Below, piece by piece: positions 1-58,802 of a DNA stretch of 58,802 nucleotides. Positions within the stretch are counted from its first letter, which is position 1. Each line of letters starts with the position of its first letter. The notes beneath the pieces were generated by a model. That model had not been told where the DNA came from. It saw only the letters and a list, made by a program, of their open reading frames with translations, and made no database searches. Origin of the DNA: a virus; IMG/VR virus record IMGVR_UViG_3300036760_000108, positions 1 through 58,802 of that record; one strand, written 5' to 3'. The translations under genes and the position numbers were made by a program.

Positions 1-428
1 CCGAGAATCCGGTATAACTGCCTGATTTGATTTTCCAAAATTGTTATCTCCATTCAGTTCCTCTAAAGTATAGCACGAGAGTGCTGATTTATCAAGGCTT
101 AAAGCTTAACCCAAGGAATCGTCTCTAGAATCTGCATCAAATGACGCGTCTGAGCTTTTGCGTCATCCAAGGCATTATGCTTTGTTCCCTCGAAGGCCGG
201 CACAGGTGCATTGGACAACTTGCACATGGTACGATAGCAAACGTCATACTTGTAGCTGACTGGATATTTCTGGTTAATAGCTTTGTACGCATTGTGCAAC
301 ACCACGTTGTCATAGGCCGCGCCGTTCCCAAAGATGTACGTCTCTTTGTTCGGCACGAATCGACTGAAAGCACCCAGAGCACTGGCTAATGAAACTGGAT
401 TTCTAAACGCTTCTCTGGCTTCCGGCTT
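1..428. repeat. Left copy of imperfect terminal repeat
   Basis: These 428 bases match 58375-58802 base for base with no gaps and about 31 substitutions. The first 100 nt have 5 differences, 101-233 have none, and the remaining 26 fall in the exonuclease gene, mostly at synonymous positions. The pattern fits an assembly overlap of a circular or circularly permuted genome built from two closely related strains. A true packaged terminal repeat would be expected to be identical. Confidence 0.85.
67..95 (-). promoter_or_regulatory. Sigma70-type promoter, left-end allele
   Basis: On the minus strand TTGATA (90-95) and TATACT (67-72) are separated by 17 bp. This is the same promoter as the one at 58441-58469, but the -35 here carries a T in place of the C of TTGACA. 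It would drive the primase-helicase gene across the contig junction. Confidence 0.7.
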
Positions 429-650
429 CTGCGAGAGCCACCACATGACCGTATCTGCTTTGATGTGGAGTCCGGCTTGCTGACTGCTATCCAAGCTCAC
501 GGCTGTGTAGAATAGCTGATCCTGTGTGAACTCAGTCTGCTTCACATTCAACCAGAACTTGACAGCGCCGATTGAGATGATCGAAGCATTGCTATCGGTT
601 GACATGCACTCAAGGTCGAGCATTATAGCATTATATGGAGTTACTTTCAT
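99..650 (-). CDS. DnaQ-like 3'-5' exonuclease (DexA/RNase T type)
   Basis: This 183-aa protein starts with an exonuclease motif I, MLDLECMST, where D and E would bind metal. It also has FGNGAAYDNVVL (motif II region) and HNALDDAKAQ near the C-terminus (the H-x(4)-D motif III of DEDDh nucleases). These fit the DEDDh 3'-5' exonuclease superfamily, which in phages includes T4 DexA. The ATG at 650 overlaps the stop of the upstream HNH-like gene in ATGA and has no obvious Shine-Dalgarno, so translation is probably coupled. A second, partial allele lies at the right end. It likely acts in phage DNA or RNA turnover; the substrate cannot be told from sequence. Confidence 0.85.
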   Translation of the reverse strand: MKVTPYNAIMLDLECMSTDSNASIISIGAVKFWLNVKQTEFTQDQLFYTAVSLDSSQQAGLHIKADTVMWWLSQKPEAREAFRNPVSLASALGAFSRFVPNKETYIFGNGAAYDNVVLHNAYKAINQKYPVSYKYDVCYRTMCKLSNAPVPAFEGTKHNALDDAKAQTRHLMQILETIPWVKL

Positions 651-1099
651 AATGTAGTTCGTCTGTTGTTCGCTTGTTGTTTTGCAGTTGCCCAACGACA
701 GTTACTATAGGTATACCATCCATCATTATCGAAACGGTCTAAGCTGGTTTTATCTGCTGGTCTACGTCCCATGTCTGCTAGAAAGTTTTCATACTTATGC
801 CAACGAATAGCAACTCCAATCCCGCGCCCACCATAATTCGGATACTTTTCTGCATGAGGGTTATAACATCGGTACATCATGTTCGCCCATGTGCGATACT
901 CAATACTCTTTGTATCACCATGCGTTCTATCTCTGAATTTCATGATCTTACGCCTAAGACAACCACAAGACTTTGTAGTGCCTGAGTTAAGATTAGTGCG
1001 CCAAGTACGGAACACATTTCCACATGAGCATAAGGCCAACACATATGCGTGTCCTTTAATAACTTCACAAATACGAATTATTTTTGGTATATGATTCAT
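647..1099 (-). CDS. HNH/AP2-like free-standing homing endonuclease
   Basis: The product (150 aa from the ATG at 1099) contains a Cys cluster (LCSCGN, SCGCLRR), the YGGRGIGV motif, and a C-terminal SLDRFDNDG...NCRWAT...Q-NNRR block. This combination is typical of phage selfish HNH endonucleases, often annotated as AP2- or HNH-domain proteins. It is clearly paralogous to the gene at 46292-46759, which has the same YK/RTW..M, GGRGI and LDRIDNDG blocks. Its start overlaps the stop of the previous gene (ATGA) and its stop overlaps the exonuclease start. This is typical of an endonuclease inserted neatly between genes. An in-frame ATG at 1117 is a less likely start. Confidence 0.75.
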   Translation of the reverse strand: MNHIPKIIRICEVIKGHAYVLALCSCGNVFRTWRTNLNSGTTKSCGCLRRKIMKFRDRTHGDTKSIEYRTWANMMYRCYNPHAEKYPNYGGRGIGVAIRWHKYENFLADMGRRPADKTSLDRFDNDGWYTYSNCRWATAKQQANNRRTTL

Positions 1100-1368
1100 G
1101 GTTTTGGGTTCCACCAAATCATTGCTATTTTTAATGAATATTTAAGATCGTGCCCACATACGTGAGTCCAACATCCTGCATCCAAACCATTCACAAAAGA
1201 ATTAAGCCAACCTTTTAAGCACCGATTTGGTTCAGTATAACGATGTGTCCGTCTATAAATCCAATAAGCTATTGGTGAAGTAATCCACCATAATTTCCTC
1301 TTGAATTGAATAGCTAGATTACTCACGATGGTCCCAAGCCCCCGTCTGCGTGTGAAACTCATAGGCAT
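1096..1368 (-). CDS. Hypothetical protein, 90 aa
   Basis: A basic, tryptophan-rich 90-aa product with a GCWTHVCGHDL segment holding two Cys and two His that could bind zinc. It overlaps the 3' end of the PD-(D/E)XK gene by 50 nt and its stop forms ATGA with the next start. No strong ribosome-binding site is visible; ATG 1368 or 1362 could serve. The coupling supports a real gene, but no family was recognised. Confidence 0.5.
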   Translation of the reverse strand: MPMSFTRRRGLGTIVSNLAIQFKRKLWWITSPIAYWIYRRTHRYTEPNRCLKGWLNSFVNGLDAGCWTHVCGHDLKYSLKIAMIWWNPKP

Positions 1369-1978
1369 GGATCAGATGCTTGAAGACTTGGAAGTAATGC
1401 TGCAATCCGGTGTATTCTTTCGTGTAGACCTTGGCCGTTTTCTTGTCAACTCTTACGGCAAGCCCGTTAGGTATTTTCGTAAAGATTTCGTTGTCGTCCC
1501 ACCCTTGTGATTCTCCGAATAAGTGTGCGTAAGCCGAGAGCTGTAAACCAACCGTCTCATAGAGTTGGTTCGACGTTTTCCAGTCGGCTGCGAGCATGAC
1601 TCCATTTTTCTTTCCGATGAAGTCCCAAGTGCCTTGGAAATTATATCGTTTGCTATAGACTGCATCTTCTGGTTCAGCATTGATAACCTCCAATCCCGAT
1701 GTGTCATACCATTCTGCGAAGTTCTTTGCACATTCTTTGGCTTTGTCCTGATCCACAGACTCAGGGTACTCAATAGGCCTAGACTTTTTTGTTATGTACT
1801 GCTCAATCAAGTCATGGACAGCCGTCCCGAATAAAGCACTTTCCGTCTTGATCCGGTTACACTCCTCACTACCATATTTTCCGTACCACGCATATAAACC
1901 GGGTTTATCTAAACAACCAATTATCTGGGTAACCGAAGGTATGTTTATTCCTCCACGTACTACGGTTTTATGCGCCAT
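1319..1978 (-). CDS. PD-(D/E)XK nuclease (RecB/Cas4-like)
   Basis: 219 aa. It opens with PSVTQIIG, followed by ALFGTAVHDLIEQYI (the helix with a conserved His seen in RecB-family nucleases), FQGTWDFIGKKNG (metal-binding D), LAADWKTS (the D-x-K core, W-K) and a QLSAYAHLFGE helix with the conserved Q-x(3)-Y. This is the order of motifs in the PD-(D/E)XK_1 family found in phage recombination or DNA-processing exonucleases. It probably works with the OB-fold protein at 2747-3262 and the exonuclease at 99-650 in replication or recombination. Its start overlaps the LAGLIDADG-like gene by 11 nt. Confidence 0.85.
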   Translation of the reverse strand: MAHKTVVRGGINIPSVTQIIGCLDKPGLYAWYGKYGSEECNRIKTESALFGTAVHDLIEQYITKKSRPIEYPESVDQDKAKECAKNFAEWYDTSGLEVINAEPEDAVYSKRYNFQGTWDFIGKKNGVMLAADWKTSNQLYETVGLQLSAYAHLFGESQGWDDNEIFTKIPNGLAVRVDKKTAKVYTKEYTGLQHYFQVFKHLIHAYEFHTQTGAWDHRE

Positions 1979-2276
1979 TGAGAACTCTCCTTGCTTGTTG
2001 AATTTTATACTGGGACTTCATATGAGGTAATAGTAGTCTTAAAAACTTTTCAGCTCTCTTACCTACTAATCGCCACGAATGATGACCTAACTTTGAACGA
2101 AAGATACTCCCATGCTTTACACATTTCAGAATGAAGTCTAAAGGCGTTCGATCTTTTTGTCCGATATCAACAGCTACTCGTTTATAATGATAGCCATCAC
2201 TGTGATGATTCGCATTCCAACAAGACCCCTCACCTTCATAAAATCCTACGATCCAAGCTAATTGTTTCTTAGTCAC
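1968..2276 (-). CDS. LAGLIDADG-type homing endonuclease, single motif
   Basis: The 102-aa protein begins with WIVGFYEGEGSC, a recognisable LAGLIDADG motif (compare the W-L-A-G-F-I-D-G-E-G form), followed by a short alpha/beta domain ending in LLLPHMKSQYKIQQA. One motif per chain implies action as a homodimer. It sits directly upstream of the PD-(D/E)XK nuclease gene, overlapping it by 11 nt, so it is free-standing rather than intron-borne. The lineage-specific part is short, so it may be reduced. Confidence 0.7.
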   Translation of the reverse strand: MTKKQLAWIVGFYEGEGSCWNANHHSDGYHYKRVAVDIGQKDRTPLDFILKCVKHGSIFRSKLGHHSWRLVGKRAEKFLRLLLPHMKSQYKIQQARRVLNGA

Positions 2277-2482
2277 TTTAATCCTTCAATCTTTTTTAAT
2301 GTTTCTTGAGCCCAACTATGCTCATCATGACGCAAGTGAAAATCGCAACTGTTTCTATTTCCTTGAGGGTCATAATCAGAGAACTCTTGAAGAGTATCCC
2401 AAGCCAGAGATAATGCTTTCTCAAGTTTAGCAATATACTTTTCATCTGTCTCGCTTTCATCAAGCCACGTTGGTCCGTTCAT
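2273..2482 (-). CDS. Hypothetical acidic protein, 69 aa
   Basis: Small soluble protein with a predicted helix around EKYIAKLEKALSLAWDTL and a C-terminal HLRHDEHSWAQETLKKIE segment. The start overlaps the previous stop in ATGA and is preceded by GAGGAGAA. No family recognised. Confidence 0.65.
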   Translation of the reverse strand: MNGPTWLDESETDEKYIAKLEKALSLAWDTLQEFSDYDPQGNRNSCDFHLRHDEHSWAQETLKKIEGLK

Positions 2483-2745
2483 TTCTCCTCCACTATCTTC
2501 TTGGAGTCGTGAAAGGCTGGTCCATGCTCACAGGCATGTGGATCTCCACATTCCTCGACGATAGACTCAATCCCCACTTCTGGTTCTTCACCTGATCTAC
2601 CGGCCTTGTAGCCTCCGATATATGCTTGACGAATTGTTTCAGTGATGCACGGACAAAATTCATGCCCACCAACATACTTCAACGGAGGTTTTGTGTAGAC
2701 ACAAGGCCGTTGAAGAATAGACTTGCACAATTCGTTGACAGTCAT
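2479..2745 (-). CDS. Hypothetical Cys/His-containing protein, 88 aa
   Basis: The product has scattered Cys and His residues (EFCPC, ECGDPHACEHG) that could form a small metal site and a helical middle. It starts just after the OB-fold gene with ribosome-binding site GGAGAATAAA and ends in an ATGA overlap with the next gene, so it is part of the same operon. Function unknown. Confidence 0.65.
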   Translation of the reverse strand: MTVNELCKSILQRPCVYTKPPLKYVGGHEFCPCITETIRQAYIGGYKAGRSGEEPEVGIESIVEECGDPHACEHGPAFHDSKKIVEEK

Positions 2746-2746
2746 T

Positions 2747-3262
2747 TTATTCTCCGATGTACTTCACACCAGCGTCAGCAACTTTACGAACCAAGGCCAG
2801 ATACTCCTCGACGTTCATAGACCACTGAGCAAGGGCCGGGGAATTCAAGGCCGCTTGATAGATACCAGCGCGACTGATCTGACGTTGAATCTGCACATCA
2901 TAGTCAGTTAAGGGCTGACCGAATCCAGCGCGAGTAGGATTCTTGGCTGAGGTTGTGACCGGAGCAGACACAGGAGCTTCTGCTTTAGGCGTTGCCGGGG
3001 CAGCGGGTGCAGCAACCGGGACAGGAGCGGCAGCCGGAGCTGCGGCAACTTCCTGACCAAGGATTTCACTGATGTACTTCTTGCCTGTCTTGCTCACAAC
3101 CACAGAAACTTTGTAGCCTTCATTCGGCACAAAGTGTGAAGGAGTGAGAGGTTCATTGACTCCGAACCAAGTCTTCTCATCAACGCGAACTCCATACTTA
3201 CCGACCTGCAACACCTGAATGTTTTCTACGACGACGGGACGTTCAGCAGCTTTGTAAGCCAT
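2747..3262 (-). CDS. OB-fold-like protein with Pro/Ala linker, possible ssDNA-binding protein
   Basis: Residues about 10-70 (VGKYGVRVDEKTWFGVNEP...KVSVVVSKTGKKYISEI) look like the small beta-barrel OB domains of phage DNA-binding proteins. A long Pro/Ala-rich linker (about 72-105) follows, then a helical C-terminal domain of about 60 residues. The architecture of OB fold, flexible linker and separate tail resembles an SSB, but the tail is not the usual short acidic one. Strong ribosome-binding site GGAGGAG. It heads a run of nuclease genes and is preceded by a 197-nt gene-free leader with hairpins. Role inferred. Confidence 0.6.
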   Translation of the reverse strand: MAYKAAERPVVVENIQVLQVGKYGVRVDEKTWFGVNEPLTPSHFVPNEGYKVSVVVSKTGKKYISEILGQEVAAAPAAAPVPVAAPAAPATPKAEAPVSAPVTTSAKNPTRAGFGQPLTDYDVQIQRQISRAGIYQAALNSPALAQWSMNVEEYLALVRKVADAGVKYIGE

Positions 3263-3459
3263 TTTACTCCTCCTAATTTAATTTAGCGACAGGTAAGCTA
3301 GAGGCTCTTACCATTGTGGACCGAGTTCCCTTCTAACACCTGCCACATCGAATGTCCTATTGGACTCACACCAATTTCCCACTACTGAGGGACCAGCATA
3401 CCCTCTTGTTCGTGGCCCTTATTGTCTTCGGCGCTCGATTCTTTGCGTTAGGACAAATC
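3263..3459 (-). promoter_or_regulatory. Structured leader upstream of the OB-fold gene
   Basis: No ORF of note. On the minus strand three perfect hairpins can be drawn: TCCC/GGGA (3377-3392), ATTGG/CCAAT with loop TGTGAGT (3359-3375), and GGTAAG/CTTACC with a 9-nt loop (3292-3312). The last lies just upstream of the ribosome-binding site AGGAGG. GGGAAATTGGTGTGAGTCC resembles the P4/L4 part of cobalamin riboswitches, but the other hallmark boxes are missing. Confidence 0.4.
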
Positions 3460-3555
3460 TTACAATAACAAAGCAACGATTGCAACGAGGACACCTGTGA
3501 TAACTCCAAGCTTGATGGCCTCGTGAATAATATACCCTATCTGGGATAAATCCAT
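3460..3555 (-). CDS. Small single-pass membrane peptide, 31 aa
   Basis: Too short for most gene callers. ATG at 3555 follows AAAGGATAAC. The peptide has a short polar N-terminus (MDLSQIGYIIHEAIK) and a hydrophobic C-terminal segment LGVITGVLVAIVALLL ending at TAA. Neighbouring genes also encode small membrane proteins, so this may be part of a lysis or membrane-acting set; function unknown. Confidence 0.6.
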   Translation of the reverse strand: MDLSQIGYIIHEAIKLGVITGVLVAIVALLL

Positions 3556-3608
3556 GTTATCCTTTTACTGGGATATTCGCCGCATAAAATCCGCATGATC
3601 TGCGGAGA

Positions 3609-4136
3609 TTAGAAGCGAACCCTCAGTCCTCCTATCGGACTCTTGTCCAACTGCATCCCCACAAAGACTGACGTGTTCGAGAACTTATCGAACGGAGTGT
3701 ACGTAAGAGCACCATAAGGCTTCACAATGTTGCTCAAGGACACACCAGAACCTGCAGCAAAGGCCAGCCCTGCGTTCAAACCGAACCTTTTGAAGTAGAC
3801 CACTCTGGCATCGAGATCGACCCTTAAACGGTCACTACAGCTCACTCCAATGCCCGGCTGGAAGCCTACACCGAACTGTCTGATGTGATAGGTCACATCC
3901 CCATGAGTGTCAATTGTGACAGTTGTGGAGTTAGGATCAGGCTGGTAAATATGCACCGGAGGTTGAGCTGGTTGACCGGGCTTAACATGAGGTGTCACAA
4001 TCAGTGTGTCACCATGCGTTGTAATGTCAGTGGTGCCCGGATTCGTAATTGTCACCGGCTTATTGCACCTCTGTAGAATTAACGTACATCCAAGAACGCT
4101 AACAATGAAGAAGCCAATCTTAGCTCTGAGAGTCAT
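3609..4136 (-). CDS. Exported or anchored protein, 175 aa
   Basis: An N-terminal hydrophobic segment (about residues 6-21, IGFFIVSVLGCTLILQ) with nearby Cys suggests a signal anchor, possibly a lipoprotein. A Pro/Thr-rich stretch follows (about 25-75), and the C-terminal 90 residues are rich in alternating hydrophobic residues and glycine and end in Phe (GGLRVRF), like an outer-membrane or beta-rich domain. It overlaps the upstream membrane-protein gene by 17 nt and has a good ribosome-binding site (AAAAGGAG). It may act at the envelope, as a spanin-like or surface protein, but no family was recognised. Confidence 0.6.
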   Translation of the reverse strand: MTLRAKIGFFIVSVLGCTLILQRCNKPVTITNPGTTDITTHGDTLIVTPHVKPGQPAQPPVHIYQPDPNSTTVTIDTHGDVTYHIRQFGVGFQPGIGVSCSDRLRVDLDARVVYFKRFGLNAGLAFAAGSGVSLSNIVKPYGALTYTPFDKFSNTSVFVGMQLDKSPIGGLRVRF

Positions 4137-4353
4137 CTTTCACTCCTTTTATAACTTTTGCTACTGCGTGTGTAGCGAATGTAGATAACACAGCGATGTA
4201 GACATCACGAACTGTCGTTGGTAGATTTTGTCCCTTTACTGCGTAAAATGCGATAATCGCCAGCATCTCAAGCGAGAAGAGACCCATGATGGCCCCACCC
4301 CGGATGTCCAAGAACTTTTGAATCACCAGCCACTTCCGATACAAGCATTTCAT
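4120..4353 (-). CDS. Small membrane protein, possible holin
   Basis: 77 aa from the ATG at 4353 (RBS GGGGG). It has an amphipathic N-terminus, a transmembrane segment about MGLFSLEMLAIIAFYAV, a second hydrophobic stretch (VYIAVLSTFATHAVAKVI) and a charged tail KGVKDDSQS. Size and topology fit a phage holin. The adjacent exported protein supports an envelope role. No endolysin lies next to it, so the assignment is tentative. An upstream in-frame ATG at 4380 lacks a ribosome-binding site. Confidence 0.5.
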   Translation of the reverse strand: MKCLYRKWLVIQKFLDIRGGAIMGLFSLEMLAIIAFYAVKGQNLPTTVRDVYIAVLSTFATHAVAKVIKGVKDDSQS

Positions 4354-4461
4354 AAGTGTAACCCCCACACTATAACACACAAGAATTGCATGAATTATTC
4401 ATTAAAAGACTTACAATTCGCATCATTTCGTGTGTTTCTCCTCATCACTGCGCGTCTACAA

Positions 4462-4827
4462 TTAAAGATGAATCGACGCTAGAATACGCAGTTTCTTCGC
4501 TGCCCTAATTACGAGCTGTTGCACGGCTCCTCTAGGTAACCTCATCTTCTTGCCCGCTGTCGGGAAGTTGTAGCCCATCCTCACGACCAGATGAAAGGCC
4601 TTGCGTTCCTTGGCCGTCATCAAATCCTCGGCGCCATTGTTCAAAGCTTCGAGCACCGAATCCAACTGTGCGTTGTACGCCGGGTCTTCTGGCGCTGGGA
4701 TGTCATCCACTTCTTTGGCCGCTGTCATTTCCATCCACGACCAGTACGGACTCTTCTCTCCACAAGGTTTGGCTCTGACTTCTTTGACGTTCTGCCAGAT
4801 CACGAGTTTGTCTTTTCGTTTAGCCAT
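4462..4827 (-). CDS. Sigma-70 region 4-like regulator
   Basis: 121 aa from the ATG at 4827. The C-terminal 50 residues (LMTAKERKAFHLVVRMGYNF, then PTAGKKMRLPRGAVQQLV) have the spacing of a sigma region 4 helix-turn-helix: L-T-x-x-E-R in the first helix and a recognition helix GAVQQLVIRAAKKLR. There is no region 2, so it is not a full sigma factor. It may be an anti- or co-sigma-like late regulator. The start overlaps the 49-aa basic-protein gene by 8 nt. Confidence 0.55.
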   Translation of the reverse strand: MAKRKDKLVIWQNVKEVRAKPCGEKSPYWSWMEMTAAKEVDDIPAPEDPAYNAQLDSVLEALNNGAEDLMTAKERKAFHLVVRMGYNFPTAGKKMRLPRGAVQQLVIRAAKKLRILASIHL

Positions 4828-4969
4828 TGTCTTGTTCTCGTTGCGCCCGACGTTCACGATTCACTTTTGCACGAAGTGATTTATTATACCTAAAAGTTGT
4901 ATTACGATCACCCTTCCTTGTTCTACGGTTTGGTGTTGTCTTGCTATTTGAATATGCTTTATACTGCAT
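4820..4969 (-). CDS. Small basic protein, 49 aa
   Basis: Not detectable at common length cut-offs. It has a very strong ribosome-binding site (AGGAGAT) in front of ATG 4969 and is rich in Arg/Lys (TPNRRTRKGDR, RAKVNRERRAQRE). It ends inside the start of the sigma-region-4-like gene, so the two are coupled. The charge suggests nucleic-acid binding. Confidence 0.65.
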   Translation of the reverse strand: MQYKAYSNSKTTPNRRTRKGDRNTTFRYNKSLRAKVNRERRAQREQDNG

Positions 4970-4980
4970 TATGATATCTC

Positions 4981-5196
4981 CTATTTATGTTTTTTCTTCT
5001 TTAGTGTATTAATCTCAGATTGAAGTCCAAAACAATTCCCTTGATCCTCTGGTATTTGGGAAATATCTTGATAGACTTTAGCTTGTCCTTCAAGGAATCC
5101 TACTTGGTATGCTTTTCGATTTAATAGAATTGAAAGAATAATGACTAGCCCAAGAAGAGAAAAAGTAACAGTTGTATGATACTTATTAGTGGGCAT
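4981..5196 (-). CDS. Small membrane-anchored protein, 71 aa
   Basis: N-terminal transmembrane helix (residues about 8-25, TTVTFSLLGLVIILSILL) followed by a 45-residue charged, partly coiled tail ending in lysines. Type I/II anchor topology resembles phage Rz-like or membrane-tethered accessory proteins. Function unknown. Confidence 0.6.
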   Translation of the reverse strand: MPTNKYHTTVTFSLLGLVIILSILLNRKAYQVGFLEGQAKVYQDISQIPEDQGNCFGLQSEINTLKKKKHK

Positions 5197-5502
5197 TTAT
5201 TCTTCAACCTCGTAATCCTCATCACCATAATCTTCGTCATCAGCATAATCTTTTTCTGCTGCATACCAATAATCTGATTTAGCCGCTTCTATTAATGCAT
5301 GTCCCGCAAGAAACCCTGGGTCTTCAATGAACTGTGCTTCGGTTGAATTACTCTCTAGAATCCATAATACACGATCATCACTATTAAAACGTAACCCTTT
5401 CAAAGCGTCAGTTGGTAATAAAATTCTATCTCGTAATGCATGAAACAAGTGGATAGCATGAGATTTCATAAACGGCGAATATTTCACAGCATTAATATTC
5501 AT
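5197..5502 (-). CDS. Hypothetical protein with acidic tail, 101 aa
   Basis: A helical N-terminal half (MKSHAIHLFHALRDRI) and a strongly acidic, tyrosine-rich C-terminus (KDYADDEDYGDEDYEVEE). Highly acidic phage proteins are often inhibitors of host DNA-binding proteins (DNA mimics), but that is only a possibility here. It shares an overlap (TAATG) with the upstream zinc-finger gene. Confidence 0.6.
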   Translation of the reverse strand: MNINAVKYSPFMKSHAIHLFHALRDRILLPTDALKGLRFNSDDRVLWILESNSTEAQFIEDPGFLAGHALIEAAKSDYWYAAEKDYADDEDYGDEDYEVEE

Positions 5503-5627
5503 TATTCCCCCGCCTCTTCACGACATTGTGTTGAACAATAAAGCTGCCAGTCTGGATGTGTCGAACATTCTTGACAATACCAGACGTTGCAATTCAAACA
5601 TTGGACAACGCTTTGATTGTTCATCAT
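5502..5627 (-). CDS. Small zinc-finger protein, 41 aa
   Basis: Short gene with ribosome-binding site GAGAGGG and translational overlaps at both ends. It has Cys pairs CLNC, CQEC and a later CSTQC, enough for one zinc site of the treble-clef or FYVE/TRASH-like kind. Function unknown; phages encode many such small Zn proteins that bind host factors. Confidence 0.65.
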   Translation of the reverse strand: MMNNQSVVQCLNCNVWYCQECSTHPDWQLYCSTQCREEAGE

Positions 5628-5803
5628 ACCCTCTCGATTGTAATATGCCGTTGTTTCCACACTCTCGTCTCATCAATGGCTCTGTCTCTCACAATCCCAT
5701 ATGCAATCTTCCACATCTTCCTCGACACTGGACAGCCGGGGTTGACCATCTTTTTACTTTCCTTCAACACTTCTGCTGGAACGCCTTCGTGTGTTGTCAT
5801 CAT
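5624..5803 (-). CDS. Hypothetical basic protein, 59 aa
   Basis: Start chosen at ATG 5803, which is preceded by a perfect AGGAGG and by the promoter at 5823-5851. The longer upstream reading frame runs through that promoter. The product has VKESKK/KMW basic patches and is otherwise unrecognised. It is the first gene of a leftward operon containing the zinc-finger, acidic and membrane proteins. Confidence 0.65.
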   Translation of the reverse strand: MMTTHEGVPAEVLKESKKMVNPGCPVSRKMWKIAYGIVRDRAIDETRVWKQRHITIERV

Positions 5804-5822
5804 AATTTCTTTCCTCCTGATA

Positions 5823-5851
5823 AGTATAACATATAAGGTCCAATTTGTCAA
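5823..5851 (-). promoter_or_regulatory. Sigma70-type promoter
   Basis: Minus strand: TTGACA at 5846-5851, 17-bp spacer, TATACT at 5823-5828. The transcript would begin about 15 nt before ATG 5803, leaving just the AGGAGG ribosome-binding site in the leader. The -35 is embedded in AGGCCTTGACA, shared with the promoter at 58441-58469. Confidence 0.85.
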
Positions 5852-6133
5852 GGCCTAATTTTATCTGGTCCGCCGGACACCCATAGTGTTTCCGTCTCAG
5901 ATCGTAAACACTGTATCGACGTTTTTTGACCTCCATTTCCGAATTGACTTGCGTAGGGCCGAATTTCTGTAAAGTTCTAGCGGGACGGTCAAAAGGCCGT
6001 CCAACCGTCAACGCTTATCACACAATCCCTCAATATTCCTTAACTATAGTGTAAGGTCTTCTTATGTCTAGTATTGTGGACATTACACCCCTTAGCACTA
6101 ATGTTTAAAGGCGTTATGCCTAGCCTTGCCCGC
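5852..6133. other. Intergenic stretch with hairpins
   Basis: About 280 bases between two leftward operons. A GGACGG/CCGTCC hairpin with an 8-nt loop lies near 5983-6003. CCTTAACTATAGTGTAAGG near 6038-6056 is a short inverted repeat whose reverse complement contains TACACTATA, as in the duplicated motifs at 12.78 and 13.13 kb. A weak AGGC/GCCT hairpin lies near 6109-6121. No convincing gene. Confidence 0.4.
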
Positions 6134-6394
6134 TTAGCTATTCGCTACCTCTGCTAGTACGTCACCATGACACGCAAGAGGAGAGCACCAACACGCTAAG
6201 ACCTTGCCGCCTAGCTCTGCTTTAGCTTTAGCAATCAAGGCTGGCCGTGCTTCCAACCATGCGCGATACTTGCTTACCACGTCAGCGCGTGACCCATCAC
6301 GGCCTATAACAAAACAATTTCCCCATACTGTAGGCCTTCCTATGTAAACATCATAAGGTTTTCCAGACTTACAGTGAACTATCCATTTACTCAT
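6134..6394 (-). CDS. DUF4326 protein
   Basis: 86 aa with the full DUF4326 pattern: VYIGRPTVWGNCFVIG near the N-terminus, a helix YRAWLEARPALIAKAKAEL, and LACWCSPLACHGDVLAEVAN at the end. The family is frequent in phages and has no firmly established activity. The Cys/His residues of the last motif suggest a metal or catalytic site. It is the last gene of the accessory block at 6.1-12.6 kb. Confidence 0.85.
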   Translation of the reverse strand: MSKWIVHCKSGKPYDVYIGRPTVWGNCFVIGRDGSRADVVSKYRAWLEARPALIAKAKAELGGKVLACWCSPLACHGDVLAEVANS

Positions 6395-6455
6395 TGTCTC
6401 ACCTCTTGTGTGGAATACACCATAGATTCTTTTCCCTCAATCATTCTGTATACAG

Positions 6456-6490
6456 CAAAAAGACCTTGGCGCGTATCACGCCAAAGTCTC
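6456..6490 (-). terminator. Rho-independent terminator
   Basis: On the minus strand an 11-bp stem (AGACTTTGGCG with CGCCAAGGTCT, one wobble) with a short loop is followed by TTTTT. It lies just after the 37-aa gene at 6526-6639. Confidence 0.8.
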
Positions 6491-6525
6491 TAAGCAACAC
6501 ACAGCTATGAAATTACGAAATGTTT

Positions 6526-6639
6526 TTAGATTTCTTTCCTAAGGTACGCTTGATGCTTCAAGTCTTCAAATAATTCTGTAGCAAGCTTGAGACGTTCACG
6601 CCATTCTCTATCTGTTAGCTTTTCCTTCGTATCAGTCAT
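6526..6639 (-). CDS. Hypothetical helical protein, 37 aa
   Basis: Short gene with a strong AAGGAG in front of ATG 6639. The product is a charged single helix (TDREWRERLKLATELFEDLK). A terminator follows at 6456-6490, so it ends a transcription unit. Confidence 0.6.
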   Translation of the reverse strand: MTDTKEKLTDREWRERLKLATELFEDLKHQAYLRKEI

Positions 6640-6695
6640 AATTCTCCTTGTACGATTAGATTATGAGCGCTAATAATTTTCTTTTGACACCTTGA

Positions 6696-6974
6696 CTAGG
6701 CCGTGACAAGACCTCGTAAGTTTTGGATTGCGACTTTAGCTTCACTCTTCAAGAGGTACGCATGACGCACCCCTACTAATTTAATCCGTCCACTAGGTAA
6801 CACTTCACGCACACTGTACCGCTTGCCGTTGCGCGTCACGTCTGAGCTAATGAAATACCTATCTCCATAAACAGTGGGTAAAACTTTCGCTTTAAAGCGT
6901 GCAATAGTCCTACCTTCAAAGAAAGACCCGCCCGCTAATTCGTTTTCGTCTCTAATCTTTTCAATTTTAAGCAT
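6696..6974 (-). CDS. Hypothetical protein, 92 aa
   Basis: Start taken at ATG 6974, preceded by AAAGGGG; it overlaps the upstream HNH gene by 8 nt. The product is small, basic and beta-rich (ARFKAKVLPTVYGDRYFISS, RYSVREVLPSGRIKLVG). No family recognised. Confidence 0.6.
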   Translation of the reverse strand: MLKIEKIRDENELAGGSFFEGRTIARFKAKVLPTVYGDRYFISSDVTRNGKRYSVREVLPSGRIKLVGVRHAYLLKSEAKVAIQNLRGLVTA

Positions 6975-7230
6975 GTTTGTTATCCCCTTTAGTTTGATTG
7001 TTGTATCCTCGTGCATACGTTCTTTGCCTATGGCAATTTGCACAAACTACGTCACACTTATTAATTTCCTCTTTTAATCGTTTCAATGAAGTTTTTACGA
7101 TTCCGATACTGAAAAGTTTTTGACCCCTTGTATGGTCAAAGTCCATTTGCCATGAGTTATACTTGATTCCACAATCCGCACATGGTTTATCTTTCTCTTT
7201 GATAATCAAGTCTTTACGCGCTTGATCCAT
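6967..7230 (-). CDS. HNH endonuclease, 87 aa
   Basis: Compact HNH domain: a zinc pair CADC, the catalytic strand QMDFDHTRG (D-H of the first HNH motif), a second pair CANC and CHRQRT with the final His. It is one of several free-standing HNH genes in this genome and is probably a homing-type nuclease. A 49-aa ORF overlaps its start, and the true start may be slightly internal. Confidence 0.8.
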   Translation of the reverse strand: MDQARKDLIIKEKDKPCADCGIKYNSWQMDFDHTRGQKLFSIGIVKTSLKRLKEEINKCDVVCANCHRQRTYARGYNNQTKGDNKHA

Positions 7231-7355
7231 GCTTCATTCCTACATGGATGGCCTAAGCGATACTGTTTATGATAGTCTGGATTCTTAGCAATCCATCGTT
7301 GATTCTTTTCTGTTTGTGTTAACGGCCTATCACCTAAAATAAAAGGTCTAGACAT
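7206..7355 (-). CDS. Small basic protein, 49 aa, overlapping HNH gene
   Basis: ATG 7355 opens a frame that overlaps the HNH gene by 25 nt. The product (MSRPFILGDRPLTQTEKNQR...) with KNQRWIAKNPDYHKQY resembles the lysine/tyrosine-rich N-terminal extensions seen on phage HNH proteins. It may once have been fused to the HNH domain and been separated by a frameshift. The ribosome-binding site is weak. Confidence 0.45.
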   Translation of the reverse strand: MSRPFILGDRPLTQTEKNQRWIAKNPDYHKQYRLGHPCRNEAWIKRVKT

Positions 7356-7357
7356 TG

Positions 7358-7489
7358 TTACCGCCCGCATGTGGCATCATTGTATTGTGATAACCACTCT
7401 CCACAATCTAAGCAAACGTAATGAATCTCTCCGGCCTTTTCCTCTCTAAACTCTAGCCTATGTTCCGTCAACGTCCTTTGACAAATCAT
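7358..7489 (-). CDS. Small Cys-containing protein, 43 aa
   Basis: Start at ATG 7489, preceded by AGAGGTG and overlapping the amidotransferase stop in ATGA. The protein contains a CLDCGEW zinc-knuckle half-site. It is likely co-translated with the amidotransferase; function unknown. Confidence 0.55.
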   Translation of the reverse strand: MICQRTLTEHRLEFREEKAGEIHYVCLDCGEWLSQYNDATCGR

Positions 7490-8433
7490 CGGTGCACCTC
7501 TAGAGCCGCTGGCGGCATGTCTTTTGTCTCGGCCTCTTTTAGCCACATCAAACAGTCTAAACAATAGCCCTCTGATAATTCCCCTAGTCCCCCGCACATG
7601 TCGCAATAGTCCGTTGTGGCGTGCGCCTTGTCTCTGTCATCCTTCCATGTGCTAAAGTCTTCCTTGTGCTCATCCTCATCTACTAGATTGCCGTGCGCTT
7701 GTGGCATCCTCGGCGCGTCTAGCTTATATCCACCACCATATGAGGCATAATCATAATCGGCAAGTGAAGAGCCTAGACCGCTAGAGGCATAGCCCGCCGT
7801 AAAGCTGTATGACTTATTCCGTGGTACGCGCTCATTCGTTAAGCGTGTAGCATCATGGAAAGTATAAATCATACCCTCGGCTAATTGCCGTACATGCGTA
7901 CATCCGATAGCCTTTAGCTGTTCCGCTTCACTCGCTAAGTATGTGCCGCCGTTATGACGGCCTCTGTATAGAGGATTGCCGCAACGGTACGCTTTAAGCT
8001 TGCCGCCTTCAATCCACACAAGAGCTATACAGCCCTCATACTTGCTAAAGTCTTTAGCCTTGATCCCATGTATCAAGCTCTGAGAGTCTACGGCATAGGT
8101 GCCGAAATCCTCATCATTGATAATGATACCGTTATGCGCGAACGCGATACCATCATCTAAGAAAGGATGAGCATTAGCGCTAGTAACGTCACCTTGTGTA
8201 GCGGCTCTAGTGTGACCGATAAACATACCAGATATTGCCGCTTCAGTTACTTCCTTGCGTAGTGTGGTATTCAATGCCACACAAGGCCTATCAGCTACTT
8301 TAGCTATGCGTACCTCATTGTTAGAGACGTAAGCAAGGCCTACGCTATCCGTGCCTCTATCCTCATTCATAGACCCTAGCGCAATCATCCGGTTACTGCT
8401 AAGCTTGCCTATCCCTGCAAATAATCCACACAT
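7486..8433 (-). CDS. Class II glutamine amidotransferase
   Basis: 315 aa from ATG 8433 (RBS GGGGGTGAT). After Met removal the N-terminal Cys of MCGLFAGIGK is the Ntn-hydrolase nucleophile. GHTRAATQG and FAHNGIIIN match the glutamine-binding and oxyanion segments of GlmS/PurF-type glutaminase domains. No synthetase domain (SIS or PRTase) follows; instead the C-terminal 90 residues are low in structure and end with a zinc-knuckle-like CDMCGG...CLDC. It would release ammonia from glutamine for a partner enzyme, and the amidoligase encoded one base upstream is the obvious candidate. Confidence 0.9.
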   Translation of the reverse strand: MCGLFAGIGKLSSNRMIALGSMNEDRGTDSVGLAYVSNNEVRIAKVADRPCVALNTTLRKEVTEAAISGMFIGHTRAATQGDVTSANAHPFLDDGIAFAHNGIIINDEDFGTYAVDSQSLIHGIKAKDFSKYEGCIALVWIEGGKLKAYRCGNPLYRGRHNGGTYLASEAEQLKAIGCTHVRQLAEGMIYTFHDATRLTNERVPRNKSYSFTAGYASSGLGSSLADYDYASYGGGYKLDAPRMPQAHGNLVDEDEHKEDFSTWKDDRDKAHATTDYCDMCGGLGELSEGYCLDCLMWLKEAETKDMPPAALEVHR

Positions 8434-8434
8434 G

Positions 8435-10060
8435 TTAACGATCACCCCCATTAGTATTATGAAACGCTTCACGGTCTAGGCTCATGGTACGCTCATCATC
8501 TGTCATCGGCAATTGTGCTATGCGCTCTTGCGCGTTACGCTCTGCTCTTTGTGCCGCCATTCCGTCATCTGGCCTTTGCCCGCTTGTATCTACAGGATAC
8601 CCGCCGATTGTTTCCGCAATTGACCACCCATAAAATTCAGGCGTGCCCGTCATCATCTGATAGGCCGTAACTTGGAGAGTAGCATTATCAATTCTAATGT
8701 TTTGTACGTCTCTCATCTCGTCATAGTGCGTAACCGTTAAAGTTTGCCCGCGCAATGTTTCAACGGCGGCCCGCATTGATTCGGCGGTAAGCACTCCGGC
8801 CCTCGGCTCTATGTTATTTGTCCTATGTATCACCACGTTAGACGGTGAGGCCGTGACAGCCTCGGCGGGCTCTTCCTCATCTGATACAGCCCATGGCCCT
8901 CTATGGTTACGCTCACAGTCTCGGCACACTCTCCCCCCGCAATACTCCCCCTCATCGTGCCTATTGTCTCGGCATGTGTAACAGTCCGGCGCATCTCCAC
9001 AATTGCCGCCCTCGTGACAATATTCACACTCGTTAGGCTCACAGTCACCGTCATCATGCGTTTGTGAATTACAACGGCCTTCCTCACCACATCCACAAGG
9101 GCACGAGTCATCATTGCTATCATCATCCTCTGAGCGGTTCGGCTCTGTAGCTTGATTATCGGAATAGAATTTCTTTAGCCGTCCTTTCAATTCACATTCC
9201 GCATTGTGCAAGGCAATCAATGGCCTATCAAACGCGCTCCATTCAATGCCTAAGCTTTTCAATTGACTATAGACCCATGCGGGTATAGGTTCATGCCGTT
9301 TATCTAAAGGCTTTACGTCTTCAATGATAGCTTTCAGCACATCAGAGAGCATATCAATAGAGGCCTTGCGGCTTTCAAACGGTCTATGCGCTATCTTCCA
9401 TCCTTCACGGCCTAAAAGCATACAGAAGGTAGACCATGCTAATACATATTTCCATCGATGAGTATTCCCTAGCAAGCGTACCTCTACCGTGCGTATGCCA
9501 CTAGGCCGGAATATCTCTACAGTGTTTAGCCAATGATACCGCCGTGAGTTATTGTACTTTGTAGACTCAAAACGTGTGCCCGCTTTCGTCTCTTCAATCT
9601 TTCGACAATAGCTATTAGATTTCCTTGCATCTGGTACGGCCTGAAATGCAAGGTCTTCTATATCCTTAGCTAGTGACTCGGTAGCAATGGCCCATTGCCG
9701 CAAGCGTGCCATTGACGCGCCTTGTATTCCCATATGCACATGATACCCGCATGACTTATCAGTATTAAGGCTAGGCGCGTGTACCAAATCTTTCAAGAGG
9801 CCTAGTACAAACTTAGGCGAACGTGTGACGGCGGGCAATACAACATATTCCGTACCGTCACCGTTTACGCTTCCATCACTGATTACATTTACTCCGGCTG
9901 GTACTCGTGCCGCACTATGGTTAGCCTCTAATTCCCAACCTAGCGAAAATTTAAACTTAGGGACGGGCGGCTCATAGGTGTACGTGTTGCGTGTGGAGCT
10001 ATACCGCACAATATTAGCCGGATGGTTCGGGCTAAGTATGCTTTCATTATTGGAAGGCAT
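8435..10060 (-). CDS. Amidoligase (COOH-NH2 ligase family) with Cys-rich domain
   Basis: 541 aa. The N-terminal 270 residues carry the putative amidoligase pattern of the glutamine-synthetase/gamma-glutamylcysteine-ligase fold: SLGWELEAN, ISDGSVNGDGTEYV, CGYHVHMG and VEIFRPSGIRTVEVRLL. After a helical region, residues about 310-395 form a dense Cys/His cluster (CPCGCGEEGRCN, CEYCHEGGNC, CYTC, CRDCERN) expected to bind several zinc ions. Family knowledge predicts ATP-dependent amide-bond formation between a carboxylate and an amine or ammonia. Pairing with a class II amidotransferase suggests amidation using glutamine. Possible targets are a peptide, the cell surface or modified nucleobases; the sequence does not decide. 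Confidence 0.85.
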   Translation of the reverse strand: MPSNNESILSPNHPANIVRYSSTRNTYTYEPPVPKFKFSLGWELEANHSAARVPAGVNVISDGSVNGDGTEYVVLPAVTRSPKFVLGLLKDLVHAPSLNTDKSCGYHVHMGIQGASMARLRQWAIATESLAKDIEDLAFQAVPDARKSNSYCRKIEETKAGTRFESTKYNNSRRYHWLNTVEIFRPSGIRTVEVRLLGNTHRWKYVLAWSTFCMLLGREGWKIAHRPFESRKASIDMLSDVLKAIIEDVKPLDKRHEPIPAWVYSQLKSLGIEWSAFDRPLIALHNAECELKGRLKKFYSDNQATEPNRSEDDDSNDDSCPCGCGEEGRCNSQTHDDGDCEPNECEYCHEGGNCGDAPDCYTCRDNRHDEGEYCGGRVCRDCERNHRGPWAVSDEEEPAEAVTASPSNVVIHRTNNIEPRAGVLTAESMRAAVETLRGQTLTVTHYDEMRDVQNIRIDNATLQVTAYQMMTGTPEFYGWSIAETIGGYPVDTSGQRPDDGMAAQRAERNAQERIAQLPMTDDERTMSLDREAFHNTNGGDR

Positions 10061-10062
10061 GA

Positions 10063-10320
10063 TTATTTTACCCCCACAATTTGAAGGTTAGAGGCAAGCG
10101 CATCAAACCATTCTTGAGCCTTGGTACCCGTTGCCGTCGGCATCCATTTATTGACATGGCGGCTAGTGGTAACGCTCCATTGTTTCTCTGTTTTGAAGTG
10201 TTGCCATTTTCCATCTAGCACCACGCTACACGCTACAGGTGTACGATAGCTAAAGAGTATCACAAGCTCGTCATTGATTGTGACCTCTGTTTGATTCGCG
10301 CCTAGTGGTCTGAGAGTCAT
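10063..10320 (-). CDS. Small conserved phage protein (DUF8033-like)
   Basis: 85 aa. The pattern ILFSYRTPVACSVVLDGKW, followed by TEKQWSVTTSRHVNKW, is one I associate with short phage proteins of unknown function (DUF8033). Compact, beta-rich, with no catalytic motif visible. It lies directly upstream of the amidoligase and probably belongs to the same module. Confidence 0.6.
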   Translation of the reverse strand: MTLRPLGANQTEVTINDELVILFSYRTPVACSVVLDGKWQHFKTEKQWSVTTSRHVNKWMPTATGTKAQEWFDALASNLQIVGVK

Positions 10321-10482
10321 TTAGTCCCCCTTTTGTTTATCGGCAAGATCGCGCCACATCCACACAAGCGCGTCTTTCGTATTGCCTATTTCTATGTACA
10401 TCTCTATGACGCGCTCACGAATACGCGCCGTGCGCTCTTCGGTGCTCATCGTCTCAAGCTCTTTGATACTTACTTTTCCCAT
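10321..10482 (-). CDS. Hypothetical helical protein, 53 aa
   Basis: Short gene abutting the next start. The product is charged and helical (KELETMSTEERTARIRERVIEMYI...). No family recognised; the ribosome-binding site is weak, so translation may be coupled to the upstream C2H2 gene. Confidence 0.5.
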   Translation of the reverse strand: MGKVSIKELETMSTEERTARIRERVIEMYIEIGNTKDALVWMWRDLADKQKGD

Positions 10483-10493
10483 GAGTTAGTCTA

Positions 10494-10808
10494 TCAGGAG
10501 TTTTGCAAACTTTCAAGGCTTTTTCCTGAATTTGTCACAAGCTCATCTAATTTCTTTTGAAAACAAGCGTTACATCTACAGGCCGCTAAATGCTCTGCAT
10601 TATTCGCTATGATAGGTGTATCAATTCCTATCAGGTGAGGCTTTAACCATCCGGCCTCGGCCTCTTTGACAATCTGGGCCGCCGTCCTGCCCGTCACTTT
10701 CTCCGGCCTCACGATTGATTTAAGACCGTGAAACATTCGCTTGTGCTCCTCGTACTCGTGAAATGTTTTAAAGACAATCCGCCCGCATAAGGCGCAATGA
10801 TGAGGCAT
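10494..10808 (-). CDS. C2H2 zinc-finger protein, 104 aa
   Basis: From ATG 10808 (RBS AAGGGGGAT) the product begins HCALCGRIVFKTFHEYEEH and continues KRMFH, a classical C-x2-C-x13-H-x4-H finger. A second Cys cluster near the C-terminus (AACRCNACFQKK) could hold another ion. Probably DNA- or protein-binding; role in the accessory block unknown. Confidence 0.7.
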   Translation of the reverse strand: MPHHCALCGRIVFKTFHEYEEHKRMFHGLKSIVRPEKVTGRTAAQIVKEAEAGWLKPHLIGIDTPIIANNAEHLAACRCNACFQKKLDELVTNSGKSLESLQNS

Positions 10809-10818
10809 CCTATCCCCC

Positions 10819-10914
10819 TTAATCGTTTGTAAGCAATTCAACGGCAAACGCTAACAGCACAAGACCCGCAATGCCGCCTATGATCCACGTTGTAAGAGTC
10901 TCGGCAAGGTTCAT
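10819..10914 (-). CDS. Small transmembrane peptide, 31 aa
   Basis: ATG 10914 follows AAAGGGGGATAGATTGCT. One hydrophobic helix (WIIGGIAGLVLLAFAVELL) with short polar ends. It overlaps the preceding 24-aa ORF in ATGA. Confidence 0.6.
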   Translation of the reverse strand: MNLAETLTTWIIGGIAGLVLLAFAVELLTND

Positions 10915-10985
10915 AGCAATCTATCCCCCTTTGTTATGACTATCCAACAAATCAAAAGGCCCAACAATCCCCACATATTCAACAT
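10911..10985 (-). CDS. Possible tiny membrane peptide, 24 aa
   Basis: ATG 10985 to TGA 10911 encodes a hydrophobic peptide (MWGLLGLLICWIVI core) that ends in an ATGA overlap with the next small membrane gene. The ribosome-binding site is weak. It could be a translated coupler for the downstream gene. Confidence 0.35.
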   Translation of the reverse strand: MLNMWGLLGLLICWIVITKGDRLL

Positions 10986-10986
10986 G

Positions 10987-11205
10987 TTAAAACCATTTGA
11001 TAACGCCTAGCTCTTTCAATCCCTCTACCGTGCGCGTGCTATGATTGAAGGGCCGCAAGGCGTGACCGTCCGGCGCGTGTACATTCCACATTCTACCATC
11101 TATGCCGTGCTCTAAAGCCCATGCCATTTTTTCTTTTGATCCCTTGAGATATTCCAGCTTCACACGCTGTAAAGGTATCTCGGTATCGAATCTAGGAAGT
11201 AGCAT
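10987..11205 (-). CDS. Hypothetical protein, 72 aa
   Basis: Basic protein with a likely helical stretch (VKLEYLKGSKEKMAWALEHG) and a C-terminal STRTVEGLKELGVIKWF. No family recognised. It directly abuts the upstream gene. Confidence 0.55.
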   Translation of the reverse strand: MLLPRFDTEIPLQRVKLEYLKGSKEKMAWALEHGIDGRMWNVHAPDGHALRPFNHSTRTVEGLKELGVIKWF

Positions 11206-11400
11206 TTAGTTTTCCCCCGTTTCCATTTTACAAAGGCGGTACCATTTCCAGCGTATCACCTCACCGTCACCTATGCCCGCTAAGGCGTCTATTGTCTTAC
11301 CAAGGATATGATAGCTCATCTCCTCGTGAGACATGCCCGCCATCTCTCCGGCCTTGTAGGGAATGAGGCTATAATCTCCGGCTCTCTTTTCCATACTCAT
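11206..11400 (-). CDS. Hypothetical protein, 64 aa
   Basis: Start placed at ATG 11400, eight bases after GGGGG; the longer frame from 11412 would put the ribosome-binding site inside the gene. Product helical, containing GEMAGMSHEEMSYHILGKTI. A weak promoter-like GGCCTTGCAC lies upstream near 11425. Function unknown. Confidence 0.55.
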   Translation of the reverse strand: MSMEKRAGDYSLIPYKAGEMAGMSHEEMSYHILGKTIDALAGIGDGEVIRWKWYRLCKMETGEN

Positions 11401-11431
11401 ATCTACCCCCAAAACTCCAAGAGTGCAAGGC

Positions 11432-11608
11432 CTATTTTTCCTTGTTAAGTAATGTTTCCGTGCGTGCTAGGTATGCTCCGGCTATTTCTATCATCATTTT
11501 TTCATACCTAGGCATGTAATGAGCCACTTTATTTTTCCTGCTATTAGCGTTATACCATGCTACCGCTTCCATGCAATCATTGAAGGCGTCAAGCTCTCTA
11601 TCATTCAT
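11432..11608 (-). CDS. Hypothetical protein, 58 aa
   Basis: ATG 11608 to TAG 11432. Helical, with MEAVAWYNANSRKNK and YEKMMIEIAGAYLART. Packed between neighbours in the accessory operon. No family recognised. Confidence 0.55.
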   Translation of the reverse strand: MNDRELDAFNDCMEAVAWYNANSRKNKVAHYMPRYEKMMIEIAGAYLARTETLLNKEK

Positions 11609-11611
11609 GAT

Positions 11612-11893
11612 CTAGACTCCTCTCCTCTCATCGTCTGATTGCTCACGGTTACAACATGCCTCGGCCTCATCCTCGTTATCATACTCGGTATCACACTCAC
11701 CACATAACCAGTTACTATCTTGCGTGCCCTCATAGTCACTCTTGCCACATCTAAAGGCCGTAGGGTCTAACTCTTTGAGTACCCGCCCGCTACTAAAGGT
11801 ATACCCGCATATCTCTACCTCTCCAAAGATTTCATCTAGCATGTCCTCGTATTCCTGCTCTGTCATCTCGTATTCTACCTCTCGTGCTTTCAT
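11612..11893 (-). CDS. Acidic Cys-containing protein, 93 aa
   Basis: N-terminal MTEQEYEDMLDEIFGEVEICGYTFSSG...LKELDPTAFRCGKSDY resembles a short conserved family seen in many phages, here with a C-terminal zinc-ribbon-like part (WLCGECD...EACC). The start overlaps the upstream 20-aa ORF in ATGA. Function unknown. Confidence 0.65.
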   Translation of the reverse strand: MKAREVEYEMTEQEYEDMLDEIFGEVEICGYTFSSGRVLKELDPTAFRCGKSDYEGTQDSNWLCGECDTEYDNEDEAEACCNREQSDDERRGV

Positions 11894-11952
11894 TTCATCA
11901 CCTCATCAAAGAAGGTTAGAAGAAAATACCATAGCTTGTCTATCAAGCTCAT
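11890..11952 (-). CDS. Possible 20-aa leader or coupling peptide
   Basis: ATG 11952 to TGA 11890 encodes an amphipathic hydrophobic peptide (DKLWYFLLTFFDEV core). It overlaps both neighbours in ATGA and contains GAGGTGA just before the next start, so its translation would deliver ribosomes to the 93-aa gene. Confidence 0.4.
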   Translation of the reverse strand: MSLIDKLWYFLLTFFDEVMK

Positions 11953-12101
11953 TCTGTCACCTCACTATCGACGGTGCCCACACAATACAAAGAGCCTTTG
12001 AAGTCTTTCACAATCAGGTTACCTAGTAATTGCGTAGAGGTACGCTTGAATTGATACCGCCATATCATGTCTTTGATCCGTGCCACAAGATAGCCAATCA
12101 T
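11949..12101 (-). CDS. Hypothetical protein, 50 aa
   Basis: ATG 12101 to TGA 11949. N-terminal hydrophobic and basic helix (IGYLVARIKDMIWRYQFKR) and a short beta-like C-terminus. It overlaps the stop of the upstream gene. No family recognised. Confidence 0.5.
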   Translation of the reverse strand: MIGYLVARIKDMIWRYQFKRTSTQLLGNLIVKDFKGSLYCVGTVDSEVTE

Positions 12102-12352
12102 TGCAAGGCCTCATCAAGTGTATTCTCAATGCGGGCTAAGTCTTCTAACCATCTCTCATCCTCTCCGGCCTCTATCTCCGGCCCTAGCTCACCACTACGC
12201 ACGGCTAAGGCCTTGCTACTCAAGGCCTCTCTAACCTCGTCCCAGTCATCACGGCTCAAGGTGACAGAGACAAAAAGGCTATTGACCTCATCACATCGGC
12301 ACAATTGCCCGACGTACTCACCGCACATGGTACATATTCCCGTCACGCTCAT
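12098..12352 (-). CDS. Zinc-knuckle protein, 84 aa
   Basis: N-terminal CTMCGEYVGQLCRC supplies four Cys for a zinc site. The rest is acidic and helical (DWDEVREALSSKALAVRSGE). Small, probably protein-interacting. It overlaps the upstream gene in ATGA. Confidence 0.65.
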   Translation of the reverse strand: MSVTGICTMCGEYVGQLCRCDEVNSLFVSVTLSRDDWDEVREALSSKALAVRSGELGPEIEAGEDERWLEDLARIENTLDEALQ

Positions 12353-12570
12353 TTATTCCCCCTCTCTAGTTTGTAGTCCGGCACATGCTCTAGATACCAT
12401 CCAAAGTCGTACAGCGGCTTTCTCGTCTGAGCCTTTAGAATCTCTACCCATGCCGTCATCTGCTCTTGATAGGATGGTACATCAATCCTATACTCTTGTC
12501 GCTCTGCTCCATTGTGATAGGTCATCGGCACACAACCCGCCGATACTCTTTCTTTTCTCTCAATCGTCAT
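12349..12570 (-). CDS. First gene of the leftward accessory operon, 73 aa
   Basis: The ATG at 12570 lies only 5 nt from the -10 box of the promoter at 12576-12603, so the transcript would start at or next to the A of ATG (leaderless mRNA). An internal ATG lacks a clear ribosome-binding site. The product contains PSYQEQMTAWVEILKAQTRK and YDFGWYLEHVPDYKLE; no family recognised. Confidence 0.6.
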   Translation of the reverse strand: MTIERKERVSAGCVPMTYHNGAERQEYRIDVPSYQEQMTAWVEILKAQTRKPLYDFGWYLEHVPDYKLERGNK

Positions 12571-12575
12571 GCTCC

Positions 12576-12603
12576 ATTATAACAGGATGCGGCTATTTGT
12601 CAA
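12576..12603 (-). promoter_or_regulatory. Consensus sigma70 promoter of the leftward operon
   Basis: Minus strand TTGACA (12598-12603), 16-bp spacer, TATAAT (12576-12581): both hexamers are perfect. It fires into the gene starting at 12570 with essentially no 5' leader. Confidence 0.9.
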
Positions 12604-12621
12604 TGAGTCAAAAGACTCATT
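12602..12621. promoter_or_regulatory. Operator-like inverted repeat
   Basis: AATGAGTC-AAAA-GACTCATT is a perfect 8-bp inverted repeat with a 4-bp centre, touching the -35 box of the leftward promoter. It could be a repressor site or a hairpin. No repressor gene was identified in the window. Confidence 0.5.
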
Positions 12622-12696
12622 CTCTCAGGCATTAGCATACCTTCGACAAGGCCCATAATTTTATTTGCTTATTTGACGGCATGATTATAATGTATC

Positions 12697-12793
12697 TGTA
12701 GACATTCTATTTTGTGGTGTTTCTCGTAGATCATATCTATAACATGCGTTGATTCGCGGATAAAAGCATGATAACAGGGACCTATATAGTGTA
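12697..12793. repeat. Regulatory block copy A
   Basis: Begins with TGTAGACATTC and ends with the 18-mer AGGGACCTATATAGTGTA. The two motifs start 79 nt apart, exactly as in copy B (13049-13145), while the sequence between them has diverged. On the minus strand the 18-mer reads TACACTATATAGGTCCCT, which resembles promoters of single-subunit phage RNA polymerases (CACTATAGGG type). Confidence 0.7.
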
Positions 12794-12807
12794 TGAGTAA
12801 CTATAAA

Positions 12808-12926
12808 GGCTACCATCTTGACCGTAAGGGCAAGCCTCAAGGTGAGAGGTGATAACACCTCGAACGTGAGACGGCGGGGGTGGAACCCCTCAAGCCGTCG
12901 CAACCGTAACAGCCTGACTAATAGCC
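12808..12926 (+). ncRNA. Cloverleaf-like structured RNA candidate
   Basis: A GGCTA/TAGCC helix (12808-12812 with 12922-12926) encloses three hairpins. Hairpin 1 is CTTGACC/GGGCAAG with a GTAA (GNRA) loop, 12817-12834. Hairpin 2 is GAGGTG/CACCTC with an ATAA loop, 12846-12861. Hairpin 3 is GACGGC/GCCGTC (12870-12875 with 12894-12899) holding an inner GGGG/CCCC stem. CCCCTCAA at 12886-12893 can alternatively pair with TTGAGGGG at 12928-12935, which would break hairpin 3, so a switch is possible. It does not match a tRNA or a riboswitch I recognise. Confidence 0.5.
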
Positions 12927-13048
12927 ATTGAGGGGGTTTAAGGGGGATTCATAAGCTTGTGAGGTAACATGCACGCGCTAAGCTACACGTTGCCGCCCGT
13001 CTGATCGAAATGAAATCATAGCGTATTGTAGCGTTGTTTCATTCACTT

Positions 13049-13145
13049 TGTAGACATTCATATGTCACTATTAAATGATCTTTCATACCTAAAAGACAAT
13101 ACGTTTTATGTATTTAAATGCATAAAGAGGGACCTATATAGTGTA
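13049..13145. repeat. Regulatory block copy B
   Basis: Second copy of the block at 12697-12793, with the same TGTAGACATTC and AGGGACCTATATAGTGTA motifs and the same 79-nt offset. A GTACAG...CTGTAC inverted repeat follows it. The two copies are about 352 bp apart. Confidence 0.7.
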
Positions 13146-13435
13146 CAGTATGTGCCTATGGTACGCCTGTACTTGATATCTCAAGGTTTTAGATGGTCTT
13201 CCATGATTGCCGCCTTTGAGCGCAATAATCTAACCTATTAGGCCATACCTAACCTTATCGGTATCCTTTCTTATAGCGTCATGCTGTATGTGGTGTTCAT
13301 GGCCTAAACGTCGTTATCAATTCACCACGTTATCACGCATTGATTAATAGGAGATTAAATGATTCTATGCCGATTAACGCGCTGTATGCGCTCATCGGTA
13401 TGAAGGTATTTCATTGAATTTAAACAGGAGTATTC

Positions 13436-13834
13436 ATGCCATTTGTCAAAGGTAATCAGCTAGGCAAGGCGAACCTAGGCCGCAAGAAAGAATCAAAGAA
13501 AACCATCTGGCTAATGGAGAGCTTGCAAGAGCACGGTTACAACTATGAGGCAATGCTTGTAGGATTCCTACAGAAGGCCGCTAAGGGGGATAGGTTAGCC
13601 TTAGACATGGCGCACCTGCTCGTTAAGATGGTGCCACATATGGCGAACGCACCGAAGCAGGACGTAGGCCAGACCATGATAGAGACGCTAGTGATTAACC
13701 GATTTGATAGTTCTGGTACACCAAGACTATATCAGACTGGTACACCGTCTGATGAAGCAGGGAAAGCAGTAGAGAGCATTGAGCCGCCCGCCGTCGATGC
13801 TGAAATCATTCAGGATGAGGAACACAACGCTTAA
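13436..13834 (+). CDS. Terminase small subunit, putative
   Basis: 132 aa. The Gly/Lys-rich start VKGNQLGKANLGRKK followed by a helical body (ESLQEHGYNYEAMLVGFLQKAAKG) and an acidic tail matches the short small-terminase-type proteins that precede large terminases in many phages. It is the first gene of the rightward arm and has ribosome-binding site AGGAG. It would recognise packaging sites and regulate the large subunit. Two short gene-coding stretches separate it from the large terminase. Confidence 0.65.
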   Translation: MPFVKGNQLGKANLGRKKESKKTIWLMESLQEHGYNYEAMLVGFLQKAAKGDRLALDMAHLLVKMVPHMANAPKQDVGQTMIETLVINRFDSSGTPRLYQTGTPSDEAGKAVESIEPPAVDAEIIQDEEHNA

Positions 13835-14154
13835 CAAGTGAGCCGTCGTTAACAGTCCTTGTTGTTACGTTGAGACGGTAAGTCTAGTTAACTTAACACA
13901 TCCTCGACGGTAGATTGATCGTCATGGGAGGGGGAGCCCCTTCGGAAGGGATGCATGTACTGTACGTGAACAAGCCTATAGCTAAAAATCACCAAATTGA
14001 CCCCATGTGAGAACAGATTTAAAAATCAATACGATTTGATGTCATTACATTTGATATGTAGCAGATACCATCAGAGGGAAGTTACCGCACATAGAATATA
14101 ACGACAGGAGCCTACTCGTGGAGTCAGGTCACCATTCGTTAACGAGGAGCTAAT
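13835..14154. other. Intergenic stretch after the small terminase
   Basis: 320 bp without a convincing ORF. It includes CCGTC...GACGG complementarity (13843-13881 region), a tight CCCTT/AAGGG hairpin near 13950-13962 and AT-rich DNA around 13985-14060. Non-coding DNA next to terminase genes could hold the packaging start site, but there is no direct evidence. Confidence 0.4.
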
Positions 14155-14304
14155 ATGACTGATGAAATCGTCAACGCCAAGAGACACACTCTTGAAGTCA
14201 AGTCTTCATTCGTCAATCCCAGTAACGTGAATCCACACTTTGAGCATCCCGAAGCTTATGGACTCCATGAGCCGCGACCACACCCGGAAACACTCACTCG
14301 ATAA
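14155..14304 (+). CDS. Hypothetical protein, 49 aa
   Basis: ATG 14155 follows GAGGAGCTAAT, a strong ribosome-binding site, and the TAA overlaps the next ATG (TAATG). The product is His/Pro-rich (NPHFEHPEAYGLHEPRPHPE). No family recognised. Confidence 0.65.
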   Translation: MTDEIVNAKRHTLEVKSSFVNPSNVNPHFEHPEAYGLHEPRPHPETLTR

Positions 14305-14552
14305 TGTTTAGCTTCAAGAAGAAACCGGCGGGGCCTCCGGCCCTCACTAGCTTGGATGTCAAAGTCTACGAATTAGAGATGCGAATCCTTGGTATGGAAC
14401 AAGCAATTGTGGAGCTGTGTCACCATCTTAAAGACCACCTGGACCGGATAGACCACAACACTGTGATGCTTGACAAGAATATGCACAATTTAGCCTCGAT
14501 GACTTTGAGGTCCCCAAAGGATCTCTTGGATGGAGGCCAGGAGATCAACTAA
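14304..14552 (+). CDS. Hypothetical coiled-coil protein, 82 aa
   Basis: Heptad-like helix over most of its length (VYELEMRILGMEQAIVELC, then HHLKDHLDRIDHN). It is coupled to both neighbours, just upstream of the large terminase. It could be an accessory packaging protein, but this is inferred from position only. Confidence 0.6.
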   Translation: MFSFKKKPAGPPALTSLDVKVYELEMRILGMEQAIVELCHHLKDHLDRIDHNTVMLDKNMHNLASMTLRSPKDLLDGGQEIN

Positions 14553-14553
14553 C

Positions 14554-15909
14554 ATGGTGGAGGAAGCGAATCAAAAACAGATTACTTTCACCCCTCACAG
14601 GCATCAACAGCAAGTTCTAGATTCAGAAGCAGAACAGATGTTAGTTGTTGCCGGTCACCGAAGTGGTAAAACCACAGTAGGTGCAATTTGGTTGATCCGC
14701 GAAATCGCAAACGATATTAAAAATGGAGTCAAAGCTGATTACCTGATCCTTGGCCCGACGTACCGAGTGTTGAACCAGTCCACTTTACGTACTCTTTTTA
14801 ATTACTGGCCTAAAGGCTTAGGCACATATAAGAAACAAGACAGCATAATCCAGTTGGTAAATGGCGGCGTTGTGTGGGTACGGTCTGCAGACAAACCGGA
14901 CGCCGTAGAAGGTTTGACGGCCCGCAGATGTTGGATGGACGAAGCTGCGCTCTGTAACGAAACGACCTACGATAAGGTCTGTCAGCGCTTGGTTCAGAAA
15001 GCCGGAGAACCTAAAGGCCGGCTCTTGATGACGACCACGCCTTATGGTAGCCCGTCATCGTGGATGAACCTCCGCCTGATCCAGTTGAGAAATCAACTCA
15101 ATTGGTTGTTCTACGTGAACTTCTCGATGGCCGACAATCCGTACATCGACCGGGCAGTGTATGACCGGGCGAAAGCCACCATGAATGAAAGTGTGTTCAT
15201 GCGGGATTTTCAAGGTATTTTCGTCAAGATCGAAGGACTCATTTACCCAGAGTTTAGCCGGCTCGATCACGTTGTGGAACCGTTTGAGATTCCAAGTCAC
15301 TGGCCGAAGTGGTCAGGGCTCGATTATGGATGGTCAGACCCCACGTCGATTCTAGGAATCACTTTTGATCCAGAAAGCAAGCAGTTTTATGTGTTCACTC
15401 AATTTTACAAAAATCGCCAATTAGCTGAAAAGATCGGCATGTTTCTGAATGAGAAGAAATTCAGTTTCACAATCTGGGACCCAGCAGCCGTGGCTGTTAT
15501 GAATGAAGTACGGTCGGTATGTAAGCTACGTATGGAACAGGCTGATAACTCAGTCGATATTGGGATTCAGCGTATCACAAAATTACTGAAAGAGAATCGG
15601 ATTAAGGTATTTGACACATGTGAGGATTTTATACGAGAAATAGAAGGTTATTGCTATGAAAAGAATGGCTCTTCTAAACCTGGTCATGACTGCAGCCATA
15701 GTCCTGACGCTTTACGGTACGGTTTCTCTAGGAGCTTGGCAGGGGTTTACGACCTTGTGCGGGTGGGTGGCATTGCGAGAAAAAGAACGAATTCAGGATA
15801 TGATCCGTTAGATCTTCATAAAAAACAAACGGCGGCAAAAGCAGAACGTGATATAACAGAACTTATGCCTTATAAATCATTTACAAGTCTCACCAATGAG
15901 GAAGTTTAA
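14554..15909 (+). CDS. terL: Terminase large subunit
   Basis: 451 aa from ATG 14554. The N-terminal ATPase has a Walker A variant (AGHRSGKTTVG, about residues 32-42) and Walker B followed by catalytic Glu (CWMDEAAL). The C-terminal RNase H-like nuclease has its first metal Asp in SGLDYGWSDP, a TIWDPAAV strand and a closing CSHSPDALRYG. This is the usual motor-nuclease architecture that cuts and pumps phage DNA into the prohead. The start at 14530 was rejected because it lacks a ribosome-binding site. Confidence 0.95.
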   Translation: MVEEANQKQITFTPHRHQQQVLDSEAEQMLVVAGHRSGKTTVGAIWLIREIANDIKNGVKADYLILGPTYRVLNQSTLRTLFNYWPKGLGTYKKQDSIIQLVNGGVVWVRSADKPDAVEGLTARRCWMDEAALCNETTYDKVCQRLVQKAGEPKGRLLMTTTPYGSPSSWMNLRLIQLRNQLNWLFYVNFSMADNPYIDRAVYDRAKATMNESVFMRDFQGIFVKIEGLIYPEFSRLDHVVEPFEIPSHWPKWSGLDYGWSDPTSILGITFDPESKQFYVFTQFYKNRQLAEKIGMFLNEKKFSFTIWDPAAVAVMNEVRSVCKLRMEQADNSVDIGIQRITKLLKENRIKVFDTCEDFIREIEGYCYEKNGSSKPGHDCSHSPDALRYGFSRSLAGVYDLVRVGGIARKRTNSGYDPLDLHKKQTAAKAERDITELMPYKSFTSLTNEEV

Positions 15910-15914
15910 AACCT

Positions 15915-18023
15915 ATGGATTTTGAAGAGCAAGACGATAAGCTTCAAGAAATTGAAGATCAAGAGGGTGAAGAACAGCTTGATCAAATTTCTGGCGATAG
16001 CCCTATTCAAATCGAAGTTCCTGAAGATTATGTAAAGCCTGATAGTGATTCCGAAGATGCATATGCAATGGGCGTTCAGAAAGACATGACTTCCAAATTC
16101 ATTGGTGATTTGATTGAACGTGAGAACTGGCGCAGAGCTTATGAGTTACTATGGTGGCAGATTTACGTGGCCTACATGTCAGGAAACGTGGCTACACGCA
16201 CTCCTACGCGCAGTAAGGTATTCATCCCCCTAATCTTCCAGATCATTGAAACCGCCACACCGAAGTTAATCAGTTTCACATCCGGAAATGAATCTCTTTT
16301 TGATGTTGTGGCTAATGATATCAATGAAGCTGAAATTGCCAAAAATATCAAACGTCTCTTGGCTGACCAATTTGACAAAACTGAATTTGACGATAAATAC
16401 GAGACGTTTTTGAAGCAACTCCTCATGTATGGCACCAGTTACTTCTGGGTGGATTGGGAAGTGGAATGGCAGTGGAAAGTCAACCGCACCCCAAAAGTGA
16501 TGCGATTTGTAGATGAAAATGGCGTCAACCAAGAGAAGACGACCTATGAAACAAACAAGCGGTATGAGATTGTTGGTCGGAAACCGAAGTTGACTGTGCT
16601 CGACGTTTTGGATGTTTTCCCATCTCAGGACCATGCCGAGGTAAATAATCAGCCTTCCGTCATGATACGACGTTTCATTAATCGTGACGAATTTGCGCGT
16701 ATTTGTGACTCTCCGCAACCTTACTTTGGAAATAAAGATGCTGCTTTAGCTACTGGTGCTTCTATCAAATACCAGGAAACACGGCAGTGGAGAAAGACAG
16801 CTCGTGGTGAAATTACAACGGTTTCTCCGAAGGATATTGAATTAATTGAAGTTTGGGGATATTGGGATCTCGATGGGGATGACAAACCAGAACCATGTCA
16901 AGTTGTTATTGCAAATCGACAAGTTGTAGTTCGTGCTGTTCCTAATCCATTTGACCATCAAGAGATTCCATTAGTTAAAGTTAATTTCTGCAAGGTCCCA
17001 TTTGAATGGTTTGGTATTGGGCTTGTGGAACCTGTTTTGACGCTACAAAATGAAACGAATCTTGTTCGAAGACAACGACTGGACAATGTAAATATTTTGA
17101 TCAATCAGATGTATAAAGTGCTGGCCACAGATACTAGTATTGATGTGGACAAAGTAGCATCTAGTCCCTCTGGCGTGATCCTTGTAGATGCTATGGAAAA
17201 TCTACAACCAATTACGCGTACAGATGTTACCACAAGTGCTTATCAGGATGCACAAGCCATTCAGCAAGATATGTTCAATGCAACGGTTCCCTCGTCATTG
17301 ACCGGCAGTATTGATGATATGCAAGGTGACAAGAAAGGCATTGGGCTTGGTGTGGCCAAAGTTGCTGTGTCACAAGCTATGGAGAAGTTTGCTACAGCAG
17401 CCAAAGCTATTGAGACGAAAGGAATCAAACATGTCCTTCGTCTTTTCTACATGCTTGATTTGCAGTATCTAACGAATTCTGAAGTGATTCGAGCGTTCTA
17501 CGGCCATCTGTTCCCGGCTCCGGCCATTGTCACGCCGGCCATGATCCGTACAGCAGCTGGGGTAAACTTCAAGATGACTGTGCTCTCAGAAATGGTGAAT
17601 CGAGATCAGAAAGTTAATCAGATGTCTACATACTTCACATTAGCACAGCAGCAGTTGGCACCAGAGTCTATCGACATCATTTTAAAGCAAATCTGGGAAC
17701 TAATGGGTTTTGACTCAAAAGATATTCGTGCAGCGGCATTGAATCCGAAACCGCAGATTCCTGATGTAGGTGGAGCTGGCATTCCAGGTTTGACAACGTC
17801 CGGTGCACCCCCCATTAATCTGCCGGCCCCAGGCGTAGCGGGTGCAGGTATGCCGAGTCCGACAGCAGCAGCTGGCAAAGCAATTTTACAAGCGCATACA
17901 GCTTCAACTCCTGTACCTAGATTGCCTATTAGTCCATTAGCAAAGAGTATTGTACCACAAATGAACAGTGGGGTTGGACATGTTAATTTGCCAGGAATCC
18001 CATCTGGACCTGGTGGACTATAA
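15915..18023 (+). CDS. Portal protein
   Basis: 702 aa, directly after the large terminase. It has an acidic N-terminus, a helical ENWRRAYELLWWQIYVAYM region, RSKVFIPLIFQIIETATPKL, the central LMYGTSYFWVDWE block, and a Pro/Gly/Ala-rich tail. These fit the long portals of short-tailed phages (P22/T7-like head-to-tail connectors). It would form the dodecameric ring through which DNA passes and where the tail attaches. Confidence 0.85.
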   Translation: MDFEEQDDKLQEIEDQEGEEQLDQISGDSPIQIEVPEDYVKPDSDSEDAYAMGVQKDMTSKFIGDLIERENWRRAYELLWWQIYVAYMSGNVATRTPTRSKVFIPLIFQIIETATPKLISFTSGNESLFDVVANDINEAEIAKNIKRLLADQFDKTEFDDKYETFLKQLLMYGTSYFWVDWEVEWQWKVNRTPKVMRFVDENGVNQEKTTYETNKRYEIVGRKPKLTVLDVLDVFPSQDHAEVNNQPSVMIRRFINRDEFARICDSPQPYFGNKDAALATGASIKYQETRQWRKTARGEITTVSPKDIELIEVWGYWDLDGDDKPEPCQVVIANRQVVVRAVPNPFDHQEIPLVKVNFCKVPFEWFGIGLVEPVLTLQNETNLVRRQRLDNVNILINQMYKVLATDTSIDVDKVASSPSGVILVDAMENLQPITRTDVTTSAYQDAQAIQQDMFNATVPSSLTGSIDDMQGDKKGIGLGVAKVAVSQAMEKFATAAKAIETKGIKHVLRLFYMLDLQYLTNSEVIRAFYGHLFPAPAIVTPAMIRTAAGVNFKMTVLSEMVNRDQKVNQMSTYFTLAQQQLAPESIDIILKQIWELMGFDSKDIRAAALNPKPQIPDVGGAGIPGLTTSGAPPINLPAPGVAGAGMPSPTAAAGKAILQAHTASTPVPRLPISPLAKSIVPQMNSGVGHVNLPGIPSGPGGL

Positions 18024-18024
18024 T

Positions 18025-18201
18025 ATGCCTTTTCGTAGTGAAGCACAAAGACGTTATCTTTGGATGAAAGAACCAAAAGTTGCAAAAGAATTTGCTGCGG
18101 CTACACCGAAAGGAACCAAGTTGCCCAAGTATGTAAAGAAGGTCGAAGCTAAGAGTCGCGCATACTCTGGTTTTATGAAAGGATTATCTAAGGGGAAATA
18201 A
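18025..18201 (+). CDS. DUF3008-like small basic protein
   Basis: 58 aa: MPFRSEAQRRYLWMKEPKVA then KEFAAATPKGTKLPKYV. This opening is typical of a very short phage family (DUF3008-like) often found near portal or head genes. Basic, presumably DNA- or capsid-associated. Function not established. Confidence 0.7.
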   Translation: MPFRSEAQRRYLWMKEPKVAKEFAAATPKGTKLPKYVKKVEAKSRAYSGFMKGLSKGK

Positions 18202-18372
18202 ATGGAGATGTCTTTAGCGGAGAGGATCATTAGGGCTGAGAAGACAGAAGAATTGCAACGACTTCGGAATGGATTGATTGAGACATTTAAGAATCTTCCC
18301 AATGCAGAAGAGATTGTGGATCGAGATTATAACGTCCTTCGGGATGAATTAACAAAGAGAGGGGCTCTTTAA
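18202..18372 (+). CDS. Hypothetical helical protein, 56 aa
   Basis: Preceded by AAGGGG, coupled to the next gene by TAATG. Charged helix (LAERIIRAEKTEELQRLRNG). Head-gene neighbourhood; no family recognised. ATG 18208 is an alternative start. Confidence 0.6.
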   Translation: MEMSLAERIIRAEKTEELQRLRNGLIETFKNLPNAEEIVDRDYNVLRDELTKRGAL

Positions 18373-18734
18373 TGGATTTTGAGGCTGCAGCTAAAGATGA
18401 ATACAATCTTCCAGAAGAAACAAAGATTTTGGAACAATTAGCTAATCTAGAGAAGCAAACTCATGCAGGAGCGTTATTTGAAGATTTACGCCGGCATCCC
18501 GCATGGCAGAAGATTGAAGAGTATATGAAAAACTATATTGAAGAATCACAGAAGAAAATCTTCTCAGATCCTGATGGTGATCATCGAAAGGCTATCTTTC
18601 AAGTGCAGGGAATGATCCTTCTTAGGAATTGGATTCATGGTCAGAGTTTAGCAGGACAGATTGCGTCACGCGCCATTCAAGAACACTTTAAAGCAGTGCA
18701 AGAAGAGAAACAGCAGTTAGGAATTACAGAGTAG
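18372..18734 (+). CDS. Hypothetical head-region protein, 120 aa
   Basis: All-helical acidic protein with AWQKIEEYMKNYIEESQKK and ILLRNWIHGQSLAGQIASRA. Between portal and scaffold it may be a small head-assembly protein. No family recognised. Confidence 0.65.
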   Translation: MDFEAAAKDEYNLPEETKILEQLANLEKQTHAGALFEDLRRHPAWQKIEEYMKNYIEESQKKIFSDPDGDHRKAIFQVQGMILLRNWIHGQSLAGQIASRAIQEHFKAVQEEKQQLGITE

Positions 18735-18799
18735 TTGGGGGAACTTCGTAGCCAACGCCTGACCCCGAAAGGGACAATCAACAAGCAAAGGAGCATCAA

Positions 18800-19804
18800 A
18801 TGGCACAGGGTGAGTCAATTGTTAGTCCGGCCTCGATCAATGCGAGAGCTGAGGCCTTAGAGAAAGCTGAGAAAGAAGCAGCGGCAAAAGGATCAGAAGC
18901 GAACGCCGGTGATGAAGCTGCTAAAGTTGCAGCGGAAAAAGCAGCTGCCGATAAAGCAGCGGCTGATAAAGTTGAAGCAGATAAGAAAGCTGCGGAAGCT
19001 AAAACCAGTGAAGGCAAGACCGGAACGGAAGATGTGAATAAACCTCCGGTAAAGAAAGCGCCGAATGATCCTGATGAGTTGCGAAAGTGGAATACGCGTG
19101 TCAGTCAGGAAAACAAAAAGCTTCGTGATGAGATGTCTGCGCTAAAAGAAGCGCAGGAGAAAACCTTTAAGCTGTTGTCTAAGATTTCTAAGACACCAGT
19201 CGATTACAAAGAATTAGCCAAAGATCCTGAGAAGTTGCAGAAGTTTATTGAAGAAGAGCGTGAGAATGCCACTTCTGAATTGAGAGTTCAACTTGATCAA
19301 GCATCGGCTGATGCGAAAGCAAAAGACACGATGGTTGAACGAATGAAACGTGAGCATGACACTGAGAACTACCCTGAGTGGAAAAGATTGTATCCCAGTA
19401 TTGTGAAAATTGCGATGGGACCCACTGGGCAGGGTGATCCTCGTGTTGACTTTACGAAGCCGTCTGGTGAAGTATTGGATGCATTGTATGAGTTGGCTCT
19501 TTCTGAGAATCCAGCTCCTGCAGCGCCAGTGGTTCCTGTAGTTCCGGTTGAGAAAGTTTATAAAGAATCAGAAATGAAAGTTCTGTTAGCAGAAATGTTA
19601 GCGAAAGAGAAAGATGCGATTGCTAAGTCTGCAAAAGAAGAAGCAATAAAAGAAGCACAGCAAGCATTGTCAGAAGAAGCAAAAGGTGGAACAGTTGCTA
19701 GTGCCGGAAAAGGTGCAGGTAGAGTTCCTTCTGATCATCTTGCTGCTTTCAAGAAGATGTCACTCAATGAACAACGTGAGTGGCTTATTTCACAGCAACA
19801 GTAA
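18800..19804 (+). CDS. Scaffolding protein, putative
   Basis: 334 aa, rich in Ala/Glu/Lys with long coiled stretches (about residues 10-75 and 105-190), no Cys, and a short helical C-terminus (DHLAAFKKMSLNEQREWLIS). Location between portal and major capsid plus this composition are the usual signs of a scaffold, which guides shell assembly and then leaves the prohead. Confidence 0.75.
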   Translation: MAQGESIVSPASINARAEALEKAEKEAAAKGSEANAGDEAAKVAAEKAAADKAAADKVEADKKAAEAKTSEGKTGTEDVNKPPVKKAPNDPDELRKWNTRVSQENKKLRDEMSALKEAQEKTFKLLSKISKTPVDYKELAKDPEKLQKFIEEERENATSELRVQLDQASADAKAKDTMVERMKREHDTENYPEWKRLYPSIVKIAMGPTGQGDPRVDFTKPSGEVLDALYELALSENPAPAAPVVPVVPVEKVYKESEMKVLLAEMLAKEKDAIAKSAKEEAIKEAQQALSEEAKGGTVASAGKGAGRVPSDHLAAFKKMSLNEQREWLISQQQ

Positions 19805-19822
19805 AATTAAATAATAAAAAGA

Positions 19823-19850
19823 CCAGGGGTTAAAATCCCTGGCACAATTT
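19823..19850 (+). terminator. Hairpin after the scaffold gene
   Basis: CCAGGG/CCCTGG stem with an 8-nt loop followed by CACAATTTT. Similar in form to the hairpin after the capsid gene (21296-21323), which is followed by CACAATTT. It may be a terminator or an RNA-processing/stability element. Its loop contains TTAA, so it could be mistaken for a Leu anticodon arm. Confidence 0.5.
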
Positions 19851-19924
19851 TAGCAACTAGGTCGCGGGTTCGAATCCCGCCTGACTCCTTGAGTCAGTAG
19901 CTCAGTGGGCAGAGCAGTCGCTTT
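19850..19924 (+). tRNA. tRNA-like locus with halves in reverse order
   Basis: The 3' half comes first: GCAAC (19853-19857), variable bases, T-arm GCGGG-TTCGAAT-CCCGC (19864-19880), acceptor strand CTGACTC (19881-19887). Three bases (CTT) later comes the 5' half: GAGTCAG (19891-19897), TA, D-arm GCTC-AGTGGGCA-GAGC (19900-19915), then GTCGC (19917-19921) and TTT. The acceptor strands pair perfectly over 7 bp, and GTCGC pairs with GCAAC with one mismatch. Neither half has a partner in normal order. Both resemble elongator tRNAs of the Lys/Arg kind. It could be a circularly permuted tRNA, a tRNA mimic or a scrambled remnant. Confidence 0.5.
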
Positions 19925-20000
19925 CGCGGGTGGAGGGTAGAGTTATCCTATCGGCCTCATACGCCGATTAACCAAGTGCGACTCTTGGACTCCGCAACCA
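19925..20000 (+). tRNA. Initiator-like tRNA-Met (CAT)
   Basis: Starts CGCGGG and ends GCAACCA, as bacterial initiator tRNAs do, including the unpaired C1/A72. Anticodon arm TCGGC-CTCATAC-GCCGA is perfect with anticodon CAT. D-stem AGGG/TCCT; T-arm CCAAG-TGCGACT-CTTGG with an unusual loop. The acceptor has a T7/C66-type mismatch and an extra A next to the T-stem. CCA is encoded. It abuts the reversed tRNA-like locus directly. Confidence 0.6.
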
Positions 20001-20011
20001 TTTGTCTTAGT

Positions 20012-20088
20012 GGGCTTATAGCTCAGCTAGGGAGAGCAGCACATTTGCAATGTGAAGGTCATAGGTTCAATTCCTATTAGGTCCACCA
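20012..20088 (+). tRNA. tRNA-Ala (TGC)
   Basis: Acceptor GGGCTTA/TAGGTCC, D-stem GCTC/GAGC, anticodon loop TTTGCAA with TGC, T-arm ATAGG-TTCAATT-CCTAT, discriminator A and encoded CCA. All arms pair, apart from one G/A mismatch at the base of the anticodon stem. Confidence 0.85.
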
Positions 20089-20330
20089 AGACAAACTAAT
20101 TTTAAGTTACCAAACAGACCCTTATATTAGGATAACCTGTTAGGTAACTCAGCAAGGCCCCTCGGTGTACGAGATAAGGCATGTGTCCATTAGTAACGGA
20201 CAAGCGTGAAGTACGGACGCCCCAGTGAAAATGAATGCGGTAACGGCTAAACGGTTACTAACCTTGGAACTTGTACCAACGTGCTTGAGATATTGCGCTC
20301 ACACGTATTAAACTCAAAAAGGTAAACAAA
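20089..20330 (+). promoter_or_regulatory. Structured leader of the capsid gene
   Basis: 242 nt without a gene. A 12-bp imperfect inverted repeat (AGTTACC-a-AACAG, 20105-20117, with CTGTT-a-GGTAACT, 20137-20149) is followed by short hairpins TGTCC/GGACA, GCGT/ACGC and GTAAC/GTTAC. It precedes the most highly expressed virion gene, so it may control capsid mRNA stability or translation. No known RNA family was recognised. Confidence 0.4.
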
Positions 20331-21275
20331 ATGGCTCTTAATGTTAATATTACCTCTACGGGTGGGCTTAATGACGCTTCTGCGATTTTCTATGATCGCA
20401 AACTCTTGACCCGCCTTATGTTCTCTTTGTTTTTCCAAGAGAATGCTGAAAAGCGCACACTGCCGAAAGCCAGTGGTACGCAGATTCAGTTCCTGCGTCC
20501 TGTGAATCAGGCTGCAGTTACTTCACCCCTCGGTGAAGGCGCAAACCCCAATGGTCAGGTCTGGCAGTCCACGAAGATTCTGGCTACGCCTCTGCAATAT
20601 GGCGCGTTCGTTTCGTATTCTGATCGCCTCATGTTGGAAGCGTATGACAACATCACGGAAGCTATCCATGACGTTCTTGGGTATCAGGCCGGATTGTCGC
20701 TGGATACTATTTGCCGAAATGCTCTTTCTGGCAACATGACCATCCAGTATACCGGATCAGCTGTCTCTGAAATCACGACTTCTGTGGTTGCAGCCGGCGT
20801 TGACTTCCGACGTGCTTCAGCGCATCTCCGGGCTCTCTCGGTTATGCCGTTTGAAGATGGGACGTATCACGGAATTGTGCATCCTAACACCTCATTCGAT
20901 CTGCAAAGCGACAGCGCAGTGAGTGGTTGGATCGAGCTGAATAAGTACATCAGCATCGACAAAGTGCATGAAAAAGCTCTCGCTGGCGAACTTGGGAAGT
21001 TGTACAACATTCGTTTCCAAGAATCGCAGAACGTCCTCACTGGGACCGGGGCGGCTTCGGCTGTCACGTATCACAGCTGGGTGTTTGGAAAGGAATCCTT
21101 TGGTGCGGTCGATGTGGCCAATCAAGGAATCCAGAAGATCGTGCATCAGCCGGGTGATTCAGGCGTTGCTGATCCGTTGAACCTCAACGGCAGCATTGGC
21201 TGGAAAGCTTATGCGGTGTTCCCTGTTCTGGACTCGAATCGTGCTATTGAAGTTATTGGTACGAGCGCGGCCTAA
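20331..21275 (+). CDS. Major capsid protein, N4 gp56 family
   Basis: 314 aa. The N-terminal FYDRKLLTRLMFSLFFQENAEK, then LPKASGTQIQFLRPV, PLGEG...VWQSTKILATPLQYGAFVSYSD and a late HSWVFGKESFGAVDV are characteristic of the N4 gp56-type HK97-fold capsid proteins. Located after the scaffold and tRNA genes with its own long leader. It forms the icosahedral shell. Confidence 0.9.
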   Translation: MALNVNITSTGGLNDASAIFYDRKLLTRLMFSLFFQENAEKRTLPKASGTQIQFLRPVNQAAVTSPLGEGANPNGQVWQSTKILATPLQYGAFVSYSDRLMLEAYDNITEAIHDVLGYQAGLSLDTICRNALSGNMTIQYTGSAVSEITTSVVAAGVDFRRASAHLRALSVMPFEDGTYHGIVHPNTSFDLQSDSAVSGWIELNKYISIDKVHEKALAGELGKLYNIRFQESQNVLTGTGAASAVTYHSWVFGKESFGAVDVANQGIQKIVHQPGDSGVADPLNLNGSIGWKAYAVFPVLDSNRAIEVIGTSAA

Positions 21276-21295
21276 GCAGTAGTTTTAAAGTTAGC

Positions 21296-21323
21296 CATGG
21301 CGGGGTTTATAAATCCCGCCATG
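21296..21323 (+). terminator. Hairpin after the capsid gene
   Basis: Perfect 9-bp stem CATGGCGGG/CCCGCCATG with an AT-rich 10-nt loop, 20 nt after the capsid stop. There is no U-tract; CACAATTT follows, as after the hairpin at 19823-19842. It may be a weak terminator or an mRNA-stabilising element. Confidence 0.55.
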
Positions 21324-21341
21324 CACAATTTAGACGGGATA

Positions 21342-21383
21342 GAGCAGAGCGTCTTAAAATAAATAACTGCTCGACGTTTTAAG
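21342..21383 (+). promoter_or_regulatory. Possible H-type pseudoknot at a ribosome-binding site
   Basis: GAGCAG (21342-21347) pairs with CTGCTC (21367-21372), and CTTAAAA (21353-21359) pairs with TTTTAAG (21377-21383). The strands interleave, as in an H-type pseudoknot. The last strand runs into AAGGAGATATAAAATG, the start of the gene at 21394, so folding would mask the ribosome-binding site. Confidence 0.45.
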
Positions 21384-21393
21384 GAGATATAAA

Positions 21394-21597
21394 ATGGACA
21401 TGTCTATGAAAGAAGAAAAGAATCCTACCTTCAAATGCCCTAGTTGTGGAATGATGCTTTCTGTTGAGCCTAAAGAAGAGGCTGAAATGGAACATAAGAA
21501 GCTTGGGAAGAAGGTAAATGCTGGAAATATGCCTATGACCTCACTCAAAGATAAGATTAGCTCATCTCCCAGTTCTCCAAATCTTAATTCGTACTAA
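21394..21597 (+). CDS. Small CPxCG protein, 67 aa
   Basis: Contains FKCPSCGMMLSVEPKEEAE, half of a zinc ribbon, and a Ser/Pro-rich tail. With only one Cys pair it would need to dimerise to bind zinc in the usual way. Follows the capsid gene; role unknown. Confidence 0.6.
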   Translation: MDMSMKEEKNPTFKCPSCGMMLSVEPKEEAEMEHKKLGKKVNAGNMPMTSLKDKISSSPSSPNLNSY

Positions 21598-21600
21598 AAT

Positions 21601-21936
21601 ATGGATACTTCTGGATTTGGGACACTAACTGGATTTGCTAATTTGCTGAAAGGTGCCAATAATGTTCCTGCAGCTGATGCAGGTACTGCCAAAGTGCCTC
21701 TTTCCCTGCTTCCAGCTGGTGCACAGCCCGGTCAACGCATTAGTTTGACTGTGACAGGCATTGATGCCGTCTCTGGGATGGCTACTGTGGTGCCAGATGC
21801 AGTACAAGAAGCCGTACCGCCCGCTCCGGCAGCTGCTGGTGGCCTGAAACAGGACGCGGTAGACAAAGCTATTACAATGGGACCGATGGACGACCTTCGT
21901 ACCTATCTCTTCCAGAAGACCCAAGAACAGGAGTAA
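21601..21936 (+). CDS. Hypothetical virion-region protein, 111 aa
   Basis: A beta-rich middle (GQRISLTVTGIDAVSGMATVV) flanked by a Gly/Ala-rich N-terminus and a Pro/Ala linker with a C-terminal helix. The layout resembles that of the next gene (TVTG/VTGKV strands). Possibly a head-decoration or accessory protein, from position only. Confidence 0.55.
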   Translation: MDTSGFGTLTGFANLLKGANNVPAADAGTAKVPLSLLPAGAQPGQRISLTVTGIDAVSGMATVVPDAVQEAVPPAPAAAGGLKQDAVDKAITMGPMDDLRTYLFQKTQEQE

Positions 21937-21940
21937 TTCT

Positions 21941-22276
21941 ATGGAAAAAGTAACGTCTGCTGATCCAGTGATGGGTCCGACCGAGAACAAGATGCCCACG
22001 ACCATGTATGTGAAGCACGATGACATGCCGGGATTGGATGAAGCGGCTCTTGGTGATCGAGTAAAATTTATTGTGACCGGCAAAGTCATTGCCAATCGTG
22101 CTGGTGACAAATATAGTAATGGTGAAGGCAACATTGAAGTGATAAGTATTGAGAATGCCGATCCTGTCAAGAAAGAGAATGCTGCTACGATGCACCTTGA
22201 CAAACTGAAATCAAAATTACCGAAGGCTGATGAGACGGAAGAGAAGGACGACGAAGCTGAAGAAGAAAAGGAGTAA
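21941..22276 (+). CDS. Small capsid-associated protein, putative
   Basis: 111 aa with GDRVKFIVTGKVIANRAGD...GNIEVISIENA, a small beta-barrel-like segment, and a highly charged acidic tail (ETEEKDDEAEEEKE). Proteins of this form commonly follow N4-gp56-type capsid genes. Function not proven. Confidence 0.55.
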   Translation: MEKVTSADPVMGPTENKMPTTMYVKHDDMPGLDEAALGDRVKFIVTGKVIANRAGDKYSNGEGNIEVISIENADPVKKENAATMHLDKLKSKLPKADETEEKDDEAEEEKE

Positions 22277-22279
22277 TCC

Positions 22280-22819
22280 ATGGGCCGCGCACTTGTGGGG
22301 TTGCAAACAGGAGATTTTTATAGGTGCATGAAGCAGTTGAATCATAATCTGCGAATCTGCAGCATTGATGGAAGTGGTCATGCAGCTGGATTATATTATA
22401 TTGATGACCGAGAAGGCTACACTGCTATTTGTGGTGTTGACAAAGGCTATGTGCCAGTCACAACGATGGTTGATGAAGTGGGGCACATCCTAAAAAGCGG
22501 GTGGGTCCGGGTTGTTCGATTGCTTTTAGCGCGGGGGCTCACCTCCGTTGCTCAGGTTCAGAAGGTTTGGCCTAATTTCTTTCTTTCACGTATTCCGAAA
22601 ACAGAGTTTCAGAATATTGATCCAATCTTGAAGAAAGTTGGCAAGTTTGTTTTTGAAGAAGAAGATAAACGTGGTAAGCAGGGAATGACGGCTGATCAAA
22701 TCATGGAAGTAGCAGAAGAGATTCATTCTAAGGATTCAGAAGCAAAGAAAGAAGCAGATGACCGTCACAAATGGGAACTAAAGAAAGCGTTAGACTTAGA
22801 TCAGACGCTTTACATCTAA
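22280..22819 (+). CDS. Hypothetical structural-region protein, 179 aa
   Basis: Contains GLYYIDDREGYTAICGVDKGYVP, then LARGLTSVAQVQKVWPNFFL and a long charged C-terminal helix. Single-copy gene in the head cluster; may be a head completion factor. No family recognised. Confidence 0.6.
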   Translation: MGRALVGLQTGDFYRCMKQLNHNLRICSIDGSGHAAGLYYIDDREGYTAICGVDKGYVPVTTMVDEVGHILKSGWVRVVRLLLARGLTSVAQVQKVWPNFFLSRIPKTEFQNIDPILKKVGKFVFEEEDKRGKQGMTADQIMEVAEEIHSKDSEAKKEADDRHKWELKKALDLDQTLYI

Positions 22820-22838
22820 TTTATTGGAGCTATCAAAC

Positions 22839-24053
22839 ATGAGCACATACACGTACCCTTCTGTAGCTATTGAAACATATCTTACTTTCACTGCCAAAAG
22901 AGTTGGACAAGCACCGACTATCACTTTTACTAACGGGGCAGTAGCCGGAAGTGAAGTAGTGTCTGTTGATTCTAGCAACAACATCTCTGTCCAGATCGCT
23001 TCTGGTACTTCTACCAACGCGCAGATCAAAGCCGCTATTGAAGCACATGCTGTAACAAGTGGCTTCAGCGCTAGTGACCTTGTTACAGTATCTATTACCA
23101 CAGGGCATACGACCGATACACAAGTATCATGCGTCAATGCAACTCTCGCAAGTGGACTTACAACCGCAGTTAAAGCGTCTTTGACCCTGGCTGGTTTAAA
23201 GTATACAGCGCAGACTGCAGGAACGGCGGGAAATAGTATACGAGTTAAATATACCTCTGGTGCATCTCTTACTGTTTCTGTTTCTACGAATGACATTACT
23301 GTGCAGCTTAATAATGATGGTACTTCTACTAATGCTCTCATTGCAGCTGCAGTATTAGCTTCTGGCCCAGCTGCTGCTCTTGTTTCTACAGCCAGTTCTG
23401 GTGAAGCTACATCAAGAGTTCCTACTACAGATGCGGCATTAGCTTTCACGAATTTATCAGGTGGTTTGAGTGCAGCTGTTGCTACTCTTACTGTGCAAGA
23501 TCTTACGTTTGCTAGTGACAGTTCTACAACTGGAACAGTGGATAATGGAAGAACCATTTCTTATACGACTGGTGCAACGGCAGGTGCAGAAGTTGTTTCT
23601 GGAACGAGCAACATTAGTGTCCAGATTGAGAATGGAGTATCCACAGCTACTCAGATCAAAGCTGCATTGGATGCGTATTCTCCGTTTCAAACTGGATTAG
23701 CTTGTACGATTTCAGGGACTGGATCAACAGCTCAGAAGACTGTTAATGTTGCTCCGATGACTGGAGCAGTGGCTCCTAATATTCTTGGGTTCTTTGTTGA
23801 CAATTCTATTACTGCTCTTACTTCGTCTTATGTGTATTTTCCCTTCGCTGTGAGATATAACACGATTGTTCTGCATAATGATGAAACAACAGGCGCGAAA
23901 CAAGTAATCTTTAGTTGGGACGGAATTAATAATCACGGAATTCTTGATCCCGGTGAAAGCGTTACTTTAGATAATGCTAATATGGCTGCAGTATTCTTAA
24001 AGTATGGAAATGGGGCCCCTGTGTACCGGGTGTTTGCCGGCGGCTCATTTTAA
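22839..24053 (+). CDS. Structural protein with triplicated beta domains
   Basis: 404 aa from ATG 22839 (RBS GGAG). Three related modules can be seen (ITFTNGAVAGSEVVS... with SVQIASGTSTNAQIKAAIE; VTVSTND-type IRVKYTSG... with QLNNDGTSTNALIAAAV; ISYTTGATAGAEVVS... with SVQIENGVSTATQIKAALD), then a C-terminal domain (VYFPFAVRYNTIVLHNDE...FSWDG...VTLDNANMAAVFLKY). Repeated adhesive-like beta modules suggest a virion surface fibre or decoration protein. Confidence 0.6.
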   Translation: MSTYTYPSVAIETYLTFTAKRVGQAPTITFTNGAVAGSEVVSVDSSNNISVQIASGTSTNAQIKAAIEAHAVTSGFSASDLVTVSITTGHTTDTQVSCVNATLASGLTTAVKASLTLAGLKYTAQTAGTAGNSIRVKYTSGASLTVSVSTNDITVQLNNDGTSTNALIAAAVLASGPAAALVSTASSGEATSRVPTTDAALAFTNLSGGLSAAVATLTVQDLTFASDSSTTGTVDNGRTISYTTGATAGAEVVSGTSNISVQIENGVSTATQIKAALDAYSPFQTGLACTISGTGSTAQKTVNVAPMTGAVAPNILGFFVDNSITALTSSYVYFPFAVRYNTIVLHNDETTGAKQVIFSWDGINNHGILDPGESVTLDNANMAAVFLKYGNGAPVYRVFAGGSF

Positions 24054-24056
24054 CCG

Positions 24057-25355
24057 ATGAGTGATTTTGACTCTGGAAGGGTAGAAGTAGACGGAGTAGT
24101 AACTACTTCACCAACAGGGACACAGAATGTAGCTCTTGTCAGTACATATGTTGTACAGCCTGTTAGTGGAACGTTTACTTACACACCCCCCTCTAGTTCT
24201 TTAGACTTATTTGGAAGAAATCGAGTATCAATTCCAGAAAGTCTATTTTCGGCTCAGTTCTTAATAGACAAGGCTCCTTTACTTTGGGATGAATTATTAG
24301 TCAGTGGTGGTACATCAACATTTGTAGCCAACACATCTTCCATTGCTCTAGCTGTTACTACAGCAAGTGGCGATAGAGTCGTTCGTCAGACAAAAGAGTA
24401 CTTTGCGTATGAACCAGATAGGGCACAACAGTTTGCGTTTACGTTTCTATTTGGAACTGCCACTACAAATTGTGTGCAACGTATAGGAGCTTTTGATGAT
24501 AATGACGGAGTATTCATTCAATTAAGTGGTAGTTCATTTAGTACTGTAATCCGGTCTAGCTCAAGTGGAAGCCCAGTTAATAATGTTATTTCACAGTCTA
24601 GTTTTAATATTGATAAACTAGATGGAACGGGACCTAGTGGGATGACTCTTGATGTCACAAAAGTGCAGCTTATATTTATTGAGTATCAATGGTTTGGAGT
24701 TGGAACAGTAAGATTTGGAATCTTTTGGAATGGTCAGATTTTTTACTTTCATCAAGTACACCATGCGAATATCAGTACACAAGTGTACATGAAAAGAGGA
24801 AGTTTACCTGCTAGGTATGAGATAGTGAATACAGGGACCCTTGCTAATGCTGTTACACTGGAACAGATATGCTGCGCTGTTCAATCAGAAGCTGGTTATA
24901 AACCTACAGGAATAAAACGTGCGATAGACACAGGCACTACAGCGATAACTGTAACTTCTACCAATTCAAGACCGCTACTATCTATTAGATTGAAGTCAAC
25001 AGCTATTCGTGCATCAGTAATTCCTGAATTTTTTAGCATATTAACTGATGCGGCTAACAATTACAGATTTCAAATTGTCTTGAACGGATCATTAACAGGT
25101 GCAAGTTTTTCATCAGTAGCTACCGCGTCAGTAGTAGAATTTGACACGGCTGCGACAGCTATGACGGGAGGTACGCTTTTATCTGCGGGATATATTTCTA
25201 GTAGTGTTCGTCAGGCTATTGGAATTGACTTAGCGTCTCTTTTAAAAATTGTAAGTAACATTAGTGGAACATCAGACACCTTAACTTTGTACGTATCTAA
25301 TATCAGCTCTAACGTAGCTTATCATGGTGCGCTAGAATGGAAGGAGTTTTCTTAA
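24057..25355 (+). CDS. Putative virion structural protein, 432 aa
   Basis: Beta-rich protein; the block RNRVSIPESLFSAQFLID...WDELLVSGG...RVVRQTKEYFAYEPDRAQQ matches a class of large-phage virion proteins that often form head fibres or tail-associated trimers. Residues about 60-230 are the conserved core. No enzymatic motif. Confidence 0.6.
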   Translation: MSDFDSGRVEVDGVVTTSPTGTQNVALVSTYVVQPVSGTFTYTPPSSSLDLFGRNRVSIPESLFSAQFLIDKAPLLWDELLVSGGTSTFVANTSSIALAVTTASGDRVVRQTKEYFAYEPDRAQQFAFTFLFGTATTNCVQRIGAFDDNDGVFIQLSGSSFSTVIRSSSSGSPVNNVISQSSFNIDKLDGTGPSGMTLDVTKVQLIFIEYQWFGVGTVRFGIFWNGQIFYFHQVHHANISTQVYMKRGSLPARYEIVNTGTLANAVTLEQICCAVQSEAGYKPTGIKRAIDTGTTAITVTSTNSRPLLSIRLKSTAIRASVIPEFFSILTDAANNYRFQIVLNGSLTGASFSSVATASVVEFDTAATAMTGGTLLSAGYISSSVRQAIGIDLASLLKIVSNISGTSDTLTLYVSNISSNVAYHGALEWKEFS

Positions 25356-25595
25356 ATGGAAGATTTTGGAAGATTGCGTAACGGAGATTTGAAAGACAAT
25401 GAAGAAGTGCGTTTTGACACGCCTACGGTAGCATCAAGTTCTTTTTCATATGTAGGCTCTGCTGTGCACGGGAGTGCAACATCAGATACTGCTTGGAGTA
25501 TTATTCGTGTTACTTTTGATAATCGAGGCAGAAAAGTAAGAGAACAATTTCGTACCAACGTTAGCTGGGATGACAGAACGATAGGTTGGCTGTAA
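25356..25595 (+). CDS. Hypothetical protein, 79 aa
   Basis: Abuts the structural gene upstream. Contains AWSIIRVTFDNRGRKVREQF; likely a small beta protein of the virion cluster. No family recognised. Confidence 0.55.
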   Translation: MEDFGRLRNGDLKDNEEVRFDTPTVASSSFSYVGSAVHGSATSDTAWSIIRVTFDNRGRKVREQFRTNVSWDDRTIGWL

Positions 25596-25606
25596 AGGAG
25601 ATTTAA

Positions 25607-26299
25607 ATGTCCATCTTTAGTCCAGAAGTTATTGTTGATAATACAGTATTAGTTGATGGTTCAGCTGTCACACAACCAGTTTCTGCTGCTAGTTTGCCAT
25701 TACCATCAGGAGCAGCTACAGAGGCTTCAGTTGCAGCTTTGACTAAGCCTTCTGATATCCAATTGGTTGACGGTTCTGCCACCATTCAACCTGTGAGCGG
25801 GACTGTTACTGCTTCTGTGAGCAACTTTCCGGCTACTCAGCCTGTTTCTGGAACCATCACTGTTGCAAATCCAGGTTTGACAGACACTCAGTTAAGAGCC
25901 TCTGCTGTTCCTGTTTCTGGTACTGTGGCCGTTTCTTCTGTGTCTGGTTCAGTTGCTGTTACAGGGCCACTTACAGACACGCAACTTCGAGCTACTCCTG
26001 TTCCTATCAGTGGAACAGTGTCTATTGGAGCGGCTTCAGCCATTGCAACGGTTACATCGGTAACTGTTAGTCCGGTTGTCGCAACCCTGTCGGTATCCAA
26101 CGTGGCTAAAACTAAAGTTATTGTGCATAATGAAACTGGTACTCTTTTTGTGAAATTGGGAAGTGGTGCATCTTCATCTAGTTATTCATACAGATTAACT
26201 GCTAATACTGTATTAGAAATTTCTGGGTACACTGGTATTGTGACAGCTACAAAAGTATCAGGAACTACTGATGCGCTTGTTACCGAGGTTGGAATTTAA
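25607..26299 (+). CDS. Repeat-containing structural protein, 230 aa
   Basis: Repeats of QPVSGTVT and LTDTQLRATPVPISGTV occur several times between residues 25 and 145, a pattern common in phage virion proteins with beta-solenoid or collagen-like stalks. The C-terminal 75 residues form a compact beta domain. Probably a fibre or decoration protein. Confidence 0.6.
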   Translation: MSIFSPEVIVDNTVLVDGSAVTQPVSAASLPLPSGAATEASVAALTKPSDIQLVDGSATIQPVSGTVTASVSNFPATQPVSGTITVANPGLTDTQLRASAVPVSGTVAVSSVSGSVAVTGPLTDTQLRATPVPISGTVSIGAASAIATVTSVTVSPVVATLSVSNVAKTKVIVHNETGTLFVKLGSGASSSSYSYRLTANTVLEISGYTGIVTATKVSGTTDALVTEVGI

Positions 26300-26433
26300 T
26301 GAATATTGTTACGATAAATGTAACAAATAAGCTAGATCCAGTTGAAGTACAAAGCTGGCTAGATAGCCATGCAGAAGTAACAGTCATTGCCGTAGATGTT
26401 TATGACGATAGATTCTATATCGTATACAAATAA
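26299..26433 (+). CDS. Hypothetical protein, 44 aa
   Basis: ATG 26299 overlaps the previous TAA (TAATG). Short alpha/beta product (MNIVTINVTNKLDPVEVQSW...). Coupled translation supports it; function unknown. Confidence 0.55.
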   Translation: MNIVTINVTNKLDPVEVQSWLDSHAEVTVIAVDVYDDRFYIVYK

Positions 26434-26454
26434 AATAATTAAGGAGCTATTACC

Positions 26455-27606
26455 ATGGCATCATTGCCACTTGCAGAGTTGTTAAGTATTTCAGAAACTA
26501 CCGCTACGGTTACAGGAACTATTCTTAATGCGTCTGGACCTGGTGTTCTTACGATTGAGAGTGAACAAATTAGTTATACAGGAAACTCTGATAATCAGTT
26601 TTTTGGCTTAGTTAGAGGTTATAATAGCACTGTTGCTGCAGCACATGCAGCCAATAAATTCGTTACGTATGTCCCAGATGTTGTGCCTGGAACTGTCATT
26701 ACGATTTCCACAACTGCCCCTCTTACTGGTGGTGGAGATATTAGTGCGAATAGAACGTTTGCCATGCCAGTGGCTACTGATGCTGTGGATGGCTATATGT
26801 CTGCCGCTGCTCATACAGCGCTTACTGCAGCTGTTCCTAATACTCGCACTGTTAATGGACATGCTCTTTCTAGTAATGTGACTGTGACAACGACTGATAT
26901 TGGTGCTGCAACTGCTGCAAGTCCAGCTATTACTGGACAAGCAACTATTGTTAATACCACAGCGGATACAGATGGCCTCACCATTACTAACACCACAGCT
27001 TCTCGTGGGTTGTTAGTTAACGGTAAAGTTATTGCGCGAAGAGATAATGGTTCTTCTCTTGTTGTTCGTGGACTTCAATCTCCAACAGAAGGAGTTGCTG
27101 TTGTTTCATCTTATTCAGGTATTTTTACTGATCCTAGCTATAGTGATACTGGAACATTAGATACTCGTTTCATTATGGGTGGAAATAACGAAATGGATGT
27201 GGATGTTCAAAGTCCCCATCAACTTCGATTAACTGCCGGTGCAAACGATACGTCCGATGGCGGTGTTCGTGTTAGCGCTGTTACTGACATTAAATTAATG
27301 GCTAGAGGTGCGAATGAAGTAAATGCTCCGAAGTATCTTGTCATTGACCGCGTTGATACGACGATTCATGCTGATCCTTTGACCAACAACAGTTCAGATG
27401 TTGTGGTTAAAGTTAATACTGGTTCTTTACTATTGAACTATGGTGTTACGACAGGAGCAGTTGGACTTCCTGTTCTTACTAATACACAGCGTGATGCTAT
27501 CTCAGCCCCTTCACAGGGAATGGTCATTGCTAATTCCGATACTAGTCTTTTGAATTGGTATAATGGATCAGCTTGGAGAGCAGTTAACGACTCAGCGGTA
27601 TCATAA
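26455..27606 (+). CDS. Tail-fibre-like protein, 383 aa
   Basis: N-terminal domain with IESEQISYTG...VRGYNSTVAAAHAAN resembles the adhesion-domain opening of the tailspike at 28910. Then comes a LTGGGDISANRTFAMPVATDAVDGYMSAA segment typical of phage fibre shafts. The C-terminal part (VITNTQ/LPVLTNTQRDAI...WYNGSAWRAV) matches the tail-fibre ending motif. Likely part of the receptor-binding apparatus. Confidence 0.75.
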   Translation: MASLPLAELLSISETTATVTGTILNASGPGVLTIESEQISYTGNSDNQFFGLVRGYNSTVAAAHAANKFVTYVPDVVPGTVITISTTAPLTGGGDISANRTFAMPVATDAVDGYMSAAAHTALTAAVPNTRTVNGHALSSNVTVTTTDIGAATAASPAITGQATIVNTTADTDGLTITNTTASRGLLVNGKVIARRDNGSSLVVRGLQSPTEGVAVVSSYSGIFTDPSYSDTGTLDTRFIMGGNNEMDVDVQSPHQLRLTAGANDTSDGGVRVSAVTDIKLMARGANEVNAPKYLVIDRVDTTIHADPLTNNSSDVVVKVNTGSLLLNYGVTTGAVGLPVLTNTQRDAISAPSQGMVIANSDTSLLNWYNGSAWRAVNDSAVS

Positions 27607-27677
27607 AGTAGATTAAATAGAGGCTGGGGTAGACAACCTCTTTAAAAACCCCTAAATTTTGAATAGGAGAAGATAAT

Positions 27678-28403
27678 TTGGCTACCTCAGGAAATGATTT
27701 AGTAAATGACGTTAGGGCCGAAGTTCTAGAACCCTCTCCTACATTCTTTTCTAGTCCTAGAATGCTGGCTTTAATCAATCTTGCACAGAAAGAGTATGTT
27801 CGCAAAACCAGGTGTCTTCAGAACTTTGCTTGGACCTCTACTGTGCAAGCAATTGGAACATATCCTATGCCGGCTGATTGGTTAGGAAGTGAATGCATAT
27901 TCTGGAAAGATGAAACGGCAAGTCAAGAGATATGGCGTAGACTACGACCCACCACACTTGAAAAAATGGCTCAAGAAAGTCCTAATTTTCTATCTAATGA
28001 CAGTCGCATGTTAGGCAAGCCTTTAAAATATTTTATTGTTGGTACTGTGCTCTACATCTATCCAAAACCAATGGTATCAGGAACAAATGATATTTTTATG
28101 TATTATCAATCTAGAGAAATTCCTTTAACTGCTTTAACGGAATTACTTTCTATTGATGATTCATTAACGCCTGGTGTTCGTGCGTATGTCCTGTGGAAAA
28201 TGTGGTCCCAAGACCAGGAAAAAGATTTGGCACAAGAACAAAAAGATATCTTTAAAGAAGAGATTGGACAAGGTATTAAATGGCGTAACCAACGTATTTT
28301 AGATTTGAAGCGTAAAATTGACATCGAGTCGTATCAACCCTTTACCAATTCAGGAATGGGCAATAGTGCAAACGGTTCAATGAACCCTCTTGACTTGAGC
28401 TAA
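27678..28403 (+). CDS. Head-tail adaptor-like protein (TTG start)
   Basis: 241 aa starting at TTG 27678, after TAGGAGAAGATAA. The N-terminus ATSGNDLVNDVRAEVLEPSP...MLALINLAQKEYVRK matches the phage adaptor family (DUF6682-like), which adds to the portal ring to hold the tail. A YPMPADWLG and GTVLYIYPKP beta region follows. Use of TTG is unusual among the structural genes here. Confidence 0.7.
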   Translation: MATSGNDLVNDVRAEVLEPSPTFFSSPRMLALINLAQKEYVRKTRCLQNFAWTSTVQAIGTYPMPADWLGSECIFWKDETASQEIWRRLRPTTLEKMAQESPNFLSNDSRMLGKPLKYFIVGTVLYIYPKPMVSGTNDIFMYYQSREIPLTALTELLSIDDSLTPGVRAYVLWKMWSQDQEKDLAQEQKDIFKEEIGQGIKWRNQRILDLKRKIDIESYQPFTNSGMGNSANGSMNPLDLS

Positions 28404-28420
28404 TAATTATAGGAGCTATC

Positions 28421-28885
28421 ATGGAAAAACTAAATGAACAAATCAAATTAAATGGAAATGTTAGTATCACACTTATTGGTTCTGACGGTAAGGTTAAGCA
28501 ACAGCATTCAGATCATAACCTCGTTGTGACTGTAGGTAAGAGTTATCTTGCGGCATGGTTAGCGGCTGCTACTCAGTCAACTGAATTTATGACCTTTATC
28601 GGACTTGGTACTGATACTGCTGGTCCAGTGAGCGGTGATACCACTCTTGGATCTGAATTTTCAGGTGGTGGTTATTCTCGCAGTGATGGAACACTTTCTA
28701 GTGCGTCAAATGTATGGACGAATACTGCTACCTTTGCTCCTGGTAATGGAACAGGTGCTATAACTGAAGCTGGACTTTTTTCTGCTTCGACAAGCGGCAC
28801 GATGTTTGCACGTCAAGTATTTCCTGTGTACAATAAACAAGCTGGTGATACTCTTACTGTCGTGTGGAACGTAACTTTCGCGTAA
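28421..28885 (+). CDS. Tail- or collar-associated beta protein, 154 aa
   Basis: Contains FIGLGTD...GGGYSRSDGTLSSASNVWTNTATF and a final GDTLTVVWNVTFA, a pattern shared by small phage tail or fibre-base proteins. Beta-rich, no enzymatic motif. Confidence 0.6.
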   Translation: MEKLNEQIKLNGNVSITLIGSDGKVKQQHSDHNLVVTVGKSYLAAWLAAATQSTEFMTFIGLGTDTAGPVSGDTTLGSEFSGGGYSRSDGTLSSASNVWTNTATFAPGNGTGAITEAGLFSASTSGTMFARQVFPVYNKQAGDTLTVVWNVTFA

Positions 28886-28909
28886 TTGATCTTTTAAGAG
28901 GATTCTAAT

Positions 28910-31246
28910 ATGGCAAACTTTCCTACTAGCATTTCCACTAACGCCAATCTTTATGTGGCAGTCAATGGACTACAGACTACACTCGCTGTTGGATGTACAG
29001 ATAGTGATACTACTCTAACATTAACTTCTACCACTGGATTCCCGACAACTGGTTTTGTTACTATTGATAATTCTGAAATTGTGGCTTATACTGGAATTTT
29101 GGGATCTACTATTACAGGATGTACGAGAGGAGCTGATGGAACAACTGCTGCTTCTCATTTAACTGGTGTTACTGTTGGACTTACGATTGTAGCGGCTCAT
29201 CACAATCTATTAAAAGATGAAGTTATTGCTTTAGAAACTTCTTTAGGTGCTGGATTTGCCAAAGGAAATTTAACGTCTACTGTTGGAACTGACGGGATTA
29301 CTGTAACTGGCGGCACAGGAGCTGTAATTGGTTCTGGTACATCCATTTCTCAGCAAGCATCAACAGATTCTCTCCCTGGGTATTTAACATCAGCTGATCA
29401 TACTTCCTTTGCTGGTGCCGTAACAACTGCAAATAATGCTCTTCCTAAGTCGGGTGGCACCATGACTGGTGACATCACGATGGACAATAATAAATCTCTT
29501 ATCCTCAAAGAGACTACTGGAAACGGTACAGATGCCATCACTGTGAAGGCACCTGCATCTGTTACTTCAAGTTATACTATTACTCTCCCTCCTGCTGTCG
29601 CTTCTGCCGGCCAATCATTAAAAGATGTAGCAGGTAATGGTATTTTATCTTGGGCATCTACTACTTCAGCTCTAGTAGTTTCTGTGAAAGACTATGGTGC
29701 TGTTGGAGATGATACTACAGATGATACTGCAGCTATTCAAGCCGCAATTAATGCTGCTGGTGAAGGAATGGTATTTTTTCCTGCAGGATCGTATAAAATT
29801 TCATCTCAATTGAATATGACTGAAGGTGTTGTTCTTCAAGGATGTTATACATCAGGATTTACTACTGGGTCATCTATTCGTCAAACTGGAAGTGCTCCTG
29901 TTATCTATATGGCTAATAGAGACAGCACAGGTCAGGAACAGCAGAGATCAGCTATCCGAGGACTTTTGTTACGTGGTGGAACGAGAGGTATTTATGCAGA
30001 AAATGGAGGTGTAGGAGTAACGATACGTGATGTTTTAATTTATACTCCTTCCGCTGAGTGTATCCTACTTCGTGGTTTTAACCAGGAATGGTATTTTGAA
30101 GATGTGGAATTGATTGGTGGAACCTACGGGATAAAGATGGATGCTACAGGACTCCAAACTGATCATTCTACTTTGGGTACAGCAGCATTATTTGATAAGA
30201 ATCATTTTTACTCTGTTTATATTCATGGACAGTCAGAGAATGGATTATTTATCTACCCCCCTTCACCTGGAACAGGAAATCACAATACGTTCATTGATTT
30301 AAGACTTGTTGGTATTCAGAAAGATGGAGCTATACTTAAGGGTGCGATGACAGGTACGCAAATTATTGGTTTAAGTACTGAACTAGTAGGGGTTGGAAGT
30401 CCAACATTTGCTCAGTCCACTGCTACGACCAGTTCTGGAAGTGCAAATGTCACTATTGCAGCTGCATCAAACTTTGTGGATGGTCAAGTTGTTACAATTG
30501 CCGGAGCTGGTACTAATGGAACAGATTGGTATCCCACGATCTCTAGTGGTGGTGGTACAACTTCTCTTGTTATGACGACAACTGCTCCTGCTACTGTCAC
30601 CACTGCAGACATCGTCAATGCTTTGTATTCGGAACTTGTCATAGGCGGGGGTGCAGCGGCAACTCAAACCTTTATTATCCAGAATTTCTTAACGACGAGC
30701 GCGACCACACGCTATGCCGTCGATGCGGGTTCGGCTGGTAGTGGTGTGACTGTGATTGACATGAAGAATTCGCGTCCTGTTTATGATCCGACTAGCGTCG
30801 TCGTATTTTTAGGAACTGCATTTACTGTTGTACGTCCAACTTCAGACATTGTAGGTTCTTACATTGAATCTGTATTTGGAAACGTAGCTAGTGGGTCTTC
30901 AGGTGTATTTTCAGATTCTGGAAGTATTGTTATTACACCTGGAAGTTGGGATATTACGTTTGTTGCTGTACTGTCTGCAAATGTGGCTGGAACAATGACA
31001 GTATGGAGTACTGGTATTTCTACCACCAGCGGAAATTCAACTTCTGGTTTAGTCAGTGGTAGCAACTATCTAAATTTAATGCCAGCTATTGCTAATTCAG
31101 CTGTAACAAACGATGGAAGAACAATCGCTAATTGGAGAAAGACAGTTAGTGTTCCTACTACCATATATGCTAAGACGAGCCTTAATTTTACAACTGGTAC
31201 TTGGGTTTGGTTCGGTCGATTATCTGCAGTAAAAATAACTGTATAA
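28910..31246 (+). CDS. Tailspike with pectate-lyase-like beta-helix
   Basis: 778 aa. N-terminal head-binding part with a GCTRGADGTTAASHLTG motif, then residues about 255-300 with KDYGAVGDDTTDDTAAIQAA and FFPAGSYKIS, the diagnostic start of pectate-lyase-superfamily right-handed beta-helices, followed by helix rungs (ILLRGFNQEWYFEDVELIGG). The C-terminal 150 residues form a separate beta domain. It would bind and probably degrade a host surface polysaccharide. Confidence 0.85.
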   Translation: MANFPTSISTNANLYVAVNGLQTTLAVGCTDSDTTLTLTSTTGFPTTGFVTIDNSEIVAYTGILGSTITGCTRGADGTTAASHLTGVTVGLTIVAAHHNLLKDEVIALETSLGAGFAKGNLTSTVGTDGITVTGGTGAVIGSGTSISQQASTDSLPGYLTSADHTSFAGAVTTANNALPKSGGTMTGDITMDNNKSLILKETTGNGTDAITVKAPASVTSSYTITLPPAVASAGQSLKDVAGNGILSWASTTSALVVSVKDYGAVGDDTTDDTAAIQAAINAAGEGMVFFPAGSYKISSQLNMTEGVVLQGCYTSGFTTGSSIRQTGSAPVIYMANRDSTGQEQQRSAIRGLLLRGGTRGIYAENGGVGVTIRDVLIYTPSAECILLRGFNQEWYFEDVELIGGTYGIKMDATGLQTDHSTLGTAALFDKNHFYSVYIHGQSENGLFIYPPSPGTGNHNTFIDLRLVGIQKDGAILKGAMTGTQIIGLSTELVGVGSPTFAQSTATTSSGSANVTIAAASNFVDGQVVTIAGAGTNGTDWYPTISSGGGTTSLVMTTTAPATVTTADIVNALYSELVIGGGAAATQTFIIQNFLTTSATTRYAVDAGSAGSGVTVIDMKNSRPVYDPTSVVVFLGTAFTVVRPTSDIVGSYIESVFGNVASGSSGVFSDSGSIVITPGSWDITFVAVLSANVAGTMTVWSTGISTTSGNSTSGLVSGSNYLNLMPAIANSAVTNDGRTIANWRKTVSVPTTIYAKTSLNFTTGTWVWFGRLSAVKITV

Positions 31247-31255
31247 GAGGACTTT

Positions 31256-31432
31256 ATGATTATACGAAAAGAGCCGATTACATTCTATATACAGACAAGT
31301 GATGGAGCTTATCGTTCTTATGTAGGTATGGATATTTCTACTGTGAATGCTATGCTAACAGCTCAAAAACTAAGTTATACACTTATGACCGAAGAACAAT
31401 ATAATATTACTGTTCAGTCATTAAAAAGTTAA
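31256..31432 (+). CDS. Hypothetical protein, 58 aa
   Basis: ATG 31256 after AAGAGGAC. Product MIIRKEPITFYIQTSDGAYR... Small, beta then helix. Directly after the tailspike, it might be a tailspike chaperone or accessory, but nothing proves this. Confidence 0.6.
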   Translation: MIIRKEPITFYIQTSDGAYRSYVGMDISTVNAMLTAQKLSYTLMTEEQYNITVQSLKS

Positions 31433-31440
31433 ATTCTAAA

Positions 31441-32145
31441 ATGTCACAGTTAACGCCGGTTCTTTATGGGAACCGTCTCTATGGACAGGAAACCTATAGC
31501 GAAAATGCTGATCCTGTCACTACAGTTCTTACTATATCTGATAGTGTCAGTTCTGCTGATGCGTTTAATGACACGGTAAATAAACTTCTTGAGGAAGTTA
31601 TAACTGCTACAGAAGTAGCTTTAAATAATATCAATAAGCCCTTAACTGATACTACTACGGTTACAGATGCATTTACTGCTACACTTGCTCAATTACTGAG
31701 TGAAACAATTACACCATCTGATTCTGCTATTACTACAACCGGAACTAAACCAGTAATAGACGGGATTGCACTTTCAGAATCATTTGTTTCTACTTTTGTG
31801 AAGATCCTATCAGACTCTGTAACGATGACAGACTTAGATCAAAAATTTGTTACAAGAATAGTTTATGATTCTTTAACTGTATTTGATAGTAATATTACTG
31901 TTACGATTACCAAAGCATTAACTGATATTCTTTTGCTACAGGATTGGTTGAGTCTTCGATTATCAAAACCAAATAATTGGATTGTCAATACTACTCCTAT
32001 TCCTGTTTCTACACTATACGGAAGAGTCTTATTTGGACGCTCTTTATATGGTCAGTCAAATAACCGTACACCCTGGAATACTACAAAACCAACACTGATA
32101 AATCCTGGGTGGAGAAATTATAACCAGTTAGAGGAGATGCCGTGA
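31441..32145 (+). CDS. Virion-region protein with SD-rich repeats, 234 aa
   Basis: The middle holds repeating units of the form LSETITPSD / LSDSVTMTD / LTDTTTVTD spaced about 40 residues apart. The ends carry LYGNRLYGQETY and LYGRVLFGRSLYGQS, which are similar to each other. The repeats suggest a beta-structural spacer. No family recognised. Confidence 0.55.
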   Translation: MSQLTPVLYGNRLYGQETYSENADPVTTVLTISDSVSSADAFNDTVNKLLEEVITATEVALNNINKPLTDTTTVTDAFTATLAQLLSETITPSDSAITTTGTKPVIDGIALSESFVSTFVKILSDSVTMTDLDQKFVTRIVYDSLTVFDSNITVTITKALTDILLLQDWLSLRLSKPNNWIVNTTPIPVSTLYGRVLFGRSLYGQSNNRTPWNTTKPTLINPGWRNYNQLEEMP

Positions 32146-35100
32146 ATAAGCAATCTGTTTCGCTGCCAGGGCCTCAAGGTGAGTGGGGTTCTTATGTCAG
32201 CAAGTATCAACCTGATTCCAGCAAGGTCTTGGATAGCATGTTCACTGCGAACTCCAAAAATTTTATTACAGATCAAACAGGCATGATTCAGAAACGACAG
32301 GGTGGAGTGCAGTGGAATCGTACCTCATTTTCCGAAGCGGCTAAAGATACATATGAAGCTGTATTCGAGAGTGGTGCTCGTCACTTCCTACGTATAGGGG
32401 GTGGAGTACTTTCAGCTTCGACTGGCACTGGACTGTTTGATGTCATTACATCTGGCTATTCAACAATAGGTAATTTTGAATGGGCTACATATCAGAATCG
32501 TACTTATGGGTGTAATGGTGTTAATGCCCCTCAAACATATGATATTGCCACATCTTATGGTGGTGTTACTTATACATTCACAACGGGAAAGACTAAAGAT
32601 ATGGGTGCCCAAGCCCCTTCTTCAGCCCCTACTTCAGGTGCGTATACTGCAGGTGGCTCCGTTCCTGATGGTAGCCATCGTTACAAAATTACGTTCGTTT
32701 ATTATGAATCAGAAGAAAGTAATGGGTCTACTGCATCATCTATTCAAACGGCTGGCGCTGGTAACAATACTGGACATCTATCAGCAATTCCTATAGGTGG
32801 ATATGGAGTTACAGCTAGAAATATTTATCGTGATAACAATGATGGTGTCTATCTACTCTTGGATACAATTTCTAATAATACAGCTACTACGTATACTGAT
32901 ACCCTTTTAATTGGGTCAACTCCAACACCAATTCCTACATTCAATGATGTTCCTCCCACATTTAGTAAGATTGCTCTGTGGTTAGACAGTATATTTATTG
33001 CACCTTCAGGTGAAACCAATCTCATCCGTTATAGCAATACAGGAACACCTGATATCTTTGATCCTAGTAATTTTATTATTTGTCAGAGTGATGATGTGAT
33101 TACGGCTCTCTATGTGTACAATGGTAAACTCTACGTCTTTGGACTTCACTCCTTTGGTAGTATTGAAGGGAATACCCCAGATACATTCTATTATCATAAT
33201 ATCAGCAATCTCATTGGCTGTGTTGATAATCGCTCTATCCAAGTACGGTCTATTGTTTCTGTGCCTACTCTCTGGTGGTTAAGTGACAAAGGACTTTATT
33301 ATTCCAATGGCAATACTGTGGAATATGGATCAGATTATATTCAGGATTTGGTGAATCTTAATATTGCACAAGTTAACTATTCGACTAATAAAAATACGCA
33401 GACTAGCTTTGCTGATTTTTCGGGAGATACTTCTACATCGGGGATTGACATCACTTCTCAACCAGGATCAGTAACAACTTTGAATCCTACAAAGGTATAT
33501 AGTACAACTGCAGATTGGTTAGGTGGGTCGAGTCTGACAAACATACGTACTTCTGACGGAACTTTTGCTGAGATTCCCACGAAACAAGAAAGGTCTTTAG
33601 CTTCAGGAGTACTTTCAGGAAGTGCTATAATTTCAGGAGTTAATTTAACTTTACCTTCCACGATTGATTTTATGGGAGAAACACATGCCGAAGAGGGAGT
33701 AACGACAGGACGAGCAAATACTAATATTGCAACATCAGTAAATGAAATGGCCCAGCCCTTTTTTCCTGACAGAAGTTGTACCCTTACTGATGTTACTATC
33801 CCATTTTTCCATACTGGAACACAAACATCTTGGCGATTTACTTTATATGCTGATTCGCTTGGGGCTCCTGGTTCTCCAATATATACACAAGGATTTGTTG
33901 TTACTGTTTCTAACCCTAACCTAGATATTTCATTTGTACTAAATTTATCGGGATTATCTATCGCTTTGACAGGTGGAACACGGTATTGGTTAGCTGTTGG
34001 GGGTATTGACATTAACGGAAATATAGGAAAAGTAAGATTTTCCTCTGGATGGAGTTCTGGATCAAGTGCATATGCAAGGCGTGGAAATGCGTTTACCGGA
34101 ACCTGGGATCGGTTATCTGACTCAAGTTCAAGTTTCTTTTATCAAATTGCTGCATCATACGCAGTAGTATCAGATCCAATCGCATCTAACGGTACTTGGA
34201 CTGCTCCTATATTTGATAATGGAAATAGTTCTGCTGTTGGTCAGTATGTAGCTGTTGTTAGTAGTATTCCTGCAGATACTGCTGGAAGTATTATTGTATA
34301 TGCATCTCAAAATGCAGATATGTCATTTAGTGCTACTCAAAGTTTCCCACTTCCTATAGGATTGGGAAGTGTTACCTTATCTGGATATCGTTATTGGAGA
34401 TTAGTTGTTTCTTTAAGTACAACTAATAATATTCGTGTTCCTGTAATAGGAGTACCTTTTCTTACATTTAGCGAGACTGCAGAATGGATATCCCAACCTA
34501 TTGATACAACTACAGATAACACAGGATGGGGAACACTAAGTTATACCGGCAATGTTCCTTTTGGAACATCTTCGACTCTTACAATTGCTACTTCGTCAAA
34601 TAATATTACCTATTCCTCATATGGTCCTATTGGAAGTGCTTTAGTAGAACGGTGGGCTAAAGTACGACTAGTACTTACATCTAGTATTGGAAATGATGTA
34701 AGTCCTTCTATTATCAGTATTACTCTTAATTGGTCCCTGTCTTCATCCATTACAAGTAGTATTATTGATACCGGAATAACCCCAGCCGGTTTTGGTGTAG
34801 CTCAATGGGAACAAATTAGTCTTACAGCAGGAACAGTTACATTCTATATTCGTACAGCTGCAACATCAGGGGCAATTCCAGCAGCCTCTTTTGTATCTGT
34901 TGCTAATGGTGCTTTCCCAAATTTGTCTGCATTACGGTTTGTGCAATGGAAAATAATTCTAACCTCCACGGCGAATAATTCACCGGTCATAACTTCAGTT
35001 ACTGTTAATTGGTATACAAGTTCAGGAGCAGTATCTGTTCGTTGTGCTAGCTTATTTTATAATAAAACCTATTATCTATCTGTGGCTACTCTTGGTTCGA

Positions 35101-35621
35101 CCGCCAATAATACGATTATTCAGCTTGATCAGTTTGGGAAATGGCGAATTCAGAAAGATACAAGTGTTGGTTGCTTCTTGTCTTACTTCAATACGCTCTA
35201 TTTTACAGATGGTACCTCTGGTTTAATCTTCAATGGATTTATTGCAGATACGGATAACGGTACTGCCATCACAATGGATGTTCGCACAAAAGCTTGGAAT
35301 GCTGAGAATGATTTATTCTTGAAAGTTCCTAGAGCTTTTAAAGTGACGGGACTTCATACTGGCACTACTCTTCATGCTTACTATTCCCCTGACCGTGGAA
35401 CTACATGGATTGAGATGCTTAATGAGAATGGACAAACAAGTTTTATTACAAATACAGGTGGAACTGAATTCATTGTCCTTTTTGTGCCTGATGGCGCTAC
35501 CTTGAACTCTGGCCGTACACTAATGTATCGACTTGTGTCTAGTGATGTATTTCCTTGCTCCATTATCAATTATGTGCCTTCATTCTACTCACGAAAGGGT
35601 CGGTACCTGAGCAATGGCTAA
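32142..35621 (+). CDS. Large tail protein, P22 gp10-like N-terminal region
   Basis: 1159 aa. The first 400 residues (IQKRQGGVQWNRTSFSE, HFLRIGGGVLSAST, WLDSIFIAPSGETNLIRYSN and FGLHSFGSIEG) follow the pattern of P22 gp10-type tail-nozzle/stabilisation proteins with a beta-propeller. The rest is made of several beta-sandwich-like domains, including repeats of TLTIATSSNNITYSSYGPIG type. It overlaps its neighbours by a few bases at both ends. It probably forms the tail tube or nozzle below the portal. Confidence 0.65.
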   Translation: MNKQSVSLPGPQGEWGSYVSKYQPDSSKVLDSMFTANSKNFITDQTGMIQKRQGGVQWNRTSFSEAAKDTYEAVFESGARHFLRIGGGVLSASTGTGLFDVITSGYSTIGNFEWATYQNRTYGCNGVNAPQTYDIATSYGGVTYTFTTGKTKDMGAQAPSSAPTSGAYTAGGSVPDGSHRYKITFVYYESEESNGSTASSIQTAGAGNNTGHLSAIPIGGYGVTARNIYRDNNDGVYLLLDTISNNTATTYTDTLLIGSTPTPIPTFNDVPPTFSKIALWLDSIFIAPSGETNLIRYSNTGTPDIFDPSNFIICQSDDVITALYVYNGKLYVFGLHSFGSIEGNTPDTFYYHNISNLIGCVDNRSIQVRSIVSVPTLWWLSDKGLYYSNGNTVEYGSDYIQDLVNLNIAQVNYSTNKNTQTSFADFSGDTSTSGIDITSQPGSVTTLNPTKVYSTTADWLGGSSLTNIRTSDGTFAEIPTKQERSLASGVLSGSAIISGVNLTLPSTIDFMGETHAEEGVTTGRANTNIATSVNEMAQPFFPDRSCTLTDVTIPFFHTGTQTSWRFTLYADSLGAPGSPIYTQGFVVTVSNPNLDISFVLNLSGLSIALTGGTRYWLAVGGIDINGNIGKVRFSSGWSSGSSAYARRGNAFTGTWDRLSDSSSSFFYQIAASYAVVSDPIASNGTWTAPIFDNGNSSAVGQYVAVVSSIPADTAGSIIVYASQNADMSFSATQSFPLPIGLGSVTLSGYRYWRLVVSLSTTNNIRVPVIGVPFLTFSETAEWISQPIDTTTDNTGWGTLSYTGNVPFGTSSTLTIATSSNNITYSSYGPIGSALVERWAKVRLVLTSSIGNDVSPSIISITLNWSLSSSITSSIIDTGITPAGFGVAQWEQISLTAGTVTFYIRTAATSGAIPAASFVSVANGAFPNLSALRFVQWKIILTSTANNSPVITSVTVNWYTSSGAVSVRCASLFYNKTYYLSVATLGSTANNTIIQLDQFGKWRIQKDTSVGCFLSYFNTLYFTDGTSGLIFNGFIADTDNGTAITMDVRTKAWNAENDLFLKVPRAFKVTGLHTGTTLHAYYSPDRGTTWIEMLNENGQTSFITNTGGTEFIVLFVPDGATLNSGRTLMYRLVSSDVFPCSIINYVPSFYSRKGRYLSNG

Positions 35622-35877
35622 AACACAGAAACGTAATATTAACCCTCCAGGGGATAGTGATAAAGATTTACTTACGGACTATTCTTCAACTATCCAGTTA
35701 ACATTTGATGATTTATTTCAAGCAGCTCATGATCACTTAATTCTGAAAAGCAATCCAAAAGCAGCTGATGGTGCAATTCAAACCATCTCTGTGGTGGATG
35801 ATGGGACAAATGTATATATGGTTGTAAAGACAGGTCGTGGGTGGTTTAAGAGCACAAATTTCACAGCAGTAGTGTAA
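35614..35877 (+). CDS. Hypothetical protein, 87 aa
   Basis: Overlaps the large tail gene by 8 nt. Contains STIQLTFDDLFQAAHDHLI then VVDDGTNVYMVVKTGRGWF. Small mixed alpha/beta protein of the tail cluster. Confidence 0.6.
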   Translation: MAKTQKRNINPPGDSDKDLLTDYSSTIQLTFDDLFQAAHDHLILKSNPKAADGAIQTISVVDDGTNVYMVVKTGRGWFKSTNFTAVV

Positions 35878-35889
35878 GGGAGAATTACT

Positions 35890-36759
35890 ATGGGACTTGG
35901 AAGCGTCATTAGTGGTTTAATTAATAGTGGCAGAAGTTTACCTACAATAGATGTAGCTGCATTATTTGACTCTATTGCTAAGGCGGGAACTGATCAACGT
36001 AGAATGATCAATGAGCTACCTGCAGAATTACAACCACTGTATGCTCAGTATCAAGCTTCTTTAGGCAAAGCAGGAACTACGCTTCAAGATACTACTAAAC
36101 AGATTGGTCAAGATTTACTTACACAGACCAAAGCCAATTATGATCCTAATTCTGCCGCAGTTCAAGCTACACTTGCTGCTCTTAAACAACAGGACTATTC
36201 CACCCTCCCTGGAACTCTTAATAGTTTGAAAGCGAATCTAGCTGCAACTGGTGGACTATCTACTGGTGGTGCAGGTCGGGCCTTAACATCAGCTATTCTT
36301 GCACCAGCGGCACAATATTCTCAACAAGCGGCTAATACACAAGCTCAACAGCTTAATATGCAGCAACAGAATGTGCAACAAGCTTTAAATAAGATTGCTT
36401 CATTAGATGATGCAACAGCTCAACAGCTATTTGGTATGAGTACAGCAGAAGCAGCCAATATTCTTCAATATGGCCGTAGTGACCTTCAAGGTCAGCTATC
36501 CCAACTTATTAATCAGAGTGTCAATGAAACAAATCAGACATTATCTGTACAAGGCATTCAAGCTAATAATGCATATCAGAATGCCGTGACGCGTAATGCA
36601 CAGCAAAATGCTCTCACAAATGATATTGTAGGTACTGGGGTAGGTGCCATTCAATCGGGACTGACAAGCGGAATTACAGGTGGGACAGGTTTACCTGCAG
36701 GTGCTGATGTTGGGTCTGCTGATTACATGCGTAATGCTTTAGCAAATTCACCACTATAA
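35890..36759 (+). CDS. Ala/Gln-rich helical protein, putative ejection protein
   Basis: 289 aa, almost entirely helical, rich in Ala, Gln and Asn (AQQLNMQQQNVQQALNKIAS). Position after the tail nozzle and composition fit the internal or ejection proteins of short-tailed phages that form a conduit across the envelope. Inferred. Confidence 0.55.
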   Translation: MGLGSVISGLINSGRSLPTIDVAALFDSIAKAGTDQRRMINELPAELQPLYAQYQASLGKAGTTLQDTTKQIGQDLLTQTKANYDPNSAAVQATLAALKQQDYSTLPGTLNSLKANLAATGGLSTGGAGRALTSAILAPAAQYSQQAANTQAQQLNMQQQNVQQALNKIASLDDATAQQLFGMSTAEAANILQYGRSDLQGQLSQLINQSVNETNQTLSVQGIQANNAYQNAVTRNAQQNALTNDIVGTGVGAIQSGLTSGITGGTGLPAGADVGSADYMRNALANSPL

Positions 36760-36772
36760 AGAGGAGAAGACC

Positions 36773-38005
36773 ATGGCTGATAATTACAATATAAATACGA
36801 CACAAGAACAGTCTTTTGAAGCTGGTGGATTAGATAAAAATAATCCAGCAATGACTTATGTAGATTTTGCTACTAAGATGGCTGAAAATGCCATGAATCA
36901 AAAACGACAAGAACAAATGATTCAACAAGCTATTGAACTTACTAAACAACAGAAACTATCCACTAAACAAGGCCAGGAAGCTGCTGATCTTGGAGTGAAT
37001 CCTAACTTAAAGGATGTCTTTACGATTCCCGAAGCTGTGGCTTATTTAAAAGCTGCTGATGTTGATGAAGCTCAGATTAATGCGTTTGTGACTGCTATTG
37101 GTGATCAAAAGACTGTAAGCAAAGCAGCTGTGGATACGATTATCCGCAAGAAAGAAATGGCTATTAAACCTGGCACACCTTTCATTGCTTCAGAAGCCGA
37201 CGCCAAGAATGGATCCATGGTGACCAAAGAAGGGGATCAGTTAGTTGCTGGACAGTCCTATTATGACACAGGTGAGAAAGATAATGATGGCAATGCTATC
37301 TATGCACACGGTGGAAAAGAACCTGTGGATCAGGAAGGTAAGTTGGCTCTTAAAGATCAGCAACTTGCTCAAAAACAATGGATTGACTTGAACAAGGAAC
37401 TGAATAAGTTCATCAGGTCGTCTCGTGGAAATGCTCTTACACAAGCTGCTCAACGTGCTGTCCGGGCGTTGAACGAACTTGGAGAAGGTCAGCCTTTGAC
37501 TGCACAGATGTTATCCTTCATCCAAAAAGATATTTCAGGTATCTTCCAAGGCGGCGTTCCTCCGATTTCTGGTATGGAATCAGAAGACTTTACAAACGCA
37601 CTACAACGTATCAATCAACTCATTGCCAAATATACCGGGGTGCAGGGCTATTTGCATCATGACCTTGGAGATCAGAGACAGTACTTGCTTGGACTTCTAA
37701 TGCGCTTACGTGATAGTACCAATGGAATGTTAAAAGCGGGATTGGCTTCAAATGCAGAAGGCTATCGTACTATCATTGACAGTAATCCTGAACAATGGCA
37801 AAAACTTGTTGCTGATAAAATGACAGCTGTGGAAGCTGGACTCTCAGAAAATGCCAAGACTACGATGGGTGCAATGAGTGAGGATAAACAAGGCCAGCTT
37901 GGTCCGGCTATGACACCTAAAGCTACAGGCGGGGCTGACCTTGATGCCAAGAAAGCAGCTCTTCGTGAAAAGTTAACTGGAATGCTTAAATCACAAGGTA
38001 AATAA
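36773..38005 (+). CDS. Putative ejection/internal virion protein, 410 aa
   Basis: Helical protein with Gln-rich N-terminus (KMAENAMNQKRQEQMIQQA), a small beta segment around residue 125-185 (KPGTPFIASEADAKNG...YAHGGKEP), and a long helical C-terminal part. Second of three large helical proteins in a row, as in P22 or T7 ejection clusters. Confidence 0.55.
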   Translation: MADNYNINTTQEQSFEAGGLDKNNPAMTYVDFATKMAENAMNQKRQEQMIQQAIELTKQQKLSTKQGQEAADLGVNPNLKDVFTIPEAVAYLKAADVDEAQINAFVTAIGDQKTVSKAAVDTIIRKKEMAIKPGTPFIASEADAKNGSMVTKEGDQLVAGQSYYDTGEKDNDGNAIYAHGGKEPVDQEGKLALKDQQLAQKQWIDLNKELNKFIRSSRGNALTQAAQRAVRALNELGEGQPLTAQMLSFIQKDISGIFQGGVPPISGMESEDFTNALQRINQLIAKYTGVQGYLHHDLGDQRQYLLGLLMRLRDSTNGMLKAGLASNAEGYRTIIDSNPEQWQKLVADKMTAVEAGLSENAKTTMGAMSEDKQGQLGPAMTPKATGGADLDAKKAALREKLTGMLKSQGK

Positions 38006-38007
38006 CC

Positions 38008-39444
38008 ATGACTCTAGATGAAGCAATTAATAATCTCTCTGAAGAAGAAGTAGACCTTTTGACTAATGATCCTCAGATGCTTGAGGAATTCAAACAAAAG
38101 TTTTCTGCTCATGCGCCTCAAAGTGTGATGGGAACTGTTGGTGAAGCTACCAAACGCCTACTTCCTACTAGAGAAATGTTAGAAGCTCCACTAAAAGCTA
38201 GTGACAAACTAGGAACAATGGTGGAAGCTGGTGGTGCTGGGATTGCGGATATTGATGCCAATCTTCTACCTCATGCAGCTAACCTCATTCCTGGTGTGAA
38301 CATGAAGACGGAGCCCTTCCTTCCTGCTGTTCAGCAAGCCGGACAGGATGTTCAGAATGTTATGGCAGGCCTTGCTCCTGAAACGACTGCTGGCAAAGCT
38401 GGTAAGTTCATAGGGTCCTTTTTAACGCCCAATCAAATTGCTCTTCAAGCTACTGGTGAAGCAGCTGCAAAACCAATCATTAAAGGATTAGGATATGGAA
38501 TTAATAAGATTGGTTCTCTCTTGGCTCCTGCCAGTGAAGAAGCGCTACCTGGTGCGGCCAAAGCTGTAGGAAATGTTTTGTCTACTGTGAGTGGTGTTGG
38601 TACACCTGAACTTGAAACTGTGATGACCAATCCACAAGCAGTTGCGGCTGCTAAATCCTTTCCTCAAGTGGCAGAAGATGTGGCTGGCTCAATGAACAAG
38701 ATGACAGAGCATTTAAGCAACCTAGAGAAAGCAGCCACTGCGACCTTGGATGCAACTAAAACCATTCCTGTTAGTACAATAACTGATGCTATTGAAGCAG
38801 AAATTAAAGCTCTTAAATCATCAGCTATTCCTCCTCATGGAATGCATAGTCCAATTGACGTTTTAGAAAGTATGCTTGAAAAAGTAAAAAGTCAAGGACC
38901 AAAGACTCAACCAGAAGCGGCAAAATGGATTAAACAGGTCCAAGGAAAGATTAACTGGAACGATCCTCTAGGTAGTGAGCTTAACGAAGCCCTGACGCAT
39001 GTGCAAAGTACGGTTAATGATGCATTGAAAGCATCTAATCCTGGTTATGCTACCGCCACGGAGAACTTCTCCAATGCTGTGAACCTCAAAAATGACCTCT
39101 CAAAGGCCATGGGCATGAGTAAAGAGGCAGGTTTGGCTGGTAAATTCAGCCCAGAGAACGTTTCTGTCGCTAAATTAAAGGGATTATTGAATCCAGATTC
39201 AGCTTTAGCCACTAAAAAGATGCTTGGACAATTTGCTGAGGTACCGGGAGTACCTAATTACATGGACATTGCCAAGCAAGCGGCAGCGAAAGCGGCATTG
39301 GGACAGGGTGCAAGAGCTAGACTGGCTGGTTTCTTGGCCGGAATGGTGCCGGGAGCTGGGCGGGCGGCTGGAACAGCGGTTTCTGGAGGCATTAAGAGCC
39401 TTCCTGCAGCTGGAAATGCTGTATACCAAGGATTGATTCAATAA
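38008..39444 (+). CDS. Putative ejection/internal virion protein, 478 aa
   Basis: Ala-rich, low-Cys helical protein. N-terminal acidic helices (LSEEEVDLLTNDPQMLEEF), a middle with long heptad stretches, and a hydrophobic glycine-rich C-terminus (LAGFLAGMVPGAGRAAG) that could insert in a membrane. Third member of the ejection-like cluster. Confidence 0.55.
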   Translation: MTLDEAINNLSEEEVDLLTNDPQMLEEFKQKFSAHAPQSVMGTVGEATKRLLPTREMLEAPLKASDKLGTMVEAGGAGIADIDANLLPHAANLIPGVNMKTEPFLPAVQQAGQDVQNVMAGLAPETTAGKAGKFIGSFLTPNQIALQATGEAAAKPIIKGLGYGINKIGSLLAPASEEALPGAAKAVGNVLSTVSGVGTPELETVMTNPQAVAAAKSFPQVAEDVAGSMNKMTEHLSNLEKAATATLDATKTIPVSTITDAIEAEIKALKSSAIPPHGMHSPIDVLESMLEKVKSQGPKTQPEAAKWIKQVQGKINWNDPLGSELNEALTHVQSTVNDALKASNPGYATATENFSNAVNLKNDLSKAMGMSKEAGLAGKFSPENVSVAKLKGLLNPDSALATKKMLGQFAEVPGVPNYMDIAKQAAAKAALGQGARARLAGFLAGMVPGAGRAAGTAVSGGIKSLPAAGNAVYQGLIQ

Positions 39445-39445
39445 A

Positions 39446-40042
39446 ATGACTGCACAAGATGAATTTCCGGGTAATGGGTTTCAAGGGGATATTGATTATC
39501 TCAATTCTGACTATAATGCTGGGGAACCTGCTGAAATACGCTTTCTAAAGGCTCTTATGGCTGCTGGTGGAGGGGCCGGCATGGCCCAATTAGCGGCCTC
39601 TACCCCGGTTTTGGCTAAAGGAGCCTATGCGACATTAAAAGGCCTCGGAAACGCAGGGGAAATGGCCTTGGGTGGCACTCCTGAAGCTCTTGCTGGCGCC
39701 AAAGCTGTACAATCAGGATTAGAAGCGCCACAATCGGGAATAACAGTATTCATAAAAGGTATTCAAAAAGGCGTAAATGGAGAGCAAATACCGATTTACG
39801 GTGTAAAAGGTCCAGCAAACGAATTAAAAGCTTTATTTGGTGATGAAGCGCCTGGATCTATACCAGAAAGTATATTACGTACTAAAGGTCTTATTCCAGA
39901 ACAAGTTCCAGAGTCTCAAAATCGTCTTGCCCCTTTTGCTCAGGATTTAAGAGAATTGTGGGGGAATTTAGCTTTAGAACAAAGCGGAACACCATTAAAG
40001 ATACGGGCTCCTTATATGCGGCCCGATGCAATTAATAAATAA
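39446..40042 (+). CDS. Hypothetical protein, 198 aa
   Basis: Starts 1 nt after the previous stop. Contains a hydrophobic Ala/Gly-rich segment (LKALMAAGGGAGMAQLA) and a beta-type middle (ITVFIKGIQKGVNGEQIPIYG). Likely the last virion-associated gene; role unknown. Confidence 0.55.
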   Translation: MTAQDEFPGNGFQGDIDYLNSDYNAGEPAEIRFLKALMAAGGGAGMAQLAASTPVLAKGAYATLKGLGNAGEMALGGTPEALAGAKAVQSGLEAPQSGITVFIKGIQKGVNGEQIPIYGVKGPANELKALFGDEAPGSIPESILRTKGLIPEQVPESQNRLAPFAQDLRELWGNLALEQSGTPLKIRAPYMRPDAINK

Positions 40043-40058
40043 GATATGGGGTATTAAA

Positions 40059-40226
40059 ATGCCGAGTAAAACTGTTGATGCAGTAATCAAAGCTGTAGCT
40101 AGTCTTCATGACTCTGTTATTGAAATTAAAACAGATATGCGATGGATTAAAAGAGGTATGATAGGTCTTTATAGCGCTGTTGGTATTGCTTGTATTGGCG
40201 CTTTAGTTGAGGCACTACTTCACTAA
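40059..40226 (+). CDS. Small membrane protein (XhlA/holin-like), 55 aa
   Basis: ATG 40059 after GGGG. A short coil (KAVASLHDSVIEIKTDMRWIKRG) followed by one transmembrane helix (LYSAVGIACIGALVEALL). This coil-plus-TM layout is like haemolysin XhlA-type phage holin accessories. The nearby DUF5675 gene strengthens a lysis role. Confidence 0.6.
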   Translation: MPSKTVDAVIKAVASLHDSVIEIKTDMRWIKRGMIGLYSAVGIACIGALVEALLH

Positions 40227-40253
40227 CTTGTTTGTAGGGAGGTGGACAATGCA

Positions 40254-40379
40254 ATGGTTGTTAATAATTGCTTATGCCATCGTGTATCACCCATCCGTCT
40301 AGTTTGGAATGAACCTCTAGGAAAAATGTATATTTGTTTGATTTGCAGTGGTTGGATCACAATCTACTGGGGGAGTTGA
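40254..40379 (+). CDS. Small zinc-ribbon-like protein, 41 aa
   Basis: ATG 40254 after GGGAGG. CLCH near residue 6-9 and CLIC near residue 28-31 give a four-ligand zinc site. An overlapping 17-codon frame from 40249 is less likely. Confidence 0.55.
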   Translation: MVVNNCLCHRVSPIRLVWNEPLGKMYICLICSGWITIYWGS

Positions 40380-40382
40380 AAA

Positions 40383-40598
40383 ATGAAAATATGTCCTCAA
40401 TGCAAAATGTCAACTAAAGCCTCAGAGAGAATTGGAACTGATCATAAAACCAAAAAGAATTGGCTTATCACATTCTGTGCGAAATGTGGATATAATTATG
40501 ATTTAGAGGATTATAAAGGAAAGGTTTTGTCACCAGAAGAAGAGATGAATAAATATCCTTGGCCGGATACACCTCAGAAATATTGGCCAACACTTTAA
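40383..40598 (+). CDS. Zinc-ribbon protein, 71 aa
   Basis: Two Cys pairs (CPQC at residue 4-7, CAKC at residue 32-35) separated by a beta-type segment form a typical zinc ribbon; the tail is acidic with YPWPDTPQKYWPTL. Role unknown. Confidence 0.65.
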   Translation: MKICPQCKMSTKASERIGTDHKTKKNWLITFCAKCGYNYDLEDYKGKVLSPEEEMNKYPWPDTPQKYWPTL

Positions 40599-40599
40599 A

Positions 40600-40690
40600 G
40601 CCTGATGCGCGTCAGGCAATTAGGACGTTCAGGGCCTCCTCCCCTTGAATGTCCGGGCCGTGGGCTTCGTGCTCACGGCCTTTTCTATTT
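40600..40690 (+). terminator. Late-operon terminator with three tandem hairpins
   Basis: GCCTGA/TCAGGC (40600-40617), GGACGTTCA/TGAATGTCC (40623-40654) and GGCCGTG/CACGGCC (40656-40680). The third, with a GC-rich inner stem, is followed by TTTTCTATTT and is a good Rho-independent terminator. The first two may protect the transcript end. Confidence 0.85.
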
Positions 40691-40784
40691 ACATCCACAA
40701 AGGTGAGTGATTCAGTAACATTGGTGTAGATAAGTCGAATCGCAGATTGCAATATGAAATAATAATGAAACGAAAGGAGAGAGT

Positions 40785-41195
40785 ATGATATTGCGCGTCA
40801 ATAGGTTCAAACAGACGGAGAAGGCTACCCTAGGTAGGCTGTTTATTGATGGGATTGTGGAATGCTATACCTTAGAGGATGTGGTGAGGCCTGATGGAGT
40901 AAAGGTGGATGGACAGACGGCGATTCCTGCTGGTACGTACAATGTTATAATCGACGCCTCAACTCGGTTTAAGCGTGACATGCCCCACGTACTTGACGTA
41001 CCGATGTTTACTGGCATACGTATCCATTCTGGTAACACTGACGCGGATACGGAGGGGTGCATTCTTCTTGGAGGGAAACTTGAGAATGATGATTTCATCT
41101 CCGGGTCCAAAGATGCGTTCGCTGCTTTCTTCAAGAAACTGAAAGCGGCCCTTGATGCGGGCGAGGATGCAACACTGTTGATTCATAACGGCTAA
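40785..41195 (+). CDS. DUF5675 protein, putative cell-wall-active enzyme
   Basis: 136 aa covering the DUF5675 domain: LGRLFIDGIVECYTLEDVVR, IPAGTYNVII, DVPMFTGIRIHSGNTDADTE and GCILLG. The Ile-His-x-Gly-N and G-C-I motifs resemble the His/Cys pair of L,D-transpeptidase-like folds, so a peptidoglycan role is plausible. It lies after the late terminator with ribosome-binding site AAAGGAGAG. Being the last rightward gene, it is a candidate lysis gene; no classical endolysin was seen. Confidence 0.75.
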   Translation: MILRVNRFKQTEKATLGRLFIDGIVECYTLEDVVRPDGVKVDGQTAIPAGTYNVIIDASTRFKRDMPHVLDVPMFTGIRIHSGNTDADTEGCILLGGKLENDDFISGSKDAFAAFFKKLKAALDAGEDATLLIHNG

Positions 41196-41305
41196 TACCC
41201 CCTCTCGCAGTCACAAGTACATGATCCCTTCTCACACTTCTTGTGGAGGGCAGCACGACACATGGAACAGACAGGCATGTTCGGTTGCATTTCCTCAGTA
41301 GCCAT
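41192..41305 (-). CDS. Cys-rich peptide, 37 aa
   Basis: ATG 41305 after GAGGAG. CSMC, then CEKGSCTCDC give six Cys in 37 residues, likely a zinc-binding peptide. Its stop overlaps the convergent DUF5675 stop by a few bases. Confidence 0.6.
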   Translation of the reverse strand: MATEEMQPNMPVCSMCRAALHKKCEKGSCTCDCERGY

Positions 41306-41430
41306 TACAGACTCCTCATGTAGGCAACAAGAATGGTAGACACGGCCAATGCAACGAAGCACCAAGGCTTAGGCGCGATGTATGCGGCTGAATAGGATGC
41401 TCCTGCGAGTACAGCAATCACTGTAACCAT
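41305..41430 (-). CDS. Small membrane protein, 41 aa
   Basis: ATG 41430 after AAGGAG. Two short hydrophobic segments (VIAVLAGASYSAAYIA and CFVALAVSTILVAYM). Coupled to the Cys-rich peptide gene. Function unknown. Confidence 0.6.
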   Translation of the reverse strand: MVTVIAVLAGASYSAAYIAPKPWCFVALAVSTILVAYMRSL

Positions 41431-41441
41431 TGACAGTCTCC

Positions 41442-41786
41442 TTATGCTTCCGTCACGAAGACGGATAGCTCATATTTGGTGGCAGTCTTGATCATGTTCA
41501 ACGTCCCACGACTCTCTCCATCCCAGATAGCGATAAGCGCATCAGCATACTCGGCCATCTGTTTGTTCCTCTTAGGGCCGGCACTCAAGCCATAAGCTTG
41601 CCATGCGGCAGTGAAGCGCGAGACAGGAAGCTTGTGCGCCAATGCCCACTTCTCTCCAAGCAGGTCCACGTTGCCCGACCCACCACTCACTACCTCAGTA
41701 ATAGGAAATCCTGCCATCTGAATAATCTCCATCAGTCTGGACATGGTGATGTCTGCATGACGACTCCCTGCAATAATGGTTCTCAT
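41442..41786 (-). CDS. DUF2493 / SLOG-fold protein
   Basis: 114 aa from ATG 41786 (RBS GGAG). IIAGSRH, VVSGGSGNVDLLGEKWA and GPKRNKQMAEYADALIAIW are the three signature motifs of the DUF2493 branch of the SLOG superfamily, proposed to bind nucleotides or nucleotide-derived signals. In phages these may act in nucleotide salvage or host signalling. The later TKYELSVFV completes the Rossmann-like fold. Confidence 0.85.
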   Translation of the reverse strand: MRTIIAGSRHADITMSRLMEIIQMAGFPITEVVSGGSGNVDLLGEKWALAHKLPVSRFTAAWQAYGLSAGPKRNKQMAEYADALIAIWDGESRGTLNMIKTATKYELSVFVTEA

Positions 41787-42001
41787 GGTACCATCTCCAC
41801 ATATCTCCATGTTCTTGGTCCTAATTGTTCAGCTATTTGATACCTACGTTTACCATTTATAGTATGCATGGACTCAGTTACGTAAGGTTCTAACCAACAA
41901 GGACGAAAAAGAACTGTAACAATAACCCACGGTTTATCACTTCGATAGACTTTTCTTTCTAATCCATCTGCCGAAGTCAAGACAGCAATAATTCCTTTCA
42001 T
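41783..42001 (-). CDS. Hypothetical protein, 72 aa
   Basis: Start at ATG 42001, preceded by GGTGAT and overlapping the upstream membrane-peptide stop. Beta-rich product (IIAVLTSADGLERKVYRSD, WVIVTVLFRPCW). No family recognised. Confidence 0.55.
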   Translation of the reverse strand: MKGIIAVLTSADGLERKVYRSDKPWVIVTVLFRPCWLEPYVTESMHTINGKRRYQIAEQLGPRTWRYVEMVP

Positions 42002-42081
42002 CGGATCACCAAGTACATCAGGACAGCAATGGCAGCGAACCATCCTAAGATTCCACCAATCAATACGTGTTCAAATTTCAT
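41998..42081 (-). CDS. Transmembrane peptide, 27 aa
   Basis: ATG 42081 sits in an ATGA overlap with the upstream 387-aa gene, and the stop overlaps the next gene. One TM helix (VLIGGILGWFAAIAVLMYLVI). Strong coupling on both sides supports translation. Confidence 0.5.
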   Translation of the reverse strand: MKFEHVLIGGILGWFAAIAVLMYLVIR

Positions 42082-43241
42082 TGGAAGTACCCTAACCGAT
42101 TGGCCAGCCAGCCACAGATCAGAAAGTCTAATCCACTGTGGTAGACCCCTCCCCATGTATTGCCCACCCATTCGTCCTTGCTGAACATTGACCGTTGCCA
42201 GAAGAACTCTTGACTCCCACGTTTGTAGAAGGGAAGGGCATATTTGCATCTGACATTGCTTCCCCACTTCACACTTGGCACATCAGGATTCAAACTCTCC
42301 AAGGTGCCTAGCTGTCGGCGGTTGAAATCAAAGGTAGACAAGGCGCGCCGTATGAATGAGCCATCTGGCTTCTCCATGGCAGACGCACATAGCGTATAAA
42401 CCCACGCATTTTGCGTTTTCTCAACGATGCGCCAGATGCGCCTAAGTCCACGAGCGTAGACTTCATCCTTTGTCATCCAATACAGGACATGCAGATGAAT
42501 AGCTGCCCGATGCGTGTCATAGTCCGTGTCCCACCACAAGAGTTTGACCTTGGGATATGCCAAGATAGGCCGATACCGATTATAGAGATCAGCGTAGTCT
42601 TGGTTAAAACTCGGATCATAAGCCATCGCAACGCTCAAGATAGCAAGCAATAGCGTCATCCTGAGTGGATCAGTCTTGATCCCGTCTTCTAATTGTCCGT
42701 ACTTCGTGGGATTTCCATGTAAGTTAACCAATGCCCAAGCATGTGCACGTAAGTTGTTAACCCACGTTCGTAATAGAGCCCCAGCTTTGCCACGAACATC
42801 ATCTGATCCCCAGCGCAGGGCCACATAGAAGAAGAATAACATACCTGTCGCTGAGTCATTCGATGTGGTGTCATTTGGGTCCCCTATCTGATCTGCGTAG
42901 TAGCCACGTATCAAAGTTCCATTCAGAAACAACTGTTTGAGAAAGTCTACCTGCTTTGTGACATCAGCCCCTTTAAGGATTTTCATTCCCGTTACGAGTC
43001 CCTGAAAGAGAGCCGTATCCCCTGCGTCAGTGGGTCTAGGAATCTGATAAAAGAACTCCCCAGACGACTGCATGAACCTTGCTTCCAGATCAGCATAGAA
43101 CAAGGGTTCTAAGGTAGCTGGATAACTGATCGGGTCATATGCCGGTGGCAACTCAAAAGGATCATAGACCTTATTGATCAGGTCTGTCCCACAGATTGCT
43201 CCAACCTTTATCCAATTGACGACGGGCATGAAAAAGTTCAT
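42078..43241 (-). CDS. Unrecognised 387-aa protein, possible alpha/alpha-toroid glycosidase
   Basis: Soluble, Trp/Tyr-rich and mostly helical: GDTALFQGLVTGMKIL, SATGMLFFFYVALRWG, LLLAILSVAMAYDPSFN and HLHVLYWMTKDEVYARGLRR look like repeated helix pairs of six-hairpin (alpha/alpha)6 barrels used by polysaccharide-degrading enzymes. PTDAGDTA and WGSDDVRG may be active-site loops. Strong ribosome-binding site GGAGATC. It is odd for such an enzyme to be in the replication arm rather than with tail genes. The fold assignment is a guess. Confidence 0.4.
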   Translation of the reverse strand: MNFFMPVVNWIKVGAICGTDLINKVYDPFELPPAYDPISYPATLEPLFYADLEARFMQSSGEFFYQIPRPTDAGDTALFQGLVTGMKILKGADVTKQVDFLKQLFLNGTLIRGYYADQIGDPNDTTSNDSATGMLFFFYVALRWGSDDVRGKAGALLRTWVNNLRAHAWALVNLHGNPTKYGQLEDGIKTDPLRMTLLLAILSVAMAYDPSFNQDYADLYNRYRPILAYPKVKLLWWDTDYDTHRAAIHLHVLYWMTKDEVYARGLRRIWRIVEKTQNAWVYTLCASAMEKPDGSFIRRALSTFDFNRRQLGTLESLNPDVPSVKWGSNVRCKYALPFYKRGSQEFFWQRSMFSKDEWVGNTWGGVYHSGLDFLICGWLANRLGYFQ

Positions 43242-43300
43242 CTTGTGATCTCCATCAGCGCAAGGTATAGCCAGTAAGCTATTTTATCAAGGAGTCTCAT
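43238..43300 (-). CDS. 20-aa coupled peptide
   Basis: ATG 43300 and TGA 43238 are each in ATGA overlaps with the neighbouring genes. The peptide (DKIAYWLYLALMEI core) is hydrophobic and amphipathic. TTGATA and TATACC within it form only a weak promoter (15-bp spacer). Confidence 0.4.
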   Translation of the reverse strand: MRLLDKIAYWLYLALMEITR

Positions 43301-43629
43301 TCCACAATCTCAGTCGCTACCGAATTATCTTCTCCATCTAGTAGTTTGTATTCAGAGTCCGGGGCATAGAGATACCGTTTGTTCTTCGGCTCACCTGCTG
43401 GTTTGCGGTCACGAAGTTTCAGGTCCAAACCAATGATGTCTCGTGTCATCGACTCCAAGAGCTGCTGCAATCTCAGAATCTCTGCACGGATGTAGTCCTT
43501 CACGACCTGTCGGGCTTCAATCTGCCGACGAAGGTCATAAATATCCAAGTCATCTGTCCTGATAGGCTCAGTGACCACCTTCACGTCATTACTGATCTTG
43601 TTGACGTTCAAACTAAATTCAGAATCCAT
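43297..43629 (-). CDS. Hypothetical coiled-coil protein, 110 aa
   Basis: Start at ATG 43629 after AAGGAGG. Central coil (LRRQIEARQVVKDYIRAEILRLQQLLESM). Could be a small assembly or regulatory protein; no family. Confidence 0.6.
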   Translation of the reverse strand: MDSEFSLNVNKISNDVKVVTEPIRTDDLDIYDLRRQIEARQVVKDYIRAEILRLQQLLESMTRDIIGLDLKLRDRKPAGEPKNKRYLYAPDSEYKLLDGEDNSVATEIVE

Positions 43630-44113
43630 TGTGGTGTGCCTCCTTCTCAAGTCGTTGTACTTCCTGATAAGCTGCCATCTGCTTTCGTAGCCGGGACTGA
43701 ATGATGCTCTTCACATGAAAGAGTTGTGAATAAGTCAATCCAAGAACCTCTTGAATCTTTTCATCCTTCACTCCCTCTTTCACCCAAGCTGTATAGACCT
43801 GTTGCTCAAGAGGTAGAAACTTTGGTAAGCCGACGATACGCTGCATGTCTCGAACGTCACAACGTAATTCGACATATTCTTCCTTCTTCCCTTTGAGATT
43901 GACGGTATCCGCGTCCGTCTGTTCGAGCTGTCCCACCCATTCCATATATCCGGCAGTGTTATCCCAGATATGCTTGAGTGGCCTTGATTCCGTTATCACT
44001 CCACGGAAACCAGCCATCATTTGCTTGACCTGTCGTTGGCAGGGGCCACAGGCTTTATTCAGTAGCCGAATGCTGTCATACGTCAGTTTCTCTGGACAGA
44101 GTGGACAAGACAT
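43619..44113 (-). CDS. Zinc finger plus HTH protein, putative transcription regulator
   Basis: 164 aa. The N-terminus holds CPLC...CGPC, a zinc site. Residues about 112-155 (LPLEQQVYTAWVKEGVKDEK, then IQEVLGLTYSQLFHV) look like a sigma region 4 or LuxR-type helix-turn-helix with recognition helix YSQLFHVKSIIQSRL. With the protein at 4462-4827 it is the second region-4-like protein here. It probably binds DNA or RNA polymerase. Confidence 0.55.
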   Translation of the reverse strand: MSCPLCPEKLTYDSIRLLNKACGPCQRQVKQMMAGFRGVITESRPLKHIWDNTAGYMEWVGQLEQTDADTVNLKGKKEEYVELRCDVRDMQRIVGLPKFLPLEQQVYTAWVKEGVKDEKIQEVLGLTYSQLFHVKSIIQSRLRKQMAAYQEVQRLEKEAHHNGF

Positions 44114-44502
44114 TATTTTGTCTCCTCGGTAGGCACGATAGTATCCGTCACAGGCACGACTGCCGGCGTCGGAGTTGCATCAAGGTTGCTCTCTGCTTTC
44201 ACAGTGTTGGGCACCAAGATTTCGACTTTCGCCTGTTTCTCAGCTTCCACAGCCTCGGCTTGTTTCTTCAAGTCTTCCTTGGCTTCGCTGATCATGGTTT
44301 CAAGCGCCGTCTTGAGCTCATCATCTGTGAACATACCTTTGTCCATGAGTACTTTGTGCAGGGCTTGATTCCGCATCAGTTCCTTGCCTACAATCTCTTT
44401 CAAGACGTGACTGAGGGACATGAGCTGATTGTCCATTGCATCCATACGACCGAAGATAGCTTTAAACGCTGACGTAGCTTGCTGATAGAATGAGGCTCCC
44501 AT
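44113..44502 (-). CDS. Hypothetical helical protein, 129 aa
   Basis: Helical N-terminal 90 residues with heptads (MDNQLMSLSHVLKEIVGKEL, EDLKKQAEAVEAEKQAK) and a Thr/Pro/Val-rich tail. One-base overlap with the next gene. No family recognised. Confidence 0.6.
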   Translation of the reverse strand: MGASFYQQATSAFKAIFGRMDAMDNQLMSLSHVLKEIVGKELMRNQALHKVLMDKGMFTDDELKTALETMISEAKEDLKKQAEAVEAEKQAKVEILVPNTVKAESNLDATPTPAVVPVTDTIVPTEETK

Positions 44503-44503
44503 G

Positions 44504-45202
44504 TTATTTATCTCCTTTGGTTAGAAACGATTCGACGCGCTCTTTGACAACCCGGATTTCCTCAGCTTCACGAAAGTTAGAGACTGGAAGCTCGTAGATA
44601 GCCTCTAAAGTTTTTTCGAGCATGACATTGAGAACGTTGGGGTTTTTCTTCAACTCTTCCATCGACATCTCAATCTTCACACTGTTAGGTGTTTTCACTA
44701 TCGTTCTCCTTGGTCCTGCAGTAGCCATTTCTTCTTTCGTCCTTCGTGTCCTCTTTGGTTTCGCTACAAGCACAGCTTGAGCTTTGGCATTGATCAATGG
44801 ATCACTTTGTAAACCACATTCTTCCAATTCCTTTTGTGAGAGCCGAATCATCGAGCTATTTATGACCTTGGGATTAGCATTAGGATCTTTGATCCGGTCA
44901 CAGCTTGAGCACCCACGAGTACTGGTCGTAAGATTATTTACCATCATAGATAAGCAATGCCGTTGATTCGGAGTCCCTTTCTCAAGGACACGGATACATC
45001 GGTCAATACCTTGAAATTGATGAGACTTCTTACCAAAGGCCAGCATACTCAGCAAGTCCTGATTTAATCCAGTCTGCATATCATTCACAGGGGCTTTCAT
45101 TCGAGTATTGCCACCCGTTGCTTCGACACCTTGCTTCCTAAGACTCAAAACATCTTCGTCCGACGCTTCGAGAGTCTTTTCAATATCGTTTTCAGTAGCC
45201 AT
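44504..45202 (-). CDS. Hypothetical protein, 232 aa
   Basis: Start at ATG 45202 after AGGAGGAC. Middle part contains RGCSSCDRIKDPNANP and CGLQSD, then a basic linker (KPKRTRRTKEEMATAGPRR) and a helical C-terminus. The linker suggests nucleic-acid contact. No family recognised. Confidence 0.6.
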   Translation of the reverse strand: MATENDIEKTLEASDEDVLSLRKQGVEATGGNTRMKAPVNDMQTGLNQDLLSMLAFGKKSHQFQGIDRCIRVLEKGTPNQRHCLSMMVNNLTTSTRGCSSCDRIKDPNANPKVINSSMIRLSQKELEECGLQSDPLINAKAQAVLVAKPKRTRRTKEEMATAGPRRTIVKTPNSVKIEMSMEELKKNPNVLNVMLEKTLEAIYELPVSNFREAEEIRVVKERVESFLTKGDK

Positions 45203-45210
45203 GTGTCCTC

Positions 45211-45528
45211 CTATTGCATCCGTGTGAATGGATGTCCGACTGGATTCCGACGAATTAATTGCCAAAATGCTTTACCCTTCGACGGTGATAACATCAACTG
45301 TTCAAACTCGATAGGAGAGATACCCTCATAGAGATATATCCGACCGTTGGTAAATTGAATCTGCATCTGTGCAGTCAATGGTTTGTAACCCCACGCGGCA
45401 ATGTCGCTCGAATTGACAGCCACCATAGAAATCTCACCAAAGAGATTCCCGGCAGCATTGGCCGCTGCTTGAAGCGTTGGTTCAAGAACCGGCTGGTCTT
45501 CGTTATCTTGTGGAAAAATATCATCCAT
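45211..45528 (-). CDS. KTSC-domain protein
   Basis: 105 aa; residues about 35-105 match the KTSC domain: VNSSDIAAWGYKPLTAQMQI, then FTNGRIYLYEGISPIEFEQL and SPSKGKAFWQLIR. KTSC domains occur alone or fused to lysyl-tRNA synthetase-like and phage proteins and may bind nucleic acid. The N-terminal 34 residues are acidic. Confidence 0.8.
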   Translation of the reverse strand: MDDIFPQDNEDQPVLEPTLQAAANAAGNLFGEISMVAVNSSDIAAWGYKPLTAQMQIQFTNGRIYLYEGISPIEFEQLMLSPSKGKAFWQLIRRNPVGHPFTRMQ

Positions 45529-45796
45529 GGAGTTTTACCCATTCATCAACAAGCTTCTGGACATTGCGTGCTCGTGGTTTGAAACCATTACACATGCAAT
45601 ACTTCTTTTCACCTCGGTTATAAAAATACTCTCCATTGACTTGATTGTGTTCACACTCTTGTGCAATAAGACCTTGAATATTTAAAGGATAGTCATTATA
45701 TTGCATATTCATTACGACGCCATGATGGTGCTCATCCCAAGTATGGCGACAAGTACATAAAAGATTCTCGTCAAGTTTATAGATAGTGGTTCCCAT
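45521..45796 (-). CDS. Hypothetical Cys/His-rich protein, 91 aa
   Basis: CTCRHTWDEHHHG, CEHN and YCMCNGF give a set of Cys/His ligands for zinc; C-terminal basic helix ARNVQKLVDEWVKL. Likely a small zinc-binding domain. Coupled with neighbours on both sides. Confidence 0.6.
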   Translation of the reverse strand: MGTTIYKLDENLLCTCRHTWDEHHHGVVMNMQYNDYPLNIQGLIAQECEHNQVNGEYFYNRGEKKYCMCNGFKPRARNVQKLVDEWVKLHG

Positions 45797-46021
45797 TTAT
45801 TTCTCCTTCTCTTTCACGACCAAGACTTTCTTGCCAGCCATCAGCTCACGAAGGTCTTCAATCGACATTTCCTTACCAAGCTGCATAGAGACAAGGAGGT
45901 GTTCACGCTCTTCCCGGTTCAAAGGCTGACCAAGTGCTTTCTCTGCTTCTTGGCAACGGGTCCAGAACTTTATGGCGTCATCCAACGTCAACATGTATCC
46001 AGCCTTCGCACGCTTATCCAT
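45797..46021 (-). CDS. Hypothetical helical protein, 74 aa
   Basis: Helical (LDDAIKFWTRCQEAEKALGQ, LNREEREHLLVSMQLGKEMS). Overlaps the upstream 31-aa ORF by one base (TAATG). No family recognised. Confidence 0.6.
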   Translation of the reverse strand: MDKRAKAGYMLTLDDAIKFWTRCQEAEKALGQPLNREEREHLLVSMQLGKEMSIEDLRELMAGKKVLVVKEKEK

Positions 46022-46116
46022 TATTCTTCATCCTCCACAGTCGAAATCTCTTCTTTCAGGTCGATAATCGTATCATTTTGATACGCTTCATCGAGTTTGC
46101 AGTACAGGCCGTCCAT
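46021..46116 (-). CDS. Acidic peptide, 31 aa
   Basis: ATG 46116 after GGGGGC and coupled by TAATG to both neighbours. Acidic product ending STVEDEE. Function unknown. Confidence 0.5.
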   Translation of the reverse strand: MDGLYCKLDEAYQNDTIIDLKEEISTVEDEE

Positions 46117-46295
46117 TATAGCCCCCAATTCCTCATCTGTGCGTAGACCTGTTGAGACATGTTCTTGGATTCAAAGTAGTTTTCAAGTTCTTCGATTCCA
46201 GTGTTACTTTCGACTACCGTTTTTAGAAACTTGTCACCAATGACGCCTTCTAAGCCACGGAGCACGATCAATTGCCACAACTCTTGACCTTTCAT
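46116..46295 (-). CDS. Hypothetical protein, 59 aa
   Basis: ATG 46295 after AAAAGGAG. Helical (GQELWQLIVLRGLEGVIGDK...). The HNH gene stop overlaps its ATG. No family recognised. Confidence 0.55.
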   Translation of the reverse strand: MKGQELWQLIVLRGLEGVIGDKFLKTVVESNTGIEELENYFESKNMSQQVYAQMRNWGL

Positions 46296-46759
46296 GTCCG
46301 TCTCCTTTTATTGCTATTTTGCTCAGACGAAGTAGCCCACCGACAGTTAAGAGGAGTATAATTTCCGTCATTATCTATTCGATCAAGGCTCATTCCTGTA
46401 GGTTTTGATCCCATATCCTTTAAGAAGTTTTCAAACGATTCCCGCCAAGGACCACAAACCGTAATGCCTCGACCTCCCCAGTGCTTATAATCTCGCCAAT
46501 TTTTACGATAGCATCGTTCATTCATTGAAGTCCACGTTTTATATTCTTTTGTCATACAACCGTCTCTTGCTTGTCCATGCTTTGTATTTAATTTTCCAAC
46601 TTGACTACAATTACTCTTAACTAAGCAACCACAAGATTTCGTATGACCACTACGAATTTCAGTTCGCTTTGCTACAAATACTTTTCCGCAGAAACACTCA
46701 TAAGTCCAGCGAGCATTTCCCCATTTGTCTCTGCGAACAAAGCCTAATTCTCTTAACAT
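46292..46759 (-). CDS. HNH/AP2-like homing endonuclease (second copy)
   Basis: 155 aa, paralogue of 647-1099: ECFCGKVFVAKRTEIRSGHT, then KSCGCL, YKTWTSMNERCYRKN, HWGGRGITVCGPW and MSLDRIDNDGNYTPLNCRWA. Inserted without gaps between the MazG-like gene and a 59-aa gene, whose start overlaps its stop. Presumably a mobile endonuclease. Confidence 0.8.
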   Translation of the reverse strand: MLRELGFVRRDKWGNARWTYECFCGKVFVAKRTEIRSGHTKSCGCLVKSNCSQVGKLNTKHGQARDGCMTKEYKTWTSMNERCYRKNWRDYKHWGGRGITVCGPWRESFENFLKDMGSKPTGMSLDRIDNDGNYTPLNCRWATSSEQNSNKRRRT

Positions 46760-47049
46760 TAGGCTAGTTTATTCCCATGTCTATAAGATCGAGTCTTATT
46801 GTAGGCCATTTTATCTGTGACAGCTCTCGCAAGATCCCAACCGCGACGACCGCATAGATCAAACACACGAATGAGAACATCAGCCAGCTCTTCCACTGCA
46901 TGTGTATCATCTCCTTTTCGTAAAGATTCCACAGCCTCACTCAATTCACAGTGCATGAGCACAATACACTCAAGATTGGAACGGTCATCCCGCCACCAGC
47001 CTTTTTCTACGGCTGTCTCATGAGCTTCTTTCACTAATTCGTTAATCAT
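46759..47049 (-). CDS. MazG-like nucleotide pyrophosphohydrolase
   Basis: 96 aa from ATG 47049 (RBS GGAG). HCELSEAVESL and HAVEELADVLIRVFDL carry the E-x-x-E and E-x-x-D metal ligands of the MazG/all-alpha NTP pyrophosphatase family. The C-terminal MAYNKTRSYRHG is also typical. It likely hydrolyses (d)NTPs or alarmones to shape the nucleotide pool. Confidence 0.85.
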   Translation of the reverse strand: MINELVKEAHETAVEKGWWRDDRSNLECIVLMHCELSEAVESLRKGDDTHAVEELADVLIRVFDLCGRRGWDLARAVTDKMAYNKTRSYRHGNKLA

Positions 47050-47321
47050 TATAAAAGACTCCATTTTTTCGGTTTATACTTACAAATAACAATGAGCGAT
47101 ACAATATATACGCTCAACATGACCAATTCCATAACAAATCCCGCATAATTAGCAAATGTTGCTAGTCCTATAGCAGCAATAATCGCTTTAGCGATTTTAA
47201 GGATATAAGATGACGATGATACATCCTTGCTACGTTTTGTGTGTAGTATCTTGGTAATCTGCTTCCAATAACTAGCAGAATCAAGAAGAAGAGCTAATGT
47301 AACACAGATAGTCCCGATCAT
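47049..47321 (-). CDS. PQ-loop / SemiSWEET-like membrane protein
   Basis: 90 aa with three predicted TM helices. ASYWKQITKILHTKRSKDVS, then SSSYILKIAKAIIAAIG, matches the PQ-loop consensus (normally Y-x-P-Q); here the P is replaced by K. One triple-helix bundle is the size of bacterial SemiSWEET sugar transporters, which work as dimers. A phage-borne small solute transporter is unusual. The loss of Pro could mean altered or lost transport. Confidence 0.65.
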   Translation of the reverse strand: MIGTICVTLALLLDSASYWKQITKILHTKRSKDVSSSSYILKIAKAIIAAIGLATFANYAGFVMELVMLSVYIVSLIVICKYKPKKWSLL

Positions 47322-47536
47322 TTCCCTTCTCCTTCAGTCAAGTTTTGTTCTGGCAACTGAAACACTTTCTTTTGCTTAAACCGCTTTTTTGGAATCAAAT
47401 ACTCTTCATTAAACCATTTATCATATTTATATTCTTTCTCTAGTGTAAACCAATTGCGAACTCCAATACAAAGCTCTGCAAATAAAATTATGAAAAGCCA
47501 TATTGGTTCATAGTGACTAAACCATTCAAGGAACAT
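47318..47536 (-). CDS. Membrane-anchored protein, 72 aa
   Basis: N-terminal TM segment (PIWLFIILFAELCIGVRNW) followed by a basic cytoplasmic-type tail (KKRFKQKKVFQLPEQN). Coupled between the protease and the PQ-loop gene, suggesting an envelope-acting set. Confidence 0.6.
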   Translation of the reverse strand: MFLEWFSHYEPIWLFIILFAELCIGVRNWFTLEKEYKYDKWFNEEYLIPKKRFKQKKVFQLPEQNLTEGEGK

Positions 47537-48288
47537 TAGAACCCCCTATATTTCTCTATTAGTGCTTGGATAGCCTGTAATGATGTCAAACCACTAAAAC
47601 CTTGGTATGTCGGAATTGATAACGGTCCTGTCATGAATCGTGCCAATCCTATGATCCTACCCTTCGAATCAAAAACTCCTCCACCTGAGTTACCCGGAGC
47701 AATCACCAGGTCAGAGTAAATATCTCCTCCTAGTGATCCAGATACTATACCTGCAGTAACATACTTGTTGAAGGGTCCAGGGAAGCCTATTGTGAGCACA
47801 GATAAGCCCTTCCTGACACTTTTCCCTATTGTGGCAGCTCTGAACACCTGATCAGGGTTTATGACCCTTAAAAGGGCAATATCTCGCTTCTCATCGCGTC
47901 CTACCACGTATGCCAAGAGTTTTCCCTGTAATTTGTACCCTTTAATAGGTAATTTGCGTGTATCCCCATCCAGTGAGATCTCAGTCAAGGATGTTCCTTC
48001 GACCACATGAGCACATGTCACAATCAAGCCGTCTTTTGAGATAAAAACACCACTGCCATGCCCCATCCGACCAAAACCCACTCGTTTGGGATGGAAAGTG
48101 ATCTCAATTTCGCTTGTCATCTCAGGCACCATAGCATAGAGTGGACCAATAGGCATGACCTTTACGACACTCTGCAAAGTGGCACTTACAAGGTGCACTT
48201 GCCGATTATCATAATACGCTTTCAATACGTAAAATGAGATCATATTGATGAGAACGATACATGCACTTTGTAGGATTAGTTTTCTCAT
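47536..48288 (-). CDS. Exported trypsin-like (HtrA-type) serine protease
   Basis: 250 aa from ATG 48288 (RBS GGAGG). N-terminal signal/anchor (LILQSACIVLINMISFYVL), then the catalytic triad: His in VTCAHVVEG, Asp in RDIALLRV, Ser in APGNSGGGVFD. GVFISKDG and IIGLARF complete the S1C chymotrypsin-fold pattern. No PDZ domain follows, unlike DegP. It should act outside the inner membrane. Possible roles are removing envelope proteins, superinfection exclusion or helping lysis. Confidence 0.85.
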   Translation of the reverse strand: MRKLILQSACIVLINMISFYVLKAYYDNRQVHLVSATLQSVVKVMPIGPLYAMVPEMTSEIEITFHPKRVGFGRMGHGSGVFISKDGLIVTCAHVVEGTSLTEISLDGDTRKLPIKGYKLQGKLLAYVVGRDEKRDIALLRVINPDQVFRAATIGKSVRKGLSVLTIGFPGPFNKYVTAGIVSGSLGGDIYSDLVIAPGNSGGGVFDSKGRIIGLARFMTGPLSIPTYQGFSGLTSLQAIQALIEKYRGF

Positions 48289-48289
48289 T

Positions 48290-48547
48290 TTATTCACCCT
48301 CCGGTGGCACATAACTCCCACCTGTCGTAAAGGTACCAGGTTCACTAGGGAACCATTGCATGCCATCAGCAGTCCAACCTTCCACACTCGTTCCAACCGT
48401 CGTTATAACGAATGCCCGTCCACGCGCCAATCGAAGCATCTGCAAAGCCATGGCATCTCGCGCTGATACCAATCTATTATATAGCATGTCCGATAGGTCT
48501 TTGTCAAGGCTCAATTTAACCGCATCTACAAATTGAGGGGTTTCCAT
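48290..48547 (-). CDS. Hypothetical protein, 85 aa
   Basis: Helical N-terminus (DAVKLSLDKDLSDMLYNRLV) then FVITTVGTSVEGWTADGMQW. The stop overlaps the protease ribosome-binding region, so the two are likely coupled. No family recognised. Confidence 0.55.
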   Translation of the reverse strand: METPQFVDAVKLSLDKDLSDMLYNRLVSARDAMALQMLRLARGRAFVITTVGTSVEGWTADGMQWFPSEPGTFTTGGSYVPPEGE

Positions 48548-49017
48548 TATTTTGCCTCCCTGAACAACTTCGCTATAGCCTTAGCTTGTTTAAACAAAAG
48601 CCCATCTTCGGGAGTCGTTTGAAAGAAATGACCGATTCCTGGTTTAACTGCGATAGCAGCAGATTCATCATCGTCTATGATGACATATTTCGTAATCCCT
48701 GGATTATCTTCAAGCCACAAATTAATTTCATGTCCTCGATCTCCACTAAAAACAGCAGGGGTTTTACCAATAATCCTAGAAGCTGTCACACCATAGCTAT
48801 TTAGGATATTTCCCAATTCCACGTTTGTATGCAGTTTACGCCAAGTTGAAGAAATTACAATTTTAACAGAAGAATCCAGGTCAAGTATATATTGCAGATT
48901 GGAACAGGACACAGGATTAAGCGTATCGCTCACCTTGCTGTTCTTTCGACGAACCTCCATACGGAAACTAGCTTCCGAATTTAGGACACCATCAAAGTCT
49001 AGAAAAATTACTTTCAT
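48547..49017 (-). CDS. HAD phosphatase of the RNA-repair (Swiss-army-knife) type
   Basis: 156 aa. DFDGVLN (motif I nucleophile and acid/base Asp), VISSTWRK (motif II), and YVIIDDDESAA (motif IV) are complete. This short HAD class (SAK-HAD) is known beside or fused to RNA repair enzymes, where it removes phosphates from RNA or nucleotide ends. It overlaps the RNA ligase gene by 4 nt, supporting joint end-healing and sealing. Confidence 0.8.
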   Translation of the reverse strand: MKVIFLDFDGVLNSEASFRMEVRRKNSKVSDTLNPVSCSNLQYILDLDSSVKIVISSTWRKLHTNVELGNILNSYGVTASRIIGKTPAVFSGDRGHEINLWLEDNPGITKYVIIDDDESAAIAVKPGIGHFFQTTPEDGLLFKQAKAIAKLFREAK

Positions 49018-49952
49018 AAAATCTCCTGAGAGAATTGAGTAACGGTTTCTTTTTCAAATTGCTTCTCAAGCAGCATCTTCTTATAGTACTCTGGGAAACC
49101 ACCTGTGATAATACGTGCAATCTTAGGCCATGCTTGTTTGAAAAGCTCTTCTTTGATCTCCGCTTCACATTCCTTTAACACATCTACGTTGATCTCTTTA
49201 AGGAGTTTACCAATGTCAGTTGGAGAATCTTCGAGCTGTCCGGCTTCTTTAAGATGCTGAATGCTCTTATTCCATCGAGCTGGGGTCTTGTAGCTCAATG
49301 CCACTTTCTCAACAATCTCATTATGCGTTGGGTTGCTGGATTTCCAGTTCCCACCATGCACTTCTTTGAAGACCTCTGAGACATATTTACCAAATAGGAC
49401 CTTTTTGTCGATACCAAAAAGTCCATAGCCAACGGGTTTCACCACGACACCTTCAATTTTCTGGCCACCTAAGAAGCTCACCGTTTCTAAGAAAGCTTTG
49501 AGCTGTTCAGCGGATTCTACCATTCCTGTAAAAAGAAGAGGTACAACTTCTAAATCCAGTCGTTCTGCTTCTTTCACAACCTCTTCATAATGCAGGTAGC
49601 ACTCTTCTCCGTTATTCACGTCAAAAATCACGACATTGTGACGCGGTACACGGTCATAAGCCAACGTGTTGTGTTTAGGCCGGCACAGAACCTCTCCACG
49701 ATATGTGTAGCCGGGAGTCAATTGGTCTTTCAACGAATTGACATAGGTCACAGCATCTTTGAACAGCTTATCCGCCGTTTCCATGTACACAATAGCACCT
49801 TTTGACTTGGTGATGACTGTTCCATCTTCATCCAAACCAAATGAGAACTGTGAACCATCAACTTTCTCCTGCACATAGACTGGACCCACTAAAAGGCCAG
49901 CTACACATCTATGACCAAATGAATAGATGTGGGGATATCCATGAAGTTTCAT
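49014..49952 (-). CDS. RNA ligase, Rnl2-like
   Basis: 312 aa. Motif I EKVDGSQF (Lys is the AMP-accepting residue, about residue 30), motif III-like YRGEVL, motif IV KIEGVVVKP and motif V VLFGKYVS are in order. The C-terminal 90 residues are helical. Such ligases seal nicks in RNA, for example tRNAs cut by host defence nucleases. Coupled to the HAD phosphatase. Confidence 0.9.
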   Translation of the reverse strand: MKLHGYPHIYSFGHRCVAGLLVGPVYVQEKVDGSQFSFGLDEDGTVITKSKGAIVYMETADKLFKDAVTYVNSLKDQLTPGYTYRGEVLCRPKHNTLAYDRVPRHNVVIFDVNNGEECYLHYEEVVKEAERLDLEVVPLLFTGMVESAEQLKAFLETVSFLGGQKIEGVVVKPVGYGLFGIDKKVLFGKYVSEVFKEVHGGNWKSSNPTHNEIVEKVALSYKTPARWNKSIQHLKEAGQLEDSPTDIGKLLKEINVDVLKECEAEIKEELFKQAWPKIARIITGGFPEYYKKMLLEKQFEKETVTQFSQEIL

Positions 49953-50747
49953 TTATTGTACCTCTCTAAGACGGTTCACACGATGTTCTTTTGTGAGTAT
50001 ATTAATGGGACTTCGAGGCCATTTACCACAGTCCAGACAACGATAGACTTGATACTTCCCAACCTCAGTGTGTGCATAACCTTTCTTAATGAGGCGAATA
50101 CTTCCGCAGCGGCACTGCATCTTCCCACCATTCCCAATCGGTGAGATATTCTGAGTCCTGATCCATCCTCGGACTTGATGATAATGCTCTTCCGTCGATA
50201 AAACATCATGTTTACAGTACGTTTCCATCTCTTTCCACGCATCGAGTTTATTAGCCATACATGCTTTCCATAGTTCAAAGCCCGGATACTTCTCATGCTT
50301 GAGCTTCTTGTATTTACTATCAACCAAATCCGTCTTATACGCAAGTTTGTGCGATGTGAAAGCAAACACTCGACGCTCTTCCGTCAAGATATCAGTGATC
50401 TTCACAGGTTTAAAAGGGGGCAGTCCATGAATCATAGCTCTAGCAGCTAATTTTCTGATATCAAAGGCTTTTACATTCTGTCCAATAATAACATCAGCTT
50501 CATCCATCAAGGAAGCAAGACCTTTGATAAGTGCTTTATCATCATAGATATCTCTTTTACCCCGATTGTCCATGTAGATAATCTCATTGGCTGGTCTTCC
50601 ATACCAATGAGCGGCCCAGGCACATACAGACCAGTCTCGTTTTAAAAATTCTAACGGAATGTGCACTTCACCGAGTGTCCATGAATAGACCTCGCAAGGG
50701 AAGTTTTCTATATCGAGCGTAAGAACTTTCAATGGCTCATTATACAT
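49953..50747 (-). CDS. RNase H-fold 3'-5' exonuclease with zinc ribbon
   Basis: 264 aa. LTLDIENFP (D-x-E), IIGQNVKAFDIRKL (second Asp) and YCKHDVLSTEEHY (third) outline a DEDD exonuclease. The C-terminal 60 residues add a zinc ribbon (CRCGS...YRCLDCGKW) that may bind DNA. Located downstream of the polymerase genes; perhaps replaces or adds proofreading or recombination functions. Confidence 0.8.
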   Translation of the reverse strand: MYNEPLKVLTLDIENFPCEVYSWTLGEVHIPLEFLKRDWSVCAWAAHWYGRPANEIIYMDNRGKRDIYDDKALIKGLASLMDEADVIIGQNVKAFDIRKLAARAMIHGLPPFKPVKITDILTEERRVFAFTSHKLAYKTDLVDSKYKKLKHEKYPGFELWKACMANKLDAWKEMETYCKHDVLSTEEHYHQVRGWIRTQNISPIGNGGKMQCRCGSIRLIKKGYAHTEVGKYQVYRCLDCGKWPRSPINILTKEHRVNRLREVQ

Positions 50748-50758
50748 AAAATCTCCCT

Positions 50759-51043
50759 TTAATCCCAGTACGTTTGTTTACCATTTCGGATGAAATCAAT
50801 ACCACGTATAACATCATGTGTGTAGTTGATAACTCCCAACTTGTCATCTAACATACATGTTTGTCCATCCATCCAATCACCAAACTTATCAAACTCCGAC
50901 GGTGGCAAGCTCTGTTCGAGTAACGATGTCGAAAACCCATAAGCGTGATCAGGTTCCGGCAGCTTCAAGCGCTTAATGTCATTCAGGGTACTCATCTGCC
51001 ACTTTTTCTTCAAGTCCTTCATTCCCATCGGTGTTTTCTTCAT
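50759..51043 (-). CDS. Hypothetical protein, 94 aa
   Basis: ATG 51043 with AAAAGGAG is preferred over ATG 50995; the gene then overlaps the upstream nuclease gene by 65 nt, unusually long here. Contains LPPSEFDKFGDWMDGQTCML and a C-terminal IDFIRNGKQTYW. No family recognised. Confidence 0.55.
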   Translation of the reverse strand: MKKTPMGMKDLKKKWQMSTLNDIKRLKLPEPDHAYGFSTSLLEQSLPPSEFDKFGDWMDGQTCMLDDKLGVINYTHDVIRGIDFIRNGKQTYWD

Positions 51044-51443
51044 CAGGTTTGCTCCTTTTTAAATCTTGTTGTGCACCTTCGTGAAATATGCCGTCTGGTT
51101 GTAGGATAAATACCCTGAAACTACGTTTTCCATCAAGACGGAGCCATAATTCCACGGACTCATACTCTAAAGTCCAAGGAAAGACTAAAACTTGTTTCTG
51201 TTTGGCTGATTTCTGGGTCAGTGTGCTGACCTGAATCCATCGAGTCTTCTGACCAATCTTTTTTGCAATCAAATCAACACCAAAGATATCTCTTCCTGCC
51301 ATTATCATCTTCATGGCTCCGGTGTACTTGTCCCTGATCCACATCACCTTACGATGTTGGCCTTCTACCTGCCATCCGTTTGCTTCAAGAATGGTCTTGC
51401 ACTCCTTTTCATATTGGTTGCCCTTCTGAGTCGATTTCATCAT
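50979..51443 (-). CDS. PD-(D/E)XK-type nuclease, resolvase/VRR-like
   Basis: 154 aa. KGNQYEKECKTILEANGW (helix with conserved Glu), GRDIFGVDLIAKK (catalytic Asp) and TRWIQVST (Q-x-S replacing E-x-K, as in Hjc and VRR-type variants) fit a small PD-(D/E)XK endonuclease. Lys-rich acidic C-terminal tail from residue about 125. Beside the polymerase, so probably acts on replication or recombination structures. Confidence 0.65.
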   Translation of the reverse strand: MMKSTQKGNQYEKECKTILEANGWQVEGQHRKVMWIRDKYTGAMKMIMAGRDIFGVDLIAKKIGQKTRWIQVSTLTQKSAKQKQVLVFPWTLEYESVELWLRLDGKRSFRVFILQPDGIFHEGAQQDLKRSKPDEENTDGNEGLEEKVADEYPE

Positions 51444-51592
51444 TTTTCTAACTCCACAGGTACTTCAATCACGATATGGGACTTGTCTTCGGCCCACCGG
51501 ATATAGATTTTTCTTCCTGACGGCGCTATCAACTGCATAGAGTCTGCAGGATAGACCCTATAGAACACATAAGACTCAGCATCTTTATTCAT
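51440..51592 (-). CDS. Hypothetical protein, 50 aa
   Basis: ATG 51592 overlaps the polymerase stop (TAATG), and its TGA overlaps the next ATG. Beta-type product (MQLIAPSGRKIYIRWAEDKS...). No family recognised. Confidence 0.6.
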   Translation of the reverse strand: MNKDAESYVFYRVYPADSMQLIAPSGRKIYIRWAEDKSHIVIEVPVELEK

Positions 51593-53382
51593 TATTTAGC
51601 CTCAAACCAGTTGCGCCCGAATCCACCATTGGCGGTCAAAGGCACATCCAGTTTCACAATGTTATCAAGAATCTGTTTGATCTCCACCATAGCCTTTTCT
51701 GTCTGGTCTGGGGCTGTCTCGAAGTGCAATTCATCATGCACCTGCAAAAGAGGCATGTATCCCTTCGCCGTCGTTTGCAGCATTCCCAATTTGATGATAT
51801 CAGCCTCACTACCTTGAATGATATAGTTCACAGCTGTACGTTCTGCATGCATTCGCTCAAATATATTTCGACTATCAATGTCAGGTAACGGGATAACTCG
51901 GCCAAAGATAGTCTTCACACTCTTATGCACATGCGCTAGATTCTTAGTCCTAAAAACCCATCGTGCGACTCCTGGTAACCTAACCCAGTAAAGCTTGTAG
52001 AACTTTTCAGCATCCTCAAGGCTACATTTGGCAATCTCTGCAATCTTCTCAGGCATCGAACCAAATACGGCGCCAAAGTTTAGACATTTTCCTAGACTAC
52101 GTTCTTTCTTGGTGATAATCTCTTTCCCTAAGAGGATGCGGGCTGTCTCTTCGTGAACGTCTTTCCCATTTCGGAAGGCATTGAGAAGGACTGGCTCTTT
52201 TGTATAGTGTGCCAGAATACGGTATTGCATCTGGTCAAAATCGAAAACGACCAAATCCTTCCCTGCACTAGGAATGAATCCCGACCTAAGCGCTTTACCG
52301 GTAGTTTCCTCATCAGAATCTCCCGCCTTACTGATCTGCTGTAGATTCGGCTCTTTGGATGACAGCCGGCCCGTCCGAATACCCTTCCAATCACCTGACT
52401 GTTCATCCAGAGACACCTGACTGAACGTGGTGTGAATTTTAGGCATTGTCGGCAGCGCCAACCAGTTTTCGAGGAACGTACCAACCACTTTATTGATCTT
52501 TCGATATTCCAAGAGCAAGTTCACAAATTCGTCACTGCGGTATGGCTCCAAGGCTGCCTTATCAGCATTTTGAAGCTGATAACCGAAGGTATTCAGGGCT
52601 TCTTTTACTTGAATAGGACTTGCGGGGTTAAACTCATGCATATGAGCTTTCTTAGGACAGCTTTTCTTACATTTGATAACGTAATTTCTATCTGCCACAA
52701 GAGTACGTAGGTCCAGCAATAGAGTCGCAGCTTCACCACTGAATTCCTCCTTCAAAGCACGGAAATAATCCATGTCAACTGTTACACCACGCATTTCCAT
52801 TGCAAAGAGCAACTGCATGGTCGGCAATTCGATATTGTTGTAGTAGCCCCTCTGAGCCGGATTCATCATCTTGTCAAAATATTGATTCAACCTGAATGTG
52901 GCCACACAGTCATCTCCACAATAAGCAGCCACCTTATCAAGGTCCTGCTTGTCCAATGTGAGCTTGGCCCGCCCTTCACCAACCATTTCTTTGTATGTCG
53001 GCCATTCCATTCCCAGATACTCTTTGGCAAGGTCTTTTAAGCCGTGACTTTCCTTGGTGCTATTACGCACATAAGATTTCAACATCGTGTCATGAATCAA
53101 CTTTGACTGGTGGATTTCCACACCCCAAGAGCATAGTTGACGCGCATCAAACTTAATATTGTGCCCAATGAGACTAACAGAAGACAGAAAAGCACGCACG
53201 TCAGGACGAAGATCGGAATAATAGCTAACAGAACTGGAATCGCACATAATGCCGATACCAGTGAAATCACAACCCTCATTAGTTTCAACATCAATAACCG
53301 CAACCTTTCCTGTAGGTATTGTGGGTGGGTTAATAAGTAATTCAATACCATATTTATTTGGCCCCCAATTATAATTAGTCAT
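51592..53382 (-). CDS. Family A DNA polymerase
   Basis: 596 aa from ATG 53382. N-terminal 3'-5' exonuclease: VAVIDVETNEG (Exo I), SLIGHNIKFDARQL (Exo II), YCGDDCVATF (Exo III). Polymerase domain: VFDFDQMQYRILAHYTKEP (motif A), RSLGKCLNFGAVFG (motif B, O-helix) and LLQVHDELHFE (motif C). The insert AKKCKKSCPKK-type Cys/Lys loop near residue 240 is unusual. It is the replicative polymerase. Its N-terminus NYNWGPNKYGIE resembles part of the upstream HNH protein. Confidence 0.95.
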   Translation of the reverse strand: MTNYNWGPNKYGIELLINPPTIPTGKVAVIDVETNEGCDFTGIGIMCDSSSVSYYSDLRPDVRAFLSSVSLIGHNIKFDARQLCSWGVEIHQSKLIHDTMLKSYVRNSTKESHGLKDLAKEYLGMEWPTYKEMVGEGRAKLTLDKQDLDKVAAYCGDDCVATFRLNQYFDKMMNPAQRGYYNNIELPTMQLLFAMEMRGVTVDMDYFRALKEEFSGEAATLLLDLRTLVADRNYVIKCKKSCPKKAHMHEFNPASPIQVKEALNTFGYQLQNADKAALEPYRSDEFVNLLLEYRKINKVVGTFLENWLALPTMPKIHTTFSQVSLDEQSGDWKGIRTGRLSSKEPNLQQISKAGDSDEETTGKALRSGFIPSAGKDLVVFDFDQMQYRILAHYTKEPVLLNAFRNGKDVHEETARILLGKEIITKKERSLGKCLNFGAVFGSMPEKIAEIAKCSLEDAEKFYKLYWVRLPGVARWVFRTKNLAHVHKSVKTIFGRVIPLPDIDSRNIFERMHAERTAVNYIIQGSEADIIKLGMLQTTAKGYMPLLQVHDELHFETAPDQTEKAMVEIKQILDNIVKLDVPLTANGGFGRNWFEAK

Positions 53383-53911
53383 AGTGAGGGCACACTCCTT
53401 TATTTTGTGCTTTTCCAAAATTACAATTCATACACAATATTTGAAAACGGTCTTTAGGCCAACCTTGTGCTTTTAAATCTTTTAATAAGCGTAAGCCCGT
53501 CACTTTTTTCCGATGTAAGTTTCCATCATTGTTCACATGATCTAGTGTCAAAAACTTGAAATTATTTTCTTTACAGCAATTACAGATAGTTCCGTAAACA
53601 CTAAACATTTCCCTTCTTAACTCTTTGAGTTTTTCTGATATCACACTATACCGTACTTTGTTGTAGTACTCTTTGTGCTTTTGTCGCTCTCGTACTGTGT
53701 TCTCTTTATAAAACTGTTTATTATAAGCTCGCTTTGGTTCAGGATTTTGTTTATTCTTTTCCTTCATTCTACTTAAAATACTGTTACGATGATTTAAATA
53801 ATATTTTTTATAATAGTTATGCCGTTTTAATTTCTTTTCAACACCGAACTTATCAGGACCGAATGTAATACGATTCGGTTCCGCAATAGTAATTTGTTCG
53901 TCTAAAGACAT
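53375..53911 (-). CDS. HNH endonuclease carrying a polymerase-like N-terminus
   Basis: 178 aa from ATG 53911 (RBS AGGAG; promoter at 53928-53956). Residues about 10-25 (NRITFGPDKFGVEKKL) resemble the first residues of the polymerase, and a Lys/Tyr-rich linker follows. The HNH domain is CNCCKENNFKFLTLDHVNND, then ILCMNCNFGKAQNKGVCPH. The stop overlaps the polymerase start by 8 nt. The gene seems to have inserted at the 5' end of the polymerase gene, taking over its promoter and first codons. Confidence 0.8.
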   Translation of the reverse strand: MSLDEQITIAEPNRITFGPDKFGVEKKLKRHNYYKKYYLNHRNSILSRMKEKNKQNPEPKRAYNKQFYKENTVRERQKHKEYYNKVRYSVISEKLKELRREMFSVYGTICNCCKENNFKFLTLDHVNNDGNLHRKKVTGLRLLKDLKAQGWPKDRFQILCMNCNFGKAQNKGVCPHYD

Positions 53912-53927
53912 TATTAGCTCCTGAGTA

Positions 53928-53956
53928 AGTATACCATGAAAAGCTTGAAAAAGCAA
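53928..53956 (-). promoter_or_regulatory. Sigma70-type promoter
   Basis: Minus strand TTGCTT (53951-53956), 17-bp spacer, TATACT (53928-53933). The -35 is embedded in AGGCCTTG as in two other promoters here. Transcribes the HNH and polymerase genes. Confidence 0.75.
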
Positions 53957-53959
53957 GGC

Positions 53960-54487
53960 CTATTTATCCTTTTTTGTGAACTTATCAATGAGACGGGCAG
54001 CGGCTCCCGGCTTCGGACGGTTGTCAATCAGGTGTCCCGTCTCTAAAGCGTCAATAATGATCCCTACACAAGCTTTTGCATGGGCTAAATGTGGAAGCCA
54101 TGAATGTCCATTTTTGCAAGCCACTTTCGGATTAGCCAAACGCTCTTTGCAGCCTTCACAATTCTCTAAATCCTGATCCAAGTCAGCCCCGTCTTGGAAT
54201 TCCAGCAAGTGTCTCATGGCCGCTTCAAGGTAGATCATGACCTGCACACTCTTATCCCGCCAGTTGTACGGACCATACTTTTCAGCACCATTCCCCATTG
54301 CCAAGGCTTCATAAATCATCCCAGCCGGAGACACCAATGACAAACGAGGTTTCTTTGATCCAATCAAGTCCTTGGGATTTGTGTCATCTTTCACAGGGTC
54401 TAAAGGCATCGTTACACTCCTTGGATTATCAGTCGGAATTACACCAAATGGCTTGAACGTCACAATACAGCCTTCCATCTCGTTCAT
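53960..54487 (-). CDS. dATP/dGTP diphosphohydrolase-like protein (MazZ/DUF5664 family)
   Basis: 175 aa. DDTNPKDLIGSKKPRLSLV, GAEKYGPYNWRDK and YLEAAMRHLLEFQDG are diagnostic of this family. A Cys/His insert (CEGCKERL...CKNGHSW) and HLAHAKACVGIIIDA follow. MazZ enzymes in 2-aminoadenine phages remove dGTP/dATP-type nucleotides, but the family also occurs without base replacement. PurZ and DatZ were not seen. Confidence 0.85.
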   Translation of the reverse strand: MNEMEGCIVTFKPFGVIPTDNPRSVTMPLDPVKDDTNPKDLIGSKKPRLSLVSPAGMIYEALAMGNGAEKYGPYNWRDKSVQVMIYLEAAMRHLLEFQDGADLDQDLENCEGCKERLANPKVACKNGHSWLPHLAHAKACVGIIIDALETGHLIDNRPKPGAAARLIDKFTKKDK

Positions 54488-54684
54488 ATTACGTCGAATC
54501 CAGCCTTGCCCGGACCACGCTTCGGCGTCATACCGCTCAGAATCTCAAATGAGGTACTTGACAGAGAGTATGCTTTGCCATCGGTCATAATTACCTCGCA
54601 ATACTTTTCTTTCTCCTCAAGGAATAAAATGTTGTCAGGGTTAATAAATGCTTCTTTTCCATCCCATCGAAATATACGTACCAT
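54484..54684 (-). CDS. Hypothetical FlbD-like small protein, 66 aa
   Basis: From ATG 54684 (RBS AAAAGGAG). FRWDGKEAFINPDNILFLEE and VIMTDGKAYSLSSTSFEIL follow the pattern of small FlbD-like or phage beta proteins. No certain function. Confidence 0.55.
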   Translation of the reverse strand: MVRIFRWDGKEAFINPDNILFLEEKEKYCEVIMTDGKAYSLSSTSFEILSGMTPKRGPGKAGFDVI

Positions 54685-54685
54685 T

Positions 54686-54808
54686 TTAATCTCCTTTTGC
54701 CTCACCCGTCCCACCACAATCCGTACAATCTACGATTTCGGGACGGTTAATGATCCAAATTATGACACTTCCAGTCCCTTTACACCGATAACAGACCTTT
54801 TTAAGCAT
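54686..54808 (-). CDS. DnaJ-type zinc-finger peptide, 40 aa
   Basis: Two C-x2-C-x-G-x-G units (CYRCKGTGS and CTDCGGTGE) in 40 residues, the same repeat used by the DnaJ central domain. ATG 54808 to TAA 54686, just before the next gene's ribosome-binding site. Confidence 0.7.
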   Translation of the reverse strand: MLKKVCYRCKGTGSVIIWIINRPEIVDCTDCGGTGEAKGD

Positions 54809-54813
54809 TTTAG

Positions 54814-55284
54814 TTAGTCCCACAGATTGAAGAAATACTCAATAAAATCTCCGCGCAGTTCATGTTTGAACTGAGTATAAAGTTTTCGACTATTTTTGTC
54901 ATAATCTTGAATTCTTTGACCAATCTCAAAAGTTTTTGCCATCTTCTCAAGCTTCTTATCCCAGCGTTTCACCCCAACACCTACCGGTGCCCCATGAGTC
55001 GTCTTTTTGAGTTGACGAAGCATCGGTGGCAAGATTGTGGTCAAAAACCGGTCAATACTCCATACATCCCTATCGGAATATCCTCGGTATCCACGTTGAA
55101 TGAACCATTTGGTATTATCGAATAGTTCAATAAAATACATATGAGGATGAACGAAGTAGTATGCATAATTGTAGCTACCACCTGGCAAGCTGTGAGCCGT
55201 CATGAACTTAGGCATCAATGCATAGTACAATTTGTGCCAGTATATACTCCCATCCTTTAAAAGGTATTTCTTAGGAACGGTCAT
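54814..55284 (-). CDS. Hypothetical protein, 156 aa
   Basis: Start at ATG 55284 (GGTGGAG upstream, overlapping the 38-aa ORF). Rich in Tyr/Trp/Lys (YYFVHPHMYFIELFDNTKWF), with a C-terminal coil (KLEKMAKTFEIGQRIQDYDK). No family recognised. Confidence 0.6.
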   Translation of the reverse strand: MTVPKKYLLKDGSIYWHKLYYALMPKFMTAHSLPGGSYNYAYYFVHPHMYFIELFDNTKWFIQRGYRGYSDRDVWSIDRFLTTILPPMLRQLKKTTHGAPVGVGVKRWDKKLEKMAKTFEIGQRIQDYDKNSRKLYTQFKHELRGDFIEYFFNLWD

Positions 55285-55387
55285 CATCAAGCTCCACCAA
55301 CTTTTCAAGTGACGTTGCAATCCGCTCCAAAAGCAAGAGAAGATGTGCATGAAACGGGTCCATATTCTTGACTACTTCAACGTTCAT
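55271..55387 (-). CDS. Short helical protein, 38 aa
   Basis: ATG 55387 after GGAGAACAA; product mostly one helix (FHAHLLLLLERIATSLEKLV). Overlaps both neighbours. Confidence 0.55.
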   Translation of the reverse strand: MNVEVVKNMDPFHAHLLLLLERIATSLEKLVELDDDRS

Positions 55388-55535
55388 TTGTTCTCCGTTC
55401 CGCCTCTTTCATAATCTTTTCCATATCTACTGGGACTGTGAGACGTGCATTAATGGCGTCAATCGCAAGAGCTACCGCGATTTGACCAACAGATTCTGGC
55501 GCTCGACCAATAATGAGATTACTGAGACGGTTCAT
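55377..55535 (-). CDS. Hypothetical protein, 52 aa
   Basis: ATG 55535 to TGA 55377. Helical (ESVGQIAVALAIDAINARLT) with a charged C-terminus. Overlaps the start of the 38-aa ORF and the upstream stop. No family recognised. Confidence 0.55.
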   Translation of the reverse strand: MNRLSNLIIGRAPESVGQIAVALAIDAINARLTVPVDMEKIMKEAERRTNER

Positions 55536-55807
55536 ATATCTCCATTCTCTTTCCGCTTAACTTGTTCATAATCCATGACATAAATATTGAAGAAAACTTG
55601 CCATGCCAATTGCATTGCACAAATATGGTCCTGACTCATTGGCTTTGCAAAGTCATCAAACACCATTTTCTTGAACAGATTATGAGCTGTCGTCCATCGA
55701 GGTGTAGCCTTCCACGAGTCCACAAGGTACTTATAGTAGATGAAGCACAAATCACCTGGAATTGACTGATCCGGTGCTACACGATGGTCCTGCGTCACGA
55801 ATGGCAT
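55532..55807 (-). CDS. Hypothetical protein, 91 aa (DUF6899-like)
   Basis: Begins MPFVTQDHRVAPDQSIPGDL, an opening common in a small phage family (DUF6899-like), followed by helices (YYKYLVDSWKATPRW, HICAMQLAWQVFFNIYVMDY). Function unknown. Confidence 0.6.
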   Translation of the reverse strand: MPFVTQDHRVAPDQSIPGDLCFIYYKYLVDSWKATPRWTTAHNLFKKMVFDDFAKPMSQDHICAMQLAWQVFFNIYVMDYEQVKRKENGDI

Positions 55808-56338
55808 CTAAATGACTTCCTTCATTCCATATCGGGTCTGCAGACTCCGTTGGTAGGCCACCCATTTAGGATAGCTCTTCTCAAGCATCTCTGTGCGCCA
55901 CTTGGCCAGCTTATCATAGGTGCCCCAGCGCTCCTGAATGATGTCAAAGGCCAGTTCAAGTGACCCAACCACAAGATCATCTTCAACCCGGCTAATCAGT
56001 CCACCCTTACCAGACCACACCCTGACCGTAGGCTTCCAGAGGCACCATCGAGAATACCCAACCTCATTAACTGACCCATCGGACATATTCTGGGTATGGA
56101 AGTCTAAGGTAATGTCAGCTTCTCGAATCATCTCTTTGTCTCTTTTCCAATACTCTTCAAGTGTATGTTGAAGAGTCATAGGAAGTATTTCATGTACCAT
56201 AGGCACCTTTTCTTCAAGCACAGGATTAAGAACTTTAAAATCTCGCTCTGCTCCCATTCTCACTAACATCTGTGCTTCAACAACCATTTCATCCATCATT
56301 CTGCCTGTCATCCTCTGGCACGTATAGATACTGATCAT
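55808..56338 (-). CDS. Nucleoside 2-deoxyribosyltransferase-like protein
   Basis: 176 aa from ATG 56338 (RBS GGAGG). ISIYTCQRMTG (nucleotide-binding loop), a helix, and WKRDKEMIREADITLDFHTQ followed by SDGSVNEVGYSRWCLWKP have the layout of nucleoside 2-deoxyribosyltransferases and related enzymes (a D near R-E-A-D-I and a conserved E in N-E-V-G-Y). Probably nucleotide salvage, or nucleotide-signal cleavage. Confidence 0.65.
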   Translation of the reverse strand: MISIYTCQRMTGRMMDEMVVEAQMLVRMGAERDFKVLNPVLEEKVPMVHEILPMTLQHTLEEYWKRDKEMIREADITLDFHTQNMSDGSVNEVGYSRWCLWKPTVRVWSGKGGLISRVEDDLVVGSLELAFDIIQERWGTYDKLAKWRTEMLEKSYPKWVAYQRSLQTRYGMKEVI

Positions 56339-56604
56339 TTTAACGCCTCCGCGCAAATGCGCCCTACCTCTTTCGCCAATTTCTCCTCTTTGGCGTCACT
56401 CATTTGCTTGTCCTTGCCATGAAAGGCAAAAAACACATGAGCCATTTCGTGAAAGAATGTATCAGACAGATTTTTACTCTTTCGGTGCATATCCACATTG
56501 ACAAAGATCGTGGCTGTATCTGTTGCCACATTGGAGAGTGCATACACGGTCTTTTCTTCCTTCGTGTGTGGCTTCCGATAGTCAAGGTGAATATATTTTA
56601 TCAT
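56335..56604 (-). CDS. HExxH metallopeptidase-like protein, 89 aa
   Basis: FFHEMAHVFFAFHG is a zincin HExxH motif in a compact protein of ImmA/IrrE-like or SprT-like size. Third ligand probably the E in EEKLAKE. Could process a host or phage protein. Overlaps its neighbours by 4 nt each. Confidence 0.6.
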   Translation of the reverse strand: MIKYIHLDYRKPHTKEEKTVYALSNVATDTATIFVNVDMHRKSKNLSDTFFHEMAHVFFAFHGKDKQMSDAKEEKLAKEVGRICAEALK

Positions 56605-58427
56605 ACCAGACCCTCTGCCTCCAAGTCTTTGAAATGGGCTGTGAACTTGTCGAACTCTACTCCAACGACTGTAATTGGGCCATACCTGTTCTTGGCAAGG
56701 TCAGAATATAAACATCGTATGGGACTATCGGGTTCCTCTGACAGTATGCTAAGGAGAAGTACAGCTCCACTTTCTTCTTCAATCGTTCCACTCTCTTTAA
56801 GATCGCTGAGCGTTGGGCGGATTTCTTTCCCAGTTTTTGTGTCCTTAAATAAGCGCCTAATCTGACTAAGCGCAAGAATGGCACAATTAAGCTCCCGCGC
56901 AATGTCTTTGAGTCCACGGACAAATTTTGAGACATTTGCTTTCGCTCCATCTGATTCTCCTCCAATGTGCTGGATGTGGTCGTAGATCAATAGGTCCGGC
57001 ATTACTCTGTTGGCAACTCGACGGACTTGTATGATATCGGGAGAACACGCATCACAGAGAGCAAGTCGTTCTCCAAATCCTTTAAGTTCCCCATAAGCTG
57101 CGTCAAGTCTAATTCGGTCTTCATCCGTAAAATGGCCAGTTGTGAACTTATCACCTGATAACCCCGATAGAACTTGTAGGAGTCTATCGTAGGTTGAGTC
57201 AACAGACATTTCGGAAGTGAAGAATAATACTCTCTTACCTTCCCTTGCCATTCGAGCAGCGATTGAGACAGCAATCGAAGTTTTTCCAATTCCCGGTCGA
57301 GCGGCGATTGTGAAGATTTCTCCTCGGCGCAAACCCCAAGTGTGCTTGTCGATGACGGACAGGCCGATGGACATTTCGGGAACTGTGAAGTTTTTCCTGT
57401 CGAGCAATCGTGCTTTGTGTTCATCGAGTTTATCTCCGGGGGTAGAATATTCAAGTTCTGATACAGACTGATCTGCTGGTTTAAGAGTCTCTTGGCCTTG
57501 GTCATAGACTTTCTCCACGATTCGCAAGTGGTCGTCCACTCTGTCGTTTCTGCCGAGCGCATGAGTTTTGAGAGCTGCAAGGGCATCCTCTTTGCTAAGT
57601 CCTGCTTTCTTATAGTGAACTGCCAACGCGAAGTCTGATTCTGATCGTGAGGCATAGACCGTATTTTTAAGTGCTTTTGCTTTTTCACTTTTAGGAGCCA
57701 TTCCACAAGAATTAATTCGCTCAAGAATGTTATTCTTAACGTAGGGCATAAGCGGAAAGTCAAGGAATCTGGCGTGACGCCACTGAGCTCTATCACCTTT
57801 GGTTGAAATTGTGCCCAGAAGCTTAACCATTCGTGCAGTGTCAAACGTAGCGTCAAGGGTTACTCCTTCCCCATGAACTTTACGCATCTCGTCTTCAAAA
57901 GCGCGAAAGCGTTGTTCAAAGGCTTTAAAATCTGTCGTAATAGGACTTTGCAATCGGTAAATAATAAGGGCACCGTTGCCACTGGCGGCAAGGTAACCCC
58001 CCGGATAATGCTGCAGTACTCTCCTAGCTGCTTGTATAGAGAGGGAAGTCTGTTCAGGCGTTGCTGCTGTACCGCGATTTCGATTCGGGTCAATATCTGC
58101 AGTGATCGTTCTAAATTCGTGCAGAGTACCATCGGGTTTCCGGGCGGTCCGTCCAATATAACAATTTCCATGCCCATTATACTTTTTGGCCCATTCGACG
58201 ACATTCTGCTCTCCTTTGATGATCGAGCGGTTTACAACCTTGATCCGCTTGATCTCTTCATCATCTGGTGCTCGTCCACCATGTGAGGTCTTGAACTTCT
58301 CAATAGCTTCATCGAGAAGAGAACCATCAGCTATGATGCACCGCACGTCACTGGACCCATCACCTTCTGCGTGACCGAGAATCCGGTATAACTGCCTGAT
58401 TTGATTTTCCAAAATTGTTATCTCCAT
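56601..58427 (-). CDS. Primase-helicase fusion (AEP primase plus DnaB-like helicase)
   Basis: 608 aa. Residues about 60-230 look like an archaeo-eukaryotic primase-polymerase: TITADIDP (catalytic D-x-D), AASGNGALIIYRL (S-x-H-like site), and TARMVKLLGTIS. Residues about 345-600 are a RecA-type hexameric helicase: GEIFTIAARPGIGKTSIAVS (Walker A), LLIYDHIQHIGG (Walker B), and ILALSQIRR (motif with Q sensor). One chain would both unwind DNA and make primers, as T7 gp4 does, but with an unrelated primase type. Confidence 0.8.
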   Translation of the reverse strand: MEITILENQIRQLYRILGHAEGDGSSDVRCIIADGSLLDEAIEKFKTSHGGRAPDDEEIKRIKVVNRSIIKGEQNVVEWAKKYNGHGNCYIGRTARKPDGTLHEFRTITADIDPNRNRGTAATPEQTSLSIQAARRVLQHYPGGYLAASGNGALIIYRLQSPITTDFKAFEQRFRAFEDEMRKVHGEGVTLDATFDTARMVKLLGTISTKGDRAQWRHARFLDFPLMPYVKNNILERINSCGMAPKSEKAKALKNTVYASRSESDFALAVHYKKAGLSKEDALAALKTHALGRNDRVDDHLRIVEKVYDQGQETLKPADQSVSELEYSTPGDKLDEHKARLLDRKNFTVPEMSIGLSVIDKHTWGLRRGEIFTIAARPGIGKTSIAVSIAARMAREGKRVLFFTSEMSVDSTYDRLLQVLSGLSGDKFTTGHFTDEDRIRLDAAYGELKGFGERLALCDACSPDIIQVRRVANRVMPDLLIYDHIQHIGGESDGAKANVSKFVRGLKDIARELNCAILALSQIRRLFKDTKTGKEIRPTLSDLKESGTIEEESGAVLLLSILSEEPDSPIRCLYSDLAKNRYGPITVVGVEFDKFTAHFKDLEAEGLV

Positions 58428-58440
58428 TCAGTTCCTCTAA

Positions 58441-58469
58441 AGTATAGCACGAAAGTGCTGAAATGTCAA
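58441..58469 (-). promoter_or_regulatory. Sigma70-type promoter of the primase-helicase gene
   Basis: Minus strand TTGACA (58464-58469), 17-bp spacer, TATACT (58441-58446). A CAGCAC/GTGCTA-like short inverted repeat (AGCACTTTCGTGCT) lies in the spacer and may be an operator. The leader is only about 7-10 nt, with GAGG close to the start. Confidence 0.85.
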
Positions 58470-58472
58470 GGC

Positions 58473-58802
58473 CTAAAGCTTAACCCAAGGAATCGTCTCT
58501 AGAATCTGCATCAAATGACGCGTCTGAGCTTTTGCGTCATCCAAGGCATTATGCTTTGTTCCCTCGAAGGCCGGCACAGGTGCATTGGACAACTTGCACA
58601 TGGTACGGTAACAGACATCATATTTGTAGCTAACTGGATACTTTTGATTGACAGCTTTGTACGCATTGTGAAGCACCACGTTATCATAGGCCGCCCCATT
58701 CCCAAAGATGTACGTCTCTTTGTTTGGAATGAACCGACTGAAAGCTCCAAGTGCGCTGGCCAATGAAACTGGATTTCTAAATGCTTCTCTGGCTTCCGGC
58801 TT
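58473..58802 (-). CDS. Exonuclease gene, partial (allele of 99-650)
   Basis: The C-terminal 109 codons of the DnaQ-like exonuclease; the 5' end runs off the contig. Compared with 99-650 it differs mostly at silent sites (V/I exchanges in FVPNKE/FIPNKE and KAINQ/KAVNQ). Confidence 0.85.
   Translation of the reverse strand, partial: KPEAREAFRNPVSLASALGAFSRFIPNKETYIFGNGAAYDNVVLHNAYKAVNQKYPVSYKYDVCYRTMCKLSNAPVPAFEGTKHNALDDAKAQTRHLMQILETIPWVKL

Follow-up and report, generated by a model that had tools for sequence, protein, structure and literature searches.

The tRNA mimics of Y RNAs are known as partners of Ro60. The Y RNA YrlA is reported to have a basal stem to which the Ro60-like protein Rsr binds and a tRNA-like domain that interacts with PNPase and serves as a substrate for modification by DusA and TruB (PMC8394870). 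A second described system in which the halves of a tRNA are found in inverted order is that of the permuted tRNA genes, which have a bulge-helix-bulge as junction motif and in which, in archaea, the intervening sequence can be just 1 nt long (PMC3978253). The element described here is located in a 58,802-nt DNA of an uncultured phage (IMG/VR record IMGVR_UViG_3300036760_000108, positions 1 to 58,802), referred to in what follows as the window.

Architecture and conservation of the tRNA-like domain

The circularly permuted tRNA-like domain, a YrlA-type tRNA mimic identified from its sequence, an Rfam comparison, alignment, covariation and minimum free energy (MFE) folding, encompasses nucleotides 19852-19922 of the plus strand, between a scaffold-like gene and the major capsid gene. 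From 5' to 3', and all on the plus strand, it consists of a basal-stem strand (AGCAACT, 19852..19858), a variable region, a T-arm (GCGGG-TTCGAAT-CCCGC, 19864..19880, with a stem of 5 bp and the loop TTCGAAT), the acceptor 3' strand (CTGACTC, 19881-19887), the trinucleotide CTT (19888-19890), the acceptor 5' strand (GAGTCAG, 19891-19897), the dinucleotide TA, a D-arm (GCTC-AGTGGGCA-GAGC, 19900..19915, with GG in the loop) and the second basal-stem strand (AGTCGCT, 19916..19922). The initial annotation had described a tRNA 3' half placed before a 5' half and separated from it by CTT, and all of these parts are present in the sequence. The acceptor strands (19881..19897) do pair in 7 of 7 positions, and the halves GCAAC and GTCGC of what had been called the anticodon stem pair with one mismatch; this basal, anticodon-equivalent stem is actually longer than had been stated, as it comprises seven positions (19852-19858 with 19916-19922) with the mismatch at the center. 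Neither half is partnered in the normal order, the best acceptor 7-mer at tRNA distance matching in only 4 of 7 positions upstream and 5 of 7 downstream.

The loop that closes the acceptor is CTT in the window and ATC or TTCG in relatives, and in one lineage (L002 and L003) the acceptor is capped by a C(UUCG)G tetraloop. UUCG between a C and a G is a classic stable tetraloop. MFE folds gave exactly the permuted cloverleaf in five relatives, and the fold of the window was nearly so. ARAGORN did not call the permuted element, and at gathering score the only Rfam matches at the locus were the two ordinary tRNAs downstream. A chance origin was considered and rejected, since a detector for a T-arm, a closed acceptor and a D-arm found no match in 7.06 Mb of dinucleotide-shuffled window sequence. 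There is no free CCA end and, as a consequence, the domain as encoded cannot be charged.

Twenty-two IMG/VR loci were gathered by means of their capsid protein. Eight independently assembled records (the window, L001-L006 and L013) have the element at this location, and among them there are six distinct element sequences. In the alignment of these six, 95% of the cells are paired according to the permuted cloverleaf, and compensatory double changes are found in 8 of the 21 pairs: three of the five in the T stem, three of the seven in the acceptor, and two in the basal stem. The acceptor complementarity, the loss of which in relatives had been named as an argument against the element, is kept by means of compensatory changes. 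When the partners were shifted by 1-3 columns, 0-1 pairs showed double changes, and because the sequences are few and related this slid control counts more than the shuffle. The bases of the T-loop and D-loop that, from general knowledge, we take to make the tertiary contacts of tRNA are kept in all copies.

The initial annotation had also considered a recombination scar and an assembly error. The capsid leader is indeed a modular region in which elements are gained and lost among relatives, as such an origin would have it. However, a scar is refuted by the conservation and the compensatory changes in independent assemblies, and an error is excluded by the presence of the element in eight independently assembled records; we regard either one as next to impossible. 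No mimic was seen in L007-L012 and L014-L022, and those of the first group lack it with capsid proteins that are 86-93% identical. The element is therefore absent from many close relatives and must be dispensable. Upstream of the capsid gene of L017 a different insert is found between two copies of CCAGCACAATTTC, at the spot that the mimic occupies in the window, which suggests a modular insertion site. A clade-specific DNA pattern gave 100 matches in IMG/VR, with the element in already known contigs only. A search for capsid relatives in bacterial genomes found none, and for this reason no host is assigned. The only similar DNA in cultured phages was the tRNA-Thr of Serratia and Erwinia phages, which matched the tRNA-Ala of the window.

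On the basis of these sequence comparisons, the domain very probably has the architecture of a closed tRNA mimic, in which a T-arm, an acceptor closed by a short loop and a D-arm would be hung on the transcript by the anticodon-equivalent stem. The domain is most probably a real imitation of a tRNA and not a working tRNA. Its structure is well supported; its function we infer.

Relation to YrlA and to modules accompanied by Ro60 genes

When cmscan was run with an E-value threshold, the region 19858-19917 aligned to positions 25-83 of the 114 positions of YrlA (RF02553). The score of 41.2 bits (E 9.4e-8) does not reach the cut-off of 69, but this cut-off alone is a weak test, as the phage arrays described below are also without a YrlA match above it. 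The relatives behaved likewise. The permuted T-arm, acceptor and D-arm that characterize the tRNA-like module of YrlA are all found in the window element. The module itself is thus of a known kind, and the suggestion in the initial annotation of a tRNA mimic with an acceptor closed by a triloop is supported, with the YrlA module as precedent.

A comparison group was assembled from phage contigs and bacterial genomes using a general pattern for permuted closed modules. Among the matches listed, these modules are often found in arrays and are often capped by TTCG, GAAA or GCAA. A TROVE (Ro60/Rsr) protein is encoded in 18 of the 22 phage contigs with permuted modules among the matches listed, and the flanks of most of the listed elements pair, with a mean z of -2.0 in the motif-bearing ones. 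The upstream motif in question, TAC[TA].C, was present in 40 of 62 comparison elements among the matches listed and, having been derived from the same arrays, it is an empirical signature and not a proven Ro60 site. Permuted modules together with a TROVE/Ro60 gene were seen in L149, L161, L180, L182, L185, L204, L207, L209, L227, L230 and others; in several of the TROVE-bearing contigs the modules form arrays, the acceptor ends are often capped by GNRA or UUCG, and ARAGORN tRNA calls overlap some of them. Permuted closed modules without the Y-RNA upstream motif were seen in L140, L232, L248 and L249; the last three, contigs that may be fragments, gave no TROVE match.

These data bear on the possibility that the window element is a standalone Y RNA of the YrlA kind, that is, an independent small RNA tethering a Ro60-type protein to PNPase. 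The alignment to YrlA positions 25-83 is in agreement with this possibility, as is the fact that the family model R1 also picks up Y-RNA-like modules in other places, with scores of about 50 bits. On the other hand, the score is 41 bits against an Rfam cut-off of 69, and no TROVE gene was found in the clade contigs G000 (58.8 kb), G004 (55.6 kb) and G011 (58.1 kb), which are possibly incomplete, as compared to the 18 of 22 module-bearing contigs among the matches listed. The TAC[TA].C motif is absent upstream of the element in all members of the window clade, and no flank duplex corresponding to the Ro-binding basal stem was found in the clade, with z values of -0.9 to +1.7 compared to the mean of -2.0 in signature-bearing elements. 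Furthermore, in most copies just 3 nt follow on the 3' side, which leaves no room for a Ro stem. A standalone Y RNA is in our estimate decidedly unlikely; with no TROVE gene found in the three contigs and with the motif and the pairing flanks absent, the window element can be considered as the tRNA-mimicking part of a Y RNA, separated from the remaining parts.

Genomic context and proposed role

The scaffold-like gene upstream of the domain (18800..19804, plus strand) codes for 334 amino acids that had no Pfam match, and is named by its position alone, between the portal and capsid genes. It is followed on the same strand by a GC-rich hairpin at 19823..19842, CCAGGGGT-TAAA-ATCCCTGG, and then CACAATTTTA. 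The hairpin plus (G)CACAATTT is also found 5' of the element in relatives, and a terminator scan found no terminator on the plus strand at this hairpin. Downstream of the domain there is an initiator-like tRNA-Met(CAU) with an ACCA end (19925..20000, plus strand; Rfam tRNA match of 34 bits at 19926-19996), in which C1 and A72 (19925/19996) are mismatched. A C1.A72 mismatch is a hallmark of initiator tRNAs, and it is found in the tRNA-Met of the window and of most relatives. A tRNA was called in 21 of the 22 loci, once with the anticodon CCT (L018), and in most of L001-L020 an initiator-like tRNA-Met with the C1.A72 (or A.A) mismatch precedes the capsid gene. In the window and in L002-L005 the core stem of the mimic and C1 of the tRNA are separated by TTT only (3 nt). 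L006 has the same tRNA start, but an HNH insertion shortly after the element interrupts the tRNA. This 3-nt spacing is not universal, as roughly 60 and 100 nt lie between mimic and tRNA in L001 and L013, respectively. HNH or endonuclease VII-like genes were seen inserted in the tRNA or leader region, in the gap between scaffold and capsid genes, of L006, L008, L011, L012 and L021.

The tRNA-Met is followed on the plus strand by a tRNA-Ala(UGC) (20012..20088), a conserved, structured and untranslated leader (20089..20330) and the gene for the major capsid protein (20331..21275), a 314-amino acids protein with 30-33% identity over 92-95% coverage to major capsid and head proteins. The leader matched no Rfam family at gathering score, and repeated CCCC...GGAYAAG pieces and covarying helices were seen in it in 11 aligned relatives. 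Judging by sequence it could be an undescribed structured RNA. Matches to the leader pattern TTANTAACGGACAAGCG beyond the known relatives resembled unrelated sequence.

The explanation that we favor, and to which we give about an even chance, is that the domain is a cis-acting, non-chargeable YrlA-type tRNA mimic that forms the 3' end of the upstream mRNA after tRNA maturation by RNase P. The domain would fold during transcription, without splicing or ligation, and would act within the late transcript, in the stretch that separates the scaffold gene from the capsid gene. Cleavage by RNase P at C1 of the initiator-like tRNA, 3 nt downstream, would leave the closed L-shaped domain with a short U-tail at the 3' terminus of the scaffold message; the capsid mRNA would start past the tRNAs and would have a separate 5' end with a structured leader of its own. 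The domain would then shield the scaffold mRNA or tune its decay, perhaps through contacts with PNPase or with proteins that bind tRNA, in the manner of the YrlA effector domain. Binding of PNPase is extrapolated from YrlA, and it may require parts that the window element lacks. The role at the 3' terminus of the scaffold message is a tentative proposal that we would put at somewhat less than even. It would account for the location and for the tight spacing in most members, and it leaves the spaced members (L001 and L013) and the absence in close relatives unaccounted for. In a more far-reaching form, which we consider rather doubtful, the phage would have acquired a Y-RNA effector domain, lost the stem that binds Ro60, and incorporated the domain into a polycistronic mRNA as a Ro60-independent device; in combination with the initiator tRNA, this device would determine where the scaffold mRNA ends and how it decays, and hence the scaffold:capsid ratio.

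A T-arm with an acceptor minihelix is the core substrate of RNase P, and the element includes a complete one, located between two genes and with ordinary tRNAs adjoining. These features would also be expected of a processing site (tRNA punctuation) at which RNase P or another tRNA enzyme cuts the closed acceptor loop and splits the scaffold and capsid messages. However, the acceptor loops are very short, one of them being the stable C(UUCG)G, and such a site would be redundant since the adjacent ordinary tRNAs already supply them. We consider this function unlikely.

The phage also encodes, on the minus strand, an RNA ligase (PF09414; 49014..49952) and, adjoining it, a protein with a HAD_SAK_2 RNA-repair phosphatase domain (48547..49017), which are likely an RNA (tRNA) repair pair (48547-49952). 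Elsewhere in the window (7486-10060) an amidoligase gene lies beside that of a class-II glutamine amidotransferase. The RNA repair genes would be in keeping with a decoy function, in which the element would titrate anticodon nucleases or enzymes that modify tRNAs in the infected cell; in one report, phage tRNAs are proposed to be shaped by tRNA-cleaving defences (PMC10264068). Such a decoy is nevertheless very unlikely, as the anticodon loop, the usual target, is missing from the element, and YrlA itself is not cut by anticodon nuclease in Salmonella, the authors suggesting it as a possible competitive inhibitor (PMC7790460).

A covarying copy of the mimic in the leader of a capsid gene, with no Ro60 gene found in the three clade contigs, suggests that the mimic domain is useful alone and is able to act in cis as part of an mRNA. 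Within the open papers covered by our literature search, we know of no description of a mimic without a Ro60 gene or a Ro stem that is fixed in a phage mRNA leader. The locus is a small testable system for closed tRNA-shaped domains in bacterial RNA, be it in the control of PNPase, the protection of mRNA ends or enzyme mimicry. Where tRNA halves occur in permuted order in the genomes of bacteria and phages, they are likely Y-RNA-type mimics that tRNA finders miss or mis-call; among the matches listed, ARAGORN called ordinary tRNAs overlapping several permuted modules.

Comparison with permuted tRNA genes and other tRNA-like RNAs

The window element shares with the permuted tRNA genes of unicellular algae and Thermofilum pendens the order of the halves, with the 3' half first, and acceptor strands joined by an intervening sequence. 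It could therefore be asked whether it is a circularly permuted tRNA gene in the strict sense, with its ends joined at the anticodon, perhaps by the phage RNA ligase, and with its acceptor loop removed by RNase P and a 3' nuclease to give a working tRNA. The perfect acceptor complementarity and the presence of the RNA ligase and the HAD phosphatase are compatible with this possibility, and so is the short CTT, given archaeal intervening sequences down to 1 nt (PMC3978253). However, joining of the ends would not give an intact anticodon stem-loop: each of the six distinct sequences has a non-pair (A.A or C.A) at one and the same position of the basal stem, and the stem is extended by a further pair within what would be the anticodon loop. 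No bulge-helix-bulge is visible when the flanks CACAATTTTA and TTTCGCGGG are read by eye, and the flank of the 3' half would place a U at position 37. In addition, the acceptor of L002 and L003 carries the UUCG cap, and bacteria are not expected to have a tRNA-splicing endonuclease. Rejoining in silico was uninformative, as ARAGORN accepts almost any join of the halves, with varying anticodons. A permuted tRNA gene processed through a circular RNA, as the initial annotation had contemplated, is thus not supported, in view of the constant mismatch, the stem reaching into the loop, the lack of a visible bulge-helix-bulge and the UUCG cap, and we hold a true permuted gene to be highly improbable. 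Ligation of the halves is not supported, since nothing in the sequence calls for joining in spite of the phage RNA ligase and phosphatase. The differences from the algal and Thermofilum pendens genes are therefore the absence of a visible bulge-helix-bulge or anticodon, the persistent mismatch, the tetraloop cap in one lineage, and the fact that the window clade is one of bacterial viruses.

The tRNA-like domain of tmRNA is also a partial tRNA on a larger RNA, but its acceptor end stays chargeable, whereas that of the window element is closed. The tmRNA and permuted tmRNA models gave 14 and 13 bits, respectively, versus the 47 needed, and ARAGORN found no tmRNA.

The phage Ro60/Y-RNA-like arrays (for example L149, L182, L204 and L207) consist of the same permuted closed module, commonly with GNRA or UUCG caps; they differ in that the array contigs mostly have TROVE and the array elements mostly have TAC[TA].C and pairing flanks. 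With the tRNA-like module of YrlA the window element shares the order of T-arm, acceptor-like stem closed by a short loop, and D-arm, as well as the T-loop and D-loop of tRNA and the attachment through a stem that replaces the anticodon stem. It differs from YrlA in being without the Ro-binding basal stem, a TROVE gene in the three clade contigs and the upstream motif, in scoring under the Rfam cut-off, and in its location in the intergenic leader of an mRNA, beside an initiator-like tRNA.
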